DNA of 64,000 nucleotides from Cohnella thermotolerans DSM 17683 (GTDB lineage Bacteria; Bacillota; Bacilli; Paenibacillales; Paenibacillaceae): positions 1-64,000 of the forward strand of contig NZ_AUCP01000037.1 in the NCBI RefSeq assembly GCF_000429825.1. Direction: 5' to 3'. The translations under genes and the position numbers were made by a program. The notes below the pieces were generated by a model. That model had not been told where the DNA came from, searched no databases, and worked only from the letters and a program-made list of their open reading frames with translations. Positions 1 through 64,000 of this stretch are shown in pieces. Position 1 is the stretch's first letter; each line of letters starts with the position of its first letter.

Positions 1-276
1 TCCAAAGAACAACGTGACGCCGATGATCGAAAGCAAGAGAAGCAAGACGCTGCACAGCGCAATGCGATCGAAGGAAAGTTCGGCGAAGGCAAACGCAAGT
101 TGGGTTTGGGCCGAATTTGCTCCCGCGGTGCTCATACAAGTTTAACTGTCATCGCTATCCAGTTTCTGGTTATGAACCTGGAACGGCGACTGCGGGTTCT
201 TTTTTTCTCTTTTTTCAGATTCATTGCGTTCCGTCCGATTTTTTGCATGAAAACCGCAAAGAAAATCACGGTCTAG
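1..276 (+). CDS. IS5-family transposase, C-terminal part (5' end outside window)
   Basis: An open frame runs from base 1 to a TAG at 274-276 and gives the last 91 residues of a DDE transposase. It shows the IS5-type signature IEGKFGEGKR near residue 32, followed by a hydrophobic tail (IAIQFLVMNLERRLRVLF) typical of the C terminus of this family. The rest of the gene lies upstream of the window, so intactness cannot be judged. It faces the neighbouring SDR gene, whose stop lies 70 bases away. Family assignment is from the motif; the subgroup is uncertain. Confidence 0.75.
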   Translation, partial: SKEQRDADDRKQEKQDAAQRNAIEGKFGEGKRKLGLGRICSRGAHTSLTVIAIQFLVMNLERRLRVLFFSFFRFIAFRPIFCMKTAKKITV

Positions 277-322
277 GCTCATGCGTTGGGAGCAGCTTAA
301 ATTGATCTTGTTCAGCAAGCCC
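1..322 (+). mobile_element. Right end of an IS5-type insertion sequence
   Basis: The transposase frame ends at 276, and about 30 bases later the sequence TTGTTCAGCAAGCCC (308-322) resembles the terminal inverted repeat of IS5-group elements. I place the element boundary there by similarity; the left end and target duplication are outside the window. Confidence 0.5.
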
Positions 323-345
323 TATTTAACCTTCTTTCTGGATCA

Positions 346-1092
346 TCAGCCAACCTGAACGGTTGGACGAATGATCATTTCGTTGATGGCCACATCGGAT
401 GGTTGCTCAATCGCAAAAGAGATGGCGCGAGCAATGCGGTCGGCATCAATGGCAACTTTGTAGAAATCCTCCATTCCCTCCTTCATCTCCGGATCGGAAA
501 TCGTTTCAAGCAACTCGCTGCTGACAGCACCTGGAGAAACATTCGTCACCCGAATGCTTGTCCCGCTCATCGCTTCCTCTTGTCGCAGTCCTTCCGAGAT
601 GGCTTTTACCGCATGTTTGGTACCGCAATAGACCGTTCCACCCGGGTAAATGTTATGACCGGCCACCGACGAAAGGTTGATGATATGACCGGATTTACGC
701 TCTCTCATGGACGGAGTTACAGCCGCAATCGCGTATAAAACTCCTTTGATATTTACATCGATCATCCGATCCCATTCATCCACCTTGTTCTTGGAAAGAA
801 AAGCTTGCGGCATGATGCCGGCATTATTGACGAGAACGTCGATTTTGCCAAATTCTCTGAGGGTAAAAGCAGCAAGCTCTTGCATTTGCTCATAAGAAGT
901 CACATCGACAACTTGATAACGAGCTTGTCCGCCAGCCGCTTGAATTTCATCTTGTAATTTCTTCAATCGGTCTTCACGACGAGCGGCCAACACCAGCTTC
1001 GCACCTTTGGACGCCAGTTCTTTGGCGGTCGCTTCTCCAATCCCGGAAGAAGCCCCCGTAATAATGACCACTTGATCTTGAATATTCGACAT
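346..1092 (-). CDS. SDR-family NAD(P)-dependent oxidoreductase
   Basis: A 248-residue classical short-chain dehydrogenase. The cofactor motif TGASSGIG is at residues 12-19, NNAG at 89-92, the catalytic Ser at 141/142 (INLSS) and Tyr155-Lys159 (YCGTK). It most resembles the YdfG/clavaldehyde-type SDRs that reduce small carbonyl compounds, but the substrate cannot be read from sequence. The start is an ATG preceded by AAAGGGG. It is the last gene of a minus-strand run with the carboxymuconolactone-decarboxylase-like and MFS genes (20-base spacing), which suggests a stress or xenobiotic-responsive unit. The IS5 remnant abuts its 3' side; the C terminus still looks normal. Confidence 0.85.
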   Translation of the reverse strand: MSNIQDQVVIITGASSGIGEATAKELASKGAKLVLAARREDRLKKLQDEIQAAGGQARYQVVDVTSYEQMQELAAFTLREFGKIDVLVNNAGIMPQAFLSKNKVDEWDRMIDVNIKGVLYAIAAVTPSMRERKSGHIINLSSVAGHNIYPGGTVYCGTKHAVKAISEGLRQEEAMSGTSIRVTNVSPGAVSSELLETISDPEMKEGMEDFYKVAIDADRIARAISFAIEQPSDVAINEMIIRPTVQVG

Positions 1093-1112
1093 CGTACATT
1101 AGCCCCTTTCGA

Positions 1113-1868
1113 TTAATTTTCCGGAATCACTTCATTCATACAAGCTAAGGCGTTCAACGTTCTCGGGAAGCCCATGTAGGGCAGACAATGGGTGATGGCG
1201 GCGATCAAGGTTTCCTTGCCATTGCCCACATTTCTGTTCCCCTGCACATGGGCCTTCACTTGGCCTTCCGCACCGCCGAGCGCGCTTATGATGCACAGTG
1301 TCAGCAATTCCCGTGTTTTTATATCAAGTCCGCCGCGCGTATAGAAGTCACCAAAACAGAAAGATGAAAGATAGTCCTGGATGTGTTTTTGATTTGCCGG
1401 AGCACTTTCGCGCATCTTTTCAATAACATCGCCGAAAATCTCTGTCTGCACGGCGAGTCCCTTGTCAAAACGGGTTTCTTCTGTGACCTGCTTTTGGCTG
1501 TCGAGCGGTAATGCAATATTTCTCGCTTTGAAAACCTTATTGACCTCGGCCACGGCATTTAGCGTTCTGGGGAATCCAAGGTATGGCGCACACTGGTAAA
1601 TCGCCTCTTTGATTTCCATCGGCGTGAGACCAACGTTCAGCGCGGCGTTAGCATGTGCCTTGAGCTGAGGCAATGTTTGGTTAGTAGCAAGCACCACCAA
1701 GGTGATCAGCTCGCGCTGCTTATCGTCCAGTTTTCCTTGGTCAAAAACTTCCCCAAAAATGAAGCGGCTCAGGATATCCTGAAAATCAGGATCGGTAGCA
1801 TATGCGGCTGGCACGCCATCCCCGAAGAGCATTTTGTACTTTTCCTTGCTCTTCTCAATTCGATCCAT
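1113..1868 (-). CDS. Carboxymuconolactone decarboxylase-like protein with duplicated domain
   Basis: A 251-residue cytosolic protein made of two tandem CMD-like halves. The segments PYLGFPRTLNA (first half) and PYMGFPRTLNA (second half) are near-identical and show the internal duplication. The AhpD-type CxxC redox pair is absent, so it is closer to gamma-carboxymuconolactone decarboxylase-like proteins of unknown substrate than to alkylhydroperoxidases. I chose the ATG at 1868 because AGGAGGT precedes it; a longer frame runs to 2036 but lies inside the MFS gene. The start overlaps the end of the MFS gene by 14 bases, implying translational coupling. Confidence 0.8.
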   Translation of the reverse strand: MDRIEKSKEKYKMLFGDGVPAAYATDPDFQDILSRFIFGEVFDQGKLDDKQRELITLVVLATNQTLPQLKAHANAALNVGLTPMEIKEAIYQCAPYLGFPRTLNAVAEVNKVFKARNIALPLDSQKQVTEETRFDKGLAVQTEIFGDVIEKMRESAPANQKHIQDYLSSFCFGDFYTRGGLDIKTRELLTLCIISALGGAEGQVKAHVQGNRNVGNGKETLIAAITHCLPYMGFPRTLNALACMNEVIPEN

Positions 1869-3027
1869 AACGAAACCTCCTGCTTGATTTTCGGCTGAAT
1901 GAGATCGCCGCAAGAATGACGGCAATGGCGACTGACACGGCTGCGATCCAACCGACCGCCCGTATGGACAAACCTCCTGCTGCAATGCCACCAATTCCGC
2001 CGGCTGCAGCGATACTAAGCTGTAAGATGGAACCATACAGACTCAGCATGATTCCGGAAGCTTCAGGTGCGAGCGCGACCAAGCTAAACTGCAATCCCGG
2101 ACCGGACGACCATGCCGAGAAAGCCCACAGCATAAGAAGCGGTATGGTGACGACAGTCGATTTGGCGAAACCGGACAGCAGTACCAGGGCTAACACATGA
2201 ACGATCATTCCCCCGATAAGTGACCTTGGGATACCGATCCGGTCGGTCATGAATCCGCCGAACTTGGAACCGATTAAGGTAGCGACACCGAAGGCAAAAA
2301 GCGCCATGCTCACTTCCCGTTCGCTCATGGATGTAACATTTAGCAAGAAGGGGGCAATATAGGCATAGAGCATGGCATATCCTAACTGCCAGAAGAACGT
2401 CACACCAAAACCAGTAAGGATGTTCGGATTCTTCAAAAGAGCCAGTTGCTTGCCGAGCGGAACAGGCGCATCACCTTCTGTGGGCGGAATCGTTCGCGCC
2501 ACAACGAAGATCGCAAGTAAACTAAGAATGCCGATACCGACGAAGATGACCTTCCAGCCGTAGGCTGCGGCCACAACGCGGCCAATGGGAACCCCGGCAA
2601 TAAGGGAGGCGCTGAACCCAATGATCACGGTGCCGATCGCCCCGGCTTGCTTGCCTGGCGCCGCCAGTTTCGCCGCGACGGTCTTCGCGGCGATGACAAA
2701 TACGCCGCCACCTATGGCAAGGACAATCCGAGAGACAATGAGAAATCCGAAGCCCGGTAACGTAACGGTCAATACGCTGCCGAGCACAACTATCGCGAGA
2801 GCAAGCATTAACAAATGGCGCTGATCCATCTTCGTTGTCGCCATCACGAAAATCGGCGAACCGATCACGCCTGCGATCGCAAATACAGTGATCAGTTGTC
2901 CTGCAGCGGATATCGAAATATTTGCCCAGGCTGCGATCTGGTCCAGAATACCGGCGATGACATACTCCGATGTACTGACATAGAAACTCATGAATGCCAG
3001 CAGATATATTTTCCAAGTACTGTTCAT
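1855..3027 (-). CDS. MFS transporter (AraJ/YdhP-type efflux permease)
   Basis: A 390-residue integral membrane protein with about 12 hydrophobic helices, no signal peptide and a charged C terminus. Glycine-rich helices and the loop after helix 2 (MDQRHLL) fit the DHA1-like drug/sugar efflux group of the major facilitator superfamily. The start ATG follows GGGGAG. It overlaps the CMD-like gene and lies 58 bases after the aldo/keto reductase gene, so all four may share a promoter near 4.35 kb controlled by the divergent TetR protein. Exported compound unknown. Confidence 0.82.
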   Translation of the reverse strand: MNSTWKIYLLAFMSFYVSTSEYVIAGILDQIAAWANISISAAGQLITVFAIAGVIGSPIFVMATTKMDQRHLLMLALAIVVLGSVLTVTLPGFGFLIVSRIVLAIGGGVFVIAAKTVAAKLAAPGKQAGAIGTVIIGFSASLIAGVPIGRVVAAAYGWKVIFVGIGILSLLAIFVVARTIPPTEGDAPVPLGKQLALLKNPNILTGFGVTFFWQLGYAMLYAYIAPFLLNVTSMSEREVSMALFAFGVATLIGSKFGGFMTDRIGIPRSLIGGMIVHVLALVLLSGFAKSTVVTIPLLMLWAFSAWSSGPGLQFSLVALAPEASGIMLSLYGSILQLSIAAAGGIGGIAAGGLSIRAVGWIAAVSVAIAVILAAISFSRKSSRRFRYGSN

Positions 3028-3085
3028 TTATTCTCCCCTGCCAACGAACCTCGTTGAAGAAGCGAATGAATCGCGCAGAGCTATT

Positions 3086-4060
3086 TCAAAAATGACCAAC
3101 GATTCGGTGCGGGACATACGGTTCTTCCAAAAACGCAATTTCTTTAGGCGTTAATTGAATGGAAAGGGCAGCATTCGCATCCTCGAGATGGGAAATTTTC
3201 GTAGCGCCGACGATCGGGGCGGTGACCGACTCTTTGTGCAGAAGCCACGCAAGAGCAATGTGAACGCGGCGAACGCCATATTGATCCGCCAGACTCGCAA
3301 CCCGGTTTACAACCAGTTGATCCGCGTCTGCTGTTGCATCATATTTCTGTTTGGCAATTTCATCGGTTTCGGCACGAGGTGTTGTTGCCTCCCGCGCCAA
3401 TCTTCCGCCTGCGAGCGGGCTATAAGGAATGACCCCAATTTTTTCTTCCTTGCAAAGCGGCAGCATCTCTCGCTCCTCTTCGCGGTAAATGAGGTTTAAA
3501 TGATTCTGCATCGATACAAATCGGGTCCACCCATTTTTCTCCGCTACGTGCAATGCCTTCTGGAACTGCCATGCCCACATGGCAGAAGCGCCAATGTATC
3601 GTGCTTTCCCGGCCTTGACTACGTCGTGAAGGGCCTCCATCGTCTCTTCGATGGGCGTGTTGTAATCCCAACGATGAATTTGATACAAATCGACGTAGTC
3701 GGTTCTCAATCGCTTAAGGCTCTTGTCGATTTCGCTCATGATCGCTTTACGGGAGAGTCCGGCGCAGTTGGGTCCCGGTCGCATTCGCCCGTGAACTTTG
3801 GTTGCAATAACGACTTCATCCCGGCTGGCATAATCCTTCAGTACCTTTCCAACGATTTCCTCGCTTGTTCCCTCAGCATAGACGTTCGCTGTATCAAAAA
3901 AATTGATTCCAAGCTCCAGAGCCTTTTTTATGATGGGACGAGCACGTTCCTCATCAAGCACCCATCGATGATGCCCTTTCTCTGCGTCGCCGAAGCCCAT
4001 ACATCCAAGACAAATCCGAGATACATCCAACCCGGTATTCCCGAGTTTCGTATAATCCAT
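3086..4060 (-). CDS. Aldo/keto reductase
   Basis: A 324-residue TIM-barrel NADPH-dependent oxidoreductase. The AKR catalytic tetrad is complete: Asp56 and Tyr61 (FFDTANVY), Lys88 (IATK) and His129 (YQIHR). It resembles the YghZ/Tas-like AKR group that reduces aldehydes, including methylglyoxal-like toxicants; the true substrate is unknown. Start ATG with AGGGAGGACC upstream. A truncated DUF2255 frame overlaps its first 36 codons, indicating that a deletion joined the two genes. Probably co-transcribed with the downstream MFS, CMD-like and SDR genes. Confidence 0.88.
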   Translation of the reverse strand: MDYTKLGNTGLDVSRICLGCMGFGDAEKGHHRWVLDEERARPIIKKALELGINFFDTANVYAEGTSEEIVGKVLKDYASRDEVVIATKVHGRMRPGPNCAGLSRKAIMSEIDKSLKRLRTDYVDLYQIHRWDYNTPIEETMEALHDVVKAGKARYIGASAMWAWQFQKALHVAEKNGWTRFVSMQNHLNLIYREEEREMLPLCKEEKIGVIPYSPLAGGRLAREATTPRAETDEIAKQKYDATADADQLVVNRVASLADQYGVRRVHIALAWLLHKESVTAPIVGATKISHLEDANAALSIQLTPKEIAFLEEPYVPHRIVGHF

Positions 4061-4328
4061 CTGTTGGTCCTCCCTTTCTGTTCCTTAAATCATGGTCGAA
4101 TTCGGCGACAGTGATTCGCCCCGCCTTCTGCCGTATCGCTGCCTGGTACCAACGTGAGTTCTGCCCGTGGTAGGCGCGTACAAAGAGTGAGTCGCCGACC
4201 ACAACGGACCAAATCCAAGTTGGGGTGCCATAGGTTACTCCATCTTCACGGAACGGCGAGATGTGTAGGTCATCAGTTTGAGCAATCTTGTGAAGTTCTT
4301 CTTTCGACCATGTGTCCATGAATTGCAT
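3954..4328 (-). pseudogene. DUF2255-like gene truncated by fusion to the AKR upstream region
   Basis: The first ~75 residues (TPTWIWSVVVGDSLFVRAYHG, then SRWYQAAI and GRITVAEFD) match the start of DUF2255/nitroreductase-like small proteins. After that the frame turns into low-quality sequence that reads through the ribosome site and first codons of the AKR gene in another frame. The family normally runs on for about 50 residues, so the 3' third has been lost. Start ATG at 4328 with AGGAGG. It could still be translated as a chimeric 124-residue peptide; I regard it as a gene remnant. Confidence 0.6.
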
Positions 4329-4395
4329 CCTCCTTTTTATAAGTGTGTGTCAAGCTCTGGCATCCTATTTCCAGCAACTCCAAACAAAATGGACA

Positions 4396-4425
4396 TTGAT
4401 TGTTTAATCAACTCACGTTTATAAT
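4396..4425 (+). promoter_or_regulatory. Promoter with overlapping palindrome, upstream of tetR-type gene
   Basis: TTGATT (4396-4401), an 18-base spacer and TATAAT (4420-4425) form a vegetative-type promoter for the TetR gene. The -35 box sits inside the palindrome TTGATTGTTTAATCAA (4396-4411), a plausible operator for autoregulation and for control of the divergent operon. Confidence 0.55.
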
Positions 4426-4529
4426 TCTAAGCGGAAAGGAAATGCTTGCAATAATCAATTCCTCGCGATGTGTGGAATACTCAACAAACCATACAAAATT
4501 GCCTATTATTTAAGAAGGGTGACTTTAAA

Positions 4530-5075
4530 ATGACCAAAGTGGATCGAAGGGTACTCAAATCTCAAGAAGCAATCAAGAAAGCCATTCTTGAACTGATGGC
4601 TGAAAAAAACTTCGATGACATTACAATTCGCGATATATCCGACAGGGCAAATGTGAATCGAGGAACAATCTACCTCCATTACGCAGATAAATATGACTTG
4701 CTTGATAAGATTATCGAAGAACATATCAACAATCTCCGTGAACTTTGCCATTCCGCTTCTGAAATGACTTTTAAAGATGGAAATTATGTCTGGTTCGAAT
4801 ACTTTGCGGACAATCATTTGTTCTTTTCAACCATGCTAAACACGAAAAGTGCAGCTTATTTTCGGAGTCGATTCCTTGATTTAGTCGTCCAAGAGTATAA
4901 GGTTGAGGTAGATGTAACCGAAGGAAAAAATCAAGGCTTAAGGGAAGATGTGATTCTTCAATTTTTTGGGGCGGCGGTCGTGGGGACGGTGGAATGGTGG
5001 TTCAGGAATGGAATGCCTGTACCACCTCGTGTTATTGCAGAACAAACAGGGATATTGTTGGATAGGAATTTTTAA
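4530..5075 (+). CDS. TetR/AcrR-family transcriptional regulator
   Basis: A 181-residue repressor-type protein. The N-terminal helix-turn-helix spans about residues 10-55 (ITIRDISDRANVNRGTIYLHY is the recognition region), followed by an all-helical ligand-binding domain of the TetR_C_8 kind. I prefer the ATG at 4530, which follows AAGGGTG, over an in-frame ATG at 4470. It diverges from the AKR-MFS-CMD-SDR run, the usual arrangement for a regulator of its own neighbours. Inducer unknown. Confidence 0.85.
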   Translation: MTKVDRRVLKSQEAIKKAILELMAEKNFDDITIRDISDRANVNRGTIYLHYADKYDLLDKIIEEHINNLRELCHSASEMTFKDGNYVWFEYFADNHLFFSTMLNTKSAAYFRSRFLDLVVQEYKVEVDVTEGKNQGLREDVILQFFGAAVVGTVEWWFRNGMPVPPRVIAEQTGILLDRNF

Positions 5076-5144
5076 CGCGAAAGAGAGTCCTAACAACAAG
5101 TGATTGCTTTCTTCCGACATTGTCTAAATTTATTTCAATTTGAA

Positions 5145-5183
5145 CAAAAATCCTCATCCATTAATTCGTGATGGGGATTTTGT
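5145..5183 (+). terminator. Rho-independent terminator of the TetR gene
   Basis: An inverted repeat (AAAATCCTCATC with GTGATGGGGATTTT) is followed by a T-rich tract 70 bases after the TetR stop. Confidence 0.65.
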
Positions 5184-5228
5184 TTGCCTCAATTAAATGT
5201 ATCTTTCTGACACCATGTTAAAACAAAA

Positions 5229-5257
5229 ATAAAAAACCCTTCCGAAGAAGAGTTTTG
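5229..5257 (-). terminator. Terminator downstream of tRNA-Leu
   Basis: On the minus strand AAAACTCTTC / GGAAGGGTTTT forms a short hairpin running into TTTTTT, 11 bases after the tRNA CCA end. Confidence 0.65.
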
Positions 5258-5267
5258 TTATAAAGGG

Positions 5268-5355
<88 letters not shown>

Positions 5356-5396
5356 ACATTTCGCTTACGCCTGTATTTTCGGCGTCAACGAGATAT

Positions 5397-5426
5397 AATT
5401 TATCACGAAACGGCATAAGGAGTCAA
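5397..5426 (-). promoter_or_regulatory. Promoter of tRNA-Leu
   Basis: Minus strand: TTGACT (5421-5426), an 18-base spacer and TAAATT (5397-5402), about 40 bases upstream of the mature tRNA. No gene is seen from here to 5608. Confidence 0.55.
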
Positions 5427-5607
5427 GCATTAATTTAAAAAAAGATTTCCTTGAGATGGCCTTGCCGGTAATAGGCTCCATTACGCGCCAGAACTGAAAA
5501 ATCGGTTCAAGGCACACTATCGCCATAACGGCCGGTATAATCGCAGCCCCTCAAGAGAAAAGTATGAAGTGCCGCGCCGTTTTCCGAGCGCGAAGGATCG
5601 CGCCAAA

Positions 5608-5647
5608 GAAAAATACCCGGAAGGCTCGGCCGCCCTCCGGGTATTTC
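5608..5647 (-). terminator. Terminator of the GH64 glucanase gene
   Basis: AATACCCGGA / TCCGGGTATT forms a strong hairpin followed on the minus strand by TTTTTC, directly after the gene's stop codon. Confidence 0.75.
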
Positions 5648-5655
5648 TCTTGTTG

Positions 5656-7020
5656 CTACCAGCCGACCCTTAAAATCAATCCCTTCGGATCGCCGACTTC
5701 GAAATACGCCGCCTGCCCGTTCACGTCGTCGTATGCGAACCCGTAGGCGAGTCTGTCGATGCTGTGGTCGTGCCAAAATTTCGCGTAATAGTTGGCCGGG
5801 GCGGCGTTATAATAATTGGCGACGTTGTTCCAGTCGGAGCTCGTGTAGACGTGCCGGTTGATCGCCGCGCAGACGGCCGGGTCGGTGACGCTGTTGTCGC
5901 ACCGCAGGATGTCTTGCGTATTGTAGCCGGAATAACCGGCGAAATAGTTGGCGTTCGCGCCTCCTGCGGCGAACGATCCGTGGATCGGCGCGACGATGCG
6001 GTAAGGCGCCTGCACGGTGCCGAGCGACTTGAATGCCGTCGGCACTTCGTTCTGATAAGCCGCGAACAGGCCGGCGCGCGTCTCGGATTCGAGTTCTCCT
6101 ACCGTCCGATCGTAATTGCCGGCGCGGTTGACGAGCCGGTGCTGAATCGGGAAGCCGAAGGCGTCGACGCGAGTGGTGTTCCCGTGGTACCCGGAATCGT
6201 TGACCGTAAATTCGACGAAATCGAAATAAACGTTCAGATTCGGATCGGTCGGATTGTTAATGTCCGGTCCGGCGAAGCCGTTGTCGTAAGTCTTGATGTA
6301 GCAGGGCGTCCCGACGCAGAGGAAAAGGCGGCCCGAGGTAATCTTCGGCAAGTTGACCCAGCTTGCGTCGCTGATTTTGTGGTAGATGTTCGCGTAATTT
6401 TGTCCGTTCTTCGTCAAATGGCCGGCCGCATCGTTGAGTGCGGTCGAGATCGGGATCAGGTTCCCGCTCAGATCGAGATAGCTCCAGGCGCCGCTCGCCG
6501 GATTGATGCCGAGCACGCCCCAGTAAATCTGGCTGTCGCTATAGGCGCCGTTCGTGCCGTTCATCACCTTGAGCGACAACGCGCCGCTGCCGGTCGGAGT
6601 CGGGATCGACGAAGCCGGAATCGAGCCGATTCCCGAACCCGAGCCGTCGCCGCCTCCTCCGCTGCCGCCGCTCCCGACGGTATAGGTGAAGGTAGATGTA
6701 TCGTAAGCGGGGGTACCGTTATTATAGGTAAAAAAATAGGACAACACATTGCCCGACGCCACCCCCGCCACCGTCTGTTCGTAGCGCGCGAGCCCCGAAT
6801 TGTAGCTCATGCGGAGATTTTGCTGGTTGCCGCCGTTCAACTGATAGTGTACGTCGACCCAAGTCGTGTTAACCGAAGAATTGAACCAGATCGTCGCCGT
6901 GGAGCCTGAGACGGACACGCCTTGCGTGTAATCGGCCGCGGAGACGCTTGAAGAGGTAATCGGAAAGCTGATTGCCAGAAGCAGGGTTAACACCAGCCAT
7001 AACGTTTTTCTTCTCATCAT
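5656..7020 (-). CDS. Secreted endo-beta-1,3-glucanase, CBM56 + GH64
   Basis: A 454-residue exported protein. A signal peptide covers residues 1-29 (cleavage near SVSAAD). A CBM56-like beta-1,3-glucan-binding domain spans about 32-115, a Gly/Ser linker 116-135, and a GH64 domain about 145-454. GH64 laminaripentaose-producing enzymes use a Glu and an Asp 16 residues apart; here Glu270 (FDFVEF) and Asp286 (RVDAFG) have exactly that spacing. The expected role is extracellular cleavage of laminarin, curdlan or fungal cell-wall glucan to pentasaccharides. A perfect cre-type box lies 18 bases upstream and a LacI gene next to it, so expression is probably repressed by good carbon sources or induced by sugar. 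Confidence 0.9.
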   Translation of the reverse strand: MMRRKTLWLVLTLLLAISFPITSSSVSAADYTQGVSVSGSTATIWFNSSVNTTWVDVHYQLNGGNQQNLRMSYNSGLARYEQTVAGVASGNVLSYFFTYNNGTPAYDTSTFTYTVGSGGSGGGGDGSGSGIGSIPASSIPTPTGSGALSLKVMNGTNGAYSDSQIYWGVLGINPASGAWSYLDLSGNLIPISTALNDAAGHLTKNGQNYANIYHKISDASWVNLPKITSGRLFLCVGTPCYIKTYDNGFAGPDINNPTDPNLNVYFDFVEFTVNDSGYHGNTTRVDAFGFPIQHRLVNRAGNYDRTVGELESETRAGLFAAYQNEVPTAFKSLGTVQAPYRIVAPIHGSFAAGGANANYFAGYSGYNTQDILRCDNSVTDPAVCAAINRHVYTSSDWNNVANYYNAAPANYYAKFWHDHSIDRLAYGFAYDDVNGQAAYFEVGDPKGLILRVGW

Positions 7021-7037
7021 TGCACCATCCTTCTCTT

Positions 7038-7051
7038 TGTAATCGTTTACA
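7038..7051. promoter_or_regulatory. cre-type / LacI-family operator upstream of GH64 gene
   Basis: TGTAATCGTTTACA matches the CcpA cre consensus TGWNANCGNTNWCA at every fixed position and is nearly palindromic. It could equally be bound by the LacI-family protein encoded next door. Confidence 0.65.
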
Positions 7052-7197
7052 ACGCGACTTTCGTTGTCTCAAGCAGGACATTGCCGCGGAAAATAATCGG
7101 CTTGGATATCCTCATTCTCCGTTCTCCGCTTCATTTTTTGACCTACGTGGGACATTTTCACCAAAACTATAGCTCCGCACCCTATTTTTGTCAACGA

Positions 7198-8250
7198 CTA
7201 CTTCTGTCGATTCTTGTCGTTCGAACCGGCCGGAGCGCATGACGACCGCTCGACGAGCGTTGCCATGAAAACTTCCCTTCCCGCTTCCTCTTCTCCCCGC
7301 TTTTCCAGTCTCGCAATCAATCGGTCCGCCACCTGCACCGCCATTTCCACCCTCGGCACCTTCATCGTCGTAAGCGGAGGATGCGTATACTGGGAGATTA
7401 GCAGATCGTCGAAGCCGACGACGGATACCGCTTCGGGAACGGGAATCCGGTTCCGGGCCAACGCCTTGAGCGCGCCGTAAGCCATCAGGTCATTGCTGCA
7501 GAACAAAGCTTCCGGCAGCCGGCCCATGCCAAGCCAATGCTCCACCGCACGTTCGCCGTCCTCCTCCGTGAACCGGCCGTAGTAGACGGCATCCGCCCCG
7601 AGCGGCAAGCCGTGCTTGCGCAGCGCATCCGCGAAGCCGCGATACCGCTCTCTGGCCGTATCGTTGTCCATATCGCCGGTGACGATGGCAAGGCGCTTAT
7701 GGCCCAGCCCTATCAAATAACGGGCGGCCTCCCCGGCGCTTCGGTAATTGTCCAGGTGCGGAACGGGCACGTCCGCGGGCGGATTGCGGAAGTAGCCTTC
7801 GTCGAACACCCCGACTTCATAGCCGGCCTCCCGCATCCGGGCGACGACCTCCCGCAAGTCCGACCAGCTGACGATAATACCGCCGTCGATGCTCTTTTGC
7901 CGGTACATGCTGAACAACGGCTCGGGGTCGGCAATATCCAGCAACGTCACCAGCGTATTGTAGCCGTGCGTCGCGCATCGGCTAATGAGGGTGCCGATCA
8001 CCGCTCCGAAAAAAAGATCGTCCGTATGCAGCGTATATTTGGAGGCGTCCTGCACGATAAACAAGCCGATCGTATGCGATTTGCGGGCCGACAGCCTGCG
8101 GGCGGCCGCATTCGGCTCGTAGCGGTGCTCCTCCATGATGCGCAGCACCTTCTCGCGCGTCTCGGGCTTGACTTGGCTGGAGTTGTTCAGCACGCGTTGG
8201 ACCGTCTTCCTGGAGACGCCGGCCAGTCTGGCGATATCGAAGCTATCCAT
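7198..8250 (-). CDS. LacI-family transcriptional regulator
   Basis: A 350-residue sugar-responsive DNA-binding protein. The N-terminal LacI headpiece is at residues 1-50 (FDIARLAGVSRKTVQRVLNN), followed by a periplasmic-binding-protein-like sensor domain from about 60 to 335. I start it at the second ATG (8250) because GGACGGG lies 9 bases before it, while the first ATG (8259) touches that ribosome site. It sits between the GH64 gene and the sugar ABC importer, all on one strand, and probably controls one or both. Effector unknown. Confidence 0.88.
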   Translation of the reverse strand: MDSFDIARLAGVSRKTVQRVLNNSSQVKPETREKVLRIMEEHRYEPNAAARRLSARKSHTIGLFIVQDASKYTLHTDDLFFGAVIGTLISRCATHGYNTLVTLLDIADPEPLFSMYRQKSIDGGIIVSWSDLREVVARMREAGYEVGVFDEGYFRNPPADVPVPHLDNYRSAGEAARYLIGLGHKRLAIVTGDMDNDTARERYRGFADALRKHGLPLGADAVYYGRFTEEDGERAVEHWLGMGRLPEALFCSNDLMAYGALKALARNRIPVPEAVSVVGFDDLLISQYTHPPLTTMKVPRVEMAVQVADRLIARLEKRGEEEAGREVFMATLVERSSCAPAGSNDKNRQK

Positions 8251-8518
8251 GGCATACATCCCGTCCGAATTTTACGAATATATCAAGTCTAGCCGAACCC
8301 TCCGGGACGGTCAAGGCTCGCGGAAGCGGCGAATGCGGCTCTCTTCCGGCCGACTTGGGCGCCGATTCGGGTTCCGGCTGAGCAGCCGGGATAAGCCCGG
8401 CAAAGTAGCCGGAAGCAAGCGGAGAGGGGCATCAGATGCACAAAGGCCGATGGGGGCGGGCACCGGAGCGTTCATAACGGATGTCTCGCATGAACTCATG
8501 CCGTTCGCGAGACGAAGC

Positions 8519-8552
8519 GAAAAAAAGCCCCGGCGAACAACCGCCGAAGCGC
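8519..8552 (-). terminator. Terminator of the sugar ABC transporter operon
   Basis: Minus strand: GCTTCGGCG / CGCCGGGGC hairpin followed by TTTTTTT, about 80 bases after the last permease gene. Confidence 0.7.
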
Positions 8553-8622
8553 AAAGATAAAGACAAAGACAAAAGCACAATCAAAGGCACAATCAAATTC
8601 AAATTCAAATTCAAACTCAAAG
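8553..8622. repeat. Low-complexity hexanucleotide tract
   Basis: Short tandem units (AAAGAC-like, then repeated AAATTC) fill the spacer between the ABC operon and its terminator. No coding or regulatory function is evident. Confidence 0.6.
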
Positions 8623-8632
8623 CCGCCAGCCG

Positions 8633-9559
8633 TCAGCCCTTCACGCCGCCGAGGGTCATGCCTTTGACGAAGTATTTCTGCAGGAACGGATAGACGAGAA
8701 TCATCGGCAGGCTGGCCACAATCGTCATCGTCGCCCGGATCGACGTCGGCGTCACATAGTTGGCGTTGTCGTTGCCGCTGTTCGCGAACGCGGAAGCGGA
8801 CGTCATCGACGAATTGGAGTTCGAGTTGGCCAGCATCCGCATCAGCTCGTACTGAAGCGTACTCAAGTCGGGCACTTGCGAGTTGTAGAGGAAGACGTCG
8901 AACCACGAGTTCCACTGGTAGACGCCCGTGAACAAGGCGACGGTGGCGAGCGCGGGCATGGACAGCGGAAGCACGATCCGCATAAACGTCCGGAACTCCC
9001 CCGCCCCGTCGATCCGCGCGGATTCGAGGATGCCTTCCGGCAAGCCTTCGATGAACGAGCGGATGACGATCATGTTGAAGACGCCGATAATTCCCGGCAC
9101 GATGTACACCCAGAAGCTTCCGATCAGGTGAAGATCGCGGATGAGCAAATAGTTCGGGATGAGACCTCCGTTCAGGTACATCGTCAGGACGAACATGACC
9201 GTCACGAACTTGCGCAGGACGAATTCGGGACGGCTGATCGTATAGGCGACCATGGCCGATGCCAGCACGGTGACGACCGTACCGATGACCGTGCGAAGCA
9301 CCGAAATCAAGGTGGCGTGGAAGATCGTCGCTTCCTTGAAGACGTACTTGTAGTTGCCCCAACTGAAATCCCTCGGCCACAAATAAATGCCGCCGCGAAT
9401 GGAATCGTTCGCATCGTTAAGCGAGACAGCCAGCGTATTGACGAACGGATACAGCGTAACGACGGTCAAGCCGAGCAGAAGCAGCACGTTGATCGTATCG
9501 AACAGGCGGTCGCCGGGCGAACGGAACCGTTTGTACACTTTTTTGACGGGCGCTTGCAT
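8633..9559 (-). CDS. Carbohydrate ABC transporter permease (LplC/YtcP type)
   Basis: A 308-residue membrane protein with six hydrophobic segments and the inner-membrane-component EAA loop (ESARIDGAGEFRTFMRIVLPL) that docks the ATPase. It belongs to the MalG-like CUT1 permeases that pair with LplB-type partners in Paenibacillus. ATG preceded by AAAGGAG, 21 bases after the partner permease gene. No ATPase is encoded in the cluster; a shared MsmK-type ATPase elsewhere is the usual solution. The substrate is inferred to be an oligosaccharide, possibly xylo-oligosaccharide from the GH8 neighbour. Confidence 0.9.
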   Translation of the reverse strand: MQAPVKKVYKRFRSPGDRLFDTINVLLLLGLTVVTLYPFVNTLAVSLNDANDSIRGGIYLWPRDFSWGNYKYVFKEATIFHATLISVLRTVIGTVVTVLASAMVAYTISRPEFVLRKFVTVMFVLTMYLNGGLIPNYLLIRDLHLIGSFWVYIVPGIIGVFNMIVIRSFIEGLPEGILESARIDGAGEFRTFMRIVLPLSMPALATVALFTGVYQWNSWFDVFLYNSQVPDLSTLQYELMRMLANSNSNSSMTSASAFANSGNDNANYVTPTSIRATMTIVASLPMILVYPFLQKYFVKGMTLGGVKG

Positions 9560-9580
9560 AGGCCACTCTTCTCCTTTCGA

Positions 9581-10555
9581 TTAGAACAATCTCTCCTCGC
9601 CCATCCGTTTGGCGATCGAATTCGCGGAGAACAACAGGACGAAGCTGATGACCGTCTTGAAAATGCCGGCCGCGGTCGCGAGCGAGAAGTTGCCCATCGA
9701 AATCCCGTATTTGAGCACGAAAATCTCCAGGTTCTCCGAATAGTCGGCGTTCATGCCGTTGCCCATCAAATATTGCGGTTCGAATCCCGTCTCCAGAATG
9801 TTCCCGAGGTTCATGATCAGCAGGATGATGACGACCGGCTTCAGTCCGGGGAGCGTCACCCGCAAAATGCGCTGGAACCGGCTCGCCCCGTCGATCTCCG
9901 CCGCTTCGTATTGCGACGGATCGATCATCGTCATGGCCGCCAAATAGACGATCGTATTCCAACCGACATCCTTCCATACTTCGGAGATGCCGAGAATTCC
10001 CCAAAAGTAATGACCGACGCCGAGCCACATGATGGGCTTGTCGATCAGATGAAGCCACATCAGCACTTTGTTGACGATGCCATCATTGTCGATGGACAGC
10101 GCGGTCGAGATGATGTTCGCCGCGACGACCCAAGATATAAAGTGCGGCAAATAACTGATCGTCTGCACGGTCCGCTTGAACACGATCATGCGCAGCTCGT
10201 TGAGCAGAATCGCGAGCGTAATGGCCGTAACGAAGCCGAGCACCAGCTTGATGACCGCCATCGCCAGCGTATTGCGCATCACGCGGATGAACGATTCGTC
10301 CGCGAACAGAAACTTGAATTGCGACAAGCCGACCCATTCCTGCTCGAATAGGCCCAGATTGGGCCGATAGTGCTGGAAAGCGATCGTCCAGCCCCATAAC
10401 GGCAAATATTTGAATACGAAAATCCAGATCACGAAAGGCACCGACATGAAGACGAGCGTTCTCTGCTTCAGCAGCAGTTTAAAAAAACGTCTGACGCCCG
10501 ACGGCCGCGGCAAAGCTTCCGGGCTTTGCGCAGCAACGGATATGGAATTGCGCAC
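9581..10555 (-). CDS. Carbohydrate ABC transporter permease (LplB/YteP type)
   Basis: A 324-residue MalF-like permease with about six membrane segments and the EAA loop EAAEIDGASRFQRILRVTLPG. The start is a GTG at 10555 preceded by GGGGAGGAG with good spacing. It forms the heterodimer partner of the following permease, and both belong with the large lipoprotein encoded 101 bases upstream. CUT1 importers of this type (LplABC, YtcQ-YteP-YtcP) take up oligosaccharides in Bacillus and Paenibacillus. Confidence 0.9.
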   Translation of the reverse strand: MRNSISVAAQSPEALPRPSGVRRFFKLLLKQRTLVFMSVPFVIWIFVFKYLPLWGWTIAFQHYRPNLGLFEQEWVGLSQFKFLFADESFIRVMRNTLAMAVIKLVLGFVTAITLAILLNELRMIVFKRTVQTISYLPHFISWVVAANIISTALSIDNDGIVNKVLMWLHLIDKPIMWLGVGHYFWGILGISEVWKDVGWNTIVYLAAMTMIDPSQYEAAEIDGASRFQRILRVTLPGLKPVVIILLIMNLGNILETGFEPQYLMGNGMNADYSENLEIFVLKYGISMGNFSLATAAGIFKTVISFVLLFSANSIAKRMGEERLF

Positions 10556-10656
10556 GGCTTCTCTCCTCCCCTAAAGCACGGTTCCCGAACCGACCGCTTC
10601 GATGGCCGGAAGGCCGGACCTTCGCGAACGAGGCCCGACCCACCGATTTTTGCGGT

Positions 10657-12381
10657 CTAGTTGCTGCTGCCCGTCACTTTTGCAATTTTGTTCTTGATGA
10701 GCTGGGTCAACGTATTTTCGAACCCTTTGACGTCGAGCTTCCCGAATTCCTTCAGGTATTCGTTCCACAGGCTCTCGAACTGGTCCGGCTTCGAGAGGAC
10801 GAGCTTGGGGAAGTATTTGAGCTTGACGTCCTTCGATTTCTGCTGGAAAATTTGCGCCGGCGAGCCTTGCTCGATCGAGATGCTCCAGGCCGGATACCAC
10901 GGACGGTCCTCCGGTTTGGCGAACAGCTCGGAGAACGTCTTAACGCCGTACTTGTCAAGAATCAGCTTGTCGCCTTCGGTGAAGGAAGCCTGCGCCACTT
11001 CCGGCTGACGGCCCGCGTTGAACGAGTTGCCGTCGCTCAGCGTGGAGCCTTGGCCGTACATCGGCCAGCTGTAGTTGAAGTAGGAGAAGCCGATGCTTTG
11101 CTGCGTCGCGTTGTCCTTCAGCTTGTCGATTTGCTCCTGGGTCCGGTAGAAGCGGCCCTTGTCGTCCACTTCGTACGTCTCGCCCTTGAAGCCCCATTGA
11201 ATCATGACCTGGTTCTCTTCCTTCAGCATGTTGTCGAAAAATTTCATGATTCGGACAGGGTCTTTCGCGCTCGTCGTGATGCCGACGCCGCGGTTGTCGA
11301 TGAACGAAGGCGGATCGAGATATTGGTCGGTGACGCTGTCGTCGAAGACGATCGGAAGCGGCATGTAATCGAGATCGTCGTTGCCGGTCTTCTTGATGTT
11401 CTGAAGGGCCTGGTCCACTTCCCACCCGTAGTCGAAGAAGCCGAGCACGTTGCCGGACGAAATCTTCGCCAAATACTGGTCGTAGTTGTTCACGAAGGAA
11501 GATTGGTCATAGAGGCCTTCGCTGTTGATTTCGTTCAGCTTCTTGAGCCACCGCTTCGTATAATCGTCGTCCGCGTATACGTTGGCCTCATGGGTTTGCA
11601 TGTCGACGATGACGTCGCCGTCGTTCGGGTAGCCGGCGAGGTGCATCGGCGGGTTGAAGATGCCCATCGTGCGCCAGTCGTAGGTAAGGGACGTAAAGCC
11701 CGTCAAATTGTCGCCCTTGTGGGCGTCGTAGTATTTCTTGATCAGATCGAAGTATTCGTCGAGCGTTTTGATTTTCGGATAGCCGAATTCCTTCAGCACG
11801 CGCCGCTGGATGAAGAAGGCGCCCTGGTCGATGGTCGGGTTGGAGATATACTCGCCGACGACCGGGCTGAACGGCAGGAAGTAGATGTTGCCGTCCGCCG
11901 CTTTCATCTGGTTGAAGTAGGGTTCGTAGACTCTCTTGACATTGGGGCCGTATTGGTCGATCAGGTCGTTAAGCGGAATAAACCCTTTGGCGTCCAGCAC
12001 TTTGTCGATCGCCGTATCCGGCGCGAGAACGTCCGGGTAATCGCCGCTGGCGATCATGGTGCCGATCTTCGTGTTGACGTCGCCGACGGGAAATTGCAGC
12101 TTGAAGTTAACGCCGGTTTGCTCCTCCAGCTTCTTGCCGATCTCCGTCTTGTTGGAATCGATGTCCGGAATCTGCGCGTTCGCGTTGAAGTAAGTGAACG
12201 TGACGGGCGTCAAATCCTCCTTCGCCGTCTCTCCGGACGCCGAAGCGGACGGGCTCGAGCCGCTCGGAGAAGCCGCCGGGCTCGCACTGTTGCCGGCGCT
12301 TTTGCCGCCGCTGCTGCAGCCGGCCAAGGCGGCCGTCATGGCGAGGGCCAATCCAAGCATTGTGAACTTCTTTGCCACCAT
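10657..12381 (-). CDS. Extracellular sugar-binding lipoprotein (LplA/YtcQ type)
   Basis: A 574-residue solute-binding protein of a CUT1 ABC importer. The signal peptide ends in a lipobox LAGC with lipidated Cys22, followed by a Ser/Gly/Pro-rich tether to about residue 50 and a large binding domain. Its size, near 570 residues, is typical of the LplA group and larger than MalE. I start at the ATG at 12381 (AAAGGGG upstream) so the signal peptide begins MVAKKFTM; a longer frame to 12429 would put extra residues before it. A cre-like palindrome lies at 12421-12434. It lies just downstream of the YesM/YesN-type pair, which probably regulates it. Confidence 0.9.
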   Translation of the reverse strand: MVAKKFTMLGLALAMTAALAGCSSGGKSAGNSASPAASPSGSSPSASASGETAKEDLTPVTFTYFNANAQIPDIDSNKTEIGKKLEEQTGVNFKLQFPVGDVNTKIGTMIASGDYPDVLAPDTAIDKVLDAKGFIPLNDLIDQYGPNVKRVYEPYFNQMKAADGNIYFLPFSPVVGEYISNPTIDQGAFFIQRRVLKEFGYPKIKTLDEYFDLIKKYYDAHKGDNLTGFTSLTYDWRTMGIFNPPMHLAGYPNDGDVIVDMQTHEANVYADDDYTKRWLKKLNEINSEGLYDQSSFVNNYDQYLAKISSGNVLGFFDYGWEVDQALQNIKKTGNDDLDYMPLPIVFDDSVTDQYLDPPSFIDNRGVGITTSAKDPVRIMKFFDNMLKEENQVMIQWGFKGETYEVDDKGRFYRTQEQIDKLKDNATQQSIGFSYFNYSWPMYGQGSTLSDGNSFNAGRQPEVAQASFTEGDKLILDKYGVKTFSELFAKPEDRPWYPAWSISIEQGSPAQIFQQKSKDVKLKYFPKLVLSKPDQFESLWNEYLKEFGKLDVKGFENTLTQLIKNKIAKVTGSSN

Positions 12382-12420
12382 GCTGATAATTTCCCCTTTC
12401 GCTTTTTTGAAAGTATTTTC

Positions 12421-12434
12421 TGTAAGCATTTACA
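12421..12434. promoter_or_regulatory. cre-like palindrome upstream of the sugar-binding lipoprotein
   Basis: TGTAAGCATTTACA is a near-perfect palindrome with one mismatch to the cre consensus. It lies 40 bases before the lipoprotein start, suited to CcpA or the local LacI protein. Confidence 0.5.
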
Positions 12435-12501
12435 TTTTAGCCGAGCGGGGAAAGACCGGTAACCCGACAAACTTTAGGCTCTACTTAAAAAAGCATAGAA
12501 T

Positions 12502-14265
12502 CTAGCCTTCGATTTCCTCGAGATGGCGCGGAAGACGGATCCGGACGACGGTGCCCTCACCCGCTTCGCTCGACAGCTGAAAGTCGAACCGTTCCCGGTA
12601 AAGCAGCTTGAGCCGGAAATAAGCGTTGCGGATGCCGACGTGGTCGCCCATCGTCTCTTCCTGGTCCAGCAAACGGCGAATCGCTTCCAGACGTTCTTCG
12701 GAGATGCCCGCGCCGTTGTCCTTGACCGTCGCGACCAGCTCCGTACCGGCGATCCGGATGTCCAATTCGATCCGCCCGCCCTCCTTGAGCGGCTCGATGC
12801 CGTGGATGCTCGCGTTCTCGACGAAGGGTAAAATCGACATTTTCGGAATTTTCGCTTCGTAAGCCTCGTCGTCGACCGAAACCGCGTAGTCCAGCTTGTC
12901 GCCGAACCGGTATTTCTGAATTTCCAGGAAGCATTGAATGAGCTCCAGCTCTTCCCGGACGGACACCCAATCCCGTTCCCAGGACAGCGACTTGCGGAAA
13001 ATTTTGGCCATGCTGTGAATGATTCTGGCGGTCTCCGACTCCCGCTTCATAAGGCTGCGCATTCGGATCGTCTCCAGCGCGTTGAACAGGAAATGGGGAT
13101 TGATTTGGCTCTGCAGCGCATGAAGCTGCGCCTGATTGCGCTTGATCTCCAGGTCCTTTCGTTGGATGTCCGCCAAGTAGACGTCGTCGATCAAGTTTTT
13201 GATCTGCAGCGTCATCCGGTTGAATTCGTTGGTCAGTTGGCCGATCTCGTCGCGGTATTGCACCTGGTCGATCGTCTCGAAATGGTGGTTGCGGACTTTC
13301 TTCATATGCTTCAGAATGCGCACGATCCGAACGTTGAGGGAGCCGGTGAACCAGATGATGATGAGCGTAGGAACGACGATGTTCGGAATCGCCAGGTAAA
13401 GGACGAAATTGCGGGAACGATGCACGTCGCGCAGCACCTGATTTTCCGGAAAAACGCCGACGATGCGCCAATCCCGCAGATAGTTGACGTTATTGAAATG
13501 TTGCTCCATGACGATCGCGTCGGACGGCGTTGCGATGTCTCCGAGCCGGATGGGCCGGTTCTGCCAATCGAGATCCGGATCGGTGCTGTAGTCGATCTCG
13601 CCGCTGCCGTTCACCAAATACAGCTTGCCTTCCAGCGTCGTCTTGCGGAACAGCGACCCGACCGTATCCTCGCTGATATCGATTTTGAGCACCTTCTGGC
13701 GCTTGTTCTGATCTTTGAAATAATTCAGCTTGCGAACGACGGTGTACGTAATTTCGCGTCCCTTGTACGTCTGGATCGCGTTGCGGATGACGATGGGGGA
13801 CGAACTGTTCGCATACAAGGCTTTGTACCACTTCTCCCGGCGCACGCCTTCCGTAATCGGCAGAACGCCGCCGCCGCCCACGATCGTCCGGTTGTCGGTG
13901 TAAATGGTAATCCCTTGAATCGCTTTGTAAATCGGAGAATAACGGTACAACGTCGGACTTACGTCCGTATAGTACGAGTCGACGTAGCTCGAAGGGGTGT
14001 CGTAGTCTTTCTCAATGGCGTCGTTGAGCACATTGTCCGTATACAGCACCGACGATATGCCGACGGCGACGTCGATCTGCGCCAGAAAGTCGTTGCGGAT
14101 CTGCTCCATCCCGATGGAGATGTCGTGCATTTTCTGCTGCTTGACGTTATGGGTCGTCACCTGATAGAACACGAGATTCGTCAGCACGATCGGAAGAAAG
14201 ACGGACAGCATAAAGACGATCATCATTTTGCCGCGCAGCCGGACGTGGTTTAAGCTGAGATTCAT
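12502..14265 (-). CDS. Sensor histidine kinase, YesM family
   Basis: A 587-residue membrane kinase. TM1 is at about 14-34, then an extracellular dCache-like sensor to about 285, TM2 at about 287-308, a HAMP segment, and a His_kinase domain with phospho-accepting His391 in QINPHFLFNAL. An HATPase domain (ENASIHGIEPL, NGAGIS) ends the protein. This architecture defines the YesM/LytS-like kinases that sense polysaccharide breakdown products in Paenibacillus. The response regulator gene is 18 bases upstream on the same strand; the pair likely controls the ABC importer and glycoside hydrolase genes. Confidence 0.92.
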   Translation of the reverse strand: MNLSLNHVRLRGKMMIVFMLSVFLPIVLTNLVFYQVTTHNVKQQKMHDISIGMEQIRNDFLAQIDVAVGISSVLYTDNVLNDAIEKDYDTPSSYVDSYYTDVSPTLYRYSPIYKAIQGITIYTDNRTIVGGGGVLPITEGVRREKWYKALYANSSSPIVIRNAIQTYKGREITYTVVRKLNYFKDQNKRQKVLKIDISEDTVGSLFRKTTLEGKLYLVNGSGEIDYSTDPDLDWQNRPIRLGDIATPSDAIVMEQHFNNVNYLRDWRIVGVFPENQVLRDVHRSRNFVLYLAIPNIVVPTLIIIWFTGSLNVRIVRILKHMKKVRNHHFETIDQVQYRDEIGQLTNEFNRMTLQIKNLIDDVYLADIQRKDLEIKRNQAQLHALQSQINPHFLFNALETIRMRSLMKRESETARIIHSMAKIFRKSLSWERDWVSVREELELIQCFLEIQKYRFGDKLDYAVSVDDEAYEAKIPKMSILPFVENASIHGIEPLKEGGRIELDIRIAGTELVATVKDNGAGISEERLEAIRRLLDQEETMGDHVGIRNAYFRLKLLYRERFDFQLSSEAGEGTVVRIRLPRHLEEIEG

Positions 14266-14283
14266 AGAAGCCCCCGCGATCGA

Positions 14284-15861
14284 TTATTTGGCCATCAGTT
14301 CGTTGCGATAGGCCGTCGGCGTCTTGCCTTCCACCTTCTCGAATTTGATCACGAAGTAATCGGCGTTGTCGAAGCCGACGGAACGGGCGATTTCGTACAC
14401 GCGCTTCTCGGTTTGACGAAGCAGCCGCTTGGCGTTATGGATGCGAATTTGCAGCAGGAAGTCGTTGAAGTAGACGCCGTACGTCTTCTTGAACAGCTGG
14501 CCGAGATAGACGGGATTCATATAGAAGCGGGCGGCGATGCTTTTCAGGCTCAGGTCTTCGTTATAGTGCTTTTCGATGTAGCTTTTGATTTTGGCGATGT
14601 CGCCCATCGCGTTGTTTTTGCGCAGGCGCGCGATCGTCTCCGAGCTCTCTTCAAGGAAAGCCCGAAACCGTTCCTTCAAGCCGTCCAGCGTAATCGGATG
14701 GTCGCGCCACTGCAGGATCGGTTCCAGCGAGCGGAGCTCGTTCTCGTCTCCCTGCATCGCGCGGATGGAGCCGATGACGCCGAACGCGAACCGGGCGACG
14801 GCGTTCTGAACCGCCTCCGGCGCGTACCGCTTGCGCTGGATCTGCTCGAAGATCCAATCCGCCGTGGCGAACATCGCGTCCCGTTCGCCTTCTTCCACTT
14901 GCTCCAGCAGCTTGGCGTATTCTCCGGGCTCGAACTCCGCATATTGCAGCTCGCATCCCTTCACGTCTCCATACGACAGAACGCTCCGGTCGGCGAAAGC
15001 GTACTTGTACTCCATCGCGGCGCAAGCGGTCGAGTAGGCCCGTTGGATCTCTCCCAGGTCCCGGACGCCCTCTCCCGCGTACACCATAATGGGCAGCCCG
15101 AACCGCTGCCTTAGGCGGCGAACGAAGAGATCGGCGGCCTCCGCAATGACGTTCGTCCGCACGGAAGAGCCGAAATTCAGCAAGAATCCGTAGACGCCGG
15201 GCTTCTGCTCCCGGATATGAACCGGATTCCGGACGAGTCCCAGCTCTTCGGCCGTGCGTGCCATCGCGGATCGAAGCTCGCTCATCCATTCGGCGGCGGA
15301 GTCCTTGTCCATGAACGATTGAATCCCGTTCATCTCCGCGAACGCGTAGTAGTAGGTTCCCTCGCGCTCCAACCCGAGAAGCTTGGCGATCGTGCCGATC
15401 TCCTCTTCGGAAGCTTTGCCCAGGAGAAGCCGTTCCAGCGCCTTCTGCGAGTATGCGGGCGATTCGTCCTTCAGCATTTTGTCGCGCTCGATCTGGACGG
15501 CCAAATGGGCGAGCGTGTCCGTCAGTTCCGTCTCGTCGACCGGCTTCAGAATGAAGTCCTTGACGCCGAACTTGATCGCCTTCTGCGCGTATTTGAAATC
15601 ACCGTACCCGCTGATGATAATGAACTTCGTATCCTGGTTGCCGGACTCCCGCACCGTCCGGATCAATTCCAAGCCGTCCAGCACCGGCATCCGGATGTCC
15701 GTGATGACGAGCTCCGGCTTCGCATCCTCGATCAGCCGAAGCGCTTCTTCCCCGTTCTCCGCTTCGAAGCCCACCTCGAATCCGAACCGCTCCCATTCGA
15801 TCAGGTTGCGAAGCCCTTGCCGCGCATACATTTCGTCTTCGACCAACATCACCTTGTTCAT
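14284..15861 (-). CDS. Response regulator, YesN family (REC + AraC-type HTH)
   Basis: A 525-residue cytosolic regulator. The receiver domain is at 1-125 with phospho-accepting Asp55 (VITDIRMP) and Lys in the ILKPV motif. A long middle region follows, with an AraC-family double helix-turn-helix in the last 100 residues (LSLKSIAARFYMNPVYLGQLF). I chose the ATG at 15861, preceded by GAGGAGGAG; the open frame extends to 16092 but the extension lies beyond the promoter/terminator region. Encoded with the YesM-type kinase; a terminator at 15918-15961 separates it from the GH8 gene. Confidence 0.92.
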   Translation of the reverse strand: MNKVMLVEDEMYARQGLRNLIEWERFGFEVGFEAENGEEALRLIEDAKPELVITDIRMPVLDGLELIRTVRESGNQDTKFIIISGYGDFKYAQKAIKFGVKDFILKPVDETELTDTLAHLAVQIERDKMLKDESPAYSQKALERLLLGKASEEEIGTIAKLLGLEREGTYYYAFAEMNGIQSFMDKDSAAEWMSELRSAMARTAEELGLVRNPVHIREQKPGVYGFLLNFGSSVRTNVIAEAADLFVRRLRQRFGLPIMVYAGEGVRDLGEIQRAYSTACAAMEYKYAFADRSVLSYGDVKGCELQYAEFEPGEYAKLLEQVEEGERDAMFATADWIFEQIQRKRYAPEAVQNAVARFAFGVIGSIRAMQGDENELRSLEPILQWRDHPITLDGLKERFRAFLEESSETIARLRKNNAMGDIAKIKSYIEKHYNEDLSLKSIAARFYMNPVYLGQLFKKTYGVYFNDFLLQIRIHNAKRLLRQTEKRVYEIARSVGFDNADYFVIKFEKVEGKTPTAYRNELMAK

Positions 15862-15917
15862 GTCGGTTCTCCTCCTCGAGACATTGTCCGCCTGCGCCGC
15901 AATGCCGCCCGAACGAT

Positions 15918-15961
15918 TAAAAAACCGCCCAACCGCCGGATCGAATCGACGAGAAGGGCGG
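15918..15961 (-). terminator. Terminator of the GH8 exo-oligoxylanase gene
   Basis: Minus strand: CCGCCC and GGGCGG pair across a 25-base loop and are followed by TTTTTT. Confidence 0.6.
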
Positions 15962-15968
15962 ACACGAA

Positions 15969-17129
15969 TCATCGGACGGTTCCGTTCGACGGTTTCCAGA
16001 TTCGATAATTTCCGCTCAAGGCCAGAATCGCGAACAGATAGAGGCAATTGTCGTAGTAGCGCCGCTCGCCGGTGCGAACCGGCGTATCCCACAGCAGTTG
16101 CACGCAGGCCATGGCGTTCGGCCCGTCTGCGGCCAAGGAGGCCATCGCGTTCGTCGCCAGCAGCCCGACCGGGTGCAGCGACTTCTCTTCCAGCGGCTCG
16201 CCCTCGATCGTGTAGCGGCGGTAGTCGTCAGCCGGCTTATCCGCGAAAAAGGCCTGAATCCGGTTTGCGGCCCCGGGCTGCCATTCGTCCGCGCGGAACC
16301 ATTCGTAGTCGAGGCCGATATTCGCCGCGACCCGATAGGCATCGCTGAAGAACTTCCCGTATCCGCGCTCGTCGTTCGGCGTTCCGTCGTAATAGGCGTA
16401 TTCCGGCGCGAGCCCCGTAACCGGGTGGCACGCCGTGCGCAAATAGGCGCGGCTGGCCTCAGCCGCTTCCCGCCAGAAGGCGCGATCCTCCGGGTACGCC
16501 CAGAGCGCGAACAGCTCGTAAAAATGAGGAAGATGATAGGACGGATCCGTAAACTCGCAGTTCGGCACGAACTTGATCAGCTTGTTGTCCGGATTCCACA
16601 TCGGATGGCCGATCCCGTCCTCGCCTTTGTGCAGGCACGTTCGAAGCAGGTCTCGGGCCTGCTTGCCGTAGTCGAACGGCGCAGGGCCGTCCCCCCAGCG
16701 GTGCGAGGCGAACAGCAGCGCCATGGCGAAGTATTCTTCTCCGTCCGGCGCCGGTCCCCGGGACCGCTTCGATCCGTCCGGATTGCACGACCAGGCGAAA
16801 TAGCCTGCGTTCTCGCCTTCCGTCATGTACATGTAGGTGCGCGTCCATTTCCAGATCCGGTCGAACACGTCCCGGCGATCGAGCTGAACGGCCATCATCA
16901 TGCCGTAGGACATGCCTTCGGTGCGGACGTCGTGATTGCCCGTGTCAAGCAGATAGCCCATATCGTCGCCGGCTTCGTAGTAAATTCGCGTATCTTCGCC
17001 GCCGACGAACAGCTTCGTCCACGTCTCCTCGACCCTGGCAGCGATTTCCGCTTCCGACTTTCCGATTTCCCTGAAGACGTTCCGGTAACGATCCGTGTAA
17101 AAAGCGCCTTGACGCCGTTCCGTCGACAT
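15969..17129 (-). CDS. GH8 reducing-end xylose-releasing exo-oligoxylanase (Rex type)
   Basis: A 386-residue cytoplasmic enzyme without signal peptide, aligning almost end to end with Bacillus halodurans RexA as I recall it. The proposed acid Glu71 lies in DVRTEGMSYG, Asp129 in PAPDGEE, and the base Asp263 in FFSDAYR; these correspond to RexA Glu70, Asp128 and Asp263. It removes xylose from the reducing end of imported xylo-oligosaccharides of three or more units. I start at the ATG at 17129 (GGGGAGGAG upstream) rather than 17180. A perfect cre box sits 37 bases upstream. It supports xylo-oligosaccharide as substrate of the neighbouring ABC importer. Confidence 0.93.
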   Translation of the reverse strand: MSTERRQGAFYTDRYRNVFREIGKSEAEIAARVEETWTKLFVGGEDTRIYYEAGDDMGYLLDTGNHDVRTEGMSYGMMMAVQLDRRDVFDRIWKWTRTYMYMTEGENAGYFAWSCNPDGSKRSRGPAPDGEEYFAMALLFASHRWGDGPAPFDYGKQARDLLRTCLHKGEDGIGHPMWNPDNKLIKFVPNCEFTDPSYHLPHFYELFALWAYPEDRAFWREAAEASRAYLRTACHPVTGLAPEYAYYDGTPNDERGYGKFFSDAYRVAANIGLDYEWFRADEWQPGAANRIQAFFADKPADDYRRYTIEGEPLEEKSLHPVGLLATNAMASLAADGPNAMACVQLLWDTPVRTGERRYYDNCLYLFAILALSGNYRIWKPSNGTVR

Positions 17130-17165
17130 CGATGAGCTCCTCCCCCGTATTTCCGCTTCGTTCTT

Positions 17166-17179
17166 TGTAATCGTTTTCA
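17166..17179. promoter_or_regulatory. cre box upstream of GH8 gene
   Basis: TGTAATCGTTTTCA fits the cre consensus TGWNANCGNTNWCA at all fixed positions and shares its first 11 bases with the box before the GH64 gene. Confidence 0.65.
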
Positions 17180-17316
17180 CAAAATTAAAAAAAACGTTCT
17201 CCTTTCCTGCTTCATTATAGCTTTCGAATCGGGGAGAATGGCTACGACAAATTAAAGATTTTCCTTTGAAAATTAAAGATTTTGCGGGAGACGTTTGTTC
17301 CGATCGATCGGCCGGG

Positions 17317-17826
17317 TCAACGATGCGGATGCGCCAATTCGCTCACCGTAACGAGCTCGTACCCTTCCGCCGCAAGCTCCGTCACGAGCTGCCGAACGGC
17401 CTCCACCGTCTGGGAACGATCGCCGAATCCGTCGTGGAACAACAAGACGCATCCCGGCTTTACGGACGCTCTCGATGACTCCACAATATGACGGACGCCC
17501 GGCTGCTCCCAATCTCTCGCTGCCCCGTTGACCGCGCCGATCACCGAGTACCCCAGGTTCGCGGCAATGTCCGCCACCCGCCCGTCGCAATCGAAATACG
17601 GCGGGCGGAACGACCGCGGCGGCTGCCCGGCAAGAGCCTCGATCGACTTGTGCGTCCGCAGAAGCTCGCTTCTGCACGATTCTTCGTCGAGCCTCGTCAA
17701 GTAAGGGTGCGTATACGTGTGGTTTCCGATGGCGGGCGTATAAACCGGATTCGGCCCGTCGTCGAACGTGATCGCAACCGCTTTGCGGTTCGTCGCAAAC
17801 GCGTGCCGGATCGCAACGCCTGACAT
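17317..17826 (-). pseudogene. NodB-type polysaccharide deacetylase with internal in-frame deletion
   Basis: The 169-residue frame starts at an ATG with GGGAGGG and shows NodB motif 1 (TFDDGPNP), motif 2 (NHTYTHP), motif 3 (RPPYFD) and the late HD motif (LFHDG). Between TFDDGPNPVYTP and IGNHTYTHP about 30-35 residues of the barrel, normally carrying the ATFFV strand and following helix, are missing without a frameshift. The metal ligands remain but a beta strand of the barrel is gone, so I think it is inactive. A family member would normally be about 200-205 residues. Chitin or peptidoglycan deacetylation would be the ancestral role. Confidence 0.7.
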
Positions 17827-18014
17827 CGCAATCCCTCCCCGTCGCATTTGTTGGGCTTTTCCGCTATTGTCGCACGGCCCCGCCGGGGATGTAAAGGGGG
17901 ATTCATGCCCGCATTTTGGCGCGGGGAATATTCTGTGTTTGGCTCCAATCCGCGATCGAACGCCAACCTGCCCGTTTGGCCTGACGCATGCCGGCCGGCC
18001 CCCCCGTGCTCTTG

Positions 18015-18785
18015 TCAATCCGCGACCTCGACCGTCACGCCCGAGTCCGCGCAAGCTTGCAGCATCGCCTCGTCCGGCCGCTCGTCGGTCACGATTCGCC
18101 GCACGCCCGCAAGCGGGGCGAAAGAGACGAGCACTTTGGCTCCGAATTTGGTACGGTCCGCCACGATGGCCGTTTCGGCGCTTTGGCGAATGGCCAGCTG
18201 CTTGATTTCCGCTTCATATAAATTGGAGTTGCTGAAGCCGTGCTCCACGCTGACCCCGGTCGCTCCAAGAAAAGCGCGGTCGAACGCCATCGCCGACAGC
18301 CCTTGAACCGCGAGGGGGCCGACGAGGGAATGGGTCGTCTCCAGCAGCGTCCCGCCGGTCATGATCGTCGGAATTTGCCTCGCGGTAAGCTCCGCCGCCA
18401 CATTCAAGGCGTTGGTGACGATCGTCACCTGCATTCCCACGGGCAAATGCCGCGCAATTTGCAGTGTCGTCGTTCCTCCGTCGAGGAAGACCGATTCCCC
18501 CGGCCGGATGAGCGAGGCGGCCTTGCGGCCGATTCGTGCCTTCTCTTCGGTGTGCAGCCCGGAACGTTCCTTCAGCGCCACGTCTTGACCGACGAAGATG
18601 GCGCCGCCGAACGTCCGCTTGATCGAGCCCGTCTCCTCCAGCTTCTCCAGATCGCGGCGGATCGTCATCTCCGTGACGCCGAACGCCTCGCGGAGGTCGG
18701 CGATGCGGACCTCGCCTTCCCGGGAGATGCGCTCCAGCATTTGCCGCTGTCTGTCGTTCAGATTGGATTGGGCTGCGTATTTCAT
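18015..18785 (-). CDS. DeoR/GlpR-family transcriptional regulator
   Basis: A 256-residue repressor-type protein. The N-terminal DeoR helix-turn-helix lies at about residues 8-60 (IADLREAFGVTEMTIRRDL), and the C-terminal DeoR sensor domain, which binds sugar phosphates, spans 75-235 (VFLDGGTTT is its phosphate-binding segment). Start ATG at 18785 after GGGAGGCC. It lies 108 bases after the isomerase gene of the sugar operon, same strand, and is the likely regulator of that operon, sensing one of its phosphorylated intermediates. Confidence 0.88.
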   Translation of the reverse strand: MKYAAQSNLNDRQRQMLERISREGEVRIADLREAFGVTEMTIRRDLEKLEETGSIKRTFGGAIFVGQDVALKERSGLHTEEKARIGRKAASLIRPGESVFLDGGTTTLQIARHLPVGMQVTIVTNALNVAAELTARQIPTIMTGGTLLETTHSLVGPLAVQGLSAMAFDRAFLGATGVSVEHGFSNSNLYEAEIKQLAIRQSAETAIVADRTKFGAKVLVSFAPLAGVRRIVTDERPDEAMLQACADSGVTVEVAD

Positions 18786-18893
18786 ATCGTTGCGGCCTCC
18801 CGGCTTCTCGTGTTCGATGCGTCTACTATTATCGCTCGGTTCGCCCGCACGTTCAACCGCTCGCATGCGAACGGCGTACGAGCGATCCGGGCA

Positions 18894-20683
<1,790 letters not shown>

Positions 20684-20684
20684 C

Positions 20685-21845
20685 TTAGCTCCCCCAATCT
20701 ACGGCCGCCGTTCCTCCCGTTCGATGGGATTCGAGCGCCGCGGTAAATATCCGATGGCTCCCCGCCGCTTCCTCGGGCAGCGCACAAACGAACGGCTGGG
20801 ACATGCCGTCCCTCCCATGCGCAATCTCGTCGCAGAACGCCGCCCACATCTGCAGAATCGAATCGGAGAACCCGAATTCGAAGATCGCTCCCGTAAGGGT
20901 GCCGTAAGCGGAACGATAAGGCGCATCCTCGACGTGCCACGCTTGCCGGCCCCCGGGCGAGTATGGGAGGGAGGCGACCTGCTTCGGGTTTTTCGTCGAA
21001 AATTCCGCGGAGAACTCGGTTCCCTGGATGCGGATAAACCACGTATTCGCGTGGCCCGGGGCGATCCGCTTCGTGGACAGAATCATCGGGAACCGCCGAT
21101 CGGCCGCGTTCACGTCGCAAGCGAGAATGGCGTTGTCCCACGTCTCGCACGGCGCCGTTCCGCCCCGGCCGTCCGGCCGCTCTTCGACGATCTTGGACAA
21201 CAGCGCCCGCACGCTGGCCGGCTTCCAGCCGAACCGAAGCGGCAGATGAAGCACGTGCAGCCCGAGATCGCCCATGCAGCCGTACTCCCCGTTCGTCGCG
21301 ACGCGGCGCTTCCAATTGATCGGCTTCGTCGGGTCGAGATCGCTGGAATGCCAGAAGCCGGCTTCGACTTCGATAATCCGCCCGAATCGGCCTTCGTTCA
21401 CCCATTCCACGATCCGCTGTGCGCCCGGGAAAAACGGAAATTCGGAGGAGCAGCGCACGACGACTCCCGGATTCGCCCGGATCGCCGCCGATATCGCTTC
21501 GTTCGCGCTTCGGTCGATGCCGAACGGCTTCTCCCCCAGCAGATGCTTGCCTGCGCTCACGATATCGATGTAGATTTGCTCGTGCAGATGGTGCGGCACC
21601 GCGCAGTAGACGGCTTCGACGGCAGGATCGGCCAGCAAATCCCGATAATCCGAGTAAACGTTCGCCACGCTCGGAACGTTGTCGGCAAACCATTGCGCCG
21701 CCGCCGGATTGGCGTCGCACACCGCCGCGATGCGGGGCTCGAAATCCGCGTCGGTCAGATGGCACCACCGGGCCGCCGCGCTCGCGAACTCCTTGCCCAT
21801 CAGACCGCAACCGATGACGCCGAAGCCGATAATCCGTTTAGCCAT
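20685..21845 (-). CDS. Gfo/Idh/MocA-family NAD(P)-dependent dehydrogenase
   Basis: A 386-residue oxidoreductase. The N-terminal Rossmann motif GVIGCGLMG is at residues 9-17 and the family's EKPFG with catalytic Lys106 at 105-109; a C-terminal beta-sheet substrate domain follows. Such enzymes oxidise or epimerise hydroxyls of sugars and inositols. Start ATG at 21845 with GGGAGGGCGG upstream, overlapping the aldolase stop by 8 bases, so the two are tightly coupled. It may oxidise the free sugar before isomerisation, or reduce an unusual intermediate. Confidence 0.85.
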   Translation of the reverse strand: MAKRIIGFGVIGCGLMGKEFASAAARWCHLTDADFEPRIAAVCDANPAAAQWFADNVPSVANVYSDYRDLLADPAVEAVYCAVPHHLHEQIYIDIVSAGKHLLGEKPFGIDRSANEAISAAIRANPGVVVRCSSEFPFFPGAQRIVEWVNEGRFGRIIEVEAGFWHSSDLDPTKPINWKRRVATNGEYGCMGDLGLHVLHLPLRFGWKPASVRALLSKIVEERPDGRGGTAPCETWDNAILACDVNAADRRFPMILSTKRIAPGHANTWFIRIQGTEFSAEFSTKNPKQVASLPYSPGGRQAWHVEDAPYRSAYGTLTGAIFEFGFSDSILQMWAAFCDEIAHGRDGMSQPFVCALPEEAAGSHRIFTAALESHRTGGTAAVDWGS

Positions 21846-22689
21846 GCGTCCGCCCTCCCCGAACGATCGCCAGCGCCTGCTCGGCGGAAGCGTCTTCATG
21901 AACGATCGCCATCAAAGCCGACGTCATGGCGGCCGGATCGGCATGCTGTACGACGTTGCGGCCGTAGACGATGCCCGAAGCGCCCTGCTTCATCAAATTC
22001 GCCGTCCGGTTCATCATTTCCTCGTCGCTGGCGCGCCCGCCGCCCCGCACGAGGACGGGAATGCCCGAGGCGACCTCGATGACGCGGTGGTACTCGCTTA
22101 CGTCGTCCGTCGGATCCGCCTTGATCACATCGGCGCCCAGCTCCACCCCTTGCCGGACGAGCGCCATAATTTTATGCAAATCCCCGTCCGTCATATAACC
22201 TCCTTTCACTTCGTTCGGCAGCATGACGAGCGGCTCGACCATGAGGGGCATGCCGTATTTCTCGCACTCGCTCTTCAGCAGCGAGATGTTCCGTACGCAT
22301 TGGCGGTGCAGATCGGGCTGGCCCGGCAGCAGCAGCAAATTGACGCATACGGCGACGGCGTCCAGCCGAACGGCGTGCTCGATCGCGCGGTCGACCAGCT
22401 CGCTGAACAGCACCTTCGGCAGCTCGCTGCCGTACACGTTCGCGGCGTCCGTCCGCAGCACGAGGCCGGGCTTGCGCTTGCCCGGAATGTCTTGCAGCAG
22501 GCGGGCTTGCCCCATGCTGAGCTGAATGCAGTCCGGCCCCGCCTGAGCGACCGTCTCAATGGCGCTGCGCATGTTCTCGATGCCGGACAAAAAGGCAAAC
22601 TCGTTGAAAAAACCGTGATCGATCGCGACGTCGAAGCATTTGCCGTTCTCGCCGAACATCCGGTTCAAACGTGCTTTTGCGGAAGACAT
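21838..22689 (-). CDS. Class I aldolase, DhnA/LsrF/LacD-like
   Basis: A 283-residue TIM-barrel Schiff-base aldolase. The active-site lysine is Lys190 in ADVIKADPTDD; FDVAIDHGFF near residues 19-28 is the N-terminal barrel motif, and VLVRGGG / GIVYGRNVVQH form the phosphate-binding loops. Related enzymes cleave fructose-1,6-bisphosphate, tagatose bisphosphate or AI-2 derivatives. Start ATG at 22689 after AAAGGGG. It is the first gene of the operon, directly behind an AT-rich promoter with repeated AACAT elements. Substrate unknown. Confidence 0.83.
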   Translation of the reverse strand: MSSAKARLNRMFGENGKCFDVAIDHGFFNEFAFLSGIENMRSAIETVAQAGPDCIQLSMGQARLLQDIPGKRKPGLVLRTDAANVYGSELPKVLFSELVDRAIEHAVRLDAVAVCVNLLLLPGQPDLHRQCVRNISLLKSECEKYGMPLMVEPLVMLPNEVKGGYMTDGDLHKIMALVRQGVELGADVIKADPTDDVSEYHRVIEVASGIPVLVRGGGRASDEEMMNRTANLMKQGASGIVYGRNVVQHADPAAMTSALMAIVHEDASAEQALAIVRGGRTHG

Positions 22690-22707
22690 GGAAGATGAAC
22701 CCCTTTC

Positions 22708-22751
22708 GTTAATAACATAAATATGTTCGTTTATAACATTATCACATAAAA
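22708..22751 (-). promoter_or_regulatory. AT-rich promoter/operator region of the sugar operon
   Basis: The segment contains two copies of ATAACAT (22712-22718 and 22732-22738) and the palindromic AACATAAATATGTT (22714-22727). DeoR-family repressors commonly bind such repeated elements; assignment to the local DeoR protein is inference. Confidence 0.4.
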
Positions 22752-22945
22752 AAAGAACATGGCAATCCATTTTTCCAGCGCCCCGCTCCAGGCGTGATTT
22801 TCGGCTATTGCCGGAGAATGCCGAGCCCGCTATACTTACAAATATAGGTCGCGAAGTACGCGCCGCTTCCGGATACAACCGTTCCTCTTCACGGAGAGCG
22901 TTGTACGGAGGCGGCTTTTCATTTTCTTAAGGAGGCGGGAGTCCG

Positions 22946-23593
22946 ATGGTGCGTTTCGATGAAAGTTTCGAGGAGTGGATGCAGAGCCGGCTTGAAGCCG
23001 AGAATAATCCCCGAAGACGCGAACGGCTTGAAAAGGGGCTTGGACACGGCACGTTGGAATTTCTTCGGACGGTTTGGTTTCCGGCTGTCGGCCATTTCGA
23101 GCATTTGTATCCCGAATGGGAGGTGCGCGATTTCTCCAACGGTTATCGCTATCTGGACCTTGCCTACATGCCGGGAGGCGCGAAAGGCGGGATTGAAATT
23201 CAAGGCTACGGCCCCCATGCCCGGGATTTGGATGTAAGACGTTTCAAAGACTTATGCCGGCGTCATTGCTTATTGGCGCTCGACGGTTGGGTATTCCTTC
23301 CGGTCGCTTACCCTTCCATCACCGACGAACCCGCGCAATGCCGCCAGCTCGTACTCTCGTTTATCGGCAAGTTTGTGGCTTCGGACGTCGACGCCTCCTT
23401 ATCCTGGCTGGAAGCGGAAACGGTTCGTTTCGCGCGAAGAGGGCTGCGGCCGTTTACGCCGTTGGAGCTTGCCGCGCATCTCAGGGTGAGCGATCGGCAC
23501 GCCAGGCGCATCTTGCATCGGCTCGTCGAGCGGCAAATGTTGGCCGTGGCCGGCGGCCGGGAGCGCCACCGGACGTACCAAATCCGGGCGTAG
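22946..23593 (+). CDS. Putative nuclease-fold (Vsr/DUF559-like) protein with C-terminal winged helix
   Basis: A 215-residue soluble protein. Residues about 68-125 read like the core of the Vsr/DUF559 endonuclease-like fold: YLDLAYMP with Asp, then GGIEIQGYGPH with Glu and Gln, then DLDVRRFKDLCRRHCLLALDGW and a hydrophobic strand. The last 55 residues (FTPLELAAHLRVSDRHARRILHRLVERQML) form a winged helix-turn-helix. The combination suggests a DNA-binding regulator built on a nuclease scaffold, or an active nuclease; I cannot tell. Start ATG after AAGGAGG. Monocistronic and divergent from the sugar operon. Confidence 0.6.
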   Translation: MVRFDESFEEWMQSRLEAENNPRRRERLEKGLGHGTLEFLRTVWFPAVGHFEHLYPEWEVRDFSNGYRYLDLAYMPGGAKGGIEIQGYGPHARDLDVRRFKDLCRRHCLLALDGWVFLPVAYPSITDEPAQCRQLVLSFIGKFVASDVDASLSWLEAETVRFARRGLRPFTPLELAAHLRVSDRHARRILHRLVERQMLAVAGGRERHRTYQIRA

Positions 23594-23689
23594 TCGTAGA
23601 AATGGGGGAGTGGTGCGTGGAGTTCAATAGGGAGGCGGAGCGAGATCCGGTTCGCGAATGGGAGACGACGCAAACGACTTCCCCGCTCG

Positions 23690-23880
23690 CAACGGACATT
23701 CGATCCGTTATTTTACGGAATCGCCTTGATTTGGACGAGCGAACGGACCGTGAATCCGTTATTCGAGGCAAATCGGCGGAAAATGGCCCCTCCGTCCGTA
23801 AATAGCGGATCCTCTGTCCGCTAGATTTCCAATAAGTTGCCCATGCCAAAAATAACGGAACGACGGTCCGTTAGAGAAAC
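23690..23880. repeat. Cluster of degenerate CGGA...TCCGTTA intergenic repeats
   Basis: The non-coding spacer holds several imperfect inverted units around CGGAC-N(3-6)-ATCCGTTATT, AATAGCGGATCCTCTGTCCGCT and AATAACGGAACGACGGTCCGTTA. Each is a short palindrome of about 20-25 bases built on TAACGGA / TCCGTTA. No gene is seen between 23594 and 24156. Confidence 0.55.
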
Positions 23881-23933
23881 GGCCGAAGTATCGGGGCCCG
23901 TTCGGAGAAGGTCGGGGCTCGGAGGAGGTTTAT

Positions 23934-24014
23934 AGCTTCCGGGGCCTGGCGGCCTCCGGACGGGACGCGAGGCGGATCCTCGACATGCGCCAGGCGCGCC
24001 TACCGCCGGAAGCT
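23934..24014. repeat. Long imperfect stem-loop
   Basis: AGCTTCCGG at 23934-23942 pairs with CCGGAAGCT at 24006-24014, and an inner GCCTGGCG pairs with CGCCAGGC. It might be a transcript end or part of the repeat-rich spacer; there is no U-tract. Confidence 0.45.
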
Positions 24015-24156
24015 GTGCAATATGCCAAAGTACCGGGGGTTGGAGACTCGATGCCGGATTTCCGCCGGAGAAAGCTTGTTTTTAACGCAATCTCAATGCC
24101 AGCAAGCCGAGATATTCCTTGAGCGCATCCTGCGGCCCTCTATGCCGCTGCGTCCA

Positions 24157-25560
24157 TCAACGAAACTCCGGCGGGATGCGGCGGGCGACTCCGGTCAATA
24201 TCGCCGCTTCAATAACCGACTGCCGCACCTTCTTCACCACTTGCTCGTTAAAAATGCTTGGAATAATATAGACTTCGTTCAGCTCCGACTCGGACACCAC
24301 AGAAGCGATCGCTCGGGCTGCGGCCAATTTCATCGGTTCGTTAATGCATCGAGCCCGGCAATCCAGCACCCCGCGGAAGATTCCGGGAAAAACGAGCACG
24401 TTATTAATCTGGTTGGGATAATCGCTTCTTCCGGTGCCCAGCACCCGAACATGAGGCAAAGCCTCCTCGGGATCGATCTCCGGCACGGGATTCGCCATGG
24501 CGAACACGATGCTGTCTGGCGCCATCGTCTGAATATCCCGGGCGTTCAAGAGACCTCCTCGCGATACGCCGATAAAAACATCCGCACCCGGCAGCAAATC
24601 CTTCAAAGTTCCCGGTGTGTCCTCCACCTGCGGTTGTTCCGCAAGCCAATTCCACATCGGGTGCTCGTACGTTTTCCCCCGAACGATAGCCCCCTCCCGG
24701 TCGACCGGAACCAGACGCTTCACTCCGGCGGCAAGAAGCATTTTGCAGATCGATACGCCGGCGGCGCCGATGCCGTTGACGACAATCCGAACTTGCCCGA
24801 TCCGTTTGCCTACAACTTTCAAAGCGTTCAACAAACCGGCCACGACGACTACGGCAGTTCCGTGCTGATCGTCGTGGAAGATGGGAATATCCAATTGTTC
24901 GCCAAGTTTCGCTTCGATCTCGAAGCAACGAGGCGAGCTGATATCCTCCAAATTGATTCCGCCAAAGATCGGACTGATCGTCTTAATGGTGCGAACGATC
25001 TCTTCGGTGTCTGTCGTATCCAAACAAATCGGGAAGGCGTCGACTCCGGCCAACTGTTTAAACAACATCGCTTTGCCTTCCATGACCGGCGCTGCGGCGA
25101 ACGGCCCGATATCCCCAAGGCCGAGAACCGCCGTCCCGTCGGTAATGATCGCGACGGTGTTGCGCTTGATCGTGAGCGAGAACGCCTTTTCCGGATTTTG
25201 GTGAATAGCCGTACATACCTTGGCGACTCCCGGGGTATAAACCTTCGACAGATCGTCCCGATTGCGAATCGGCATATTCGGGTTCACGTTGATTTTGCCC
25301 CCAAGATGAACAAGGAACGTCCGGTCCGACACGTTGATCAGTTTGATTCCCTGCTGCCCGTTCACCGCTTCGACTACCTTGGACTCGGCCGATTCCGCAA
25401 TATCTACCGTAATATCCCTTACAGACAAACCCTTGCTTGAACGGATCACGTCGATGGAGGTAATGTCCCCGCCGGCTTTGCCGATGATGGAAGCGACCTC
25501 GCCGAATGTAATCTGTTCGTGGTTTAATTCCACCCTTAGAACGATACTGGTTAATGCCAT
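24157..25560 (-). CDS. NAD(P)-dependent malic enzyme with N-terminal ACT domain
   Basis: A 467-residue enzyme that decarboxylates L-malate to pyruvate. An ACT regulatory domain covers residues 1-80 (IGKAGGDITSIDVI), the malic N domain follows with VYTPGVA and the substrate loop TDGTAVLGLGDIG, and the NAD-binding domain starts near 225 (NGIGAAGVSICKML). The ACT-malic arrangement resembles Bacillus MleA/YqkJ. I start at the ATG at 25560 with AAGGAGCAG; the open frame runs further to 25740 without support. It is the last gene of the eight-gene operon and would drain a C4 acid product into central metabolism. Confidence 0.9.
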   Translation of the reverse strand: MALTSIVLRVELNHEQITFGEVASIIGKAGGDITSIDVIRSSKGLSVRDITVDIAESAESKVVEAVNGQQGIKLINVSDRTFLVHLGGKINVNPNMPIRNRDDLSKVYTPGVAKVCTAIHQNPEKAFSLTIKRNTVAIITDGTAVLGLGDIGPFAAAPVMEGKAMLFKQLAGVDAFPICLDTTDTEEIVRTIKTISPIFGGINLEDISSPRCFEIEAKLGEQLDIPIFHDDQHGTAVVVVAGLLNALKVVGKRIGQVRIVVNGIGAAGVSICKMLLAAGVKRLVPVDREGAIVRGKTYEHPMWNWLAEQPQVEDTPGTLKDLLPGADVFIGVSRGGLLNARDIQTMAPDSIVFAMANPVPEIDPEEALPHVRVLGTGRSDYPNQINNVLVFPGIFRGVLDCRARCINEPMKLAAARAIASVVSESELNEVYIIPSIFNEQVVKKVRQSVIEAAILTGVARRIPPEFR

Positions 25561-25586
25561 GTCGCTGCTCCTTATCTTGTCGGCAT

Positions 25587-26339
25587 TTATAGCATAACAT
25601 CGCCTGAATTCGGCCCGAGCGTCTGGCCGGTGTATAAATTCCCGTCCGGTTCCGAAGCCAGCAGAACGGCCGTAGGAGCGACTTCTTCGGGATAACCGAA
25701 CCGCGGAATCGCGAGCTCCTTCTTCTTGCGTTCCTTCCAATCCGGATCGATGCCCGCGACCAATCTCGTCTCAATCGGACCGGGCGCGATGCAATTGGCC
25801 GTAATGCCGTATTGTCCAAGCTCCAAGGCGATGGATTTGGTGAATCCGATCACGCCCGCCTTGGCCGCTGCGTAGTGGCTTAATTGCAGGCCGCCCTTCT
25901 GCGCGATTTGGGACGCGATATTGATAATCCGCCCGCTTCGTTGACGGATCATATGCGGAACGGCCTGCCGGGTCATCAGGAAGACGGATTTCAAATCGAC
26001 TTCGATCATGCGGTCCCATACTTCGACCGTCATGTCTTGAATGAAGCTCTGGGTCAGTATCCCCGCGTTGTTGACCAAGATATCGAGGGAACCGAACCGG
26101 GACACGGTCTGCCGGACGAAGCTCTCGACGAACGCCGCATCGGTGACATCGCCTTCGACCGCGAATACTCGGCTTCCGGTTTGCTCCAGCTCCCGCACGA
26201 ACTCGTCGATCTGAGCTTTCGGCTGATTGAAATAATTGAGCGCCAGATCCGCCCCTTCTCTAGCGAAGGCCTCGGCAATCGCCTTGCCTATGCCTTCCCC
26301 CGCTCCCGTAACAATTGCCGTTTTGTTTTTCAGTCGCAT
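25587..26339 (-). CDS. SDR-family oxidoreductase (FabG-like)
   Basis: A 250-residue classical SDR. TGAGEGIG is at 11-18, NNAG at 90-93, and the catalytic Ser143, Tyr156 and Lys160 are in IASQ and YAAAK. It resembles 3-oxoacyl-ACP reductase-like dehydrogenases of sugar or hydroxy-acid catabolism. It lies 26 bases before the malic enzyme gene and 31 bases after the Zn-dehydrogenase gene, clearly in the same operon. The substrate cannot be deduced; the pathway context suggests a hydroxy acid or alcohol intermediate. Confidence 0.85.
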   Translation of the reverse strand: MRLKNKTAIVTGAGEGIGKAIAEAFAREGADLALNYFNQPKAQIDEFVRELEQTGSRVFAVEGDVTDAAFVESFVRQTVSRFGSLDILVNNAGILTQSFIQDMTVEVWDRMIEVDLKSVFLMTRQAVPHMIRQRSGRIINIASQIAQKGGLQLSHYAAAKAGVIGFTKSIALELGQYGITANCIAPGPIETRLVAGIDPDWKERKKKELAIPRFGYPEEVAPTAVLLASEPDGNLYTGQTLGPNSGDVML

Positions 26340-26370
26340 GTTCGATTCCTCGCTTTCAGCTCTGCGGCAA

Positions 26371-27465
26371 CTAGAAATGAATGACGACTTTGATCACTCC
26401 GTCTCTTTGCTGTTCGAACAGCTCATAGGCTTCCAATGCACGATCGATAGGGAACCTGTGCGTGATCATGCTGGTCAAGTCCAGCCGCTTGCTTCGCACC
26501 AGACGGATCAGCTGCAGCATCCGTTCCCGCCCGCCGGGACATAAAGTCGTGACGATGCGGTGATCGCCCATTCCGCCGGCGAACGTCTCTTCGGGAATGG
26601 TGACATGCCCCGAATAAATGCCCACGCTGGAGACCGTCCCTCCCCGGCGGATGACCTTCATGCAGTTCGCAAACGTGCTCTGCGACCCCAAGGCTTCGAT
26701 CGCGACATCCGCGCCTTGGCCTTCGGTGAGTCTCCTAATCTCTTCCGCCACATCGACAGAACGATAATCCAACGTCAGGTCGGCTCCCATCTTGCGGGCG
26801 ATCTCCAGACGCGCCGGATTGCCGTCCACGCCGATGATCGTACTGGCCCCCATGAGCCGGGCGCCGGCTATGGCACATAGACCGACAGGACCGCATGCCA
26901 TCACGACGACGACATCGCCGACTTGAATGCCGGCCTTCTCCGCAGCCGCGATTCCGGTCGAGCCGATGTCCGACACAAGCAGCACCTCATCATCGGTCAG
27001 CTCGTCGGGAACCTTGGTGAGGTTATATTGGGGAAAAGGCATTTTGAAATATTCGGCATGCGTTCCGTCTACGGTATTCCCGAGTCTCCAGCCGCCGGGA
27101 TGCCGATGGTCGCCTTCCGGGCCGATGCATTGCGAAGGCAGCCCCTTCTGGCAATAGTAGCAGATGCCGCACGGTGTGCAGGAGCCGCACATCACGCGAT
27201 CGCCGACGGAGAACCCTTGAATTCCTTCGCCGATCTCATGAATGATGCCCACATGCTCGTGCCCCAGCACCCTTCCTTCTTCTACCGGATGCTCCCCGTG
27301 CAGGATGTGAATGTCCGTGCCGCATATCGTCGTGGAAGTTGTCTTGATGACGACCTCGCCCGCACCCGCTCTCGGAATCGGCTTGTATTCCAACGCAGGC
27401 TTGCCCGTTCCGCGATAGACGACAGCCTTCATGAAGCCCTCCGGTGCCGGTTCCATTCTCGTCAT
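26371..27465 (-). CDS. Zinc-dependent alcohol dehydrogenase family protein
   Basis: A 364-residue medium-chain dehydrogenase. The catalytic-zinc residues are in TTICGTDIH and RVLGHEHVG, the structural-zinc cysteine cluster is CGSC-TPC-GIC-YYC with a further Cys, and the Rossmann motif GPVGLCAI follows. I begin at the ATG at 27465 because GAGGAGAG lies 6-11 bases before it; an ATG at 27489 overlaps the CobW gene. It fits the TDH/ADH IV-like group that oxidises secondary alcohols or hydroxy compounds. Mid-operon position; it may need the zinc supply suggested by the CobW neighbour. Confidence 0.87.
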   Translation of the reverse strand: MTRMEPAPEGFMKAVVYRGTGKPALEYKPIPRAGAGEVVIKTTSTTICGTDIHILHGEHPVEEGRVLGHEHVGIIHEIGEGIQGFSVGDRVMCGSCTPCGICYYCQKGLPSQCIGPEGDHRHPGGWRLGNTVDGTHAEYFKMPFPQYNLTKVPDELTDDEVLLVSDIGSTGIAAAEKAGIQVGDVVVVMACGPVGLCAIAGARLMGASTIIGVDGNPARLEIARKMGADLTLDYRSVDVAEEIRRLTEGQGADVAIEALGSQSTFANCMKVIRRGGTVSSVGIYSGHVTIPEETFAGGMGDHRIVTTLCPGGRERMLQLIRLVRSKRLDLTSMITHRFPIDRALEAYELFEQQRDGVIKVVIHF

Positions 27466-27481
27466 AGCATCTCTCTCCTCG

Positions 27482-28507
27482 TTAAGCATGGCGTATGATG
27501 TTAAGCGCCGTTAGACGGGCCTTGGCGTCCATCATGTGTTGAAAAGCCTCCAACGATTGCATCAGCTGTTCCGGGTCGATCGACTTCATGATGAACACGA
27601 CATGAGACCGAGGCTCGACTTGCTTCGGCCATGCAGGCAGATGTTCGGGCGGATGAATGATGTGCTGGACCCCGTTGAGCAGGACGGGTCCCCGCTCCCC
27701 GACATCCAGCAGCCCTTTCACGCGCATGACGTTCTCGCCGCACGAATGAAGCAGCAGACTGAGCCACATGCCGAAAGCGTTCCAATCGATCGGACGGTCG
27801 AACGTAACGGATAACGAATGGGCCGCTTCCCGCGAATGCGCGGATTCGGGACCGGGAACCGGCCGTTCCCGGTCCGCTGCGAGCGCGCCGGATGCGATCG
27901 GAACTTCTTGGGAGAAGAGGAGGTCCCAATCCGTCCGTCCATTGTCGGAGAAGACGATAGGGGCCGTCGGATTGAGACGCGCAAGCTCGCGCACCAGCTC
28001 CTCTCTCGCTTCGTCGGTGACCATGTCGGTCTTCGTCACGACGAGCTTATCCGCTGCCGTAATCTGCTTCTTCGTCTCCGGATGCCGGTCCAGATGCAGT
28101 CCGGCATTGACGGCATCGACCGTAGCGAGCACGTGCTCGATCCGATAATGATGCTGCAAGACCGGATCGGTCATCACCGTAAACAAGATCGGCGCAGGGT
28201 CGGCCAACCCGCTCGTCTCAATGACGACCCGTTCCAAGTCGGGAAGCTCCCCTCTCTGGCTCCGGTCCAACAAATCCTTCAGCTCGCGGATCAAATCTTC
28301 CCGCACTGAACAGCACAGGCAGCCCCCGCTGAGAAGACGGGTGTGCTCGTCGATCCGCCGGAGCAAATGGTGGTCCAGGCCGACCTCGCCGAATTCATTG
28401 ACCAGTACGGCCGTCCTTCCGCCCGGTTCCTCCTTCAGCAAGTGCGTCAGCAGCGTCGTTTTACCGCTTCCCAAATATCCGGTTACGATGGTCACGGCCC
28501 GTTTCAT
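27482..28507 (-). CDS. CobW/G3E-family metallochaperone GTPase
   Basis: A 341-residue GTPase. The P-loop GYLGSGKTT is at 10-18, the metal-binding CxCC motif (GGCLCC, Cys63/65/66) follows, the GTP-base motif KTD is near 159, and a CobW_C domain is at the C terminus ([10 protein letters not shown]). G3E proteins insert or deliver Zn, Co or Fe to client enzymes. Its ATG overlaps the stop of the upstream CxxC gene by 4 bases, and the flanking operon encodes at least two likely metal enzymes (deacetylase-fold hydrolase and Zn-dehydrogenase), which are probable clients. Confidence 0.88.
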
Positions 28508-28827
28508 TCGCGTCTACCCCGGTTCAAATAGTCAAGGAGGCCGGAATCCAGAGGATTTAGCGGCCGCCCTGCGAGCTTCTCGGCTTTCTCCCACAAGTCG
28601 CCCAAATCATGAACGATCTCCGAACGTCCCTTTTTATCGCGGACGACAAATTTGACGCCGTTCCAATCGTCCACCTTCAGTCCGTAATATCCGAGCATTT
28701 GATTCAGCAGCCGGATACGGCGGAGACGCTCCCTTTGTCTCGTTCTCGAGGCGAAGGCCGATTCGGGCGGTTGCTTGCGATCGGTCCAATGAATTCGAAG
28801 AATCGATTCTCCGCACAGCACGCACAT
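28504..28827 (-). CDS. Small CxxC protein translationally coupled to CobW
   Basis: A 107-residue protein that I do not recognise as a named family. It begins MCVLCGE, a CxxC pair that could bind metal, then HWTD, an Arg-rich helix ([12 protein letters not shown]) and a region ending in ERVAG-like ...[20 protein letters not shown] preceded by AAAGGGGCGAG. Its 4-base overlap with the CobW gene makes a metal-handling partner role plausible; this is inference from context only. Confidence 0.65.
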
Positions 28828-28851
28828 AGTCTCGCCCCTTTGGCCGAATGC

Positions 28852-29736
28852 TTACGCTCTCGGAAATCTCGCTTTATAATCCTTGGCGATCTCGTCGAAC
28901 GTCACCCAACGCACCCCTTCATGGCCGCTGATATATTCGATTAACCGCTCGTGCATCAGGAGAACTTGCGGTCTTCCGCTTACGTCGGGATGAATCGTCA
29001 TCGTAAATACGGCGTAATCATGCTCGCGATACACCCAGTCGAACTGGTCCTTCCACATCTGCTCAATGTCTCGCGGATTGACGAAGCCGTGGCTGTTGGG
29101 CGACTTCTTGATGAACATCATCGGCGGCAAATCGTCCAGATACCAGTTGGCCGGAATTTCAATGAGATCGGTCTCCCGGCCTCGAACGAGCGGCTTCATC
29201 CACGATTCGGCCGGCTGCTCGTAGTCGATATTGGTCCAGCTGTCCCCGACCCGGACGTAGTAAGGCGTAAAATCGTTGTGCATCAGACTGTGATCGTACA
29301 CAATCCCGTGCTTGAGCAGCAATTCGTTCGTAATATTCGAGAATTCCCACCAGGGCGCTACATAACCGGTCGGCCGTCTCCCCGATACCTTCTCAATGAG
29401 GTCGATGCATTTTAGCAAAATGGTTTCTTCCTGCTGCGGGGTCAACGCGATCGGATTCTCATGCGAATAGCCGTGAAGGCCGATCTCGTGTCCGGCGTCT
29501 ACGATCATGCGCGTCTGCTCCGGGAAAGTCTCGATCGAGTGCCCGGGAACAAACCAGGTCGTTTTCAACCGATATTTGTCGAACAATTTCAGCAGACGAG
29601 GCGTTCCGACCTCCCCCGCGAACAAGCCGCGGGAAATATCGTCGGGCGAATCTTCGCCGCCATAAGAACCGAGCCAGCCTGCAACAGCGTCAACGTCTAC
29701 TCCGTAAGCTACCAAGATTTCTTTTTTGTTGGCCAT
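28852..29736 (-). CDS. Polysaccharide-deacetylase-fold hydrolase, PuuE/imidase-like
   Basis: A 294-residue cytoplasmic enzyme, no signal peptide. It shows the NodB-barrel metal set: Asp near residue 13-15 (GVDVDAV), His88 and His92 in [11 protein letters not shown], plus PWWEFS and a late [10 protein letters not shown]. Within this fold it resembles PuuE-type allantoinases and the zinc imidases that open cyclic imides, more than secreted sugar deacetylases. Paired in this operon with a nitrilase-type amidase, an imidase role (cyclic imide to half-amide) fits well. ATG with AAGGAGAG. Alternatives: hydantoin- or allantoin-type ring opening. Confidence 0.75.
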
Positions 29737-29764
29737 CTTTATCGCTCTCCTTGTCGATTGCGGA

Positions 29765-31111
29765 TTATTGGGATATTTCTTCCAATTCTTGCTTCGGGGA
29801 AATAGATTTGGCGCCGGCCATTAAAATAGCCGACAGCGCCAGCGGGAGGACGCCGGAGACGAATATGGCGGGAATCGTTCCCAAGCTGTCGATGGTGGCC
29901 GAGAAAATAATCGAACTGAAAATCGCTCCGACAGGCCCGAGCGCATTAATGAACGCGGCGCCCGTCCCGCGGATTCGGGTCGGGAACGATTCTCCCATGT
30001 AGCTGTACAAGGCCGCGTAAGAACCGATCAAGAAAAACAGACCGACGCTGTAGGAGATCAAGACCGGCCAATAGCCTTCCGCGACGAACAGCATGAAGCT
30101 GAAGCCGATGGCGGACATCATCCAGGCAAACATGATGGTTCCCCTTCTGCCGAATTTGTCGCCGAGATATCCGTGCGTAATATAGCCGATGTAAGCCAAG
30201 CCGTTGGAGAAAATGAGCATGAACAACGAGTTGTTAAACGAGATGTCCTTCCCATCCGTCAGTACCGTCGTAGAAAGAACGGAGAAAATCTGAATGGCGA
30301 ACCAGTTGAGCATGTGGGCCACGCCCAGGAAAATCGTATGTTTGCGAATGTCCGAGGCAAAAAGCTGCGTAATCGAGGTTTTCGTCATCTTCTCGCTGTC
30401 GATGCCGATTCGCTGTCCCAGCGCCTTGGCTTCCGTCAGCTTGCCGGCTTTAATCAGCTTGCGAACCTCGCGCATTTGTTCATATTTCGGCGATTCCTTC
30501 AGCTTGATCCGCAGCAGCATAATCAGCACCGCCGGAATGGTGCCGACCAGGAATACGCCCCGCCAGCCGATGTGCGGAAGCAACTGGGCCGTTATAAAAG
30601 AGGCGAGGAGCACGCCGATCGGCCATCCGCCTTGAATGAAGCTGTACATAAAGCCCCTCTTCTTGGCTCCGGACAATTCGGATAAATACGTCGTGTTTAC
30701 CGCCTGTTCGGAGAATCCCAAACCCGACATAGCCCGCACGACAATCAGATACAGAGGGCCCATCGTAAAGGCGGTCAATCCCGAGCTGATCGCGGCCCCG
30801 GCCGTCGTAAGCATAAGAGCGTTGCGCCGTCCAAAATAATCGGTGATCGGGCCTACCATCAAAGAGACGATCAGCGTGGACACGGATACCCAGGTGGCAA
30901 TTTGAGCGCTTTGGGCCGTCGTCCAGTGAAATTCGTCCGACATGACCGGAAGAAGCGTTCCGAACAGAATGAAATCGTAAGTCGAAAATACCCAGGCGAA
31001 GAAGGCGATAACGGAGGCGTAGATCAGACTGCCTCTGGAGATGGCAGCGGCCTCTTTGGTTACGGAAGTCTTCAACGCGACTTCATCGACTTTGAGCACA
31101 TTGGATTCCAT
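29765..31111 (-). CDS. MFS transporter (metabolite:H+ symporter type)
   Basis: A 448-residue permease with 12 predicted membrane helices. The conserved MFS loop after helix 2 (DYFGRRNAL) and the equivalent after helix 8 (DKFGRRGTI) are present, as in the sugar-porter/AAHS-like symporters that import aromatic or carboxylic acids. I take the ATG at 31111, since the extra N-terminal residues to 31150 overlap the upstream hydrolase. It probably imports the operon's substrate. Confidence 0.85.
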
Positions 31112-31146
31112 ACAAACACCGCACTTTCCAGTTTGATGGTTGAGGA

Positions 31147-31950
31147 TCAATCGTATAAGGTTCTCATTAATGGCCGGTTCAGGTCTCGCAAATAGGGAAT
31201 TCTGGTTCGCTGAACGGCTATAAATTCCAGATCCAGCTCGGCAACGACGACTTCGTCCGGCTGTTTAGCCTCGGCCAGAACATGGCCGGCAGGATCGACG
31301 ATGCGGCTTCTGCCGCCGAACTCCGTCTCCCCCCGTTCGATGCCCGATCGGTTGGAGGCAATCAAATAGACCCCGTTCTCCAAAGCTCTCGCACGGCTGG
31401 CCAAATCCCAAGCGTAATCCCGCTCCTTCCCGAAGGCCGACGGAATCGCAATAATATCCGCTCCTTGCAAGGTCAAGCTTCTCGCTCCCTCGGGGAAGCC
31501 GATCTCGTAACAAATTTGCAAGCCCAAGCGCGCAAAGCCAAGATCGAATACGGGGAAGCTCGAACCTTTGGCAAATCGGATATTTTCCTTATCCCATAGA
31601 TGAGTCTTCCGGTAAGAACCGATCCATCCGTCCGGACCGACCAAGAAAGCCGTATCGTAAATAATTCCGCTGACGTTGCACTTCTCCAACAGGGAGCCTG
31701 CGATGTGAATGCGGTCGCGTCGGCAGATCGTTTCCAGGAGGGCAATCGTCTCTCCCGGAATGCTCTCGGCGAGCTCCCGGTCCCGTTCTTCGACGCGGTA
31801 CCCCGTATTGAACAATTCCGGCAGAACAATCAGCTCCGCTCCCCGGTCAACCGCTTCTTGCACGAGCCGGATCGCCTTGGCCATATTCGCATCCTTGTCG
31901 CCCAGCACACAATCCATCTGAATAGCGGCCGCTTTGAAAATATGTCTCAT
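31147..31950 (-). CDS. Carbon-nitrogen hydrolase (nitrilase superfamily)
   Basis: A 267-residue amidase-type hydrolase with the complete Glu-Lys-Cys triad: Glu45 (VLPELFNTG), Lys115 (YRKTHLW) and Cys148 (LQICYE). Nitrilase-superfamily enzymes of this size hydrolyse small amides, omega-amides or N-carbamoyl compounds; a half-amidase role (succinamate, maleamate or glutaramate to diacid) would match the imidase-like neighbour. I start at the ATG at 31950, preceded by AAAGGACAGGG. First gene of the operon. Confidence 0.85.
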   Translation of the reverse strand: MRHIFKAAAIQMDCVLGDKDANMAKAIRLVQEAVDRGAELIVLPELFNTGYRVEERDRELAESIPGETIALLETICRRDRIHIAGSLLEKCNVSGIIYDTAFLVGPDGWIGSYRKTHLWDKENIRFAKGSSFPVFDLGFARLGLQICYEIGFPEGARSLTLQGADIIAIPSAFGKERDYAWDLASRARALENGVYLIASNRSGIERGETEFGGRSRIVDPAGHVLAEAKQPDEVVVAELDLEFIAVQRTRIPYLRDLNRPLMRTLYD

Positions 31951-32047
31951 ACCCTGTCCTTTCCATTTCATCCGAAGTCGCTTTTTTACAACTGCCAGAC
32001 CCCTCTATCCCGAACTTTCAGCCTCCTATTAATGTAAATTTTTGTTA

Positions 32048-32061
32048 CACAACATGTTGTG
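32048..32061. promoter_or_regulatory. Perfect 14-base palindrome in operon leader
   Basis: CACAACATGTTGTG lies 87 bases upstream of the first operon gene, in an AT-rich region likely to hold the promoter. It is a plausible second operator, unlike the TATGCA-type sites. Confidence 0.4.
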
Positions 32062-32125
32062 ATTTTCTTACACAATCATTAAATCACAGACTTTTCGCGT
32101 AGGTAATACTAACACCTCGAAAAAG

Positions 32126-32143
32126 TTATGCATTTCTGCATAA
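32126..32143. promoter_or_regulatory. Candidate operator TTATGCA-N4-TGCATAA upstream of catabolic operon
   Basis: Two 7-base arms separated by TTTC. A near-copy, CTATGCA-TTCG-TGCATAG, stands upstream of the regulator gene at 34080-34097, so both are probably bound by that regulator. I searched this 300-base region for a -24/-12 promoter (GG-N10-GC) and saw none. Confidence 0.6.
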
Positions 32144-32216
32144 ACTCCTTTGCCTCAACTTTAATGAAGCGCTTTCATTTTAAACGATAACCGGCGGTTT
32201 TGTCTTTCTGACGACA

Positions 32217-32244
32217 ACAAAAACATATGCGCCGCCGCATATGT
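32217..32244 (-). terminator. Terminator of the PAS-AAA+ regulator gene
   Basis: ACATATGC / GCATATGT around GGCGGC, followed on the minus strand by TTTTTG, immediately after the regulator's stop. Confidence 0.6.
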
Positions 32245-32250
32245 CCGTTA

Positions 32251-33991
32251 TCACCCCGAATCGGCCTTCCGCCGGTTCATGGCCTGAAGCTTTCGGCTGA
32301 TCGTCGATTGATTGACGCCCAATACTTCCGCCATTTTTGTCGTTGACCCGTATTTTTGAAGCGCCATCTCCAGAAGCTCGCTCTCTACCGTTTCTGCCGC
32401 TTCCTTCAAGGGGACAATGTCGTTCACTTGAATTTTGGCCGGCGTTCCGCTTGGCTCCGCCATATGCTTGGGAAGATCTTGCGCAGTAATGACAGGATGG
32501 TTGGTCGTTAACAGCACGTTCTCGATCGTATTCCGCAATTCGCGCACATTGCCTGGCCAATGGTAATGCTGGAACTTCTCCATAATCGAGGAAGAAAACT
32601 TCTTGTTCAGGCCGTATTTTTCCGTGAGCCGATGGATGAAATGCAGGGATAAAGCCAGAATATCTTCTTTTCTCTCGCGCAGAGGAGGGATGGCGATCGG
32701 AATCACATTCAAGCGATAGTACAGGTCCGAACGAAACGCGCCGGAAGCGATCTCTTCTTCCAGATTCCGGTTCGTCGAGGCAATAATTCTTACATCCACC
32801 TTCAATCGCGTCGTACTCCCGATCCGGACAACCTCCATATCTTCCAGCACTTTCAGCAGTTTCGTCTGCAAAGTCGGCGGCAAGCTGCAAATCTCGTCCA
32901 AATACAAGGTGCCCTCATGCGCCATTTCAAACAGCCCGATTCTTTTGCCGCTGTCCCCGTCGCCGGAAATATCCTCTTCGCTCCCGAACAACTCGGCCTC
33001 CAGCAGCTTCTCGGGGATGGAAGCGCAGTTGAAGGTGACAAAAGGTTTTTTGCTGCGGGGACCCCACTTGTGAATGAAAGAAGCAAGAACATCCTTCCCG
33101 ACTCCCGATTCTCCCGTCAACAATACGGTAGCGTCCACTTGCGCTACTTTTTGCGCGATGCCGACGACCTCTCTCATTTTAACGCTGCGGTAAATAATGT
33201 TCGTCTGTTCTTCGTCTTTTTGTCTTAACTCCATGAGCTCTTTTTTGTATCCTTCGGTCATGCTGCGCAATTCATCCAGCTCCAATTGAAGCTTGCTGAC
33301 CTCCGTAATATCCCGAGAAGCGTTGACGACCCGGACAATCCTTCCCTGCTCGTCTTTGATCGGAGTTCCGACGACCATCAGCCTGCGCCCTGTTTTGGTC
33401 GTTTGAATCATGGAAACCTTCTCCTTCTTCTCCAGCACAAGACGGGTGACGGAAGGTTTAAATAGGCCGAGCCGCTCCAAATCATTGACGCTTTTGCCTA
33501 CCAATTCGCTCTCTTTATGCCCCCAGAGCTTCTCGCAGGCCGAACTTACTCTCAGCGTAATCCCGTTGCCGTCCGAGACATAAATCACATCGTAAGAAAT
33601 GTCGAAGATGGCTTGCAAATCGGCTCATATCCCGATAAGAGTCAAGCGCTTGCGTCAATTGTTCCAATTCGGTCGTTTTCTGAAACAACAAAACAAAACC
33701 CGCTTGCTTCCCTTTCCCGTAGAAGGGATGCTTCTTCAACACGTAATTTTCGTTCCCGCATTTGAAATTGACAAAGCTCTGCCCCTCGTTGCCGGGACTG
33801 GAATCCGGAGGGCATACGCTAGGAAATTTATTGCTCCATAAGCGGCGTATGACTTCCTCTTTGCGGCATTGCAGAACTTCGCATGCATATTGGTTGATTT
33901 CAATAATGCATTCGAATGGATCCAGAATGACAATGCCCATCGGGATTTCGTCCAATATCCCCTTCTGTTCGAGGAAATGAAGCGTTTTCAA
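32251..33991 (-). pseudogene. PAS-PAS-AAA+-HTH regulator lacking GAFTGA, frameshifted
   Basis: Two overlapping frames together encode about 580 residues. The first part (33991 to about 33630) has a PAS domain (ILDPFECIIEINQYACEVL). The second (about 33625 to 32251) has another PAS domain (YVSDGNGITLRVSSACEKLWG), an AAA+ core with Walker A GESGVGKD and Walker B TLYLDEI, and a Fis/TyrR-like HTH (KMAEVLGVNQSTISRKLQ). One base too many near 33625 separates them: SYRDM should continue into ADLQAIFDISYDV. The sigma-54-contacting GAFTGA loop is replaced by SEEDISGDGDSGKR, so it should act like TyrR rather than as a sigma-54 activator. The first frame probably starts at a TTG with AAGGAG. Functional status depends on whether the shift is real. 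Confidence 0.75.
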
Positions 33992-34079
33992 TTTCTTCTC
34001 TCCTTGCACACAAACGATAAATTCGTACTATTCAGTATAGGGCAGGCCCGGAACAACCTCAACGCCAAATTTTCAAAGC

Positions 34080-34097
34080 CTATGCATTCGTGCATAG
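34080..34097. promoter_or_regulatory. Candidate operator CTATGCA-N4-TGCATAG upstream of the regulator
   Basis: Same arms and spacing as the site at 32126-32143. Located about 90 bases before the regulator start, suggesting autoregulation. Confidence 0.55.
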
Positions 34098-34118
34098 TTG
34101 CTTCTAACGCAAAGAAAA

Positions 34119-34144
34119 GAAAACCCTTCCTCGGAAGAGTTTTC
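34119..34144 (-). terminator. Terminator of metE
   Basis: Minus strand: AAAACTCTTCC / GGAAGGGTTTT hairpin with T-rich tail, 36-60 bases after the metE stop. Confidence 0.7.
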
Positions 34145-34179
34145 TCGGAATGCGGGTCCGGCCGAACCGTCCCGTTCTG

Positions 34180-36471
34180 TTAGCGGATAGGAGCTCCGTA
34201 TTTCTCTCGCGCGATCCGGGCGGCCGCCACCATGTTGCGCAAGGAAGCGACCGTCTCCTCCCGGCGGCGCGTTTTGAGCCCGCAATCCGGGTTGATCCAG
34301 AACAGCTTCGGATCCAGCACGCGCAGGGCGCGCTCGATCATGCTCGTCATTTCCTCCACCGCCGGAATACGCGGACTATGAATATCGTAAACGCCCAGCC
34401 CGATGCCCTGCCGGTAGGTGCCCGCTTCGAAGCTATGAATCAGTTCCCCGTGACTGCGCGAGGCTTCGATCGAGATGACGTCCGCATCCATCGCTTCGAT
34501 CGACGAGATCATATCGTGGAACTCGCAATAGCACATATGGGTATGAATTTGCGTCGTATCCCGAACGGTGCTTGTGGCGATTCGGAACGCTTGGACTGCC
34601 CAATCCAAGTAGCCGGCATGCTCCGCTTCCTTGAGCGGCAACCCTTCGCGCACCGCCGGCTCGTCGACCTGGATCATGCCGATTCCCGCTTGCTCGAGCG
34701 CCTCGACTTCCTGCCGCAGCGCATAAGCGAGTTGGTAGGCGATCTGCTCGCGCGGAATATCTTCGCGAACGAACGACCAATTCATGATGGTGATCGGCCC
34801 GGTCAGCATGCCTTTGACGGGACGGGCGGTCCGGGACTGCGCATAGGCGGTTTCTTCGACCGTCATAGGCCCCCGATAAGCTACGTCGCCATAGATGATA
34901 GGCGGCTTCACGCAGCGCGAACCGTACGACTGAACCCATCCGTTCTGCGTCATGGCAAAGCCCGCCAGCTTCTCTCCGAAAAACTCGACCATGTCGGTCC
35001 GCTCGAATTCGCCGTGAACGAGCACATCCAGTCCGATGTCTTCCTGCAGCCCGATCCAGGTGTCGATCTGTTCGCGGATAAAAGCGGCATACCGCCCGTC
35101 GTCCCATTCCCCTTTGCGCCACAGCCGGCGGGCTTTGCGCACTTCGTCGGTCTGCGGGAAGCTGCCGATCGTGGTCGTCGGGAACAACGGCAGCTGCCAT
35201 TGCTCCTGCTGGACGAGCCGACGCTCGGCAAACGGCCGATTGCGGGCTTGCGCCTGCGAGCTTAGGGAAGCAACGGCCTCCCGGATGTCGCTGCGGAAGC
35301 GGTCTCCCCATTGATCGAGCCGGCTCAGCACACGATCGCACGCTTCAAGTTCGCCGGCAACCTCCTCCTCGCCAAGCGACAGCGCCTTGGTCAGAAGCGC
35401 GAGCTCATCCAGCTTCTCGTCGGCGAAAGCAAGCGCATCCCTCAGCTCCGGCGCCAGCTTCGACTCTTGCGCCGCCGTGACCGGAACATGGAGCAGACTG
35501 CACGACGTTTGGACCACGAGGCGATCTTCCCCAACCGCGTCCGTCAACTCCCGAAGCAGGGCCAATCTCTCGCGAATCGGCGCTTTCCAGATGCCCCGGC
35601 CGTCGATGACGCCCGCACCCAACACTTTATCCTCCGGAAAACCGAATGCCCGAATCGACGACAAATTTCCGGAGCGGCCGTGCACGAAGTCGAGTCCGAT
35701 TCCGCCGACCGGCAGTGCGACGATATCGCGGTAACGTTCCACCGCTTCAAAGTAGGTTTGCAGCATCACCTTCAGCTTCGGCGCCGCAGCGGCGAACGTT
35801 CCATAAATCCGCTCCAGCCGTCTCAAGTCTTCATCGCCGACTTTCGTTACGAGAATCGGTTCGTCGATCTGCACCCATGATACCCCTTCTTGCTCCAGCT
35901 CCTGAAGAATCCGAACGTAGAGCGGAATCAGCCGGTCCAGCCAAGCGTCGGTCTCGGACGGATCGTAGCCTTTCGACAGCGTTAGGAAGGTCAACGGGCC
36001 GACGATGACCGGCCTGCCCTCCAGACCGAGATGTTCTTTGGCTTCCCGATAGGCCGCAAGAGGTTTGTTCTCGGCAAGTGTCGGCTCGATTCCGCCCAGC
36101 TCCGGCACGATGTAGTGGTAATTGGTGTTGAACCATTTGGTCATCTCGCTGGCTACGGCGTCCTTCGTTCCGCGAGCGATGCCATAATAGACCGATACCG
36201 GGACGTTCCCGCCGTCATAGGCAAAACGCTGCGGAACCAAGCCGAACATGGCGGCTGTGTCGAGCATGTGATCGTAATAGCTGAAATCGTTGACCGCGAT
36301 CCAATCGATGCCTTTCTGCTGCTGCTTGCGCAAGTGGTTCAACCGGATTTCCCGCAGCCGGCTGTGAAGCTCCGATTCGTCAATTTTCCCCGCCCAGAAT
36401 GCTTCGAGCGTCTTCTTCCATTCCCGATCCGCCCCGATGCGCGGATACCCCAAAACCCCGCTTCTCACCAT
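34180..36471 (-). CDS. metE: Cobalamin-independent methionine synthase
   Basis: A 763-residue two-barrel enzyme that transfers a methyl group from methyl-tetrahydrofolate polyglutamate to homocysteine. The N-terminal signature GYPRIGADREWKKTLE, the C-terminal catalytic barrel with zinc ligands in HTHMCYCEF and in NPDCGLKTR, and full family length indicate an intact gene. ATG preceded by TAGGAGGG. No S-box or cobalamin riboswitch is recognisable in its 200-base leader; instead a 16-base palindrome (36558-36573) could bind a LysR-type regulator such as a MetR/MtaR protein. Confidence 0.96.
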   Translation of the reverse strand: MVRSGVLGYPRIGADREWKKTLEAFWAGKIDESELHSRLREIRLNHLRKQQQKGIDWIAVNDFSYYDHMLDTAAMFGLVPQRFAYDGGNVPVSVYYGIARGTKDAVASEMTKWFNTNYHYIVPELGGIEPTLAENKPLAAYREAKEHLGLEGRPVIVGPLTFLTLSKGYDPSETDAWLDRLIPLYVRILQELEQEGVSWVQIDEPILVTKVGDEDLRRLERIYGTFAAAAPKLKVMLQTYFEAVERYRDIVALPVGGIGLDFVHGRSGNLSSIRAFGFPEDKVLGAGVIDGRGIWKAPIRERLALLRELTDAVGEDRLVVQTSCSLLHVPVTAAQESKLAPELRDALAFADEKLDELALLTKALSLGEEEVAGELEACDRVLSRLDQWGDRFRSDIREAVASLSSQAQARNRPFAERRLVQQEQWQLPLFPTTTIGSFPQTDEVRKARRLWRKGEWDDGRYAAFIREQIDTWIGLQEDIGLDVLVHGEFERTDMVEFFGEKLAGFAMTQNGWVQSYGSRCVKPPIIYGDVAYRGPMTVEETAYAQSRTARPVKGMLTGPITIMNWSFVREDIPREQIAYQLAYALRQEVEALEQAGIGMIQVDEPAVREGLPLKEAEHAGYLDWAVQAFRIATSTVRDTTQIHTHMCYCEFHDMISSIEAMDADVISIEASRSHGELIHSFEAGTYRQGIGLGVYDIHSPRIPAVEEMTSMIERALRVLDPKLFWINPDCGLKTRRREETVASLRNMVAAARIAREKYGAPIR

Positions 36472-36557
36472 CAGATTAGCCCTCCTATCGATTCAACCAA
36501 GTGATTGGTAATAGGAAGGATATCATGAGCGGCTTGTTATAATGTAACTCCAATTAC

Positions 36558-36573
36558 CTATAACTGGTTATAG
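36558..36573. promoter_or_regulatory. Palindrome CTATAAC-TG-GTTATAG upstream of metE
   Basis: Seven-base arms around TG, about 87 bases before the metE start. It fits the T-N11-A pattern of LysR-family sites. The regulator is not encoded in the window. Confidence 0.45.
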
Positions 36574-36671
36574 CCAACAGCTATAGCGACTCGTTTATTA
36601 TAGGCGTCGTCGCCGTTGCCGCTTCTCTGGCCGGCGAATCTCTTCCTCCTTGCGTTCAGGCCGCAGCGCGT

Positions 36672-37502
36672 TTACCGTCCTTCTTCTCCTTGCCCGGCCC
36701 CGGTTCGTCGCCCGTACGCCCAATGGTTGGTCGGACCGTGCCCTTGCCCGAGATGCAGCGAATCCACGATAGCCGCTTGAATGAACTGCTTTGCCGTCTC
36801 GACGGCTTGCAGAACGGTTCGTCCTTTGGCGAGCTCCGCTGTGATGGCGGCGGCGAACGTGCACCCCGTGCCATGCGTCTGCCGGGTCTCTAACCTGGGA
36901 CCGCTGAATTCATAAAAATCCCGCCCGTCATACAGCAGATCAATCGCTCGATTCGGGTCGGAATCGTCATGGCCGCCCTTCATGACGACGTTCCTGACAC
37001 CCAGATCGGCCAATATTCGCGCCGCTTCTTTCCGTCCTTCCAGCCCGCGGACGGGAACGCCCGCAATCCGTTCCGCCTCCGGCACATTCGGCGTCAAGAC
37101 AAGCGCCAGCGGCAGCAAGCGCTCACGGAGCGCGCGAACCGCTTCTTCTTGAAGCAGCTCAGCCCCTCCCTTGGCGATCATGACGGGATCGATGACGACT
37201 TTGTCCCATCCGAATCGGACAAGCTGGTCCGCTACGCACCGAATAATGCCGCTATTGAACAGCATGCCGGTTTTGACCGCGTCGGCGCCGATATCTTCGC
37301 CGATCGCCTCGATTTGCCGCTCCACCGCCTCGACGGACATCGGATAGACGCCCTTGACGCCGAGCGTGTTTTGCGCGGTGACGGCGGTCAATGCCGTCAT
37401 GCCGAATACGCCGAGCTCCTGAAACGTCTTCACATCGGCCTGAATGCCCGCGCCGCCGCCGCTGTCGGAGCCGGCTATCGTTAATGCCCTTGGAACAGCC
37501 AT
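36672..37502 (-). CDS. thiD: Hydroxymethylpyrimidine/phosphomethylpyrimidine kinase
   Basis: A 276-residue ribokinase-fold enzyme that phosphorylates HMP and HMP-P for thiamin synthesis. The N terminus has IAGSDSGGGAGIQAD, mid-protein DPVMIAKGG, and the C-terminal anion-hole/base motif is HGTGCTFAAAI. ATG at 37502 after AAGGAGGTTGG; an upstream in-frame start at 37550 is unsupported. It is not clustered with other thi genes, but a TPP riboswitch and attenuator precede it, confirming its role in the thiamin pathway. Distinguished from PdxK-type kinases by this context. Confidence 0.94.
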   Translation of the reverse strand: MAVPRALTIAGSDSGGGAGIQADVKTFQELGVFGMTALTAVTAQNTLGVKGVYPMSVEAVERQIEAIGEDIGADAVKTGMLFNSGIIRCVADQLVRFGWDKVVIDPVMIAKGGAELLQEEAVRALRERLLPLALVLTPNVPEAERIAGVPVRGLEGRKEAARILADLGVRNVVMKGGHDDSDPNRAIDLLYDGRDFYEFSGPRLETRQTHGTGCTFAAAITAELAKGRTVLQAVETAKQFIQAAIVDSLHLGQGHGPTNHWAYGRRTGAGQGEEGR

Positions 37503-37558
37503 TCGTTCCAACCTCCTTACCCGCTGATTTGCACGATTCGCCCCAAGCAAGCCCTAAC

Positions 37559-37594
37559 AAAAAAGCGCCATGCCTGCAGAAGCAAGCACAGCGC
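37559..37594 (-). terminator. Attenuator terminator in the thiD leader
   Basis: Minus strand: a 13-base stem (GCGCTGTGCTTGC with GCAGGCATGGCGC, GU pairs allowed) with loop TTCT is followed by TTTTTTG. It stands between the TPP aptamer and thiD, so TPP binding should terminate transcription here. Confidence 0.8.
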
Positions 37595-37621
37595 GTCGCA
37601 AATCCATGCGAACATAAGCTG

Positions 37622-37712
37622 CTCGTCCCTACGCTGGCATTATCCAACAGGTTCACTCGGTCTACGACGGATTAGCCGTACTCTCAGCCTGCTTCCGCAA
37701 GCTCCCGGAAGT
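37622..37712 (-). ncRNA. TPP riboswitch (thi box) controlling thiD
   Basis: On the minus strand the conserved elements appear in order: GGAGCTTGCGGAAGC stem, CTGAGAGT, a short helix, then GTGAACCTG-TTGGATAATGCC and AGCGTAGGGA. These match the THI-element consensus (CTGAGA ... ACCTGATCTGGATAATGCCAGCGTAGGGA). The downstream hairpin at 37559-37594 acts as expression platform. Confidence 0.93.
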
Positions 37713-37859
37713 ATTCAATTGCGACAAGTGTAATACAAGGAGGGGAAAATTACAATCCCAGCGATCCGGGAGGCCGAACCCATTGTCGTCGTCTTCATGG
37801 AATAAAAAGACAGTCTTGTGGAAACATAAAGAAGATCAATTTGAACAAAGGTGAGTTCA

Positions 37860-39353
37860 ATGAACTGGATAACCTTTTGGAAAATGGCCCGAAAATTAAA
37901 ACCAAGTTCACGTCCCGCTCCGATGGCGGACGCCGGCGGACCGCCGACGCCCAAGCAAATCCAAGATTTGTTTCGGGATATTCACGACGCGCAAATTCAT
38001 GAGCTGCTGGCTGAAAAGCAAACCGTTAAGTTGTTTTATATCCATTCCCTTGTGGATGAAACTCAATTGCAAAGCGATATCGTGCTTCCGATTTTGCACG
38101 GCTCCGCCGCACAAACCGGGCGGAACATCATATCCGACGAGATTGTGCAAGTGGATACATTGTCGAAAGCTGAACAACTGATCCTCGAAGGTTCCGTGTT
38201 GGTTTTTTTTGAAAATGATCACGTCTATGCGGTGAAAAAAAGGAATACCCTCGGCCGCTCCATCAATACTTCCGAGCAGGAAGCCATCGTATACGGCCCG
38301 AAAGACAGCTTGAGCGAACAACTCGATAATAGTCTGACTTTGATTCGCCGCCGGCTGCCTGTTCCAAACCTGAAATCCAAAAAATTCATAATCGGTTCGT
38401 TCAGCAAAACCTCGGTCATCCTCTTGTATATGGAAGGGATCGTAAATCCGGAACTCGTGCGCATTGCCGAAAGTAAAACCAAGGAGATCGACTTCGATGG
38501 TATTTTCGATGCAGCGCACGTGTCCGCCTTTCTGGAAGATCACATCTTCAGCGTTTTTCCGCAATTTCAGCAAACGGACCGGCCGGATGCTCTGGCGTCA
38601 GCTCTATTGAGCGGAAAAGTGGTATGGCTGGTTGACAATACGCCGTTTGCCATCGTCGCTCCCATTACGTTTTTCGATCTGTTCCAGTCACCGGAAGATT
38701 ATATCCATCGCTGGATGGTCGGCAGTTTTCTCAGAGGACTTCGCTTTGTGGCATTTGCAATAGCCCTTTTCTTGACCCCTGTCTATGTAGCGCTATCCGT
38801 ACATCATTATCAGATGATCCCGTTGGCCATGCTGTTTGTACTCATGGAGTCCAGAAGCCAAATCCCGTTCACTCCGTTTTGGGAAGCGTTGTTTATGCTT
38901 TTGACGCTTGAGATATTGAAGGAAGCAAGTTTGCGTATGCCGTCCAAAGCCAGCCAAACCCTCGGCATTGTAGGGGGCATCGTCATCGGGGAAGCATCGG
39001 TCGATGCGGGAATTGCCAGCAATGTTCTCATCATTATCATTGCCATATCCGCGGTCGCCTCGTTCCTGATTCCCAATTATTTGATGACGAACGCGAGCAA
39101 ACTGATTCAGTTCGCGCTTCTCATCTTGGCTGCATGGCTGGGCATGTGGGGCATCGGTTTGGGGCTCATTTGGCTTTGCATTCATCTGCAGGGTCTGACT
39201 TCGTTGCGGCAGCCCTATTTGGCGCCGCTTAGTCCATTTTTCGGAAGAGATTGGAAAGATACCGTCATCCGGCTGCCGATGACCAGCATGAAAACGCGCC
39301 CCGCCCACTTAAAGCCATTGGACCGATTTCGTATTCTCAAGAGGAAGATATGA
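37860..39353 (+). CDS. Spore germination protein, GerA-family A subunit (receptor 1)
   Basis: A 497-residue germinant-receptor A subunit (GerAA/GerKA type) of the spore inner membrane. The soluble N-terminal domain spans about 1-290 with the conserved ESLVD-like RLPVPNL and PFAIVAPITFFDLFQSPEDY; four to five membrane helices follow (about 295-470), then a basic tail. The start is the ATG at 37860 after AAAGGTGAG, not the in-frame GTG nine bases upstream. Its stop overlaps the B-subunit start. First gene of a six-gene germination cluster. Confidence 0.9.
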   Translation: MNWITFWKMARKLKPSSRPAPMADAGGPPTPKQIQDLFRDIHDAQIHELLAEKQTVKLFYIHSLVDETQLQSDIVLPILHGSAAQTGRNIISDEIVQVDTLSKAEQLILEGSVLVFFENDHVYAVKKRNTLGRSINTSEQEAIVYGPKDSLSEQLDNSLTLIRRRLPVPNLKSKKFIIGSFSKTSVILLYMEGIVNPELVRIAESKTKEIDFDGIFDAAHVSAFLEDHIFSVFPQFQQTDRPDALASALLSGKVVWLVDNTPFAIVAPITFFDLFQSPEDYIHRWMVGSFLRGLRFVAFAIALFLTPVYVALSVHHYQMIPLAMLFVLMESRSQIPFTPFWEALFMLLTLEILKEASLRMPSKASQTLGIVGGIVIGEASVDAGIASNVLIIIIAISAVASFLIPNYLMTNASKLIQFALLILAAWLGMWGIGLGLIWLCIHLQGLTSLRQPYLAPLSPFFGRDWKDTVIRLPMTSMKTRPAHLKPLDRFRILKRKI

Positions 39354-40513
39354 TGAAACACAACGTGCATTCTGCCGATTTATTCGACATCTCCGGACCG
39401 GTCGAACCCCTGTCCTGGACGTTTATGGTCAACCGAATTCAAACCCTATCCTACATTTTGTTTTTTCCCAGTACGTTTATCGAACCGTCGATGATCTGGA
39501 TCATTCTGCTTGCCGCGGCCTGTTCGCATCTCAATATCTGGTTGTTGGCCAACTGGTTAAGGCGGATGGATCGGCCTGACGGCTACTTCGGAACCGTTCG
39601 GCTATTAGGCAAAACAGTACTATGGCTGTTTTCGCTCTTCGGTCTGTCGTTAGCTTTGGTGAAGTGCGCCGTACTTTTGCTCGGATACGTCGACATCGTG
39701 AATAATATCTTGTTTCCTTCCCTGGACCCCAAATTGTTTGTTGCGCTTCTACTATTCGCTTGCCTGTATCTGGCCCGACTTGGTATGGAAAAGACTCTTC
39801 GTTTCGGAGTCATTTCCTTTATTGGAACCGTTTGGGTCGTTCTGTTCTACGTTCCTTACATTTTTCCGGCGAATGCCGATTACTATCATCTCCTGCCCTT
39901 GATTCCGGAACGGATGCCGCCCCATCCCTGGCATACATTCCTCACCTTGTGGGCGGCTTTTGCCGGCCCCGAATATTTGTTGATGCTGCCGAAACAGGCA
40001 GTGGACGAGCGGCGGATCCAATCTTCTTTGCTGATCGGAAATGCATTCAGCATCGTGGAATATGTGTTCTTTTTTGTCGTTTGCCATCTGTTTTACGGAT
40101 CGCAGTATTTGCGAAGGCTGGATCTGCCTGTGGTTCAGCTCGTTCGTTACATTCACCTGCCGTTTGCCGAACGGCTGGAGATAATTATTATTCCGGCTTA
40201 TGCCTTCTCCGTCGTTTATGTCGTTACATTCCTGCTGCTGTACGCGGCAGCAGCGCTTCGCATGATGACCGGCGCCTCTGACGTTCCATCCGGCCGAAAA
40301 TGGCTAGGGCCTGCCTTTGTGATGCTGTGTTTGACCACAATGGCGATACAATACTGGGGTTGGGCGAACGAAATGGGGAAGAATCGCTGGATCGAGTGGC
40401 ATAACTGGTCGGATGCATGTACGTATGCCGCTCTGCCCGTTCTCCTTATGATCGCCGCTCTCCTGACCAAGAAGCGAGGGACACGCCATGCAACCAATCA
40501 TTCGCCAGATTAG
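39353..40513 (+). CDS. Spore germination protein, GerAB-type permease subunit (receptor 1)
   Basis: A 386-residue protein with about ten membrane helices, belonging to the APC-superfamily germinant-receptor B subunits that form the ligand-binding pore. Two adjacent ATGs exist (39350 and 39353); the second has better spacing from AGAGGAAG and overlaps the A-subunit stop. The 3' end overlaps the C-subunit gene by 26 bases. It clusters with A and C subunits as in gerA-like operons. Germinant unknown. Confidence 0.87.
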   Translation: MKHNVHSADLFDISGPVEPLSWTFMVNRIQTLSYILFFPSTFIEPSMIWIILLAAACSHLNIWLLANWLRRMDRPDGYFGTVRLLGKTVLWLFSLFGLSLALVKCAVLLLGYVDIVNNILFPSLDPKLFVALLLFACLYLARLGMEKTLRFGVISFIGTVWVVLFYVPYIFPANADYYHLLPLIPERMPPHPWHTFLTLWAAFAGPEYLLMLPKQAVDERRIQSSLLIGNAFSIVEYVFFFVVCHLFYGSQYLRRLDLPVVQLVRYIHLPFAERLEIIIIPAYAFSVVYVVTFLLLYAAAALRMMTGASDVPSGRKWLGPAFVMLCLTTMAIQYWGWANEMGKNRWIEWHNWSDACTYAALPVLLMIAALLTKKRGTRHATNHSPD

Positions 40514-41612
40514 CCGAGCCATGATTTTTCTGATCCTCTTGATGATGTGCGGATGTTCTTCCTTTAACGTAAAATCCAATACGGTGGAGGAGATTTCCCC
40601 GATCATCTTGCTTTATCTGGACCAGAACAAAAACGGCCAATTGCTGATATCGACGATTATACCGCCGCTCAAAAAAGAGCAAAAAAGCGTTATAACCGTC
40701 AGTAGCGCGTTAATTAAGGAAGGCAGATACCAGATGGACCACAAATATTACCGGGAAATCAAAAGCGGACAGTTGCGAATGGTTTTTGTGTCGGATACAT
40801 TGGCCCGGAAAGGGCTCAAGGATGTCATCAGTTCGCAGCTGCTTGATCCTGAAATATCCGATCGGGTTTATCTCGTCGTAGCGGAAGGCAACATGATCGA
40901 TTATTTAAACAATCAGCTGCAACAAAAGCAGGCACAAGTCGACTTTTACTTATATAAAATGTTTGCCCATTACGAAAAGCAACAGGAGCTGACGATTACC
41001 AATCTGAAGCAATTTATGGAAAGATTGTACGACCCCTATTCCGATCCGGTCACTCCGCTATTTGCGGTCAACGCTGAAGGGTTTGAATATCAAGGTACGG
41101 CATTATTTCAAGACGACCGGATGGTAGGAGCGATCCGACAACCGGACGATGTGTACTTTCAAATCCTGCGTCATAAAAACCGTCATCACAAATCGATGCC
41201 GATAACGGCCTTGGACACTACCCTTGGTGAAGTTTACGCTACCCGCAAAATTCGGTTTACCGATTCTTACCGAGAAGTGCAGATCGACGTCCATATAGGA
41301 GGAAGAGTGGAAGAATACCGGGACAATCGGGACTTGAGCGATCCGACTGAAGCGGCTTCCTGGGTCCGGACGGTAGAGCGCCGAGTCGAATCGGATATGG
41401 AACAAATTATTCAACAAATAAAATCATTGTCTGTCGATCCGCTTTCCATAGGCGAGCACACGCTGGGGCTCATGCGTCGACCGTTTACGGGGGATCAATG
41501 GAGGAAGCATTGGCCGGACATGCAAGTAAACGTGCGAGTACACGTTAATGTTGAACAATCAGGCATGTTGAAATCGAACCGATCCATCTTTGCACCGAAA
41601 GGCAGACGCTGA
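40488..41612 (+). CDS. Ger(x)C-family spore germination lipoprotein (receptor 1), divergent
   Basis: A 374-residue lipoprotein. The signal peptide with hydrophobic core (MIFLILLMMCGC) ends at Cys23, the lipidation site in a slightly unusual lipobox. The GerC-like C-terminal domain (YREVQIDVHIGGRVEEY and ERRVESDMEQIIQQIK) is clear, but the N-terminal GCWD/E and DVPITATGR-type motifs of standard GerC proteins are missing. It overlaps the B-subunit gene and completes the first A-B-C receptor. Confidence 0.8.
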   Translation: MQPIIRQISRAMIFLILLMMCGCSSFNVKSNTVEEISPIILLYLDQNKNGQLLISTIIPPLKKEQKSVITVSSALIKEGRYQMDHKYYREIKSGQLRMVFVSDTLARKGLKDVISSQLLDPEISDRVYLVVAEGNMIDYLNNQLQQKQAQVDFYLYKMFAHYEKQQELTITNLKQFMERLYDPYSDPVTPLFAVNAEGFEYQGTALFQDDRMVGAIRQPDDVYFQILRHKNRHHKSMPITALDTTLGEVYATRKIRFTDSYREVQIDVHIGGRVEEYRDNRDLSDPTEAASWVRTVERRVESDMEQIIQQIKSLSVDPLSIGEHTLGLMRRPFTGDQWRKHWPDMQVNVRVHVNVEQSGMLKSNRSIFAPKGRR

Positions 41613-41678
41613 TACCGATTACAGTATAACGGCGGAACGACATGGAAAGCCTTAACAGAAGGAGCAAAGGATAAAAGG

Positions 41679-42764
41679 GTGATCGCTATTTCTCAAGAAA
41701 ATAACAAAATTACGTTGGTTCAAGCCTACATCGTGCTTATGATGGCGATCGGCATACTGAACCATGTGATCATCATTCCGATGTTGCTGACCGCCGCCAA
41801 AAGGGATGCTTGGGTCTCGGTATTGGCTGCAGTCGCCATCGCTCCTCTATGGATCGGATGTTTATCCTTCATTATCAAAGACATGAACGGACAAGCGTTC
41901 CGGGATTGGCTGTACAAGCATTTCGGGAAAACGCTGGCCACCATCATTTTGCTGTTCAGCTCCGCTTATTTATTCATGATGGGATCCCTTTCTTTGAAAG
42001 ACACCATAACATGGACGATTGCCTCCTATTTGCCGCAAACACCGGTTGTTGCCATCGTTCTGGTAACGGTCATCAGTTGTGTGTTCGCTGCCAACGCGGG
42101 AATACGCCCCATTGCCATCGTGGCCGGCATCCTTCTGCCGATCGTTATGATGCTTGGCTATTTTGTCATGTCGGCCAACTTTAAGTATAAGAATTATTCC
42201 TCATTATTTCCCGTCATGGAATATGGAATGTCTCCTGTTTGGAAAGGGATAACGTATGCCGCCAGCGGGATATTGGAATTGATGGGGATCCTTTTTTTTC
42301 AAGACCACCTTTCCAAATTGCCCAGATTCAGCAACTTGATGGTGTTCTGCCTTATTTTGGCCGGTCTGATCTTGGGGCCGTTAATGGGGACGATTGCCAT
42401 ATTCGGACCGGAAGAGGCGGCTGAACAACGTTACCCCGCTTATGAGCAGTGGCGTATGGTTCAGCTCGGTCAATACCTGGCTCATCTTGATTTCTTCTCC
42501 ATCTACCAATGGCTGTCCGGCACGTTTATTCGGGTAGCGCTGGCTTTGTTTTTGATGGTTGACATCTGGAAACCGAAGACGAAGTGGATATGGCTTACCC
42601 TTGCCGGAATGGCCATGATGGCGACCGTTTTGTTGCCTGTTAGCGACGCTCAATTTTTTATTTTTCTCAAAAACCTGTATTTACCCGTTACTGTTTGCAT
42701 TGCCGTTGGGATGACTGTTGTGTTTGTTACAAAAATCTGGTTCGCCAGCCTCATCAAAAGGTGA
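41679..42764 (+). CDS. Spore germination permease, GerAB type (receptor 2)
   Basis: A 361-residue protein with about ten helices, typical of GerAB/YndE-type subunits (N-terminal ISQENNKITLVQAYIVLMMAIGIL). It starts at a GTG (41679) preceded by AAAGGATAAAAG. In this second set the B subunit comes first, followed 6 bases later by the A subunit. Spacing to the preceding C gene is 66 bases, so both sets may form one transcript. Confidence 0.87.
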   Translation: MIAISQENNKITLVQAYIVLMMAIGILNHVIIIPMLLTAAKRDAWVSVLAAVAIAPLWIGCLSFIIKDMNGQAFRDWLYKHFGKTLATIILLFSSAYLFMMGSLSLKDTITWTIASYLPQTPVVAIVLVTVISCVFAANAGIRPIAIVAGILLPIVMMLGYFVMSANFKYKNYSSLFPVMEYGMSPVWKGITYAASGILELMGILFFQDHLSKLPRFSNLMVFCLILAGLILGPLMGTIAIFGPEEAAEQRYPAYEQWRMVQLGQYLAHLDFFSIYQWLSGTFIRVALALFLMVDIWKPKTKWIWLTLAGMAMMATVLLPVSDAQFFIFLKNLYLPVTVCIAVGMTVVFVTKIWFASLIKR

Positions 42765-42770
42765 AAACAA

Positions 42771-44333
42771 ATGACCGTTACTTCATTGTTGAAACAATTG
42801 CTCAATAGACTTGACTCCAAGTCCAAACCGCGTCCGATCTCGGAACATTCCAGGAACGATCAATTGCCGCGGGATAAACCTGTACCGGAAGCGTCAGACC
42901 TGTTCGATTTGTTCAGCCAGTGCAGCGATGTCAAGCATTACACCTATACGTTTAAGCCGGATGCTGCCGATTCATCCGTTATCTTTTTTTATTGCGAGGG
43001 AATGAGCGACAATCAACAAATGCTGCACGAGATCATCCTCCCACGGTTGAGCCGGATCTATGAACAGCATGGGTTTCAGAATGTTGAGTTGCTTACTCAA
43101 TCGGGTCAACTGCAACTGGACATGTTTCAAAATGAAGAATGGCAGAAGAAGAGTGTGCAGCACGTGTTTGACGGCAAGCTCCTTCTGTTCATTCCTGCGC
43201 TTCGCGCCATCGGATCGATAGACATTGCCCGACTCCCGATCCGCCAGCCGGAGGATTCGAATATCGACGTTTCTGTTCGGGGGCCAAGAGACGGTTTTGT
43301 GGAAGACGTTGCGACGAATGTGGCGCTCGTTCGCAGACGCATCCGGTCCGTTTCTTTGGCCTGCGAATCCACCTTAATAGGCGAGCGCACGCAAACGAAA
43401 ATCTCATTGTTGTATATGCACGATATCGTGGATCCCAAAATCATACAGCAATTGAAGCACAATCTGCAGACCATTAACATTGACGGCGTTATCAGTTCGA
43501 CGCAATTGGAGGAGATTTTGACGCCGTCGCTCACCCTGTTCCCCTTGATGGTCTATACAGGACGGCCGGATTTCGCTGTGAATTGTTTGCTGAATGGGCG
43601 TTTCGTCCTGTTCGTGGAAGGAACTCCGGCCGCCTTGGTTGCTCCCGCGACATTGACGATGGTGCTGAAAACGCCGGAAGACAGTCATGTAACGTGGTTT
43701 TCCGCTTCCTTCGGACAATCGATCCGGATGCTGGGATTGGTTGTGACCATATTGTTGCCGGCCTTTTGGGTTTCCGTGCTGGCTCACCATCAGGATCAAA
43801 TCCCGTTTTTCCTGCTGGCCACCATTACGATGAACCGGCTTGGCATTCCCCTTTCGATCACCCAGGAAATGGTTCTTGCCCTGGTTTTTCTTGAAATATT
43901 AAGGGAGGCTAGCGTCCGTCTCTCCCCCTCGATCGGTTCGACATTGACCGTGGTCGGGGGATTGATCATCGGCGATGCCGCCATCAGAGCCGGATTTTTG
44001 TCGCCGGCGATCGTGGTGATCGGGGCGATCACTCAAGTATTCGGAGCCACCATTGCCAACGTTTCCCTCATAGGCACCTTAAGCATTCTGCGCTTCTTTA
44101 TCTTTTTTATGGCGGCCATGTTCGGATTGTACGGCTTCTTCCTCAGCGTATTTGTTCTGCTGATCCATTTGTCGACTTTGCAATCGTATGGCGTTCCGTA
44201 TTTGGCGCCGTTTTCGCCGCCATATTTCAAGGAAATCGCCCATGCGTTCTTTCGTATGCCGTGGCCGTGGAAAAAAAGAAGACCGGAATATTTGCACCCT
44301 AACGATGGAACCAAAGGGGGAGGCGCAAAATGA
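42771..44333 (+). CDS. Spore germination protein, GerA-family A subunit (receptor 2)
   Basis: A 520-residue GerAA/GerKA-type protein with an extended polar N terminus, then the germination domain (PEDSNIDVSVRGPRDGFVEDVATNVALVRRRI split here by normal reading, residues about 165-200), IDGVISSTQLEEIL, and membrane helices from about 310 to 480. The conserved RGPR motif and the SVRLSPSIGSTLTVVGG helix are stronger matches to the family than in receptor 1. Its stop overlaps the C-subunit start by 4 bases. Confidence 0.9.
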   Translation: MTVTSLLKQLLNRLDSKSKPRPISEHSRNDQLPRDKPVPEASDLFDLFSQCSDVKHYTYTFKPDAADSSVIFFYCEGMSDNQQMLHEIILPRLSRIYEQHGFQNVELLTQSGQLQLDMFQNEEWQKKSVQHVFDGKLLLFIPALRAIGSIDIARLPIRQPEDSNIDVSVRGPRDGFVEDVATNVALVRRRIRSVSLACESTLIGERTQTKISLLYMHDIVDPKIIQQLKHNLQTINIDGVISSTQLEEILTPSLTLFPLMVYTGRPDFAVNCLLNGRFVLFVEGTPAALVAPATLTMVLKTPEDSHVTWFSASFGQSIRMLGLVVTILLPAFWVSVLAHHQDQIPFFLLATITMNRLGIPLSITQEMVLALVFLEILREASVRLSPSIGSTLTVVGGLIIGDAAIRAGFLSPAIVVIGAITQVFGATIANVSLIGTLSILRFFIFFMAAMFGLYGFFLSVFVLLIHLSTLQSYGVPYLAPFSPPYFKEIAHAFFRMPWPWKKRRPEYLHPNDGTKGGGAK

Positions 44334-45502
44334 AATTTCTGAAACTGGCGTTTCTTTTGCTCCTTATTCTTTCGACCGCAACCGGCTGCTGGGGCAACCG
44401 GGAAGTCCAAAACGTCAATTATCCTTCCGCCATAGGGGTTGATTACGAAGGAGGGAATTATACGGTGTACGTACAACTTCTGGATTTCTCTTCCGTTGCC
44501 AAGTTGGAAGGACAGCAAAAACAGCAAGAAGCCCCGGTCTGGATCGGGAAAGGTGTAGGACCGACTTTTACCGACGCAGCCAATTACTTGTATGAAACAT
44601 CGCAGCAGCGGGTGACCTGGGGGCATGTCGAAGCCATTGTTTTCAGCGAACGGATTCTTGAACAAAACAAATACAACGAAGTGTTGGAACTGATCAACCG
44701 ATACCGTGAAATTCGTTATTTAATCTGGGCATTCAGCACCAAAGAACCTATAGAGGAAGTACTTCGCGCAACCCCATTCTTCAGGCTGTCTCCTGAGGCA
44801 TCTATCCTGCACAACCCCGAAGAGGCCTACCGGCAACGTTCGATGATTCGCCCGGTAAGATTATACCAGTTTATTATGTCAATTAAAGAAAAGGTAAATC
44901 CCGCTTATTTGCCATGCCTGACCATTGACCAAGAACGATGGGAAGAAAGCAATAAAAAGCATCCTTTGTTGAAATATGATGGGATGCATATCTTTCAATA
45001 CAAAAAATTTATAGGCCATATGAACCTGACCGACTTGAAAGGACTGCCATGGATGCGGGAAGACACAGTGCGCATGCCGCTGTCGGTCAGACAAAACGAT
45101 CATTTGGTCGCTATTTTGATTACGGAGAAACCTCATGTTCATATCCGGCATGCCATTCAAGATGGAAAGGTCTATTTCGACGTCACGGTATCGATGAAAG
45201 CCGGGATCAACGAGCAGCACATGAAAATAACCGAGAAAGAATTATCGAAATTGGCGGGAGAAGAAGTGGAAGAGGAAATTCGATATACCTACAAGAAGGC
45301 ATATGAACGGGGAGTAGACATTTATAATTTGGCAGAAACATTGTATCGAAGCAAACCGGCTGCATTCCATCGGCTGGCTGACGAAAATCAATTCGTACTA
45401 AACGAAAACTCCTTACGAAATGTGCGCGTTAAAGTACATTTAACCAGTACAGGCAGATACAAATTTGAGCCAGGCATGAGTCATCACGATACCGCTCAAT
45501 AG
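44330..45502 (+). CDS. Ger(x)C-family spore germination lipoprotein (receptor 2)
   Basis: A 390-residue classical GerC-type lipoprotein. The signal peptide ends in TATGC with lipidated Cys20, followed directly by the family hallmark WGNREVQNV. The C-terminal GerC domain (GINEQHMKITEKELSKLAGEEV and EEIRYTYKKAYERGVDIYNL) is complete. ATG overlaps the A-subunit stop. Last gene of the germination cluster; a terminator-like hairpin follows at 45551-45582. Confidence 0.92.
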   Translation: MKFLKLAFLLLLILSTATGCWGNREVQNVNYPSAIGVDYEGGNYTVYVQLLDFSSVAKLEGQQKQQEAPVWIGKGVGPTFTDAANYLYETSQQRVTWGHVEAIVFSERILEQNKYNEVLELINRYREIRYLIWAFSTKEPIEEVLRATPFFRLSPEASILHNPEEAYRQRSMIRPVRLYQFIMSIKEKVNPAYLPCLTIDQERWEESNKKHPLLKYDGMHIFQYKKFIGHMNLTDLKGLPWMREDTVRMPLSVRQNDHLVAILITEKPHVHIRHAIQDGKVYFDVTVSMKAGINEQHMKITEKELSKLAGEEVEEEIRYTYKKAYERGVDIYNLAETLYRSKPAAFHRLADENQFVLNENSLRNVRVKVHLTSTGRYKFEPGMSHHDTAQ

Positions 45503-45550
45503 ACAACGTATTGTCCTTTTATCGGCGAGCTCGGCATGGACAAAATGAAA

Positions 45551-45582
45551 GACCCTCCAGATTCTCTGAAGGGCTTCTTCCG
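45551..45582 (+). terminator. Terminator-like hairpin after the germination cluster
   Basis: CCCTCCAGA and TCTGAAGGG pair around TTC with one mismatch; the tail is only moderately T-rich (CTTCTTCC). I see no gene in 45583-45782. Confidence 0.45.
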
Positions 45583-45782
45583 GCAGCATTTTCTGATCAA
45601 GATTGCCGGGCGTCATCTTCGGCAAAGATATGCGCGGGATAACGCCCGGCAGCCGGAGACCGCAATCTCGACCGGCGCTCTTAAGCAACCTGATTCATGA
45701 GGGCCTTCCGGCAGAACGCGGCCCCCGGCGTAGAAAGCGCGGCACGCCTCCGTCGTTACCATCCTGAAAACGGTACAACCAT

Positions 45783-45971
45783 TTAGTTGAATTCATCCGG
45801 ACGATCTCCTTTTGTCTGGCTGCAAAGTTTGTTCCCGCATTCTCCGTAAAAAAGCTTGACCCCGCTTGTCGGCAGCGTATCGATGATTTCCCCGCAGTGA
45901 CGGCAGACGAGTGTGCCGAGATGCAGCGGCGACCGTCCCGGTTCCTTCATCATGCGAATGTTTTGCTCCAT
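45783..45971 (-). CDS. SR1P-like GapA-binding peptide
   Basis: A 62-residue peptide whose C-terminal 45 residues (LGTLVCRHCGEIIDTLPTSG and LFYGECG) match the SR1P family, named for the peptide encoded by Bacillus subtilis sRNA SR1, which begins MGTIVCQDC and binds GapA to promote RNase J1 association. Two CxxC-like Cys pairs are present. Here it has an N-terminal extension and its start overlaps the end of the gap gene by 22 bases on the same strand, so it is probably co-translated with a GAPDH. Start choice is uncertain (ATGs at 45971, 45953 or 45950). Confidence 0.75.
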   Translation of the reverse strand: MEQNIRMMKEPGRSPLHLGTLVCRHCGEIIDTLPTSGVKLFYGECGNKLCSQTKGDRPDEFN

Positions 45972-46996
45972 GGTCCGTTCACCCTCATCTCATTTTTTTT
46001 GGCGACATGGGCGACGAAATCAAGCACCCGGCAGGCGTACGCCCATTCGTTGTCATACCATGCCAGCACCTTCACTTGCCGGCCCGAAGCCATGATCGAC
46101 AGTCCGTCGATAACCGCCGACTTGTCATTGCCGATGTAGTCCGACGAAACTAGCGGCAGCTCGTTGTATTCGATGTAGGCTGCGAGCGCCCCCTGCGCCG
46201 CCGTCTTGAACGCTTGCTGCACGTCTTCTTTCGTTGCCGGACGGCGAAGCTCGACTGTCAAATCGACAAGCGAAACGTCCTGCGTCGGCACGCGCAGCGA
46301 CAAGCCCCGAATGACGGGGGCAAGGTGCGGCAGCACCCCGGACAGCGCTTTGCCGACCCCGGTGGAAGTCGGAACAATCGACTGCGTGCAAGCCCGCGCG
46401 CGCCGCAAATCCTTGTGCGGATTATCGAGATGGTTTTGATCGTTCGTATAGGCGTGAACCGTTGTCATCCAGCCGGATTCGACGCCGAACGCACGGTCGA
46501 GAATGTGCAGCACCGGCACAAGGCAGTTCGTCGTGCACGACGCCGTGGACAGCAGCGTATGCTTGTCGGGATCGTAGCTCGCTTCGTTGACGCCCATCAC
46601 CACCGTCAAATCCAGATCCTTGCCGGGCGCCGTCACGACGACTCGCTTCGCTCCCGCCGCCAGATGTTGGACCGCTCCCGCACGTTCGTTGAACTTGCCG
46701 GTGGCGTCGATCGCGATGTCAATGCCGTACTTGTCCCATGGCAGCAACGCCGGATCGCGCTCCGAGACGAAAGCAACCGGTTGCCCGTTTATCACCAGCT
46801 TGTCCTTTTCGACCTGAATGTCGGCGTCCCATTTGCCGTGTACCGTATCGTATTTCAGCAAATGCGCCGCCGTCCCGATCGGGCTTGTCGAATTGATCGC
46901 CTTGACTTGAGCTCCCGGAATGCCGGTTGTAAACGCCTTTCTGATCAACAGTCGGCCGATTCTGCCCGTGCCGCTGATCCCCACCTGCTGGTTCAT
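45950..46996 (-). CDS. gap: Glyceraldehyde-3-phosphate dehydrogenase, GapB-like
   Basis: A 348-residue phosphorylating GAPDH. The NAD(P)-binding motif SGTGRIGRLLIRK is at 7-19, the active site ASCTTNC is mid-protein, and the S-loop has HAYTNDQNHLDNPHKDLRRARA. After the first beta-alpha-beta unit it reads KAINSTSP instead of the Asp-containing VNDL of NAD-type GapA, which suggests NADP preference as in gluconeogenic GapB. ATG at 46996 after AGAGGAGG. It lies downstream of alr and overlaps an SR1P-like gene. Confidence 0.9.
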   Translation of the reverse strand: MNQQVGISGTGRIGRLLIRKAFTTGIPGAQVKAINSTSPIGTAAHLLKYDTVHGKWDADIQVEKDKLVINGQPVAFVSERDPALLPWDKYGIDIAIDATGKFNERAGAVQHLAAGAKRVVVTAPGKDLDLTVVMGVNEASYDPDKHTLLSTASCTTNCLVPVLHILDRAFGVESGWMTTVHAYTNDQNHLDNPHKDLRRARACTQSIVPTSTGVGKALSGVLPHLAPVIRGLSLRVPTQDVSLVDLTVELRRPATKEDVQQAFKTAAQGALAAYIEYNELPLVSSDYIGNDKSAVIDGLSIMASGRQVKVLAWYDNEWAYACRVLDFVAHVAKKNEMRVNGPWSKTFA

Positions 46997-47072
46997 GATG
47001 ACCTCCTCTGGTGCATAGTTCCGATGTGCCGGATCGTTCGGCGGAATAACGGGGAACCGCAAGAGGATCCGC

Positions 47073-48245
47073 CTACGTCTTCGCGAGCACATGGTTGACG
47101 GTCTCGATGGCCGTCCGTCCCCGCAGGTAAACGCGGGGAACCCGCTTGCCAACCAAACAGACGATTTCATAGTTGATCGTATCCAGAAGGGAAGCGATCT
47201 CTTCGACGGGCAAACCGCCTTCTTCGGTGCGGCCGAACAGAAGCACTTCGTCTCCCGCCCGGACGCCGGGTATGTCGCTGACATCAAGCATCGTCTGGTC
47301 CATGCATACTCTTCCGACGATCGGCGCTTTGCGTCCGCCGATCATCAGGCTGCCCCGGTTGGACAACCGGCGGGACAGCCCGTCGGCATAGCCGGCCGGA
47401 ATGGTCGCGATCCAGCTTGGCCGTTCCGGCCGATAGGTGCACCCGTAGCTGATGGGCTGCCCGGCGGGCACCTGCTTCAATGCCGCGATTCTGGTTTTCC
47501 ACTTCATCGCCGGCAGCAGCTCGGGCAGTCCCGGCATCGGATCGGAAAAAGGAAGCAGCCCGTACAAGCCGATGCCCACCCGGACCATATCCAGATGCAT
47601 GTCCGGAAATCGCAGGCTCGCCGCGCTGTTGCAGCAGTGCTTGAGCGGGACCCGGACACCGTGCCGCTCCAGGTATTCGATATAAGCAAGAAACGTCTCA
47701 AATTGTTTGCGGGTGTACGTCTCATCCGGACTGTCGGCGCTGGCGAAATGCGTAAAGATGCCTTCCAGCCTGACCCATGGCGAGCTTGCCGCTTTTCGCG
47801 CCAAGTCAAGGGCCGTTTCCGGATCGGTCACGCCGAGCCGCGACATCCCTGTATCCGCTTTCAAATGCACGTCGGCATGCTGCCGATGGCGTGCCGCACA
47901 AGCGATCACGGATTCCAGTTCCTTCTCGGTAAACACGGTCACGGCGATGCGGTGCTTTACGGCCGCTTCGACGGATGCGGAAGGCGTGTACCCCAGAACG
48001 AGAATGGGGCAATCGATGCCTGCCGCCCGAAGCTGCAAGGCTTCGTCCAATAAGGCCACGCCAAGCCAATCCGCCCCGGCTTCCAGCGCCGCCTTGGCGA
48101 CCTGGACGGCGCCATGGCCGTAACCGTCCGCCTTGACCACCGCCATGAAGCGGCAGGAAGGCTTTAGTCCCGCCTTGATCGTCTTCACATTATGCGCAAT
48201 GGCGTCGAGCGAAACTTCGGCCCAAGTCTCCCTGTAACTAAACAC
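47073..48245 (-). CDS. alr: Alanine racemase
   Basis: A 390-residue PLP enzyme that interconverts L- and D-alanine for cell-wall synthesis or D-alanine catabolism. The PLP lysine is Lys38 in VVKADGYGHG; the second-domain Tyr is in ISYGCTYRP, and RVCMDQTMLDVS is the family C-domain signature. I start at the GTG at 48245 because GGAGGCGGC precedes it; upstream in-frame codons to 48299 run into the ald terminator. Lying after ald, it could convert D-alanine for deamination by Ald. Confidence 0.93.
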   Translation of the reverse strand: MFSYRETWAEVSLDAIAHNVKTIKAGLKPSCRFMAVVKADGYGHGAVQVAKAALEAGADWLGVALLDEALQLRAAGIDCPILVLGYTPSASVEAAVKHRIAVTVFTEKELESVIACAARHRQHADVHLKADTGMSRLGVTDPETALDLARKAASSPWVRLEGIFTHFASADSPDETYTRKQFETFLAYIEYLERHGVRVPLKHCCNSAASLRFPDMHLDMVRVGIGLYGLLPFSDPMPGLPELLPAMKWKTRIAALKQVPAGQPISYGCTYRPERPSWIATIPAGYADGLSRRLSNRGSLMIGGRKAPIVGRVCMDQTMLDVSDIPGVRAGDEVLLFGRTEEGGLPVEEIASLLDTINYEIVCLVGKRVPRVYLRGRTAIETVNHVLAKT

Positions 48246-48297
48246 GATGTGAGCCGCCTCCGTTCGGGCCGCGTTGCAATCCGACGCGGCATGTTGC

Positions 48298-48329
48298 AAA
48301 ACCCCTCCAAGCCATAACCGAAGGGGTAT
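48298..48329 (-). terminator. Terminator of ald
   Basis: Minus strand: ACCCCTTCGG ... GGAGGGGTTTTG forms a hairpin with short T tail just after the ald stop. Confidence 0.55.
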
Positions 48330-48341
48330 TTATTGGAATGA

Positions 48342-49475
48342 TTACAGGACAAACGGAAGTTTTGCCAGCGCTTTTTCGACAGGGACGTATTCGTGGCCAA
48401 GGCTGTCGGCCACCGCTTTATACGCAACGCTGCCCGCTGCGACATTGACCCCTTGAAGCAGCGCCTTGTTCTCCTGCACGGCGCGGATGACGCCTTTATT
48501 GGCGATTTGCAAGGCGTACGGCATGGTCACATTGGTCAGCGCGATCGTAGACGTTCTCGGAACGGCCCCCGGCATATTCGCGACAGCGTAATGAACGACT
48601 CCGTGTTTGACAAACGTCGGATTGTCATGCGTCGTAATGTGGTCTACGGTTTCAAGGATGCCGCCTTGGTCGATCGCCACATCCACAACCACCGAGCCCG
48701 GTTTCATGGAGCGGATCATGCTCTCCGTGACCAGCTTCGGCGCTTTCGCACCCGGAATGAGCACCGCTCCCACGACCAGATCGGATTCCGAAACCGCTTC
48801 GGCAATATTGAACGGATTGGACATCATCGTTTGAATGTCGGCTCCGAAAATATCGTCCAACTGACGCAGACGTTCCGGATTCAGATCGATAATCGTCACA
48901 TGAGCGCCGAGCCCGACCGCGATTTTGGCCGCATTGGTGCCGACGATGCCTCCGCCGACAATCGTTACTTTTGCCCGCTTCACGCCGGGCACGCCTCCGA
49001 GCAGAACGCCTTTGCCGCCGTAAACCTTTTCCAGAAATTGCGCTCCGATTTGCGGCGCCATCCGGCCGGCCACTTCGCTCATCGGCGTCAAAAGCGGCAG
49101 CGTACGGTTCACTTCTACGGTTTCATAGGCGACTGCGGTAACGCCTTTTTCCATCAGCGCCCGGGTCAATTCCGGCTCTGCCGCCAGATGCAGGTACGTA
49201 AACAGAATCAATCCGTCACGGAAATAGCCGTATTCGGACGGCAAGGGTTCTTTCACTTTCATGATCATATCGGCGTTGGCCCAGACGTCGGCCGCCTGCT
49301 GGAGAATCGTCGCTCCGGCTGCGGCGTAGTCTTCATTCGTGAAACCGCTTCCCAATCCGGCGTCGCTTTCAATCATCACTTGATGTCCGGCTTTGACGAA
49401 AGCGTCTACACCTGCCGGAGTGATGGCCACCCGGTTTTCGTTGTTTTTAATTTCCTTGGGAATCCCGATTTTCAT
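48342..49475 (-). CDS. ald: L-alanine dehydrogenase
   Basis: A 377-residue NAD-dependent enzyme that deaminates L-alanine to pyruvate and ammonia, used in alanine catabolism and sporulation. The N-terminal [17 protein letters not shown] signature, catalytic Lys and His regions ([16 protein letters not shown]) and the Rossmann motif [12 protein letters not shown] are present at normal length. ATG with AAGGAGAG. The upstream PucR-family gene resembles AdeR, the known activator of ald in Bacillus subtilis. Confidence 0.95.
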
Positions 49476-49619
49476 GTCTAATCTCTCCTTTGTCTGATGC
49501 GGTCTATAGCCAGTATAAGGGAGTAAGCGCTTTATTACGTTGTTCGGAATTCAGAAAATATGTCGGGAGCCTTGTGAAAATCAACAAAGCTCCGCTTCCC
49601 TTTGCTTCTTGCGTTCCGG

Positions 49620-50853
49620 CTACTCCAGCATTTTTTCCGCCTTTAAATCCAGATAAAGCGTAACCTTCTGATCCATGCTGTTCAGGTCAATGTCCACGAT
49701 CTCAGCGATGCGCTTCAGGCGGTACGTGAGCGTGTTTATGTGAACATGAAGCAGATCCGCCGTGGCTTTGACATTGCTGTCTTGGCTTAAATACAATTCC
49801 AGCGTCTGCAGCAGTTCGCTGTTGTGCTCGCGGTCGTACTTCCGCAATTTGCTCAGAGCGGGATTCTCGAACCGGTGCAGCTGCTTTTCCTGCAATATGT
49901 GAGGGAGATAGCGATAGTAACCCAAATCGGGATAGGAATGCGCTGAACTCGTTTCCTCGGGAAACCGCCGCTTGATTTGCAGAAGCGTCAAGGCTTCCTG
50001 GTAGCTCCGCTCCACCATCGCGTAGTCGCTGTAGATCATTCCGCTGCCGCTATCCACAGGCGAGATTCCGAAACGCTGCTTCATTTGGCGGAACATCCGC
50101 AACATAGCTTCCCACTGCTCCTCCTCATGGCCGGCCGCTGGGGAAGGCGCCGCCGCCAACAGAACCAATCGGGCATCGGTCATTGCATGCAGAACGATCC
50201 GCACGAAAGGCGTCGTTTCCAACGTATAGCGGATTTGCTGTTGGAGTTTGTCGGAAATGGCTTCTTCGAACTGAGACCGTCACGTGATACCGTTCCGGCA
50301 GCCGCACGCCAAGCAGCTTCGCCCTTTCCCGGACCGTTTCGTCCAACTGCAGATGGCCGGTCAGAAGCTGCCAGAAAAAATCATGATAGCTTTTCTCTTC
50401 TTTTCGGCTTTTCATCTGAAGCTGGATTAACAGCGATCTGGCGGCATCGGCCGCTCGTTTGAGCAGATGCAATCCGTGTTCGCCAAGAGGCTCGTTCACT
50501 TCCAGAAGCCATATATAACCGAGGACTTCCTGATTTCGGCGAATCGCGATTGCCACCCGGTCGCCCAACCCGATTTCCCCCATCGCAGAAATCCGGATCG
50601 GGAGTTCACTTTGCAGCAGACGCTTCATCACGCCGTCTCTCCATAAGGTGCTGATGACTTTGTCCGGTACTTTGCGTCCCATGATGGTCGATATTCGGGC
50701 GGGGTCCGTCATATCTTCGTGCGAACTGTATGCGAGCAGCCGGTGATTGGTGTCCTCGATCGTTACCGGACAGCGCAGCTCACCATAGATGGTTTCCGCC
50801 AGCGTATCCAGACTGCCGAAACTTTGGTCAAACGGATTGGTGTCTTGATTCAT
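49620..50853 (-). pseudogene. PucR-family regulator (AdeR-like), frameshifted
   Basis: Two frames make one protein of about 410 residues. The first (50853 to about 50275) carries the sensor part (IEDTNHRLLAYSSHEDMTD); the second (about 50272 to 49620) carries the GGDEF-like middle and the PucR C-terminal HTH (VKATADLLHVHINTLTYRLKRI). YHVTVS should run into QFEEAISDKLQQQIRYTLET; one surplus base near 50275 breaks the frame. Start ATG at 50853 with GAGGAG. By synteny with ald it is an AdeR-type activator. Either the shift is a sequence error or ald has lost its activator. Confidence 0.8.
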
Positions 50854-51054
50854 CCTCAGACTCCTCAAGCTTCAATTTCTTCCATAAGAGGGCTCAGCCC
50901 CCGAGCGTCAAGGTCACATTTGTAGAATGTCACAAAAGCGGCAAGAAAATTTCTCACTACGCAACAAATCGGAACGGCCCGTTTTACAGTACGATAAGGG
51001 TGCCGAATGAAAGGAAATTTAACGATTCCGTTTTTCGGCATGTTTCACCCCGAT

Positions 51055-51068
51055 TGACAGCGCTTACA
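51055..51068. promoter_or_regulatory. cre box upstream of the amino-acid permease gene
   Basis: TGACAGCGCTTACA fits every fixed position of the cre consensus and lies 24 bases before the permease start, a position that would let CcpA block transcription. Confidence 0.65.
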
Positions 51069-51091
51069 AAAATGATGAAAGGGGTTTCACT

Positions 51092-52495
51092 ATGAGCAAT
51101 CAACAAGAAAAAACCGAGTTGAACCGCGGGCTTCAACAACGACACATCAATTTGATGTCCTTAGGGGCGGCAATTGGGGTCGGGTTGTTCCTCGGTTCCG
51201 CATCCGCCATCAAATTGGCCGGACCTGCGATTTTGTTGGCTTATGGCATCGGCGGTATCGCCATCTTCTTTATCATGCGCGCGCTTGGGGAGATGGCGAT
51301 TCATCAACCGATCGCAGGCTCCTTCAGCCGGTATGCCCGCAACTACATGGGACCCCTGTTCGGATACTTGACCGGCTGGAACTATTGGTTTTTATGGGTT
51401 ATCACTTGTATGGCGGAGATTACAGCCGTAAGCGTATACATGGAGTTCTGGTTCCCGGGTATGCCTCGCTGGATCTGGGCACTGGCCGCTCTAATCATCA
51501 TGAGCGCCGTCAACCTGATTGCCGTCAAAGCCTATGGCGAGCTGGAATTCTGGTTTGCGCTTATTAAAATCGCGGCCATCATCCTGATGATTCTGCTTGG
51601 AGTCGGCATGATCGTATTTGGTCTCGGCAACGGCGGCACCCCTGTAGGTATCGGCAATCTATGGCAGCACGGCGGATTTCTGCCGAACGGTTGGAAGGGC
51701 GTTCTCTTGTCCCTGCAGATGGTGATGTTCGCTTATCTGGGGATTGAGATGATCGGGGTCACCGCAGGCGAAGTGCAAAACCCTAAAAAGACGTTGTCCC
51801 GCGCCATTGACAGCGTTTTCTGGAGAATCCTCCTTTTCTACGTCGGCGCCCTGTTTGTCATCATGTCCATCTATCCTTGGAACGAAATCGGACAAAAAGG
51901 CAGCCCGTTCGTTATGACCTTCGATCATTTCGGCATTCCGTATGCGGCAGGCATCATTAACTTTGTCGTACTGACGGCGGCATTGTCCTCCTGCAACAGC
52001 GGCATCTTCAGCACCGGCCGCATGCTGTTCAACTTGGCTCAACAAGGGGAAGCTTCTCCGAAATTCGGTCAGCTGAGCAAGAGCGGCGTACCCGGCACTG
52101 CGATCATTGTCTCCGCGTTGGCACTGCTCGTGGGCGTCGTGTTGAACTACCTGGTTCCGGAAAAAGTATTTACCTGGGTAACCAGCATTGCCACGTTTGG
52201 CGCGGTATGGACGTGGGCAGTGATCCTGATTTCGCAGCTTCGGTTCCGCAAATCGTTGTCCATTGCCGAACGGAACCAGCTCGCCTACAAAATGCCCTGG
52301 GCACCTTACAGTTCTTATCTGTCCCTTGCGTTCCTTGCCCTCGTCATCGTCCTGATGGCTTTCTCGCCGGGAACCCGGATCGCCCTGGTGGTCGGCCCGA
52401 TCTGGTATGCCATCCTGATTGGGGTATACTACAGAAAAGGACTGCATAAGAAAAGTCAAATGCACCTTGTGAATAACGATAAAATGGCTGGATGA
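51092..52495 (+). CDS. Amino-acid permease (APC family, AlaP/ProY-like)
   Basis: A 467-residue permease with 12 membrane helices. The amino-acid transporter signature lies near the N terminus (NLMSLGAAIGVGLFLGSASAI) and in GSFSRYARNYMGPLFGYLTGWNYW. It belongs to the AAT-type symporters for alanine, proline or related amino acids. ATG after AAAGGGG. Divergent from the AdeR-like/ald genes, which makes alanine the likeliest substrate; a cre box precedes it and a strong terminator follows. Confidence 0.9.
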   Translation: MSNQQEKTELNRGLQQRHINLMSLGAAIGVGLFLGSASAIKLAGPAILLAYGIGGIAIFFIMRALGEMAIHQPIAGSFSRYARNYMGPLFGYLTGWNYWFLWVITCMAEITAVSVYMEFWFPGMPRWIWALAALIIMSAVNLIAVKAYGELEFWFALIKIAAIILMILLGVGMIVFGLGNGGTPVGIGNLWQHGGFLPNGWKGVLLSLQMVMFAYLGIEMIGVTAGEVQNPKKTLSRAIDSVFWRILLFYVGALFVIMSIYPWNEIGQKGSPFVMTFDHFGIPYAAGIINFVVLTAALSSCNSGIFSTGRMLFNLAQQGEASPKFGQLSKSGVPGTAIIVSALALLVGVVLNYLVPEKVFTWVTSIATFGAVWTWAVILISQLRFRKSLSIAERNQLAYKMPWAPYSSYLSLAFLALVIVLMAFSPGTRIALVVGPIWYAILIGVYYRKGLHKKSQMHLVNNDKMAG

Positions 52496-52541
52496 TCGGC
52501 AGGCTTTTGCACTCGGTTTATGTAAACCCTTACAATCGAAT

Positions 52542-52572
52542 GCCTCCTGGCGGGAACCCGGGGGGCTTCTTC
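52542..52572 (+). terminator. Terminator of the permease gene
   Basis: GCCTCCTGG and CCGGGGGGC pair fully (with GU) around CGGGAAC and run into TTCTTCT, 47 bases after the stop. Confidence 0.7.
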
Positions 52573-52651
52573 TCCTATCCGAAATGAAGATTGAGTCCCG
52601 GTTTGAGCTATTAAAAAAGCTGGACACAAACTCCGAATCGAATTACCTGTA

Positions 52652-53044
52652 TCAATCCTGCACTAACCAAGTTTTTGCATCCTCCGGATCGCTATAGAAT
52701 TTAATCGGTGTATACATATCGATCTGTAATTTTTTGATCGTATTGCGAAATCTCCACCTATCGATAGCCGAAAAGCCTACAATTGATAATTTTCCGATGT
52801 AATTATCCAGACGATGTAAACTTTTGACGAATTCCATAAGAACTTCATTGGTTAATGAAGTTTCATAAAAATCGACCCATACATTCAGTTTGCGATTTTT
52901 ACCAATAATAAACGATTCTTCGGATTTCATAATGTTGAAAAGCGCGTCTGTATCTTTGAAAAAACTTCCGTATTTTAAACAATGAACTTCACCCCCCTTG
53001 TAATAATAGGGGAAAACGGAACCGCCGGGTGATTTTTGCAGCAT
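52652..53044 (-). CDS. Small STAS/SpoIIAA-like hypothetical protein
   Basis: A 130-residue soluble protein of alternating strands and helices (LNVWVDFYETSLTNEVLMEFVKSL and LSIVGFSAIDRWRFRNTI), a pattern reminiscent of the STAS/SpoIIAA-like fold, though I cannot name the family. I take the ATG at 53044, with GGAGGAG 9 bases upstream; an ATG at 53053 touches that ribosome site. Base composition is more AT-rich than the neighbours. Monocistronic, divergent from the FAD protein gene. Function unknown. Confidence 0.6.
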   Translation of the reverse strand: MLQKSPGGSVFPYYYKGGEVHCLKYGSFFKDTDALFNIMKSEESFIIGKNRKLNVWVDFYETSLTNEVLMEFVKSLHRLDNYIGKLSIVGFSAIDRWRFRNTIKKLQIDMYTPIKFYSDPEDAKTWLVQD

Positions 53045-53315
53045 AAATGGCATCTCCTCCGTTTGCTGAGTTAAATGGATCCTCTACATATAATACAAAA
53101 AAATCCAATACGCATCGACCGAATACTTGGGGATAACGCAAAGCGATATAGAGCATGCGGACGATGTTGTCATCTTTCGGTCGTCTTACGGACAACATGG
53201 CATTAAGCCTCTTTCGATGATCGATGGCCGGACTTCCGCCTTGCGGTTTACGTTCGTTTGCTTTTCTTCTAAGTTACCCCTTACAATTGGAGACAGCGAA
53301 TCGGAGGAAAGCTGT

Positions 53316-54674
53316 ATGGAATATGATATCGTAATTATTGGAGCCGGAGTCAGCGGGATCTTCGCCGCGCATGAATTGGCCGGAACCGGTCAAAGCATAT
53401 TGATGATCGATAAAGGGAAGAAGCTTGAGGAACGCAACTGCCCTTTGGATCGCGGTCAAAGTTGCGGCTGTGATGCGTGCGATAAGTATGTGGGATTCGG
53501 TGGTTTGGGATTGTCGGAAGGCAAGTACAACTATACGAATGACTTTGGAGGCTATCTTGAGCGAAAAGTAGGCTATCGCCGTGCTTTGCAGCTTATGGAT
53601 GAAGTGGACCATCTTCTGTGCCGGTACGGGGGCAGCCAAGCCGAGGTGTATTACACCGGAGATCCCGATCTTGTCGAAAGAGCGAAAAAGGCTGGCTTTG
53701 ACGTTTTGACAACCAAAACACGGCATTTGGGGACCGAACTCTCGCGGCATGTGCTTCAAGGGATGTACAATTATTTGGAAAACCGGATGGATTGGCGGCT
53801 TGAGACAGAGGTTCTTAAGATCTACAATCGGAAGAATGGCGGATTCAGGCTCGTTACCTCCCATTGTGAGATCATCGAGACAGACAAGCTGATCATCGCA
53901 ACCGGACGCAGCGGCAAAGAGTGGTTTTCCCGGCAATGCCATTTCCTTGGTCTTAAACCGGGAGAATCAAGAGTTGATTTGGGTTTGCGTATCGAAATGC
54001 GCGGCAATCAGTTAGATTCATTATTGAATCGAACATTCGAGATCAAGCTGCGCTTCGAAGGTAACGATTATTCGGCGACCACCTATTGCATGAACCCTCA
54101 CGGGAGGGTTGTTTTCAAGCACCAAGAGGGGCTGACCATGCCGGATGGGCAGAACTACCGGGAACAGAAGGAAAGCTCAAAGAACTTGAACTTTAGCTTA
54201 TTTATTCCGTCCTACTTTTCATCGCTCGAAGAGGCAGATCGGTATCTGCGGGAAGTGGTCGGAGGTATCAATCGCGGTATTGGCCGAATTGCGGTTCAAC
54301 GGCTTGGTGATTTGCGGACAGGCTCCGTCGTGTATGGCCCCGATCAAACCAGCGCTATCGTACCGACTCTTGAAGCCGATTTTGCCGATCTACGGCGAGA
54401 AGTTCCGGAACTTTATATCCGGGCGACATTGGAGTTTCTGGAAGCATTGGAAACGCTGCTGGGAGAGCCGATTGACGGAGATACCCTTCTTTATGCCATT
54501 GACGGTAAACTGTATTCGCCCGGTGTCGAGACCAACGAACGTTTTGAGACCTGTATCCGTCACCTATACGTGATCGGAGACTGCTCCGGCACGACCCATT
54601 CTCTATCTCAAGCTGCCGCCAGCGGTTTATATGTGGGACGCGCGTTGGGCCGATCTGGGAATAGCCGGAACTAG
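53316..54674 (+). CDS. FAD-dependent dehydrogenase, COG2509-like
   Basis: A 452-residue flavoprotein. The N-terminal FAD motif is IIGAGVSGIFAAHEL (residues 6-20), followed by a Cys-rich segment (CPLDRGQSCGCDACDKYVGFGG, counted in two pieces: CPLDRGQ and SCGCDACDKY) that could hold a metal or redox-active pair, and a C-terminal GDCSGTTHSLSQAAASG flavin-binding motif. It belongs to the uncharacterised FAD-dependent dehydrogenases of COG2509. I start at the ATG at 53316 (GGAGGAAAG upstream), giving the Rossmann fold its usual N terminus. Substrate unknown. Confidence 0.8.
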   Translation: MEYDIVIIGAGVSGIFAAHELAGTGQSILMIDKGKKLEERNCPLDRGQSCGCDACDKYVGFGGLGLSEGKYNYTNDFGGYLERKVGYRRALQLMDEVDHLLCRYGGSQAEVYYTGDPDLVERAKKAGFDVLTTKTRHLGTELSRHVLQGMYNYLENRMDWRLETEVLKIYNRKNGGFRLVTSHCEIIETDKLIIATGRSGKEWFSRQCHFLGLKPGESRVDLGLRIEMRGNQLDSLLNRTFEIKLRFEGNDYSATTYCMNPHGRVVFKHQEGLTMPDGQNYREQKESSKNLNFSLFIPSYFSSLEEADRYLREVVGGINRGIGRIAVQRLGDLRTGSVVYGPDQTSAIVPTLEADFADLRREVPELYIRATLEFLEALETLLGEPIDGDTLLYAIDGKLYSPGVETNERFETCIRHLYVIGDCSGTTHSLSQAAASGLYVGRALGRSGNSRN

Positions 54675-54748
54675 CCGATCACGTCAATGAATGATCAGCA
54701 GATCCCGCATCTTGTATCGAAACAACTCTGAAATCCGGCGCGTTTTTT

Positions 54749-54780
54749 TCAAAAAAGGAAGGTTCATCTTTGAACCTTCC
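54749..54780 (-). terminator. Hairpin between the FAD gene and the helD remnant
   Basis: GGAAGGTTCA and TGAACCTTCC pair around a short loop; on the minus strand TTTTTT follows. It suits termination of helD and may act in both directions. Confidence 0.65.
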
Positions 54781-54866
54781 CTTGACCGGATGACCAGGCC
54801 CGTGGAACCGCGGCGGTTTCGTTGCGTTTTTGGAGATGGAAACAGGCTTGTTTTCTGGGGACTTTG

Positions 54867-56997
54867 CTACTGGTCCACTTCATACAACGCCTCATCCAGC
54901 GCCTGGAGATAGGGCGTCCATTCTCCTACCGAGTAGAGCAGCAGCCGATGCATCGCGCGCGTACATGCCGTGTAGAAGAGCTTGCGTTCGTTTTCCCGGT
55001 AGTACGTCTGTGCAGAAGCGTCGTAGATCAGCACTGCGTCGAATTCTACTCCCTTGGCGAGATATACGGGAATCACCATCGCCCCCTTCTCGAAGTCGGG
55101 CGTTTTTTTGGTGATCAGCCGCAGCTCAAGGCTGCCCAGAGCCGTCAGGAGAGCATAAGCGTCTCTGCTTTCGGCCGCGGTCTTGGTGATGACGGCGATG
55201 GAGCCGAAGCCTTCGGCCAAAAGCGCCGCGAGGTGCTCCGCCATGCGAACCGTCCGCTCCTCGCTGCTGCTTGCTTGGACAAGAAGCGGTTTCCTGCCGC
55301 TCCGCTCAAAGGGCACGATCTCCTCGCCGCCCGGCACAAGCATCCTCGTGAACGCCACAATCTCGCGGGTGGAGCGATAACTGCGCACAAGACGGAACAG
55401 GCTCGTCTCAGCCTCGCCGTAAAGCCGGAACAGCGGCGAATCCGCCTCGTGCAGATTCGTCGCCTGCGGGAAGATCGCTTGGCCGAAATCGCCGAGCACC
55501 GTCATGCGAGCGCGGGGGAACAGCTTTTTGAGATATGCGTATTGAAACATCGAATAATCCTGTCCCTCATCGACGAAGAGATGCCGCACCTCCATGTTCG
55601 TCCGCGCGCCTTCGATGAGCTCTTGCAAGTACAGATACGGCGTCGCATCTTCGTAGAACAGCTCGCCCCGGTTCAGCTTCTCCTTGGTTTGCGCGCAGAT
55701 GGCCGGCCAGTGCTCGGGGACATCGGCTGCATGCGTCATCTCCCGGTAAACGTCCACATCGCCGAACAACTGGACGTACAGCCCCCTCACGTCGACGAAC
55801 TTCAGCCGCTTCACCTGCTGCCTTAGCGGGTTGAAGCGCTTTTTCACGATCATGCGCCGGAGCAGCTCTTCCTCCCGATCGGCAAAGTCGAAGTCCCCTT
55901 CGTCCCGCCGGCGCTTCTTGTGCAATATCTCGAAGACTTCGGCGTATCGTTCGGCAAAATCGAAAACCTCCCGCTCCTTGTGCAGCGCGTCGAACACTTC
56001 GGCGTACTGCTCCTTGTCAAGGTAATGAAGCTCTTCCTGCACCCAAGGCGCCTCCCGCTCCTTGCGCTCCAACGAAGTCAGCTGCTCCAGCAGCCATTCC
56101 CGCAATAAAACGATACGATTGGCCAGACGGACAGAAGTGTCGTAGCTGTAAAATTGCGCCTTTATTTGCTCGGCGGTGATCAGATCGCGGTCCCGGAAGC
56201 GGATGCCGATAAATCGCATCCCTTCCCGCTCCAGCCATAACGCATAGTTGTGAAGAACTTACAGGAAAGCTTCTGAGGCCTTATACACGATCCCGCTCAG
56301 ACGGGCTTCATACCCGTGCTCGGACTGCTCTGTCAGGACGTATTCGATCTGATCGAACGGGTCCTCAAGCCGCAGCGACGCTCCAAGCCAATAGTCGAGA
56401 TATTCCTGGAATGTCGTCTGCTGCATATTTTCCTCGCCGAGCTCAGGCAGGACGGTCGAGACGTAGCTGTTAAACATCGGATTGGGCGAGAAAAGCACGA
56501 TCTGGTCGGCCTTGAGCCGTTCGCGGTGTTTGTACAGCAAGTAGGCCACCCGCTGCAGCGCCGCGGAGGTCTTTCCGCTGCCGGCCGCCCCTTGCACAAT
56601 AAGCATTCGATTTTTATCGTCGCGGATGATGGCATTTTGTTCCTTCTGGATCGTCGCCACGATGCTCCTCATCTGCGCATCCGCCCCTTGGCTGAGGGCA
56701 CTGCTGCAGCATTTCGTCACCGATCGTGACACTCGCGTCGAACAAATGGCGAAGCTGCCCGTCACGAATCCGGTATTGCCGCTTCAGCAGCATCGTCCCG
56801 GTAACGCGTCCGCCCGGCGTTTCATAGGCGGCCGCCCCCGGCGGATAGTCATAGTATAAACTCGCAATCGGCGTACGCCAGTCATACACCAGGAAATTCA
56901 TCGCGTCTTCGTCCACGAAAGACGATACGCCAATGTAGACTTGCTCGGTGAAGCTTTCCCGCTGCCACTCCTTGGCGTTCACCATCGTCCCGAACAC
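54867..56997 (-). pseudogene. helD: HelD-type RNA polymerase-recycling helicase, broken
   Basis: Three pieces of a UvrD/Rep-like HelD protein: 56997-56700 (SSFVDEDAMNFLVYDWRTPI), 56715-56259 (Walker [20 protein letters not shown]) and 56220-54867 (Walker-B-like FVDEGQDYS and the C-terminal motor motifs). Damage is threefold. The N-terminal ~170-200 residues, including the part that enters the polymerase channel, are absent. One extra base near 56705 shifts the frame (MLQQ should continue [10 protein letters not shown]). A TAA at about 56256 interrupts ASEAFL, probably from CAA. HelD normally has about 750-780 residues and removes stalled RNA polymerase from DNA. Confidence 0.85.
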
Positions 56998-57083
56998 GCT
57001 CCTTTTCCTATTCGTTTGAAGAAGTAAAGAACAAGAAGTAAAAGAACATTTGACAAACCGCGCATCCGTGTGGTAAAATGAAA

Positions 57084-57111
57084 TTGTAATAAAGTTAAAA
57101 TGGGTTATACT
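57084..57111 (+). promoter_or_regulatory. Promoter of a short possible transcript
   Basis: TTGTAA, 16-base spacer, TATACT. About 75-90 bases downstream lies a strong terminator (57185-57210) with no gene between, so a small RNA of roughly 90-95 bases is possible. Confidence 0.4.
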
Positions 57112-57184
57112 ATAAAATTATTGCGGTGGCGTTTCAATCATACCACAGTGCTTTTTGGTGTGCAAATCTTTATATCAGGTTCCA

Positions 57185-57210
57185 AACCGGCTGGCTTCGC
57201 CGGTTTTTTT
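57185..57210 (+). terminator. Rho-independent terminator
   Basis: AACCGGC / GCCGGTT hairpin followed by TTTTTTT on the plus strand. It could end a small RNA begun at the promoter at 57084-57111. Confidence 0.7.
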
Positions 57211-57299
57211 GTTTCAATATCAGACAGGATATCGGGGAAACGGCTCTATATCTCGGCAACCGGTTGCCATCGGCAGCTTGAAGCAGACTTCATTCGCTC

Positions 57300-57480
57300 G
57301 TGCCCCACCATTATCTGACACTCCAAACGACGGTGCAATATGAGAGCAGCACAGGTACGTCTGCAACAGCTAACGGTTTAATGAAAATCAAATGGGAAGT
57401 TTACTACCCATCATCCTCCTTATTCGGTTCTGATTCGAAAGAGTTGCCATTTACGTATAATGTATCAAATTTTTTCTTTG
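57300..57480 (+). pseudogene. Unrecognised gene fragment interrupted by IS3 remnant
   Basis: An open stretch (YLTLQTTVQYESSTGTSATA and KIKWEVYYPSSSLFG) looks protein-like and AT-richer than its surroundings, but it lacks a convincing start and ends where the IS3-derived sequence begins. I cannot assign a family. Confidence 0.3.
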
Positions 57481-57481
57481 A

Positions 57482-58266
57482 TCATTCACATGTGGGTAAC
57501 AGGATAACGTCCCGGTTGTACACAGCAGCTGGCGTATGGTTTTGCAGAGACTGATGCGGCAGATAGTGATTGTGCAAATGGATGTAGCCTTCCACACCAT
57601 GTCTCGTCTCTCGCGGACTGTTGTAGTCGTTGATATAGACCTCGTTGTACTTCAGGCTGCGCCAGAAGCGTTCAATGACGATGTTGTCCTTGGCACGGCC
57701 TTTGCCGTCCATACTGATCCGAACCTCGTTTTCTTTTAGCAGATCGATATACTGCGGACTCGTAAAATGGCTGCCTCGGTCACTGTTGATAATCCCCGGC
57801 TTACGCCGCGCCAGTGCCCGTTTCATGGTCTCCAGTACGAACTCGATCTCAAGGCTCTGGTCCAGCTGCCAGTCTACGATATAGCGGGAATACCAATCCA
57901 TAATGGCGTATAGGTACATCCAGCCGTGCTTCATCCGGATATACGTGATGTCCACAGACCACACCTGATCAGGCTGTGTGATGAGCAGCTTCCGGAGGAG
58001 ATAAGGATAGATCCGGTGCTGCAGATCGCGCTTGCTCAGGTTCGGGCCGGGATAGATGGCCATGAGCCCCATTTCCCGCATGTAGCGCCTTACCGTGTTC
58101 TTGTGGATCACCTCTCCTTCCCGATTCATAATGGCGGCAATCTTCCGGTAGCCCTGGAACGAATGCTGCGTGTAAAGCTCATCAATCCGGTGCTTGAGGC
58201 GAATTTCCTCCGGGGAGGGAGGAACCGGCTTGTAGTACAGGCTGGAGCGATTCAGGCTCAGCAGAT
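57482..58266 (-). pseudogene. IS3-family (IS150-like) OrfB transposase, 5'-truncated
   Basis: About 260 residues of an IS3-type OrfB. It begins within QADLLSLNRSSLYYKP, continues through HSFQGYRKIAAIMN, and has the rve catalytic core with the first Asp in WSVDITYI, the second in IINSDRGSHFTS and Glu in RAKDNIVIERFWRSLKY. The C terminus (YNRDVILLPTCE) is present, but the OrfA gene and the first ~20 OrfB residues are absent because the sequence joins an istB fragment near 58268. It cannot transpose by itself. Confidence 0.8.
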
Positions 58267-58267
58267 C

Positions 58268-58759
58268 GGCTTGAACGCAAGCTTGAAAATCTCATTTTTC
58301 TTGGCCCTCCGGGAACGGGGAAAACGCATCTGGCGGTCGCTTTGGCGCTGGAAGCGATCCAGCATCGGTATACGGTCTACTTCGTCACGGCCCACGATCT
58401 GGTGCAGATGCTGCAGCAGGCTTATCAAAACCAGACCATCAAGCAGAAAATGCGGGTGCTCACGAGACCCCATCTGCTCATTATCGATGAAATCGGCTAC
58501 CGAAAGATGGAGGAACCGGCGGCGCATTTCTTCTTCCAGATCGTATCGGAACGCTATGAGACCGGCTCGATCATCTTGACGTCGAACAAGTCTTACTACG
58601 GTTCATGGGGGGATATTTTTGGCGACTCGGTCCTGGCCACCGCCATCCTGGACCGCCTGCTCCACAACGATCAACATTAAAGGGGAGAGCTATCGCATCA
58701 AAGAAAAGAAGAAAGCTGGATTTTTCAAGCCGGAGTTGCAGGCGCATCACAAAGAATAG
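58268..58759 (+). pseudogene. IstB (IS21-family helper ATPase), truncated and frameshifted
   Basis: Residues start abruptly at LERKLENLIFLGPPGTGKTH (Walker A), continue through HLLIIDEIGYRKM (Walker B) and SIILTSNKSY, then shift frame near 58668: HNDQH-stop in one frame becomes INIKGESYRIKEKKKAGFF in the next, the normal IstB C terminus. The first ~90 residues and istA are missing. It meets the IS3 remnant head to head at about 58267, so both elements were trimmed by one rearrangement. Confidence 0.78.
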
Positions 58760-58805
58760 CTGGAATTTTCTGTCGCCGCGGCCGCCCCCCTAGGGAGGCC
58801 TGTCC

Positions 58806-59003
58806 TTGATCCTAATGGGGAATTTTCAACAGGTCTCCCCTTACGAGCCAATCTGCTTCACGGAAGCGGAAGTGGAGCGCATTCTCCAACAACCGAATCT
58901 CCGTCGATTCACTGGACTGCGGGACTACATCATCATGCTGTTATTGCTGGATACCGGCATTCGGCTTAGCGAATTAAGCGCTCTGCTCCTCTCCGATCTG
59001 TAA
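58806..59003 (+). pseudogene. Tyrosine recombinase fragment
   Basis: About 65 residues with FTEAEVERILQQPNLRRFTG, then YIIMLLLLDTGIRLSELSAL, the first catalytic-arginine region of phage-type integrases. The frame stops at 59003; the later HxxR and Tyr motifs are absent, as is the N-terminal DNA-binding part. Remnant of a mobile element. Confidence 0.65.
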
Positions 59004-59087
59004 GCGTCAAATAGCCCACACCTTGCCATCAAGATGAGGGCTTAGATAAGCTGGATGGAAAAAATAACGAAGGCTCGCGGCGACCGC

Positions 59088-59122
59088 AAGGCTTTCCCGC
59101 GAACGAGCCGGGAAAGCCTTGG
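59088..59122. terminator. Strong hairpin downstream of ferritin-like gene
   Basis: CAAGGCTTTCCCG / CGGGAAAGCCTTG, with an outer GGCTCG / CGAGCC pair and a T-run (minus strand) at about 59061-59066. Probably ends the ferritin-like gene transcript. Confidence 0.45.
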
Positions 59123-59133
59123 AGCGCCTTCGG

Positions 59134-59601
59134 TCATTTGTTCAAGGCGTACAAATAATTATACTTCGTCGCGTGCTTCTGTTCGTCCATCAAAATCCCC
59201 AGCACCGTGTCCTTGTAGACGCCGGGAGGCAGGGCCGACCAGATGGTCCGGTATCTCTCAACTGCCGCCAATTCGCCGAACAGAGCCGTAACGAGCCCGC
59301 TCAGATAGGAGCGAGGCTTCTCGTATGGCTCTTCGGCCGCGAGCGGGATATCCTGTCCCGTCAATTCTCTGTACATGCTTCTGAACATGCGGTTGTGTCC
59401 TCGCTCGTCGTCGCGAATAGAGGCGATGATCTTCTTCTGTTCCTGCGTCGGAGCCAACTTGATCATGTCATCGTAGAACAATTCGTCGTGCCGCTCACCC
59501 TGCACAGCTTCCTTGATCATATCCAGCGCATGGGCGTAGGTGGTCGCCCAAACCGGCTGGAACGTTTGGCGGTAACCGTAAACCGGTGCACTCCAATACA
59601 T
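59134..59601 (-). CDS. Ferritin-like (rubrerythrin-type di-iron) protein
   Basis: A 155-residue four-helix protein. Likely iron ligands are Glu36 and/or Glu40 (QGERHDE), Glu66 and His69 (DDERGH), Glu110 or Glu115 (FGELAAVE) and Glu140 with His143 (DEQKH), the spacing of ferritin-like domains. No rubredoxin cysteines are present. It resembles the short Bacillus YhjR-like proteins associated with spores; a role in iron or peroxide handling is inferred. ATG with AAAAGGAGTC. Monocistronic and intact amid decayed genes. Confidence 0.75.
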   Translation of the reverse strand: MYWSAPVYGYRQTFQPVWATTYAHALDMIKEAVQGERHDELFYDDMIKLAPTQEQKKIIASIRDDERGHNRMFRSMYRELTGQDIPLAAEEPYEKPRSYLSGLVTALFGELAAVERYRTIWSALPPGVYKDTVLGILMDEQKHATKYNYLYALNK

Positions 59602-59645
59602 ACTTATGACTCCTTTTGATTAAGATTCATTCCTAGAATATGCGA

Positions 59646-59675
59646 ATGCCCAGTCCGGGGACTGGGCATTTTTCG
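59646..59675 (+). terminator. Rho-independent terminator
   Basis: TGCCCAGTCC / GGGACTGGGCA hairpin followed by TTTTT on the plus strand. The plus-strand gene it served (perhaps the integrase) is no longer intact. Confidence 0.6.
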
Positions 59676-59735
59676 TATCCGTCCGATTCGTTCATGCTGT
59701 GTCTTCCTCTCTTGCTTCTCGGATCGCGTCCCGAT

Positions 59736-59891
59736 TTAGAAGGGGCGGTCGCTGCATTTGATCGAATCGGTCGGGCATCCGTCGAAGGCGTCCTGCAGAT
59801 CGTCGTGCAGACTCTTGGGAAATGCCGTTACTCCTCTGTTCGGTCGTTATCGTAAATGGCCGTCGCCAGCCCCTCATCGTCATAATCGAGT
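59736..59891 (-). pseudogene. 4Fe-4S ferredoxin remnant
   Basis: Two frames on the minus strand restore the C-terminal part of a Bacillus-type ferredoxin: LDYDDEGLATAIYDND in one, then TAFPKSLHDDLQDAFDGCPT and DSIKCSDRPF-stop in the next. Family members have YDYDDEG ... DAFEGCPTDSIKVADEPF. A single-base loss near 59836 joins the frames, and the N-terminal cysteine cluster is not recognisable. Non-functional. Confidence 0.65.
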
Positions 59892-59968
59892 TGTTCCCTC
59901 CAAGGTTGTTGTCTGCGGGCTTTCGAACATGAAAGCTTGACCACGAGTATAAGGAACCAATCTTTAAT

Positions 59969-60829
59969 TTAGCTTAAACGGCGATAAGATCGAATTTCAG
60001 ATTCGGGACGCGCAGGCTTCGCCGGGCGTTTCGAGAACTTGAATCGTAACACCTGATAGAAGTTGCCGGCCAGCAGTCCGATGTACAAGTAGATCAACCC
60101 TCCAAACAGCCCGTAGATAACGGCCCCCGCAGCGCCGGCGATCGCTCCGAATACGATCTGGTCCGTCGTTTTGGCCGGCGAAGTCGGCGGGTCGGTCAGC
60201 ATCAGCATGGCGAAAAACAGCGCTGCGTTGATAAACGGCGGCCGCAGCGCGTCATAAAAGCCGCCCGTCCGCAAGCTTTCCGCGTGCAAAGGGAGTACAC
60301 CGGCGTCCAGGACGAACAGAGCGAGGAGATAAACAACTGCGAAAGAGAACACTTGAGGAAATTTCTGAATCCGGTTGGTCACCCAGAAGCCGCCGATCAG
60401 AACGACCGGCAGGAACCAGCCCGGCAAATCCCCGAACGCCCCCCACCAGCTTTGCTGCGCATGAAAGATCGGAACGGACAGAAGCAGTCCGAACGCCGCC
60501 GGGTTGAAAAGCGGCTTTTTCCGGTAGGCTAGCAGGTGCTTGGACAAAATGGAGACGGCGGCGGTGGCTGCAACGACGTACCAAGGGGACGTTACGCTCA
60601 GGATCAAGGAGACAATCAGGCCGGTAATGAACGCGCCGTCGGGAAAAATTCGCTTCCTTCGCTCGATCAGGCAGCAGCCGACGTCGAAGGCAACCGCCGA
60701 TCCGACCGCAATCAGGGCATTCTTCGCGCCACCCCAATCGCGGGAAGCGGCAGAGGCGATTCCCAGGAAGGCGGGCAGGATCAGCAGAACGTTTCCTTTC
60801 GGCGACTTGAGCCATACCTTCGGTTTCAT
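59969..60829 (-). CDS. RnfD/NqrB-like membrane subunit
   Basis: A 286-residue protein with about nine membrane helices. NPAAFGLLL and the late MLMLTDPPTSP motif are hallmarks of the NQR2/RnfD family, which carries electrons across the membrane via flavin and quinone. Other Rnf/Nqr subunits are absent; instead the ApbE and FMN-binding-protein genes lie directly upstream (spacing 3 and 15 bases). This makes a three-gene unit that could pass electrons from the membrane to an extracytoplasmic flavoprotein. ATG follows the ApbE stop. Confidence 0.82.
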   Translation of the reverse strand: MKPKVWLKSPKGNVLLILPAFLGIASAASRDWGGAKNALIAVGSAVAFDVGCCLIERRKRIFPDGAFITGLIVSLILSVTSPWYVVAATAAVSILSKHLLAYRKKPLFNPAAFGLLLSVPIFHAQQSWWGAFGDLPGWFLPVVLIGGFWVTNRIQKFPQVFSFAVVYLLALFVLDAGVLPLHAESLRTGGFYDALRPPFINAALFFAMLMLTDPPTSPAKTTDQIVFGAIAGAAGAVIYGLFGGLIYLYIGLLAGNFYQVLRFKFSKRPAKPARPESEIRSYRRLS

Positions 60830-60832
60830 TTC

Positions 60833-61714
60833 TCACATTCCTCCAACCTTGACGATCCGTAAATCCGGCATGATGAAAACGCCGCGAAGCTCCGCCCGTT
60901 CAAGGAGAGATAGGGCCTCTTCCTGCGCCAGCAAGAATGCGGCGGTCGAAAAGGCGTCCGCCAGCATGGCGTAGGGAGCGACGACACTGCAGCTGACCCA
61001 GGCGTTCGGCGACCGCTTCGTGCGCGGATTGACGATATGATGAACGCCGTCTGCGGCGGCGCTTATTCGCTCGTAGCTCCCGGACGTGCAGATGGCTTCG
61101 TTCGATATGTCGACCGTCTGAATGATGTCGTCCCGCCGTTCGGGATGACGGATCCCGATGTTCCAGACGTTATTTCGCCCATCTGCCCCACCCGCGAACA
61201 GATCGCCGCCGGCGTTGACGATGAATCGTTCGAATCGGCTAAGCTCCCGTGCCGCCAGATCGATGGCGAACCCTTTGGCCACCGCTCCCAGATCGATTAC
61301 CATCGGCTTCCGAAGCCGCATAGTCCGATTGTGCTTGTCCAGTTCGATGTCCTGATAAGTGGCGGAATCGTCTGAGGGATTGTTCCCGATTTCGCCTGTC
61401 AAGTAGCGGCGGTTGAAGCCGAACTTCTCCATCGTACCACCCACCGTCGGGTCGAAGACGCCGCTAGTCCAGTCGGCAAGCTCCAACGAGAACTTCAGCG
61501 GTTCGAACAAGTAGGGCCCGACCGCCACCGGAACGCCGATCCGCCGGCAAGCTCTCATGAGCTCGCTGTCGGGATGAAACCGACTGCATGCGTCCTCCAC
61601 CTTGCGAAAAGCCGAGAAAGCCCGTTCGATCGCGGCTTCCGCTTCTTCCTCTGGCCGCTCGGTCGTTACCTGAATGTCGACGACGGTATCCATATACAAT
61701 TTCGTTTTTCGCAT
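60833..61714 (-). CDS. apbE: FAD:protein FMN transferase
   Basis: A 293-residue ApbE-family flavin transferase that attaches FMN covalently to Thr/Ser of (S/T)GAT motifs. MDTVVDIQVT is the N-terminal motif, KGFAIDLAA and NAGGDLFAGG the FAD-binding region, and ISTGS-like ICTSGSYER plus HHIVNPRT the metal/active-site segments. No signal peptide or lipobox is seen, unlike many exported ApbE proteins. Its probable target is the SGAT motif in the adjacent FMN-binding protein. Confidence 0.9.
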   Translation of the reverse strand: MRKTKLYMDTVVDIQVTTERPEEEAEAAIERAFSAFRKVEDACSRFHPDSELMRACRRIGVPVAVGPYLFEPLKFSLELADWTSGVFDPTVGGTMEKFGFNRRYLTGEIGNNPSDDSATYQDIELDKHNRTMRLRKPMVIDLGAVAKGFAIDLAARELSRFERFIVNAGGDLFAGGADGRNNVWNIGIRHPERRDDIIQTVDISNEAICTSGSYERISAAADGVHHIVNPRTKRSPNAWVSCSVVAPYAMLADAFSTAAFLLAQEEALSLLERAELRGVFIMPDLRIVKVGGM

Positions 61715-61729
61715 CGTTCACATACTGCC

Positions 61730-62302
61730 TTAATTGATCCTAGCCTGCGACAGCGCATCAGCCACCGCATCCTCGAAAGCCCGCGTGCTGTACGTGGCGC
61801 CGGATACGTTGTCTACCTGCGAGCTTTGCTTCTGCAGCACTTCGTCCGGCAGGTTCACGACATCGCTCTCGGAGTAATGCATGGCGAAATCGCTGATTTC
61901 CACGTCCGTAATTTTGTCGAGCTTCACCGTGACGGCGACTTGAATATATCCTCGCCGATTGCTGCCCGTCCCCGTATAGGTGCCGTCATTGTAGCGTTTG
62001 TTGGCCGAACTTGGACTCGGACTCGACGCCGTCGCGCTCGCGGACGGAAGAGCGGAAGCGGAGTCGTTTGAAGATTCGCCATCCTCGTTCGTAAGAGCCG
62101 AATTGCCGGAAAGCGGGTTCCCTGTGGGTAGCGAACTGTCTCCGGAAGCCGGACCGTTCGAAGACAGGCTGCCTGGCGCCTGTAGCCCCGTACCCGGTTG
62201 CGGCAGGTACGCCTGGGCGTTCGACGCGTAATACTCGGAAGCATAAATGACGCCGATCGCGGCGGAACAAAGAACGATCCATTTCTTTTGCATTTTGGCC
62301 AT
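61730..62302 (-). CDS. Exported FMN-binding domain protein with SGAT flavinylation motif
   Basis: A 190-residue membrane-anchored extracytoplasmic protein. An N-terminal hydrophobic anchor (about 8-24) is followed by a long Ser/Pro/Gly spacer (30-100) and an FMN_bind domain (103-190) ending with VDNVSGATYST, in which Thr170 is the likely covalent FMN site. ATG at 62302 after GAAGGAGGG. It is the first gene of the unit with apbE and the RnfD-like gene and is divergent from a truncated response regulator. Probable role: terminal electron carrier outside the membrane. Confidence 0.87.
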   Translation of the reverse strand: MAKMQKKWIVLCSAAIGVIYASEYYASNAQAYLPQPGTGLQAPGSLSSNGPASGDSSLPTGNPLSGNSALTNEDGESSNDSASALPSASATASSPSPSSANKRYNDGTYTGTGSNRRGYIQVAVTVKLDKITDVEISDFAMHYSESDVVNLPDEVLQKQSSQVDNVSGATYSTRAFEDAVADALSQARIN

Positions 62303-62418
62303 CGCCAACCCTCCTTCAGCCATAGGACTAGTGTAGCAGGGCAATATTTAAATTTTCTTAAAGCCAGGCTTTCTGGTAAGATGGATGTGATGATGACACC
62401 GGAACGGATGGGATCAGA

Positions 62419-62937
62419 ATGCGGGTGCTGGTGGTGGAGGATGACGCTTCCCTGCTTCGAATCGTTCGCGATGTCTTCGAAGGCGAAGGATTCGCGACCG
62501 ATGGAGCGGATACGGGCGATGCAGGATGGTATTGGGCTGAACAGGCCGTTCACGATTTGATCGTTCTCGACGTGATGCTGCCGGGAATGAACGGAATCGA
62601 TATCGTCCGCAAGCTGAGAGCCAAAAGATTGGACATTCCGGTTATTCTCCTGACGGCTAAGGATGCTGTGGAGGATCTGGTGGCCGGGCTAGATGCGGGA
62701 GCGGACGACTACGTCACGAAACCTTTCGCTGTCTCCGAGCTGCTAGCCCGCACCCGGGCTGTTCTGCGCCGGAAGGGCACAATCGGGCAGGAAGGCGAAC
62801 TGACCGGCGGCCCCGTCCGACTTGTTCCTTCGGTCAGGGCGGCGTTCGTCGGCGACACGCCGTTGAACTTGACGGTCAAGGAGTACGAACTGCTGGAATG
62901 CTTTCTCTGCAACAAATGTTTCAAGAAAACCATCTGA
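62419..62937 (+). pseudogene. OmpR-family response regulator, 3'-truncated
   Basis: The receiver domain is complete (phospho-Asp51 in VLDVMLPG, Lys101 in VTKPF), and the winged-helix domain starts (LNLTVKEYELLECFLCNK) but stops after CNK. There the sequence switches to the beginning of an LLM monooxygenase gene, adding CFKKTI before the stop. About 45 residues of the DNA-binding domain and any partner kinase gene have been deleted. It cannot bind DNA normally. It once may have controlled the divergent electron-transfer genes. Confidence 0.78.
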
Positions 62938-63670
62938 CTCTCGGGCTATTTTTTCCTATCGAATCCTACGAAGGCAGCATTCCGGAAATGAACCTCGAAA
63001 AGCAGATCCAACCTTCGTCACCCTTTGCACGTGGCGAAAGCCGCCGCTTCCATCGACCGCCTGTCCGGCGAACGGCTCGTTCTCGGAGTGGCGACCGGGG
63101 ACCGTCCGATCGAATATCCGGCCTTCTCCGTCGATTTCGAAAAGCGCGGCGCTTTGTTTCAAGAAGCCGATTCGGTCATGAAAACCGCGTGGAAGGAGAG
63201 CTCTCCGGCGATCCGTTCGCCGCGTGTCGATATGTCTCACGGCGATCTTCTGCCCAAACCGCGCCTGTCGGATATACCCGTGCTGGTAACCGGCCACAGC
63301 TCGCAATCCCCTGAATGGATTGCCCAAAGTAGCGATGGTTGGATGTCTTATCCCCGGAACGTGAAATTCCAAGCGGAATTGATTCAGCATTGGCGCTCGC
63401 TCACCGATGAGTTTAAACCCTTCAGTCAGTCCCTCTATATCGATTTGGCGGAGGACCCGAATCATGCCCCGATTCATTCATTTGGGGTTCCGGATCGGGC
63501 GCAATCCGCTGATCGAATTCATTCGGCTTCTTCAAAATGTGGGCGTCAATCATGTGATCATCAACTTGAAATACGGACATCGTCCTGTTGAAGAAGTGAT
63601 CGAAGAACTGGGAGAAGAAGTTCTACCGCACTTTCCCGCGTTAAGCGGCGAGCAGCATGGCGTGTCGTGA
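62916..63670 (+). pseudogene. LLM-class flavin-dependent monooxygenase, deleted and frameshifted
   Basis: The start (ENHLTLGLFFPIESYEGSIP) and the later core (HVAKAAASIDRLSGERLVLG, then PEWIAQSSDGWMSYPRN) match bacterial luciferase-like monooxygenases, but about 55-60 residues between EKQIQ and LRHPLHVAK are missing with a change of frame near 63012. A second shift near 63465 leads to the C-terminal part (LIEFIRLLQNVGVNHVIINL). It overlaps the 3' end of the truncated response regulator. Non-functional. Confidence 0.75.
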
Positions 63671-64000
63671 ATATGGGATCAACTGACCGACGCTTCTATT
63701 GGGCCCCTGGGTCAAACAGAAGCGGAACCGATTCGCTGCAAAGAAGGAGTGCGCAACTATGGCTTACCGTGGGTCGAGCGCCACGAGGACGCGGTGCGTC
63801 TGTGCCGGCGGCTGAATCATACCCAGTTGGGGATCCTGTTCTGCGGCTACCACTGGTACGCCGTCGACGGAACCAATCTAACGGGCATACTGGAAGCGGC
63901 GGCGCCATACCTGAAACAAGCGAACCTGTCCGGCAGCCGTCGGAATCCGCACGGTTTTGGGAACATTGCGACGATCGAGCCGCTCGACGAAGGCGAGTTG
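63671..64000 (+). pseudogene. Sugar phosphate isomerase/epimerase-like TIM barrel, 5'-truncated, runs off window
   Basis: An open frame with NYGLPWVERHEDAVRLCRRL and QLGILFCGYHWYAVDG, then LSGSRRNPHGFGN, resembles xylose-isomerase-like TIM-barrel proteins (AP endonuclease family 2). It has no start codon; the preceding codon is the LLM stop in the same frame, so the 5' half was lost in a deletion. The 3' end lies outside the window. Confidence 0.55.

Follow-up and report, generated by a model that had tools for sequence, protein, structure and literature searches.

In a 64,000-nucleotide window of the Cohnella thermotolerans DSM 17683 genome, a run of eight genes quite probably encodes an inducible pathway through which cyclic (or hydroxylated) imides serve as a source of nitrogen and probably of carbon. 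In the scheme we favor, an MFS protein would import the imide compound or a precursor, an HpPgdA-type enzyme would open the imide to a half-amide, and a nitrilase-type enzyme would free ammonia from the half-amide to leave a dicarboxylate. A short-chain dehydrogenase and an alcohol dehydrogenase may act on a hydroxyl group, a CobW GTPase and a small MCxLC protein would probably load or guard the metal of the ring opener, and a PAS-containing sigma-54 activator could turn the operon on via TATGCA-N4-TGCATA. Much of this had been proposed in the original prediction, of which ring opening, deamidation, the importer and the conservation of the CobW and CxxC genes were supported, but not an outlet through malic enzyme.

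Gene order and accessory steps

The predicted eight-gene operon was confirmed. All eight reading frames are open and lie in one minus-strand run in the expected order, with gaps, from nitrilase to malic enzyme, of 35, 28, 24, -4, -8, 31 and 26 bases (Table 1). Read in the same direction, the Pfam domains are CN_hydrolase, MFS_1/Sugar_tr, Polysacc_deac_1, none for the 107-aa protein, cobW with CobW_C, ADH_N/ADH_zinc_N, adh_short and malic/Malic_M. The nitrilase frame extends beyond 31950, where a second Met would place what may be the true start. Because the core genes are found side by side in widely separated organisms, their grouping is beyond chance.

Table 1. Features of the operon and its upstream region, in order of descending position.
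Feature	Coordinates	Strand	Evidence
Palindrome TATGCA-N4-TGCATA, upstream of regulator gene	34081..34096		Probable activator site
Activator N-terminal piece (PAS), in another frame than the rest	33515..34009	-	PAS_8 at its cut-off; aligns with the N-terminal part of the L017 regulator (28% identical, 111 aa)
Activator main piece (PAS, AAA+ sigma-54 interaction, Fis-type HTH)	32251..33618	-	Pfam
Palindrome TATGCA-N4-TGCATA, between regulator and operon	32127..32142		Probable activator site; same palindrome beside regulator in relatives
Nitrilase-superfamily hydrolase, proposed half-amidase	31147..31971	-	CN_hydrolase E 1.4e-59; triad E52 K122 C154
MFS transporter, proposed importer	29765..31111	-	Pfam MFS_1/Sugar_tr and NCBIfam search
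HpPgdA-type hydrolase, proposed cyclic imide hydrolase	28852..29736	-	3qbu 561.5 bits; conserved active-site residues
107-aa MCxLC protein, unnamed family, proposed metal-binding partner of CobW GTPase	28504..28827	-	Conserved MCxLC, HW near start
COG0523/CobW GTPase, imidase-linked clade	27482..28507	-	cobW + CobW_C; tree
Zinc-type medium-chain alcohol dehydrogenase	26371..27489	-	ADH_N/ADH_zinc_N
Short-chain dehydrogenase	25587..26339	-	adh_short
Malic enzyme, second copy in genome	24157..25560	-	malic/Malic_M

At 83 loci, tblastn (E ≤ 1e-4) was used to look for relatives lying no more than 6 kb from the imidase gene; the MFS transporter has one at 44 of these loci and the short-chain dehydrogenase at 46. 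The type of importer varies by lineage between MFS, NCS1 and ABC, which supports the import step that had been proposed. NCS1 permeases occur at 12 of 88 loci; the top NCBIfam models for them, NCS1 symporter and allantoin permease, score below cut-off. The alcohol dehydrogenase has a relative within 6 kb at only two of the 83 loci (L013 and L029). The malic enzyme, although operon-linked here and perhaps with a role in this operon, has none near the imidase at any of the 83, and is the second copy of a gene carried by 57 of the 59 genomes sampled from the family; we therefore rejected it as a conserved step, and the proposed drainage of a C4 acid through it is unsupported. It had also been described as an ACT-malic enzyme. 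The ACT part of that label was a by-eye reading, and no ACT-domain match was found at E ≤ 0.001.

Proposed ring opening and deamidation

By far the closest solved relative of the ring opener is H. pylori HP0310 (HpPgdA; 3qbu, 561.5 bits, residues 4-293). The next, 3rxz (120.6 bits), was deposited as a polysaccharide deacetylase; allantoinase-type chains score about 60 bits, and the remaining listed deacetylase structures score at most 43, save 3s6o at 60. The metal and catalytic residues D14, D16, H88 and H92 are kept in all 84 homologues and H249 in 83, the lone exception being a row ended early by a stop. These five residues are offset by +2 from those named for HP0310 in PMC3084791, and the HpPgdA-type active site is complete.

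Passages of PMC8478523 and PMC9304392 place the HpPgdA family with cyclic imide hydrolases, namely HxnM and a Pseudomonas putida imidase. HxnM belongs to cd10938 (CE4_HpPgdA_like), and its >60% identity to the imidase of P. putida YZ-26 (AAY98498; Shi 2007, as cited in both papers) makes it very likely that the latter is of the same family. We infer the distance between our ring opener and AAY98498, since the link runs only through HxnM. This family link and the complete active site uphold the predicted imidase identity, and there is good support for assigning the gene product as a putative HpPgdA-like (cd10938) cyclic imide hydrolase, with deamidation as the step after imide opening.

As described in the same two papers, nicotinate use in Aspergillus nidulans shares this logic, in that the cd10938 ring opener HxnM is followed by an amide hydrolase, HxnN, and the dehydrogenase HxnW makes the imide ahead of HxnM. 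The Cohnella operon also has dehydrogenases, which might likewise oxidize a hydroxylactam to the imide or, alternatively, oxidize the hydroxy acid formed by ring opening. The Hxn steps differ in being fungal, in using an amidase-signature HxnN and in acting on 3-hydroxypiperidine-2,6-dione, and the passages describing them name no CobW or CxxC gene. The P. putida imidase is known as a single enzyme, in contrast to the multi-gene operon described here.

The names of the two nearest solved relatives suggest a different function, in which the ring opener would be a peptidoglycan or amino-sugar deacetylase and its neighbors would recycle wall fragments. HP0310 is published as contributing to lysozyme resistance and deacetylating crude peptidoglycan, and the purified protein as having acetylxylan esterase activity. 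HpPgdA is, however, also published as lacking activity toward GlcNAc, chitotriose and N-acetyl dipeptides, an accessible polysaccharide groove and a signal peptide, and as having a small, obstructed active site. We saw no hydrophobic, signal-like stretch by eye at the N-terminus of the Cohnella protein, and the neighbors of imidase genes are amide hydrolases and transporters. NCBIfam models for peptidoglycan-GlcNAc deacetylase reached at most 41.2 bits against cut-offs of 400 or 800, and a wall-directed role strikes us as very improbable. The PuuE allantoinase model (74.5 bits against a cut-off of 424.6) was rejected as well. Clustering with peptidoglycan deacetylases, which would have told against the original prediction, exists in name (HP0310 and 3rxz), but according to PMC3084791 HP0310 was inactive on the substrates tested there and is structurally closest to allantoinases. 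In plasmid records the gene is called "polysaccharide deacetylase" in 15 of 15 annotated genes under the match, among 20 listed of 81 records; if the imidase reading is true, this annotation misleads.

Alignment of the nitrilase with NIT2 (2w1v) verified the intact Glu-Lys-Cys triad that had been noted. None of 11 matched NCBIfam models reached its cut-off on this protein, and its solved relatives include a chain also named beta-ureidopropionase. An amide hydrolase is encoded within 6 kb of the imidase gene at 70 of 88 loci, each with exactly one of three unrelated families (nitrilase, 14; amidase-signature, 42; asparaginase, 14) and never two together. The distance is no more than 1.5 kb at 58 of the 88 loci, and at none does the nearest lie at 5-8 kb. 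Of the 18 loci lacking such a gene within 6 kb, 8 have at least one flank shorter than 4 kb. This pattern supports the predicted deamidation step, for which we propose the nitrilase as the half-amidase.

The same genes could be read as a route for degrading hydantoin-like compounds, with the ring opener acting on hydantoins or dihydropyrimidines and the nitrilase as an N-carbamoyl-amino-acid hydrolase. The NCS1 permeases, the beta-ureidopropionase name, the published listing of HP0309 as an N-carbamoyl-D-amino acid amidohydrolase and the allantoinase-type chains among the nearer solved relatives are consistent with this. Yet because amidase-signature and asparaginase-type proteins fill the same step elsewhere, carboxamides fit better than ureides, and allantoin is reported not to be cleaved by HP0310. 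We consider ureide substrates unlikely and favor imides.

The CobW GTPase, the MCxLC protein and Helicobacter

Conservation of CobW and CxxC genes with the imidase, as had been suggested, is borne out by a COG0523 GTPase at 65 and a small MCxLC protein at 62 of the 83 loci. The GTPase carries the motif GCLCC (GCxCC), and in the tested set the imidase-linked CobWs form one clade with support of 100/99. Neither Pfam nor NCBIfam gave a match to the 107-aa protein at E ≤ 0.001; M1, C2, L4, C5, W14 and G67 are invariant in 32 sequences, and MCxxC is present in 62/62 relatives. In two samples it was found in 3/299 and 3/229 genomes, and all six of these 528 genomes, two of them known before sampling, also have the imidase. 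Among 18 imidase genomes picked because no CxxC gene lies beside the imidase, 14 have no CxxC match anywhere, so the imidase does not depend on the pair in every case. We infer that CobW supplies metal, with these 14 as contrary cases. Just one weak column, position 45, separates imidases with and without CxxC. In the predicted model of the CxxC protein the mean pLDDT is 85.4, but 51 and 61 over the first 20 residues, where the CxxC lies, and a fold search with this model matched nothing in the PDB at E ≤ 0.001; for these reasons we claim no fold or metal site.

A similar arrangement is found in H. pylori, where HP0309 (C-N hydrolase), HP0310 (HpPgdA), HP0311 (hypothetical) and HP0312 (COG0523 protein) are described in parts of PMC3084791, PMC2770081 and PMC3866246. 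By annotation, and by the four-gene order present in other Helicobacter and Campylobacter loci, these appear to be the same core. The Cohnella operon has in addition the MFS transporter, two dehydrogenases, malic enzyme and the sigma-54 activator, and HP0310 is named a peptidoglycan deacetylase. It had been stated that no operon of this exact composition is described; nothing in the literature searched is to the contrary, but HP0309-HP0312 put what seems to be its core in print, as genes. Judged by title and abstract start, none of the matches listed for imide with metallochaperone, COG0523 with amidase, or HpPgdA with CobW deals with such a system; the CobW neighborhood may already appear in Figure S1 of PMC3084791 and in additional file 3 of PMC2770081. 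The Nha3/P47K nitrile hydratase activators, a COG0523 branch covered in PMC2770081, are likewise tied to one metalloenzyme operon and have a GCxCC motif, but their client enzyme differs, and the Cohnella GTPase is coupled with a separate MCxLC protein.

The Helicobacter and Campylobacter loci show the four-gene core but no relatives of this operon's MFS transporter or dehydrogenases, although L034 has an NCS1 permease nearby, and the distribution is sporadic and rare (3/394 family genomes at E ≤ 1e-100). Both observations would suit detoxification or damage repair, with the pair clearing imides that are toxic or arise spontaneously, and with only an incidental place for the dehydrogenases. We regard this as quite unlikely for the operon, as importer genes and an activator beside many imidase loci suggest nutrient use.

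As a tentative extension of the nutrient pathway, the CobW GTPase and the MCxLC protein may be a dedicated maturation pair, inserting into HpPgdA-type imidases a working metal that is perhaps other than zinc. Incorrect metal loading, and the lack of an imide among the substrates offered, could then explain why HP0310 produced by itself in E. coli was inactive, and the H. pylori "peptidoglycan deacetylase" would in truth be an imide hydrolase feeding HP0309. Our reading proposes a client enzyme for one branch of COG0523 and draws attention to a protein family that has neither a Pfam nor an NCBIfam model. It also bears on HP0310, which is credited with a role in the persistence of a human pathogen and whose structure is solved, with its specific substrate still open in the account of PMC3084791. 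The core is shared by distantly related bacteria, among them Helicobacter species, where the ring opener's cell-wall deacetylase name is doubtful.

A likely regulator and nearby palindromes

Upstream of the operon, at 32251-34009, lies a likely regulator that was absent from the original prediction. It is split into two frames in this genome, and its main piece shares 52-60% identity with single-ORF regulators next to the imidase loci L015, L016, L017, L029 and L051, and 44% with that at L013. Ahead of the nitrilase gene we found no convincing sigma-54 -24/-12 site (the best scored 28 of 44); the relative L015 has a strong one (42 of 44). Matches to the sigma-54 pattern at ≤3 mismatches were not commoner than in shuffles (446 versus a mean of 489), and sigma-70 and terminator scans did not rise above shuffle level (6 versus 6.6 and 15 versus 14.6, respectively). 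Separately, a site one mismatch off the sigma-54 pattern lies at 24087-24101, behind the malic enzyme gene.

TATGCA-N4-TGCATA is probably the site of the activator. The exact palindrome occurs twice in the 5.05 Mb genome, once on each side of the activator gene, and with no more than one mismatch it has 13 copies in 7 Bacillales loci, against a mean of 0.13 in 30 simulations.

The operon and its probable ring opener

The eight minus-strand reading frames of the operon are open, tightly packed and ordered as originally predicted, with intergenic gaps of 35, 28, 24, -4, -8, 31 and 26. Domain searches agreed with the predicted gene labels except for the 107-aa CxxC protein, which matched nothing in Pfam or NCBIfam at E ≤ 0.001; an ACT domain assigned to the malic enzyme was not returned at the same threshold. 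The enzymes of the operon are of known kinds.

Features in the window and in related loci
Feature	Position	Strand	Remarks
Separate sugar-metabolism gene run	18015-22878	-	DeoR regulator, D-lyxose-isomerase-like, PfkB kinase, GFO/IDH oxidoreductase, DeoC/LacD aldolase
215-aa ORF beside the operon	22946-23593	+	Opposite strand to operon; no Pfam match at E ≤ 1e-6
Terminator-like hairpin	23873-23853		Some 215-235 bases past the sigma-54-type site; no clear gene between
Good sigma-54-type site	24087-24101	-	Behind malic enzyme stop; one mismatch to pattern
Eight-gene operon	24157-31971	-	
CobW (COG0523 GTPase)	27482-28507	-	
Small CxxC protein	28504-28827	-	
P0003, proposed imidase	28852-29736	-	
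Sigma-54 activator	33515-34009 and 32251-33618		Two overlapping frames, upstream of operon
Imidase copy, Bacillota genome G183	L011 478-867		In-frame stop after 129 aa
CobW match, Aneurinibacillus terranovensis	L013 7524-8090		About 190 residues only; no adjoining CxxC protein
Conserved ~398-aa protein	L046 13310-14506		After CobW in Gammaproteobacteria (L046 and relatives); no Pfam/NCBIfam match

In a search of solved structures, the best relative of P0003 was HP0310 of Helicobacter pylori (HpPgdA, 3qbu, labelled 'peptidoglycan deacetylase'); the match covers residues 4-293 and scores 561.5 bits. Second came 3rxz (deposited as polysaccharide deacetylase) at 120.6 bits. Scores of about 60 bits were reached by 3s6o ('polysaccharide deacetylase family protein') and by allantoinase-type chains, and no other relative found exceeded 43 bits. 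Residues equivalent to HP0310 Asp12, Asp14, His86, His90 and His247 are conserved across 84 homologues from at least five phyla (judged by record titles), with one exception at His247, where the L011 copy stops in frame ahead of that position; 125 of the 294 alignment columns have at most one exception. Conservation of this kind over so many phyla argues for one shared function. G183 carries a second imidase copy, which is open.

Excerpts of the report on HP0310 (PMC3084791) describe a protein inactive on GlcNAc, chitotriose, acetyl-polyamines, N-acetyl dipeptides and allantoin, with neither a signal peptide nor an accessible polysaccharide groove, whose substrate is likely a small molecule. 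Fungal HxnM, according to excerpts of two papers (PMC8478523, PMC9304392), belongs to the same conserved-domain family as HpPgdA and shares >60% identity (64.2% in one paper) with the P. putida YZ-26 imidase; the papers assign to it the conversion of 3-hydroxypiperidine-2,6-dione to a half-amide, which the amidase HxnN then hydrolyses. Counting against an imidase are the acetylxylan esterase activity reported for HP0310 and its cited role in lysozyme resistance (excerpt of PMC3688963). We regard a ureide substrate as possible but improbable, and imide ring opening followed by deamidation as likely.

Amide hydrolases and other neighbors of the proposed imidase

Amide hydrolases were scored at E < 1e-20 in 88 loci around the imidase gene outside the window, comprising three found through the CxxC protein, the best 80 of at least 573 relatives, and five plasmid regions. 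Within 6 kb of the imidase lay a nitrilase-type enzyme in 14 loci, an amidase-signature enzyme in 42 and an asparaginase in 14, in a sample that is skewed toward Pseudomonas and whose counts are not independent events. Their union is 70 loci, so no locus has two types. An amide hydrolase was present within 1.5 kb in 58 of the 88, and in none was the nearest at 5-8 kb. That three unrelated enzyme families replace one another next to a single gene is as expected if a half-amide step is conserved. Eighteen loci had no amide hydrolase; in eight of these the available sequence ends within 4 kb on one or both sides, and the other ten are true exceptions at E < 1e-20. Two Nonomuraea loci, scored under asparaginase, have a 31% nitrilase-like match that misses this threshold.

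On a Rhizobium sp. ACO-34A plasmid (L156), the imidase adjoins an asparaginase, and the annotation shows no GTPase or small CxxC-type gene beside it. This region is annotated with 4-hydroxyphenylacetate 3-monooxygenase and pyridoxal 4-dehydrogenase, neighbors that hint at a different imide source.

The order C-N hydrolase, HpPgdA-type protein, CxxC protein, CobW was observed in loci from other Helicobacter, Helicobacteraceae and Campylobacter (L034, L054, L060, L062, L063, L064, L066, L084). H. pylori HP0309-HP0312 is known here from printed gene annotations alone, the order coming from the other Helicobacter and Campylobacter loci: in excerpts of PMC3866246, HP0309 is listed as N-carbamoyl-D-amino acid amidohydrolase, HP0312 as ATP-binding protein and HP0311 as hypothetical, and excerpts of PMC2770081 place HP0312 in COG0523. 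Within the one genus group around L062, the gene was found at E ≤ 1e-80 in 2 of 14 genomes.

Relatives of the window's MFS transporter (a large family; tblastn E ≤ 1e-4) and short-chain dehydrogenase occur within 6 kb of the imidase in 44 and 46 of 83 loci, respectively. NCS1 permeases were present at 12 of the 88 loci and a relative of the alcohol dehydrogenase in two of 83 (L013, L029); of the five plasmid regions, three encode ABC transporters. The malic enzyme had no relative near the imidase in any of the 83. Since a second copy, 79% identical, is present in the same genome and a relative was found in 57 of the 59 genomes sampled from the family, its place in the operon is local, and the predicted drainage of a C4 acid through it is a guess.

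The CobW GTPase and the small CxxC protein

CobW and the CxxC protein are encoded within 6 kb of the imidase in 65 and 62 of 83 loci (62 and 59 of 80, leaving out the three found through the CxxC protein itself), and their genes are adjacent in 60 of the 61 loci having both, the exception being L091. All 62 CxxC-protein relatives start with MCxxC, and in 57 of them HW comes no more than 20 residues later; 32 aligned proteins share M1, C2, L4, C5, W14 and G67 without exception, and H13 almost without exception. A branch with 100/99 support separates the imidase-linked CobWs (33 of 66) from 18 paralogues drawn from 12 searched genomes.

The small protein was found in three of 299 sampled Bacillota genomes, the same three in which the imidase is 76% or more identical; one further genome, with only a 42% relative, lacked it. 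Among 229 Gammaproteobacteria genomes, three had an imidase (59-80% identity) and the same three the small protein, scored from at most 20 first-look candidates per genome, such that single misses are possible. Because the window genome and G300, the center of the Gammaproteobacteria sample, were known beforehand, the fresh co-occurrence evidence is two plus two. Counting against an obligatory role, 14 of 18 imidase genomes, picked because the sequence retrieved around the imidase held no adjoining small protein, gave no match to it anywhere (in four large genomes no more than 150 candidates were scored; some are metagenome bins). Nonomuraea, Streptomyces and Binatia are among these 14. The rest gave three strong matches elsewhere or beyond the retrieved sequence and one weak match. 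Metal loading of the imidase as a dedicated task of CobW and the small protein is possible, and we hold it only tentatively.

In A. terranovensis a CxxC relative lies elsewhere in the genome. The gene at the place of the ~398-aa protein is annotated as an extracellular solute-binding protein in four plasmid records.

A sigma-54 activator and a palindromic site

The activator is one ORF of 466-691 aa in L013, L015, L016, L017, L029 and L051, and its two frames in the window reflect either a real split or a sequencing error. Since the L016 ORF (466 aa) is about as long, the main piece in the window (455 aa) might work alone. The palindrome TATGCA-N4-TGCATA has two exact matches in the whole 5.05 Mb assembly, both in the window: one precedes the activator gene and the other separates it from the operon. 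At up to one mismatch, seven Bacillales imidase loci hold 13 copies (30 simulations: mean 0.13, maximum 1), none of them in L013; L040 and L064 have one each among the 83 loci. In the Bacillota loci L010, L011, L012 and L019, even two mismatches allowed no match. Where a copy sits close to the regulator gene's end, it may in some cases belong to a terminator hairpin instead. Among the open-access matches listed, with two supplementary files outside that scope, no description was found of a conserved module with the CobW/CxxC pair, interchangeable amide hydrolases and palindromic site.

Downstream of the palindrome pair in L015 lies a strong sigma-54 promoter (42 of 44); a scan of the window ahead of the nitrilase gene showed none. 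The sigma-54-type site behind the malic enzyme and the hairpin beyond it possibly mark a small RNA, or possibly arose by chance.
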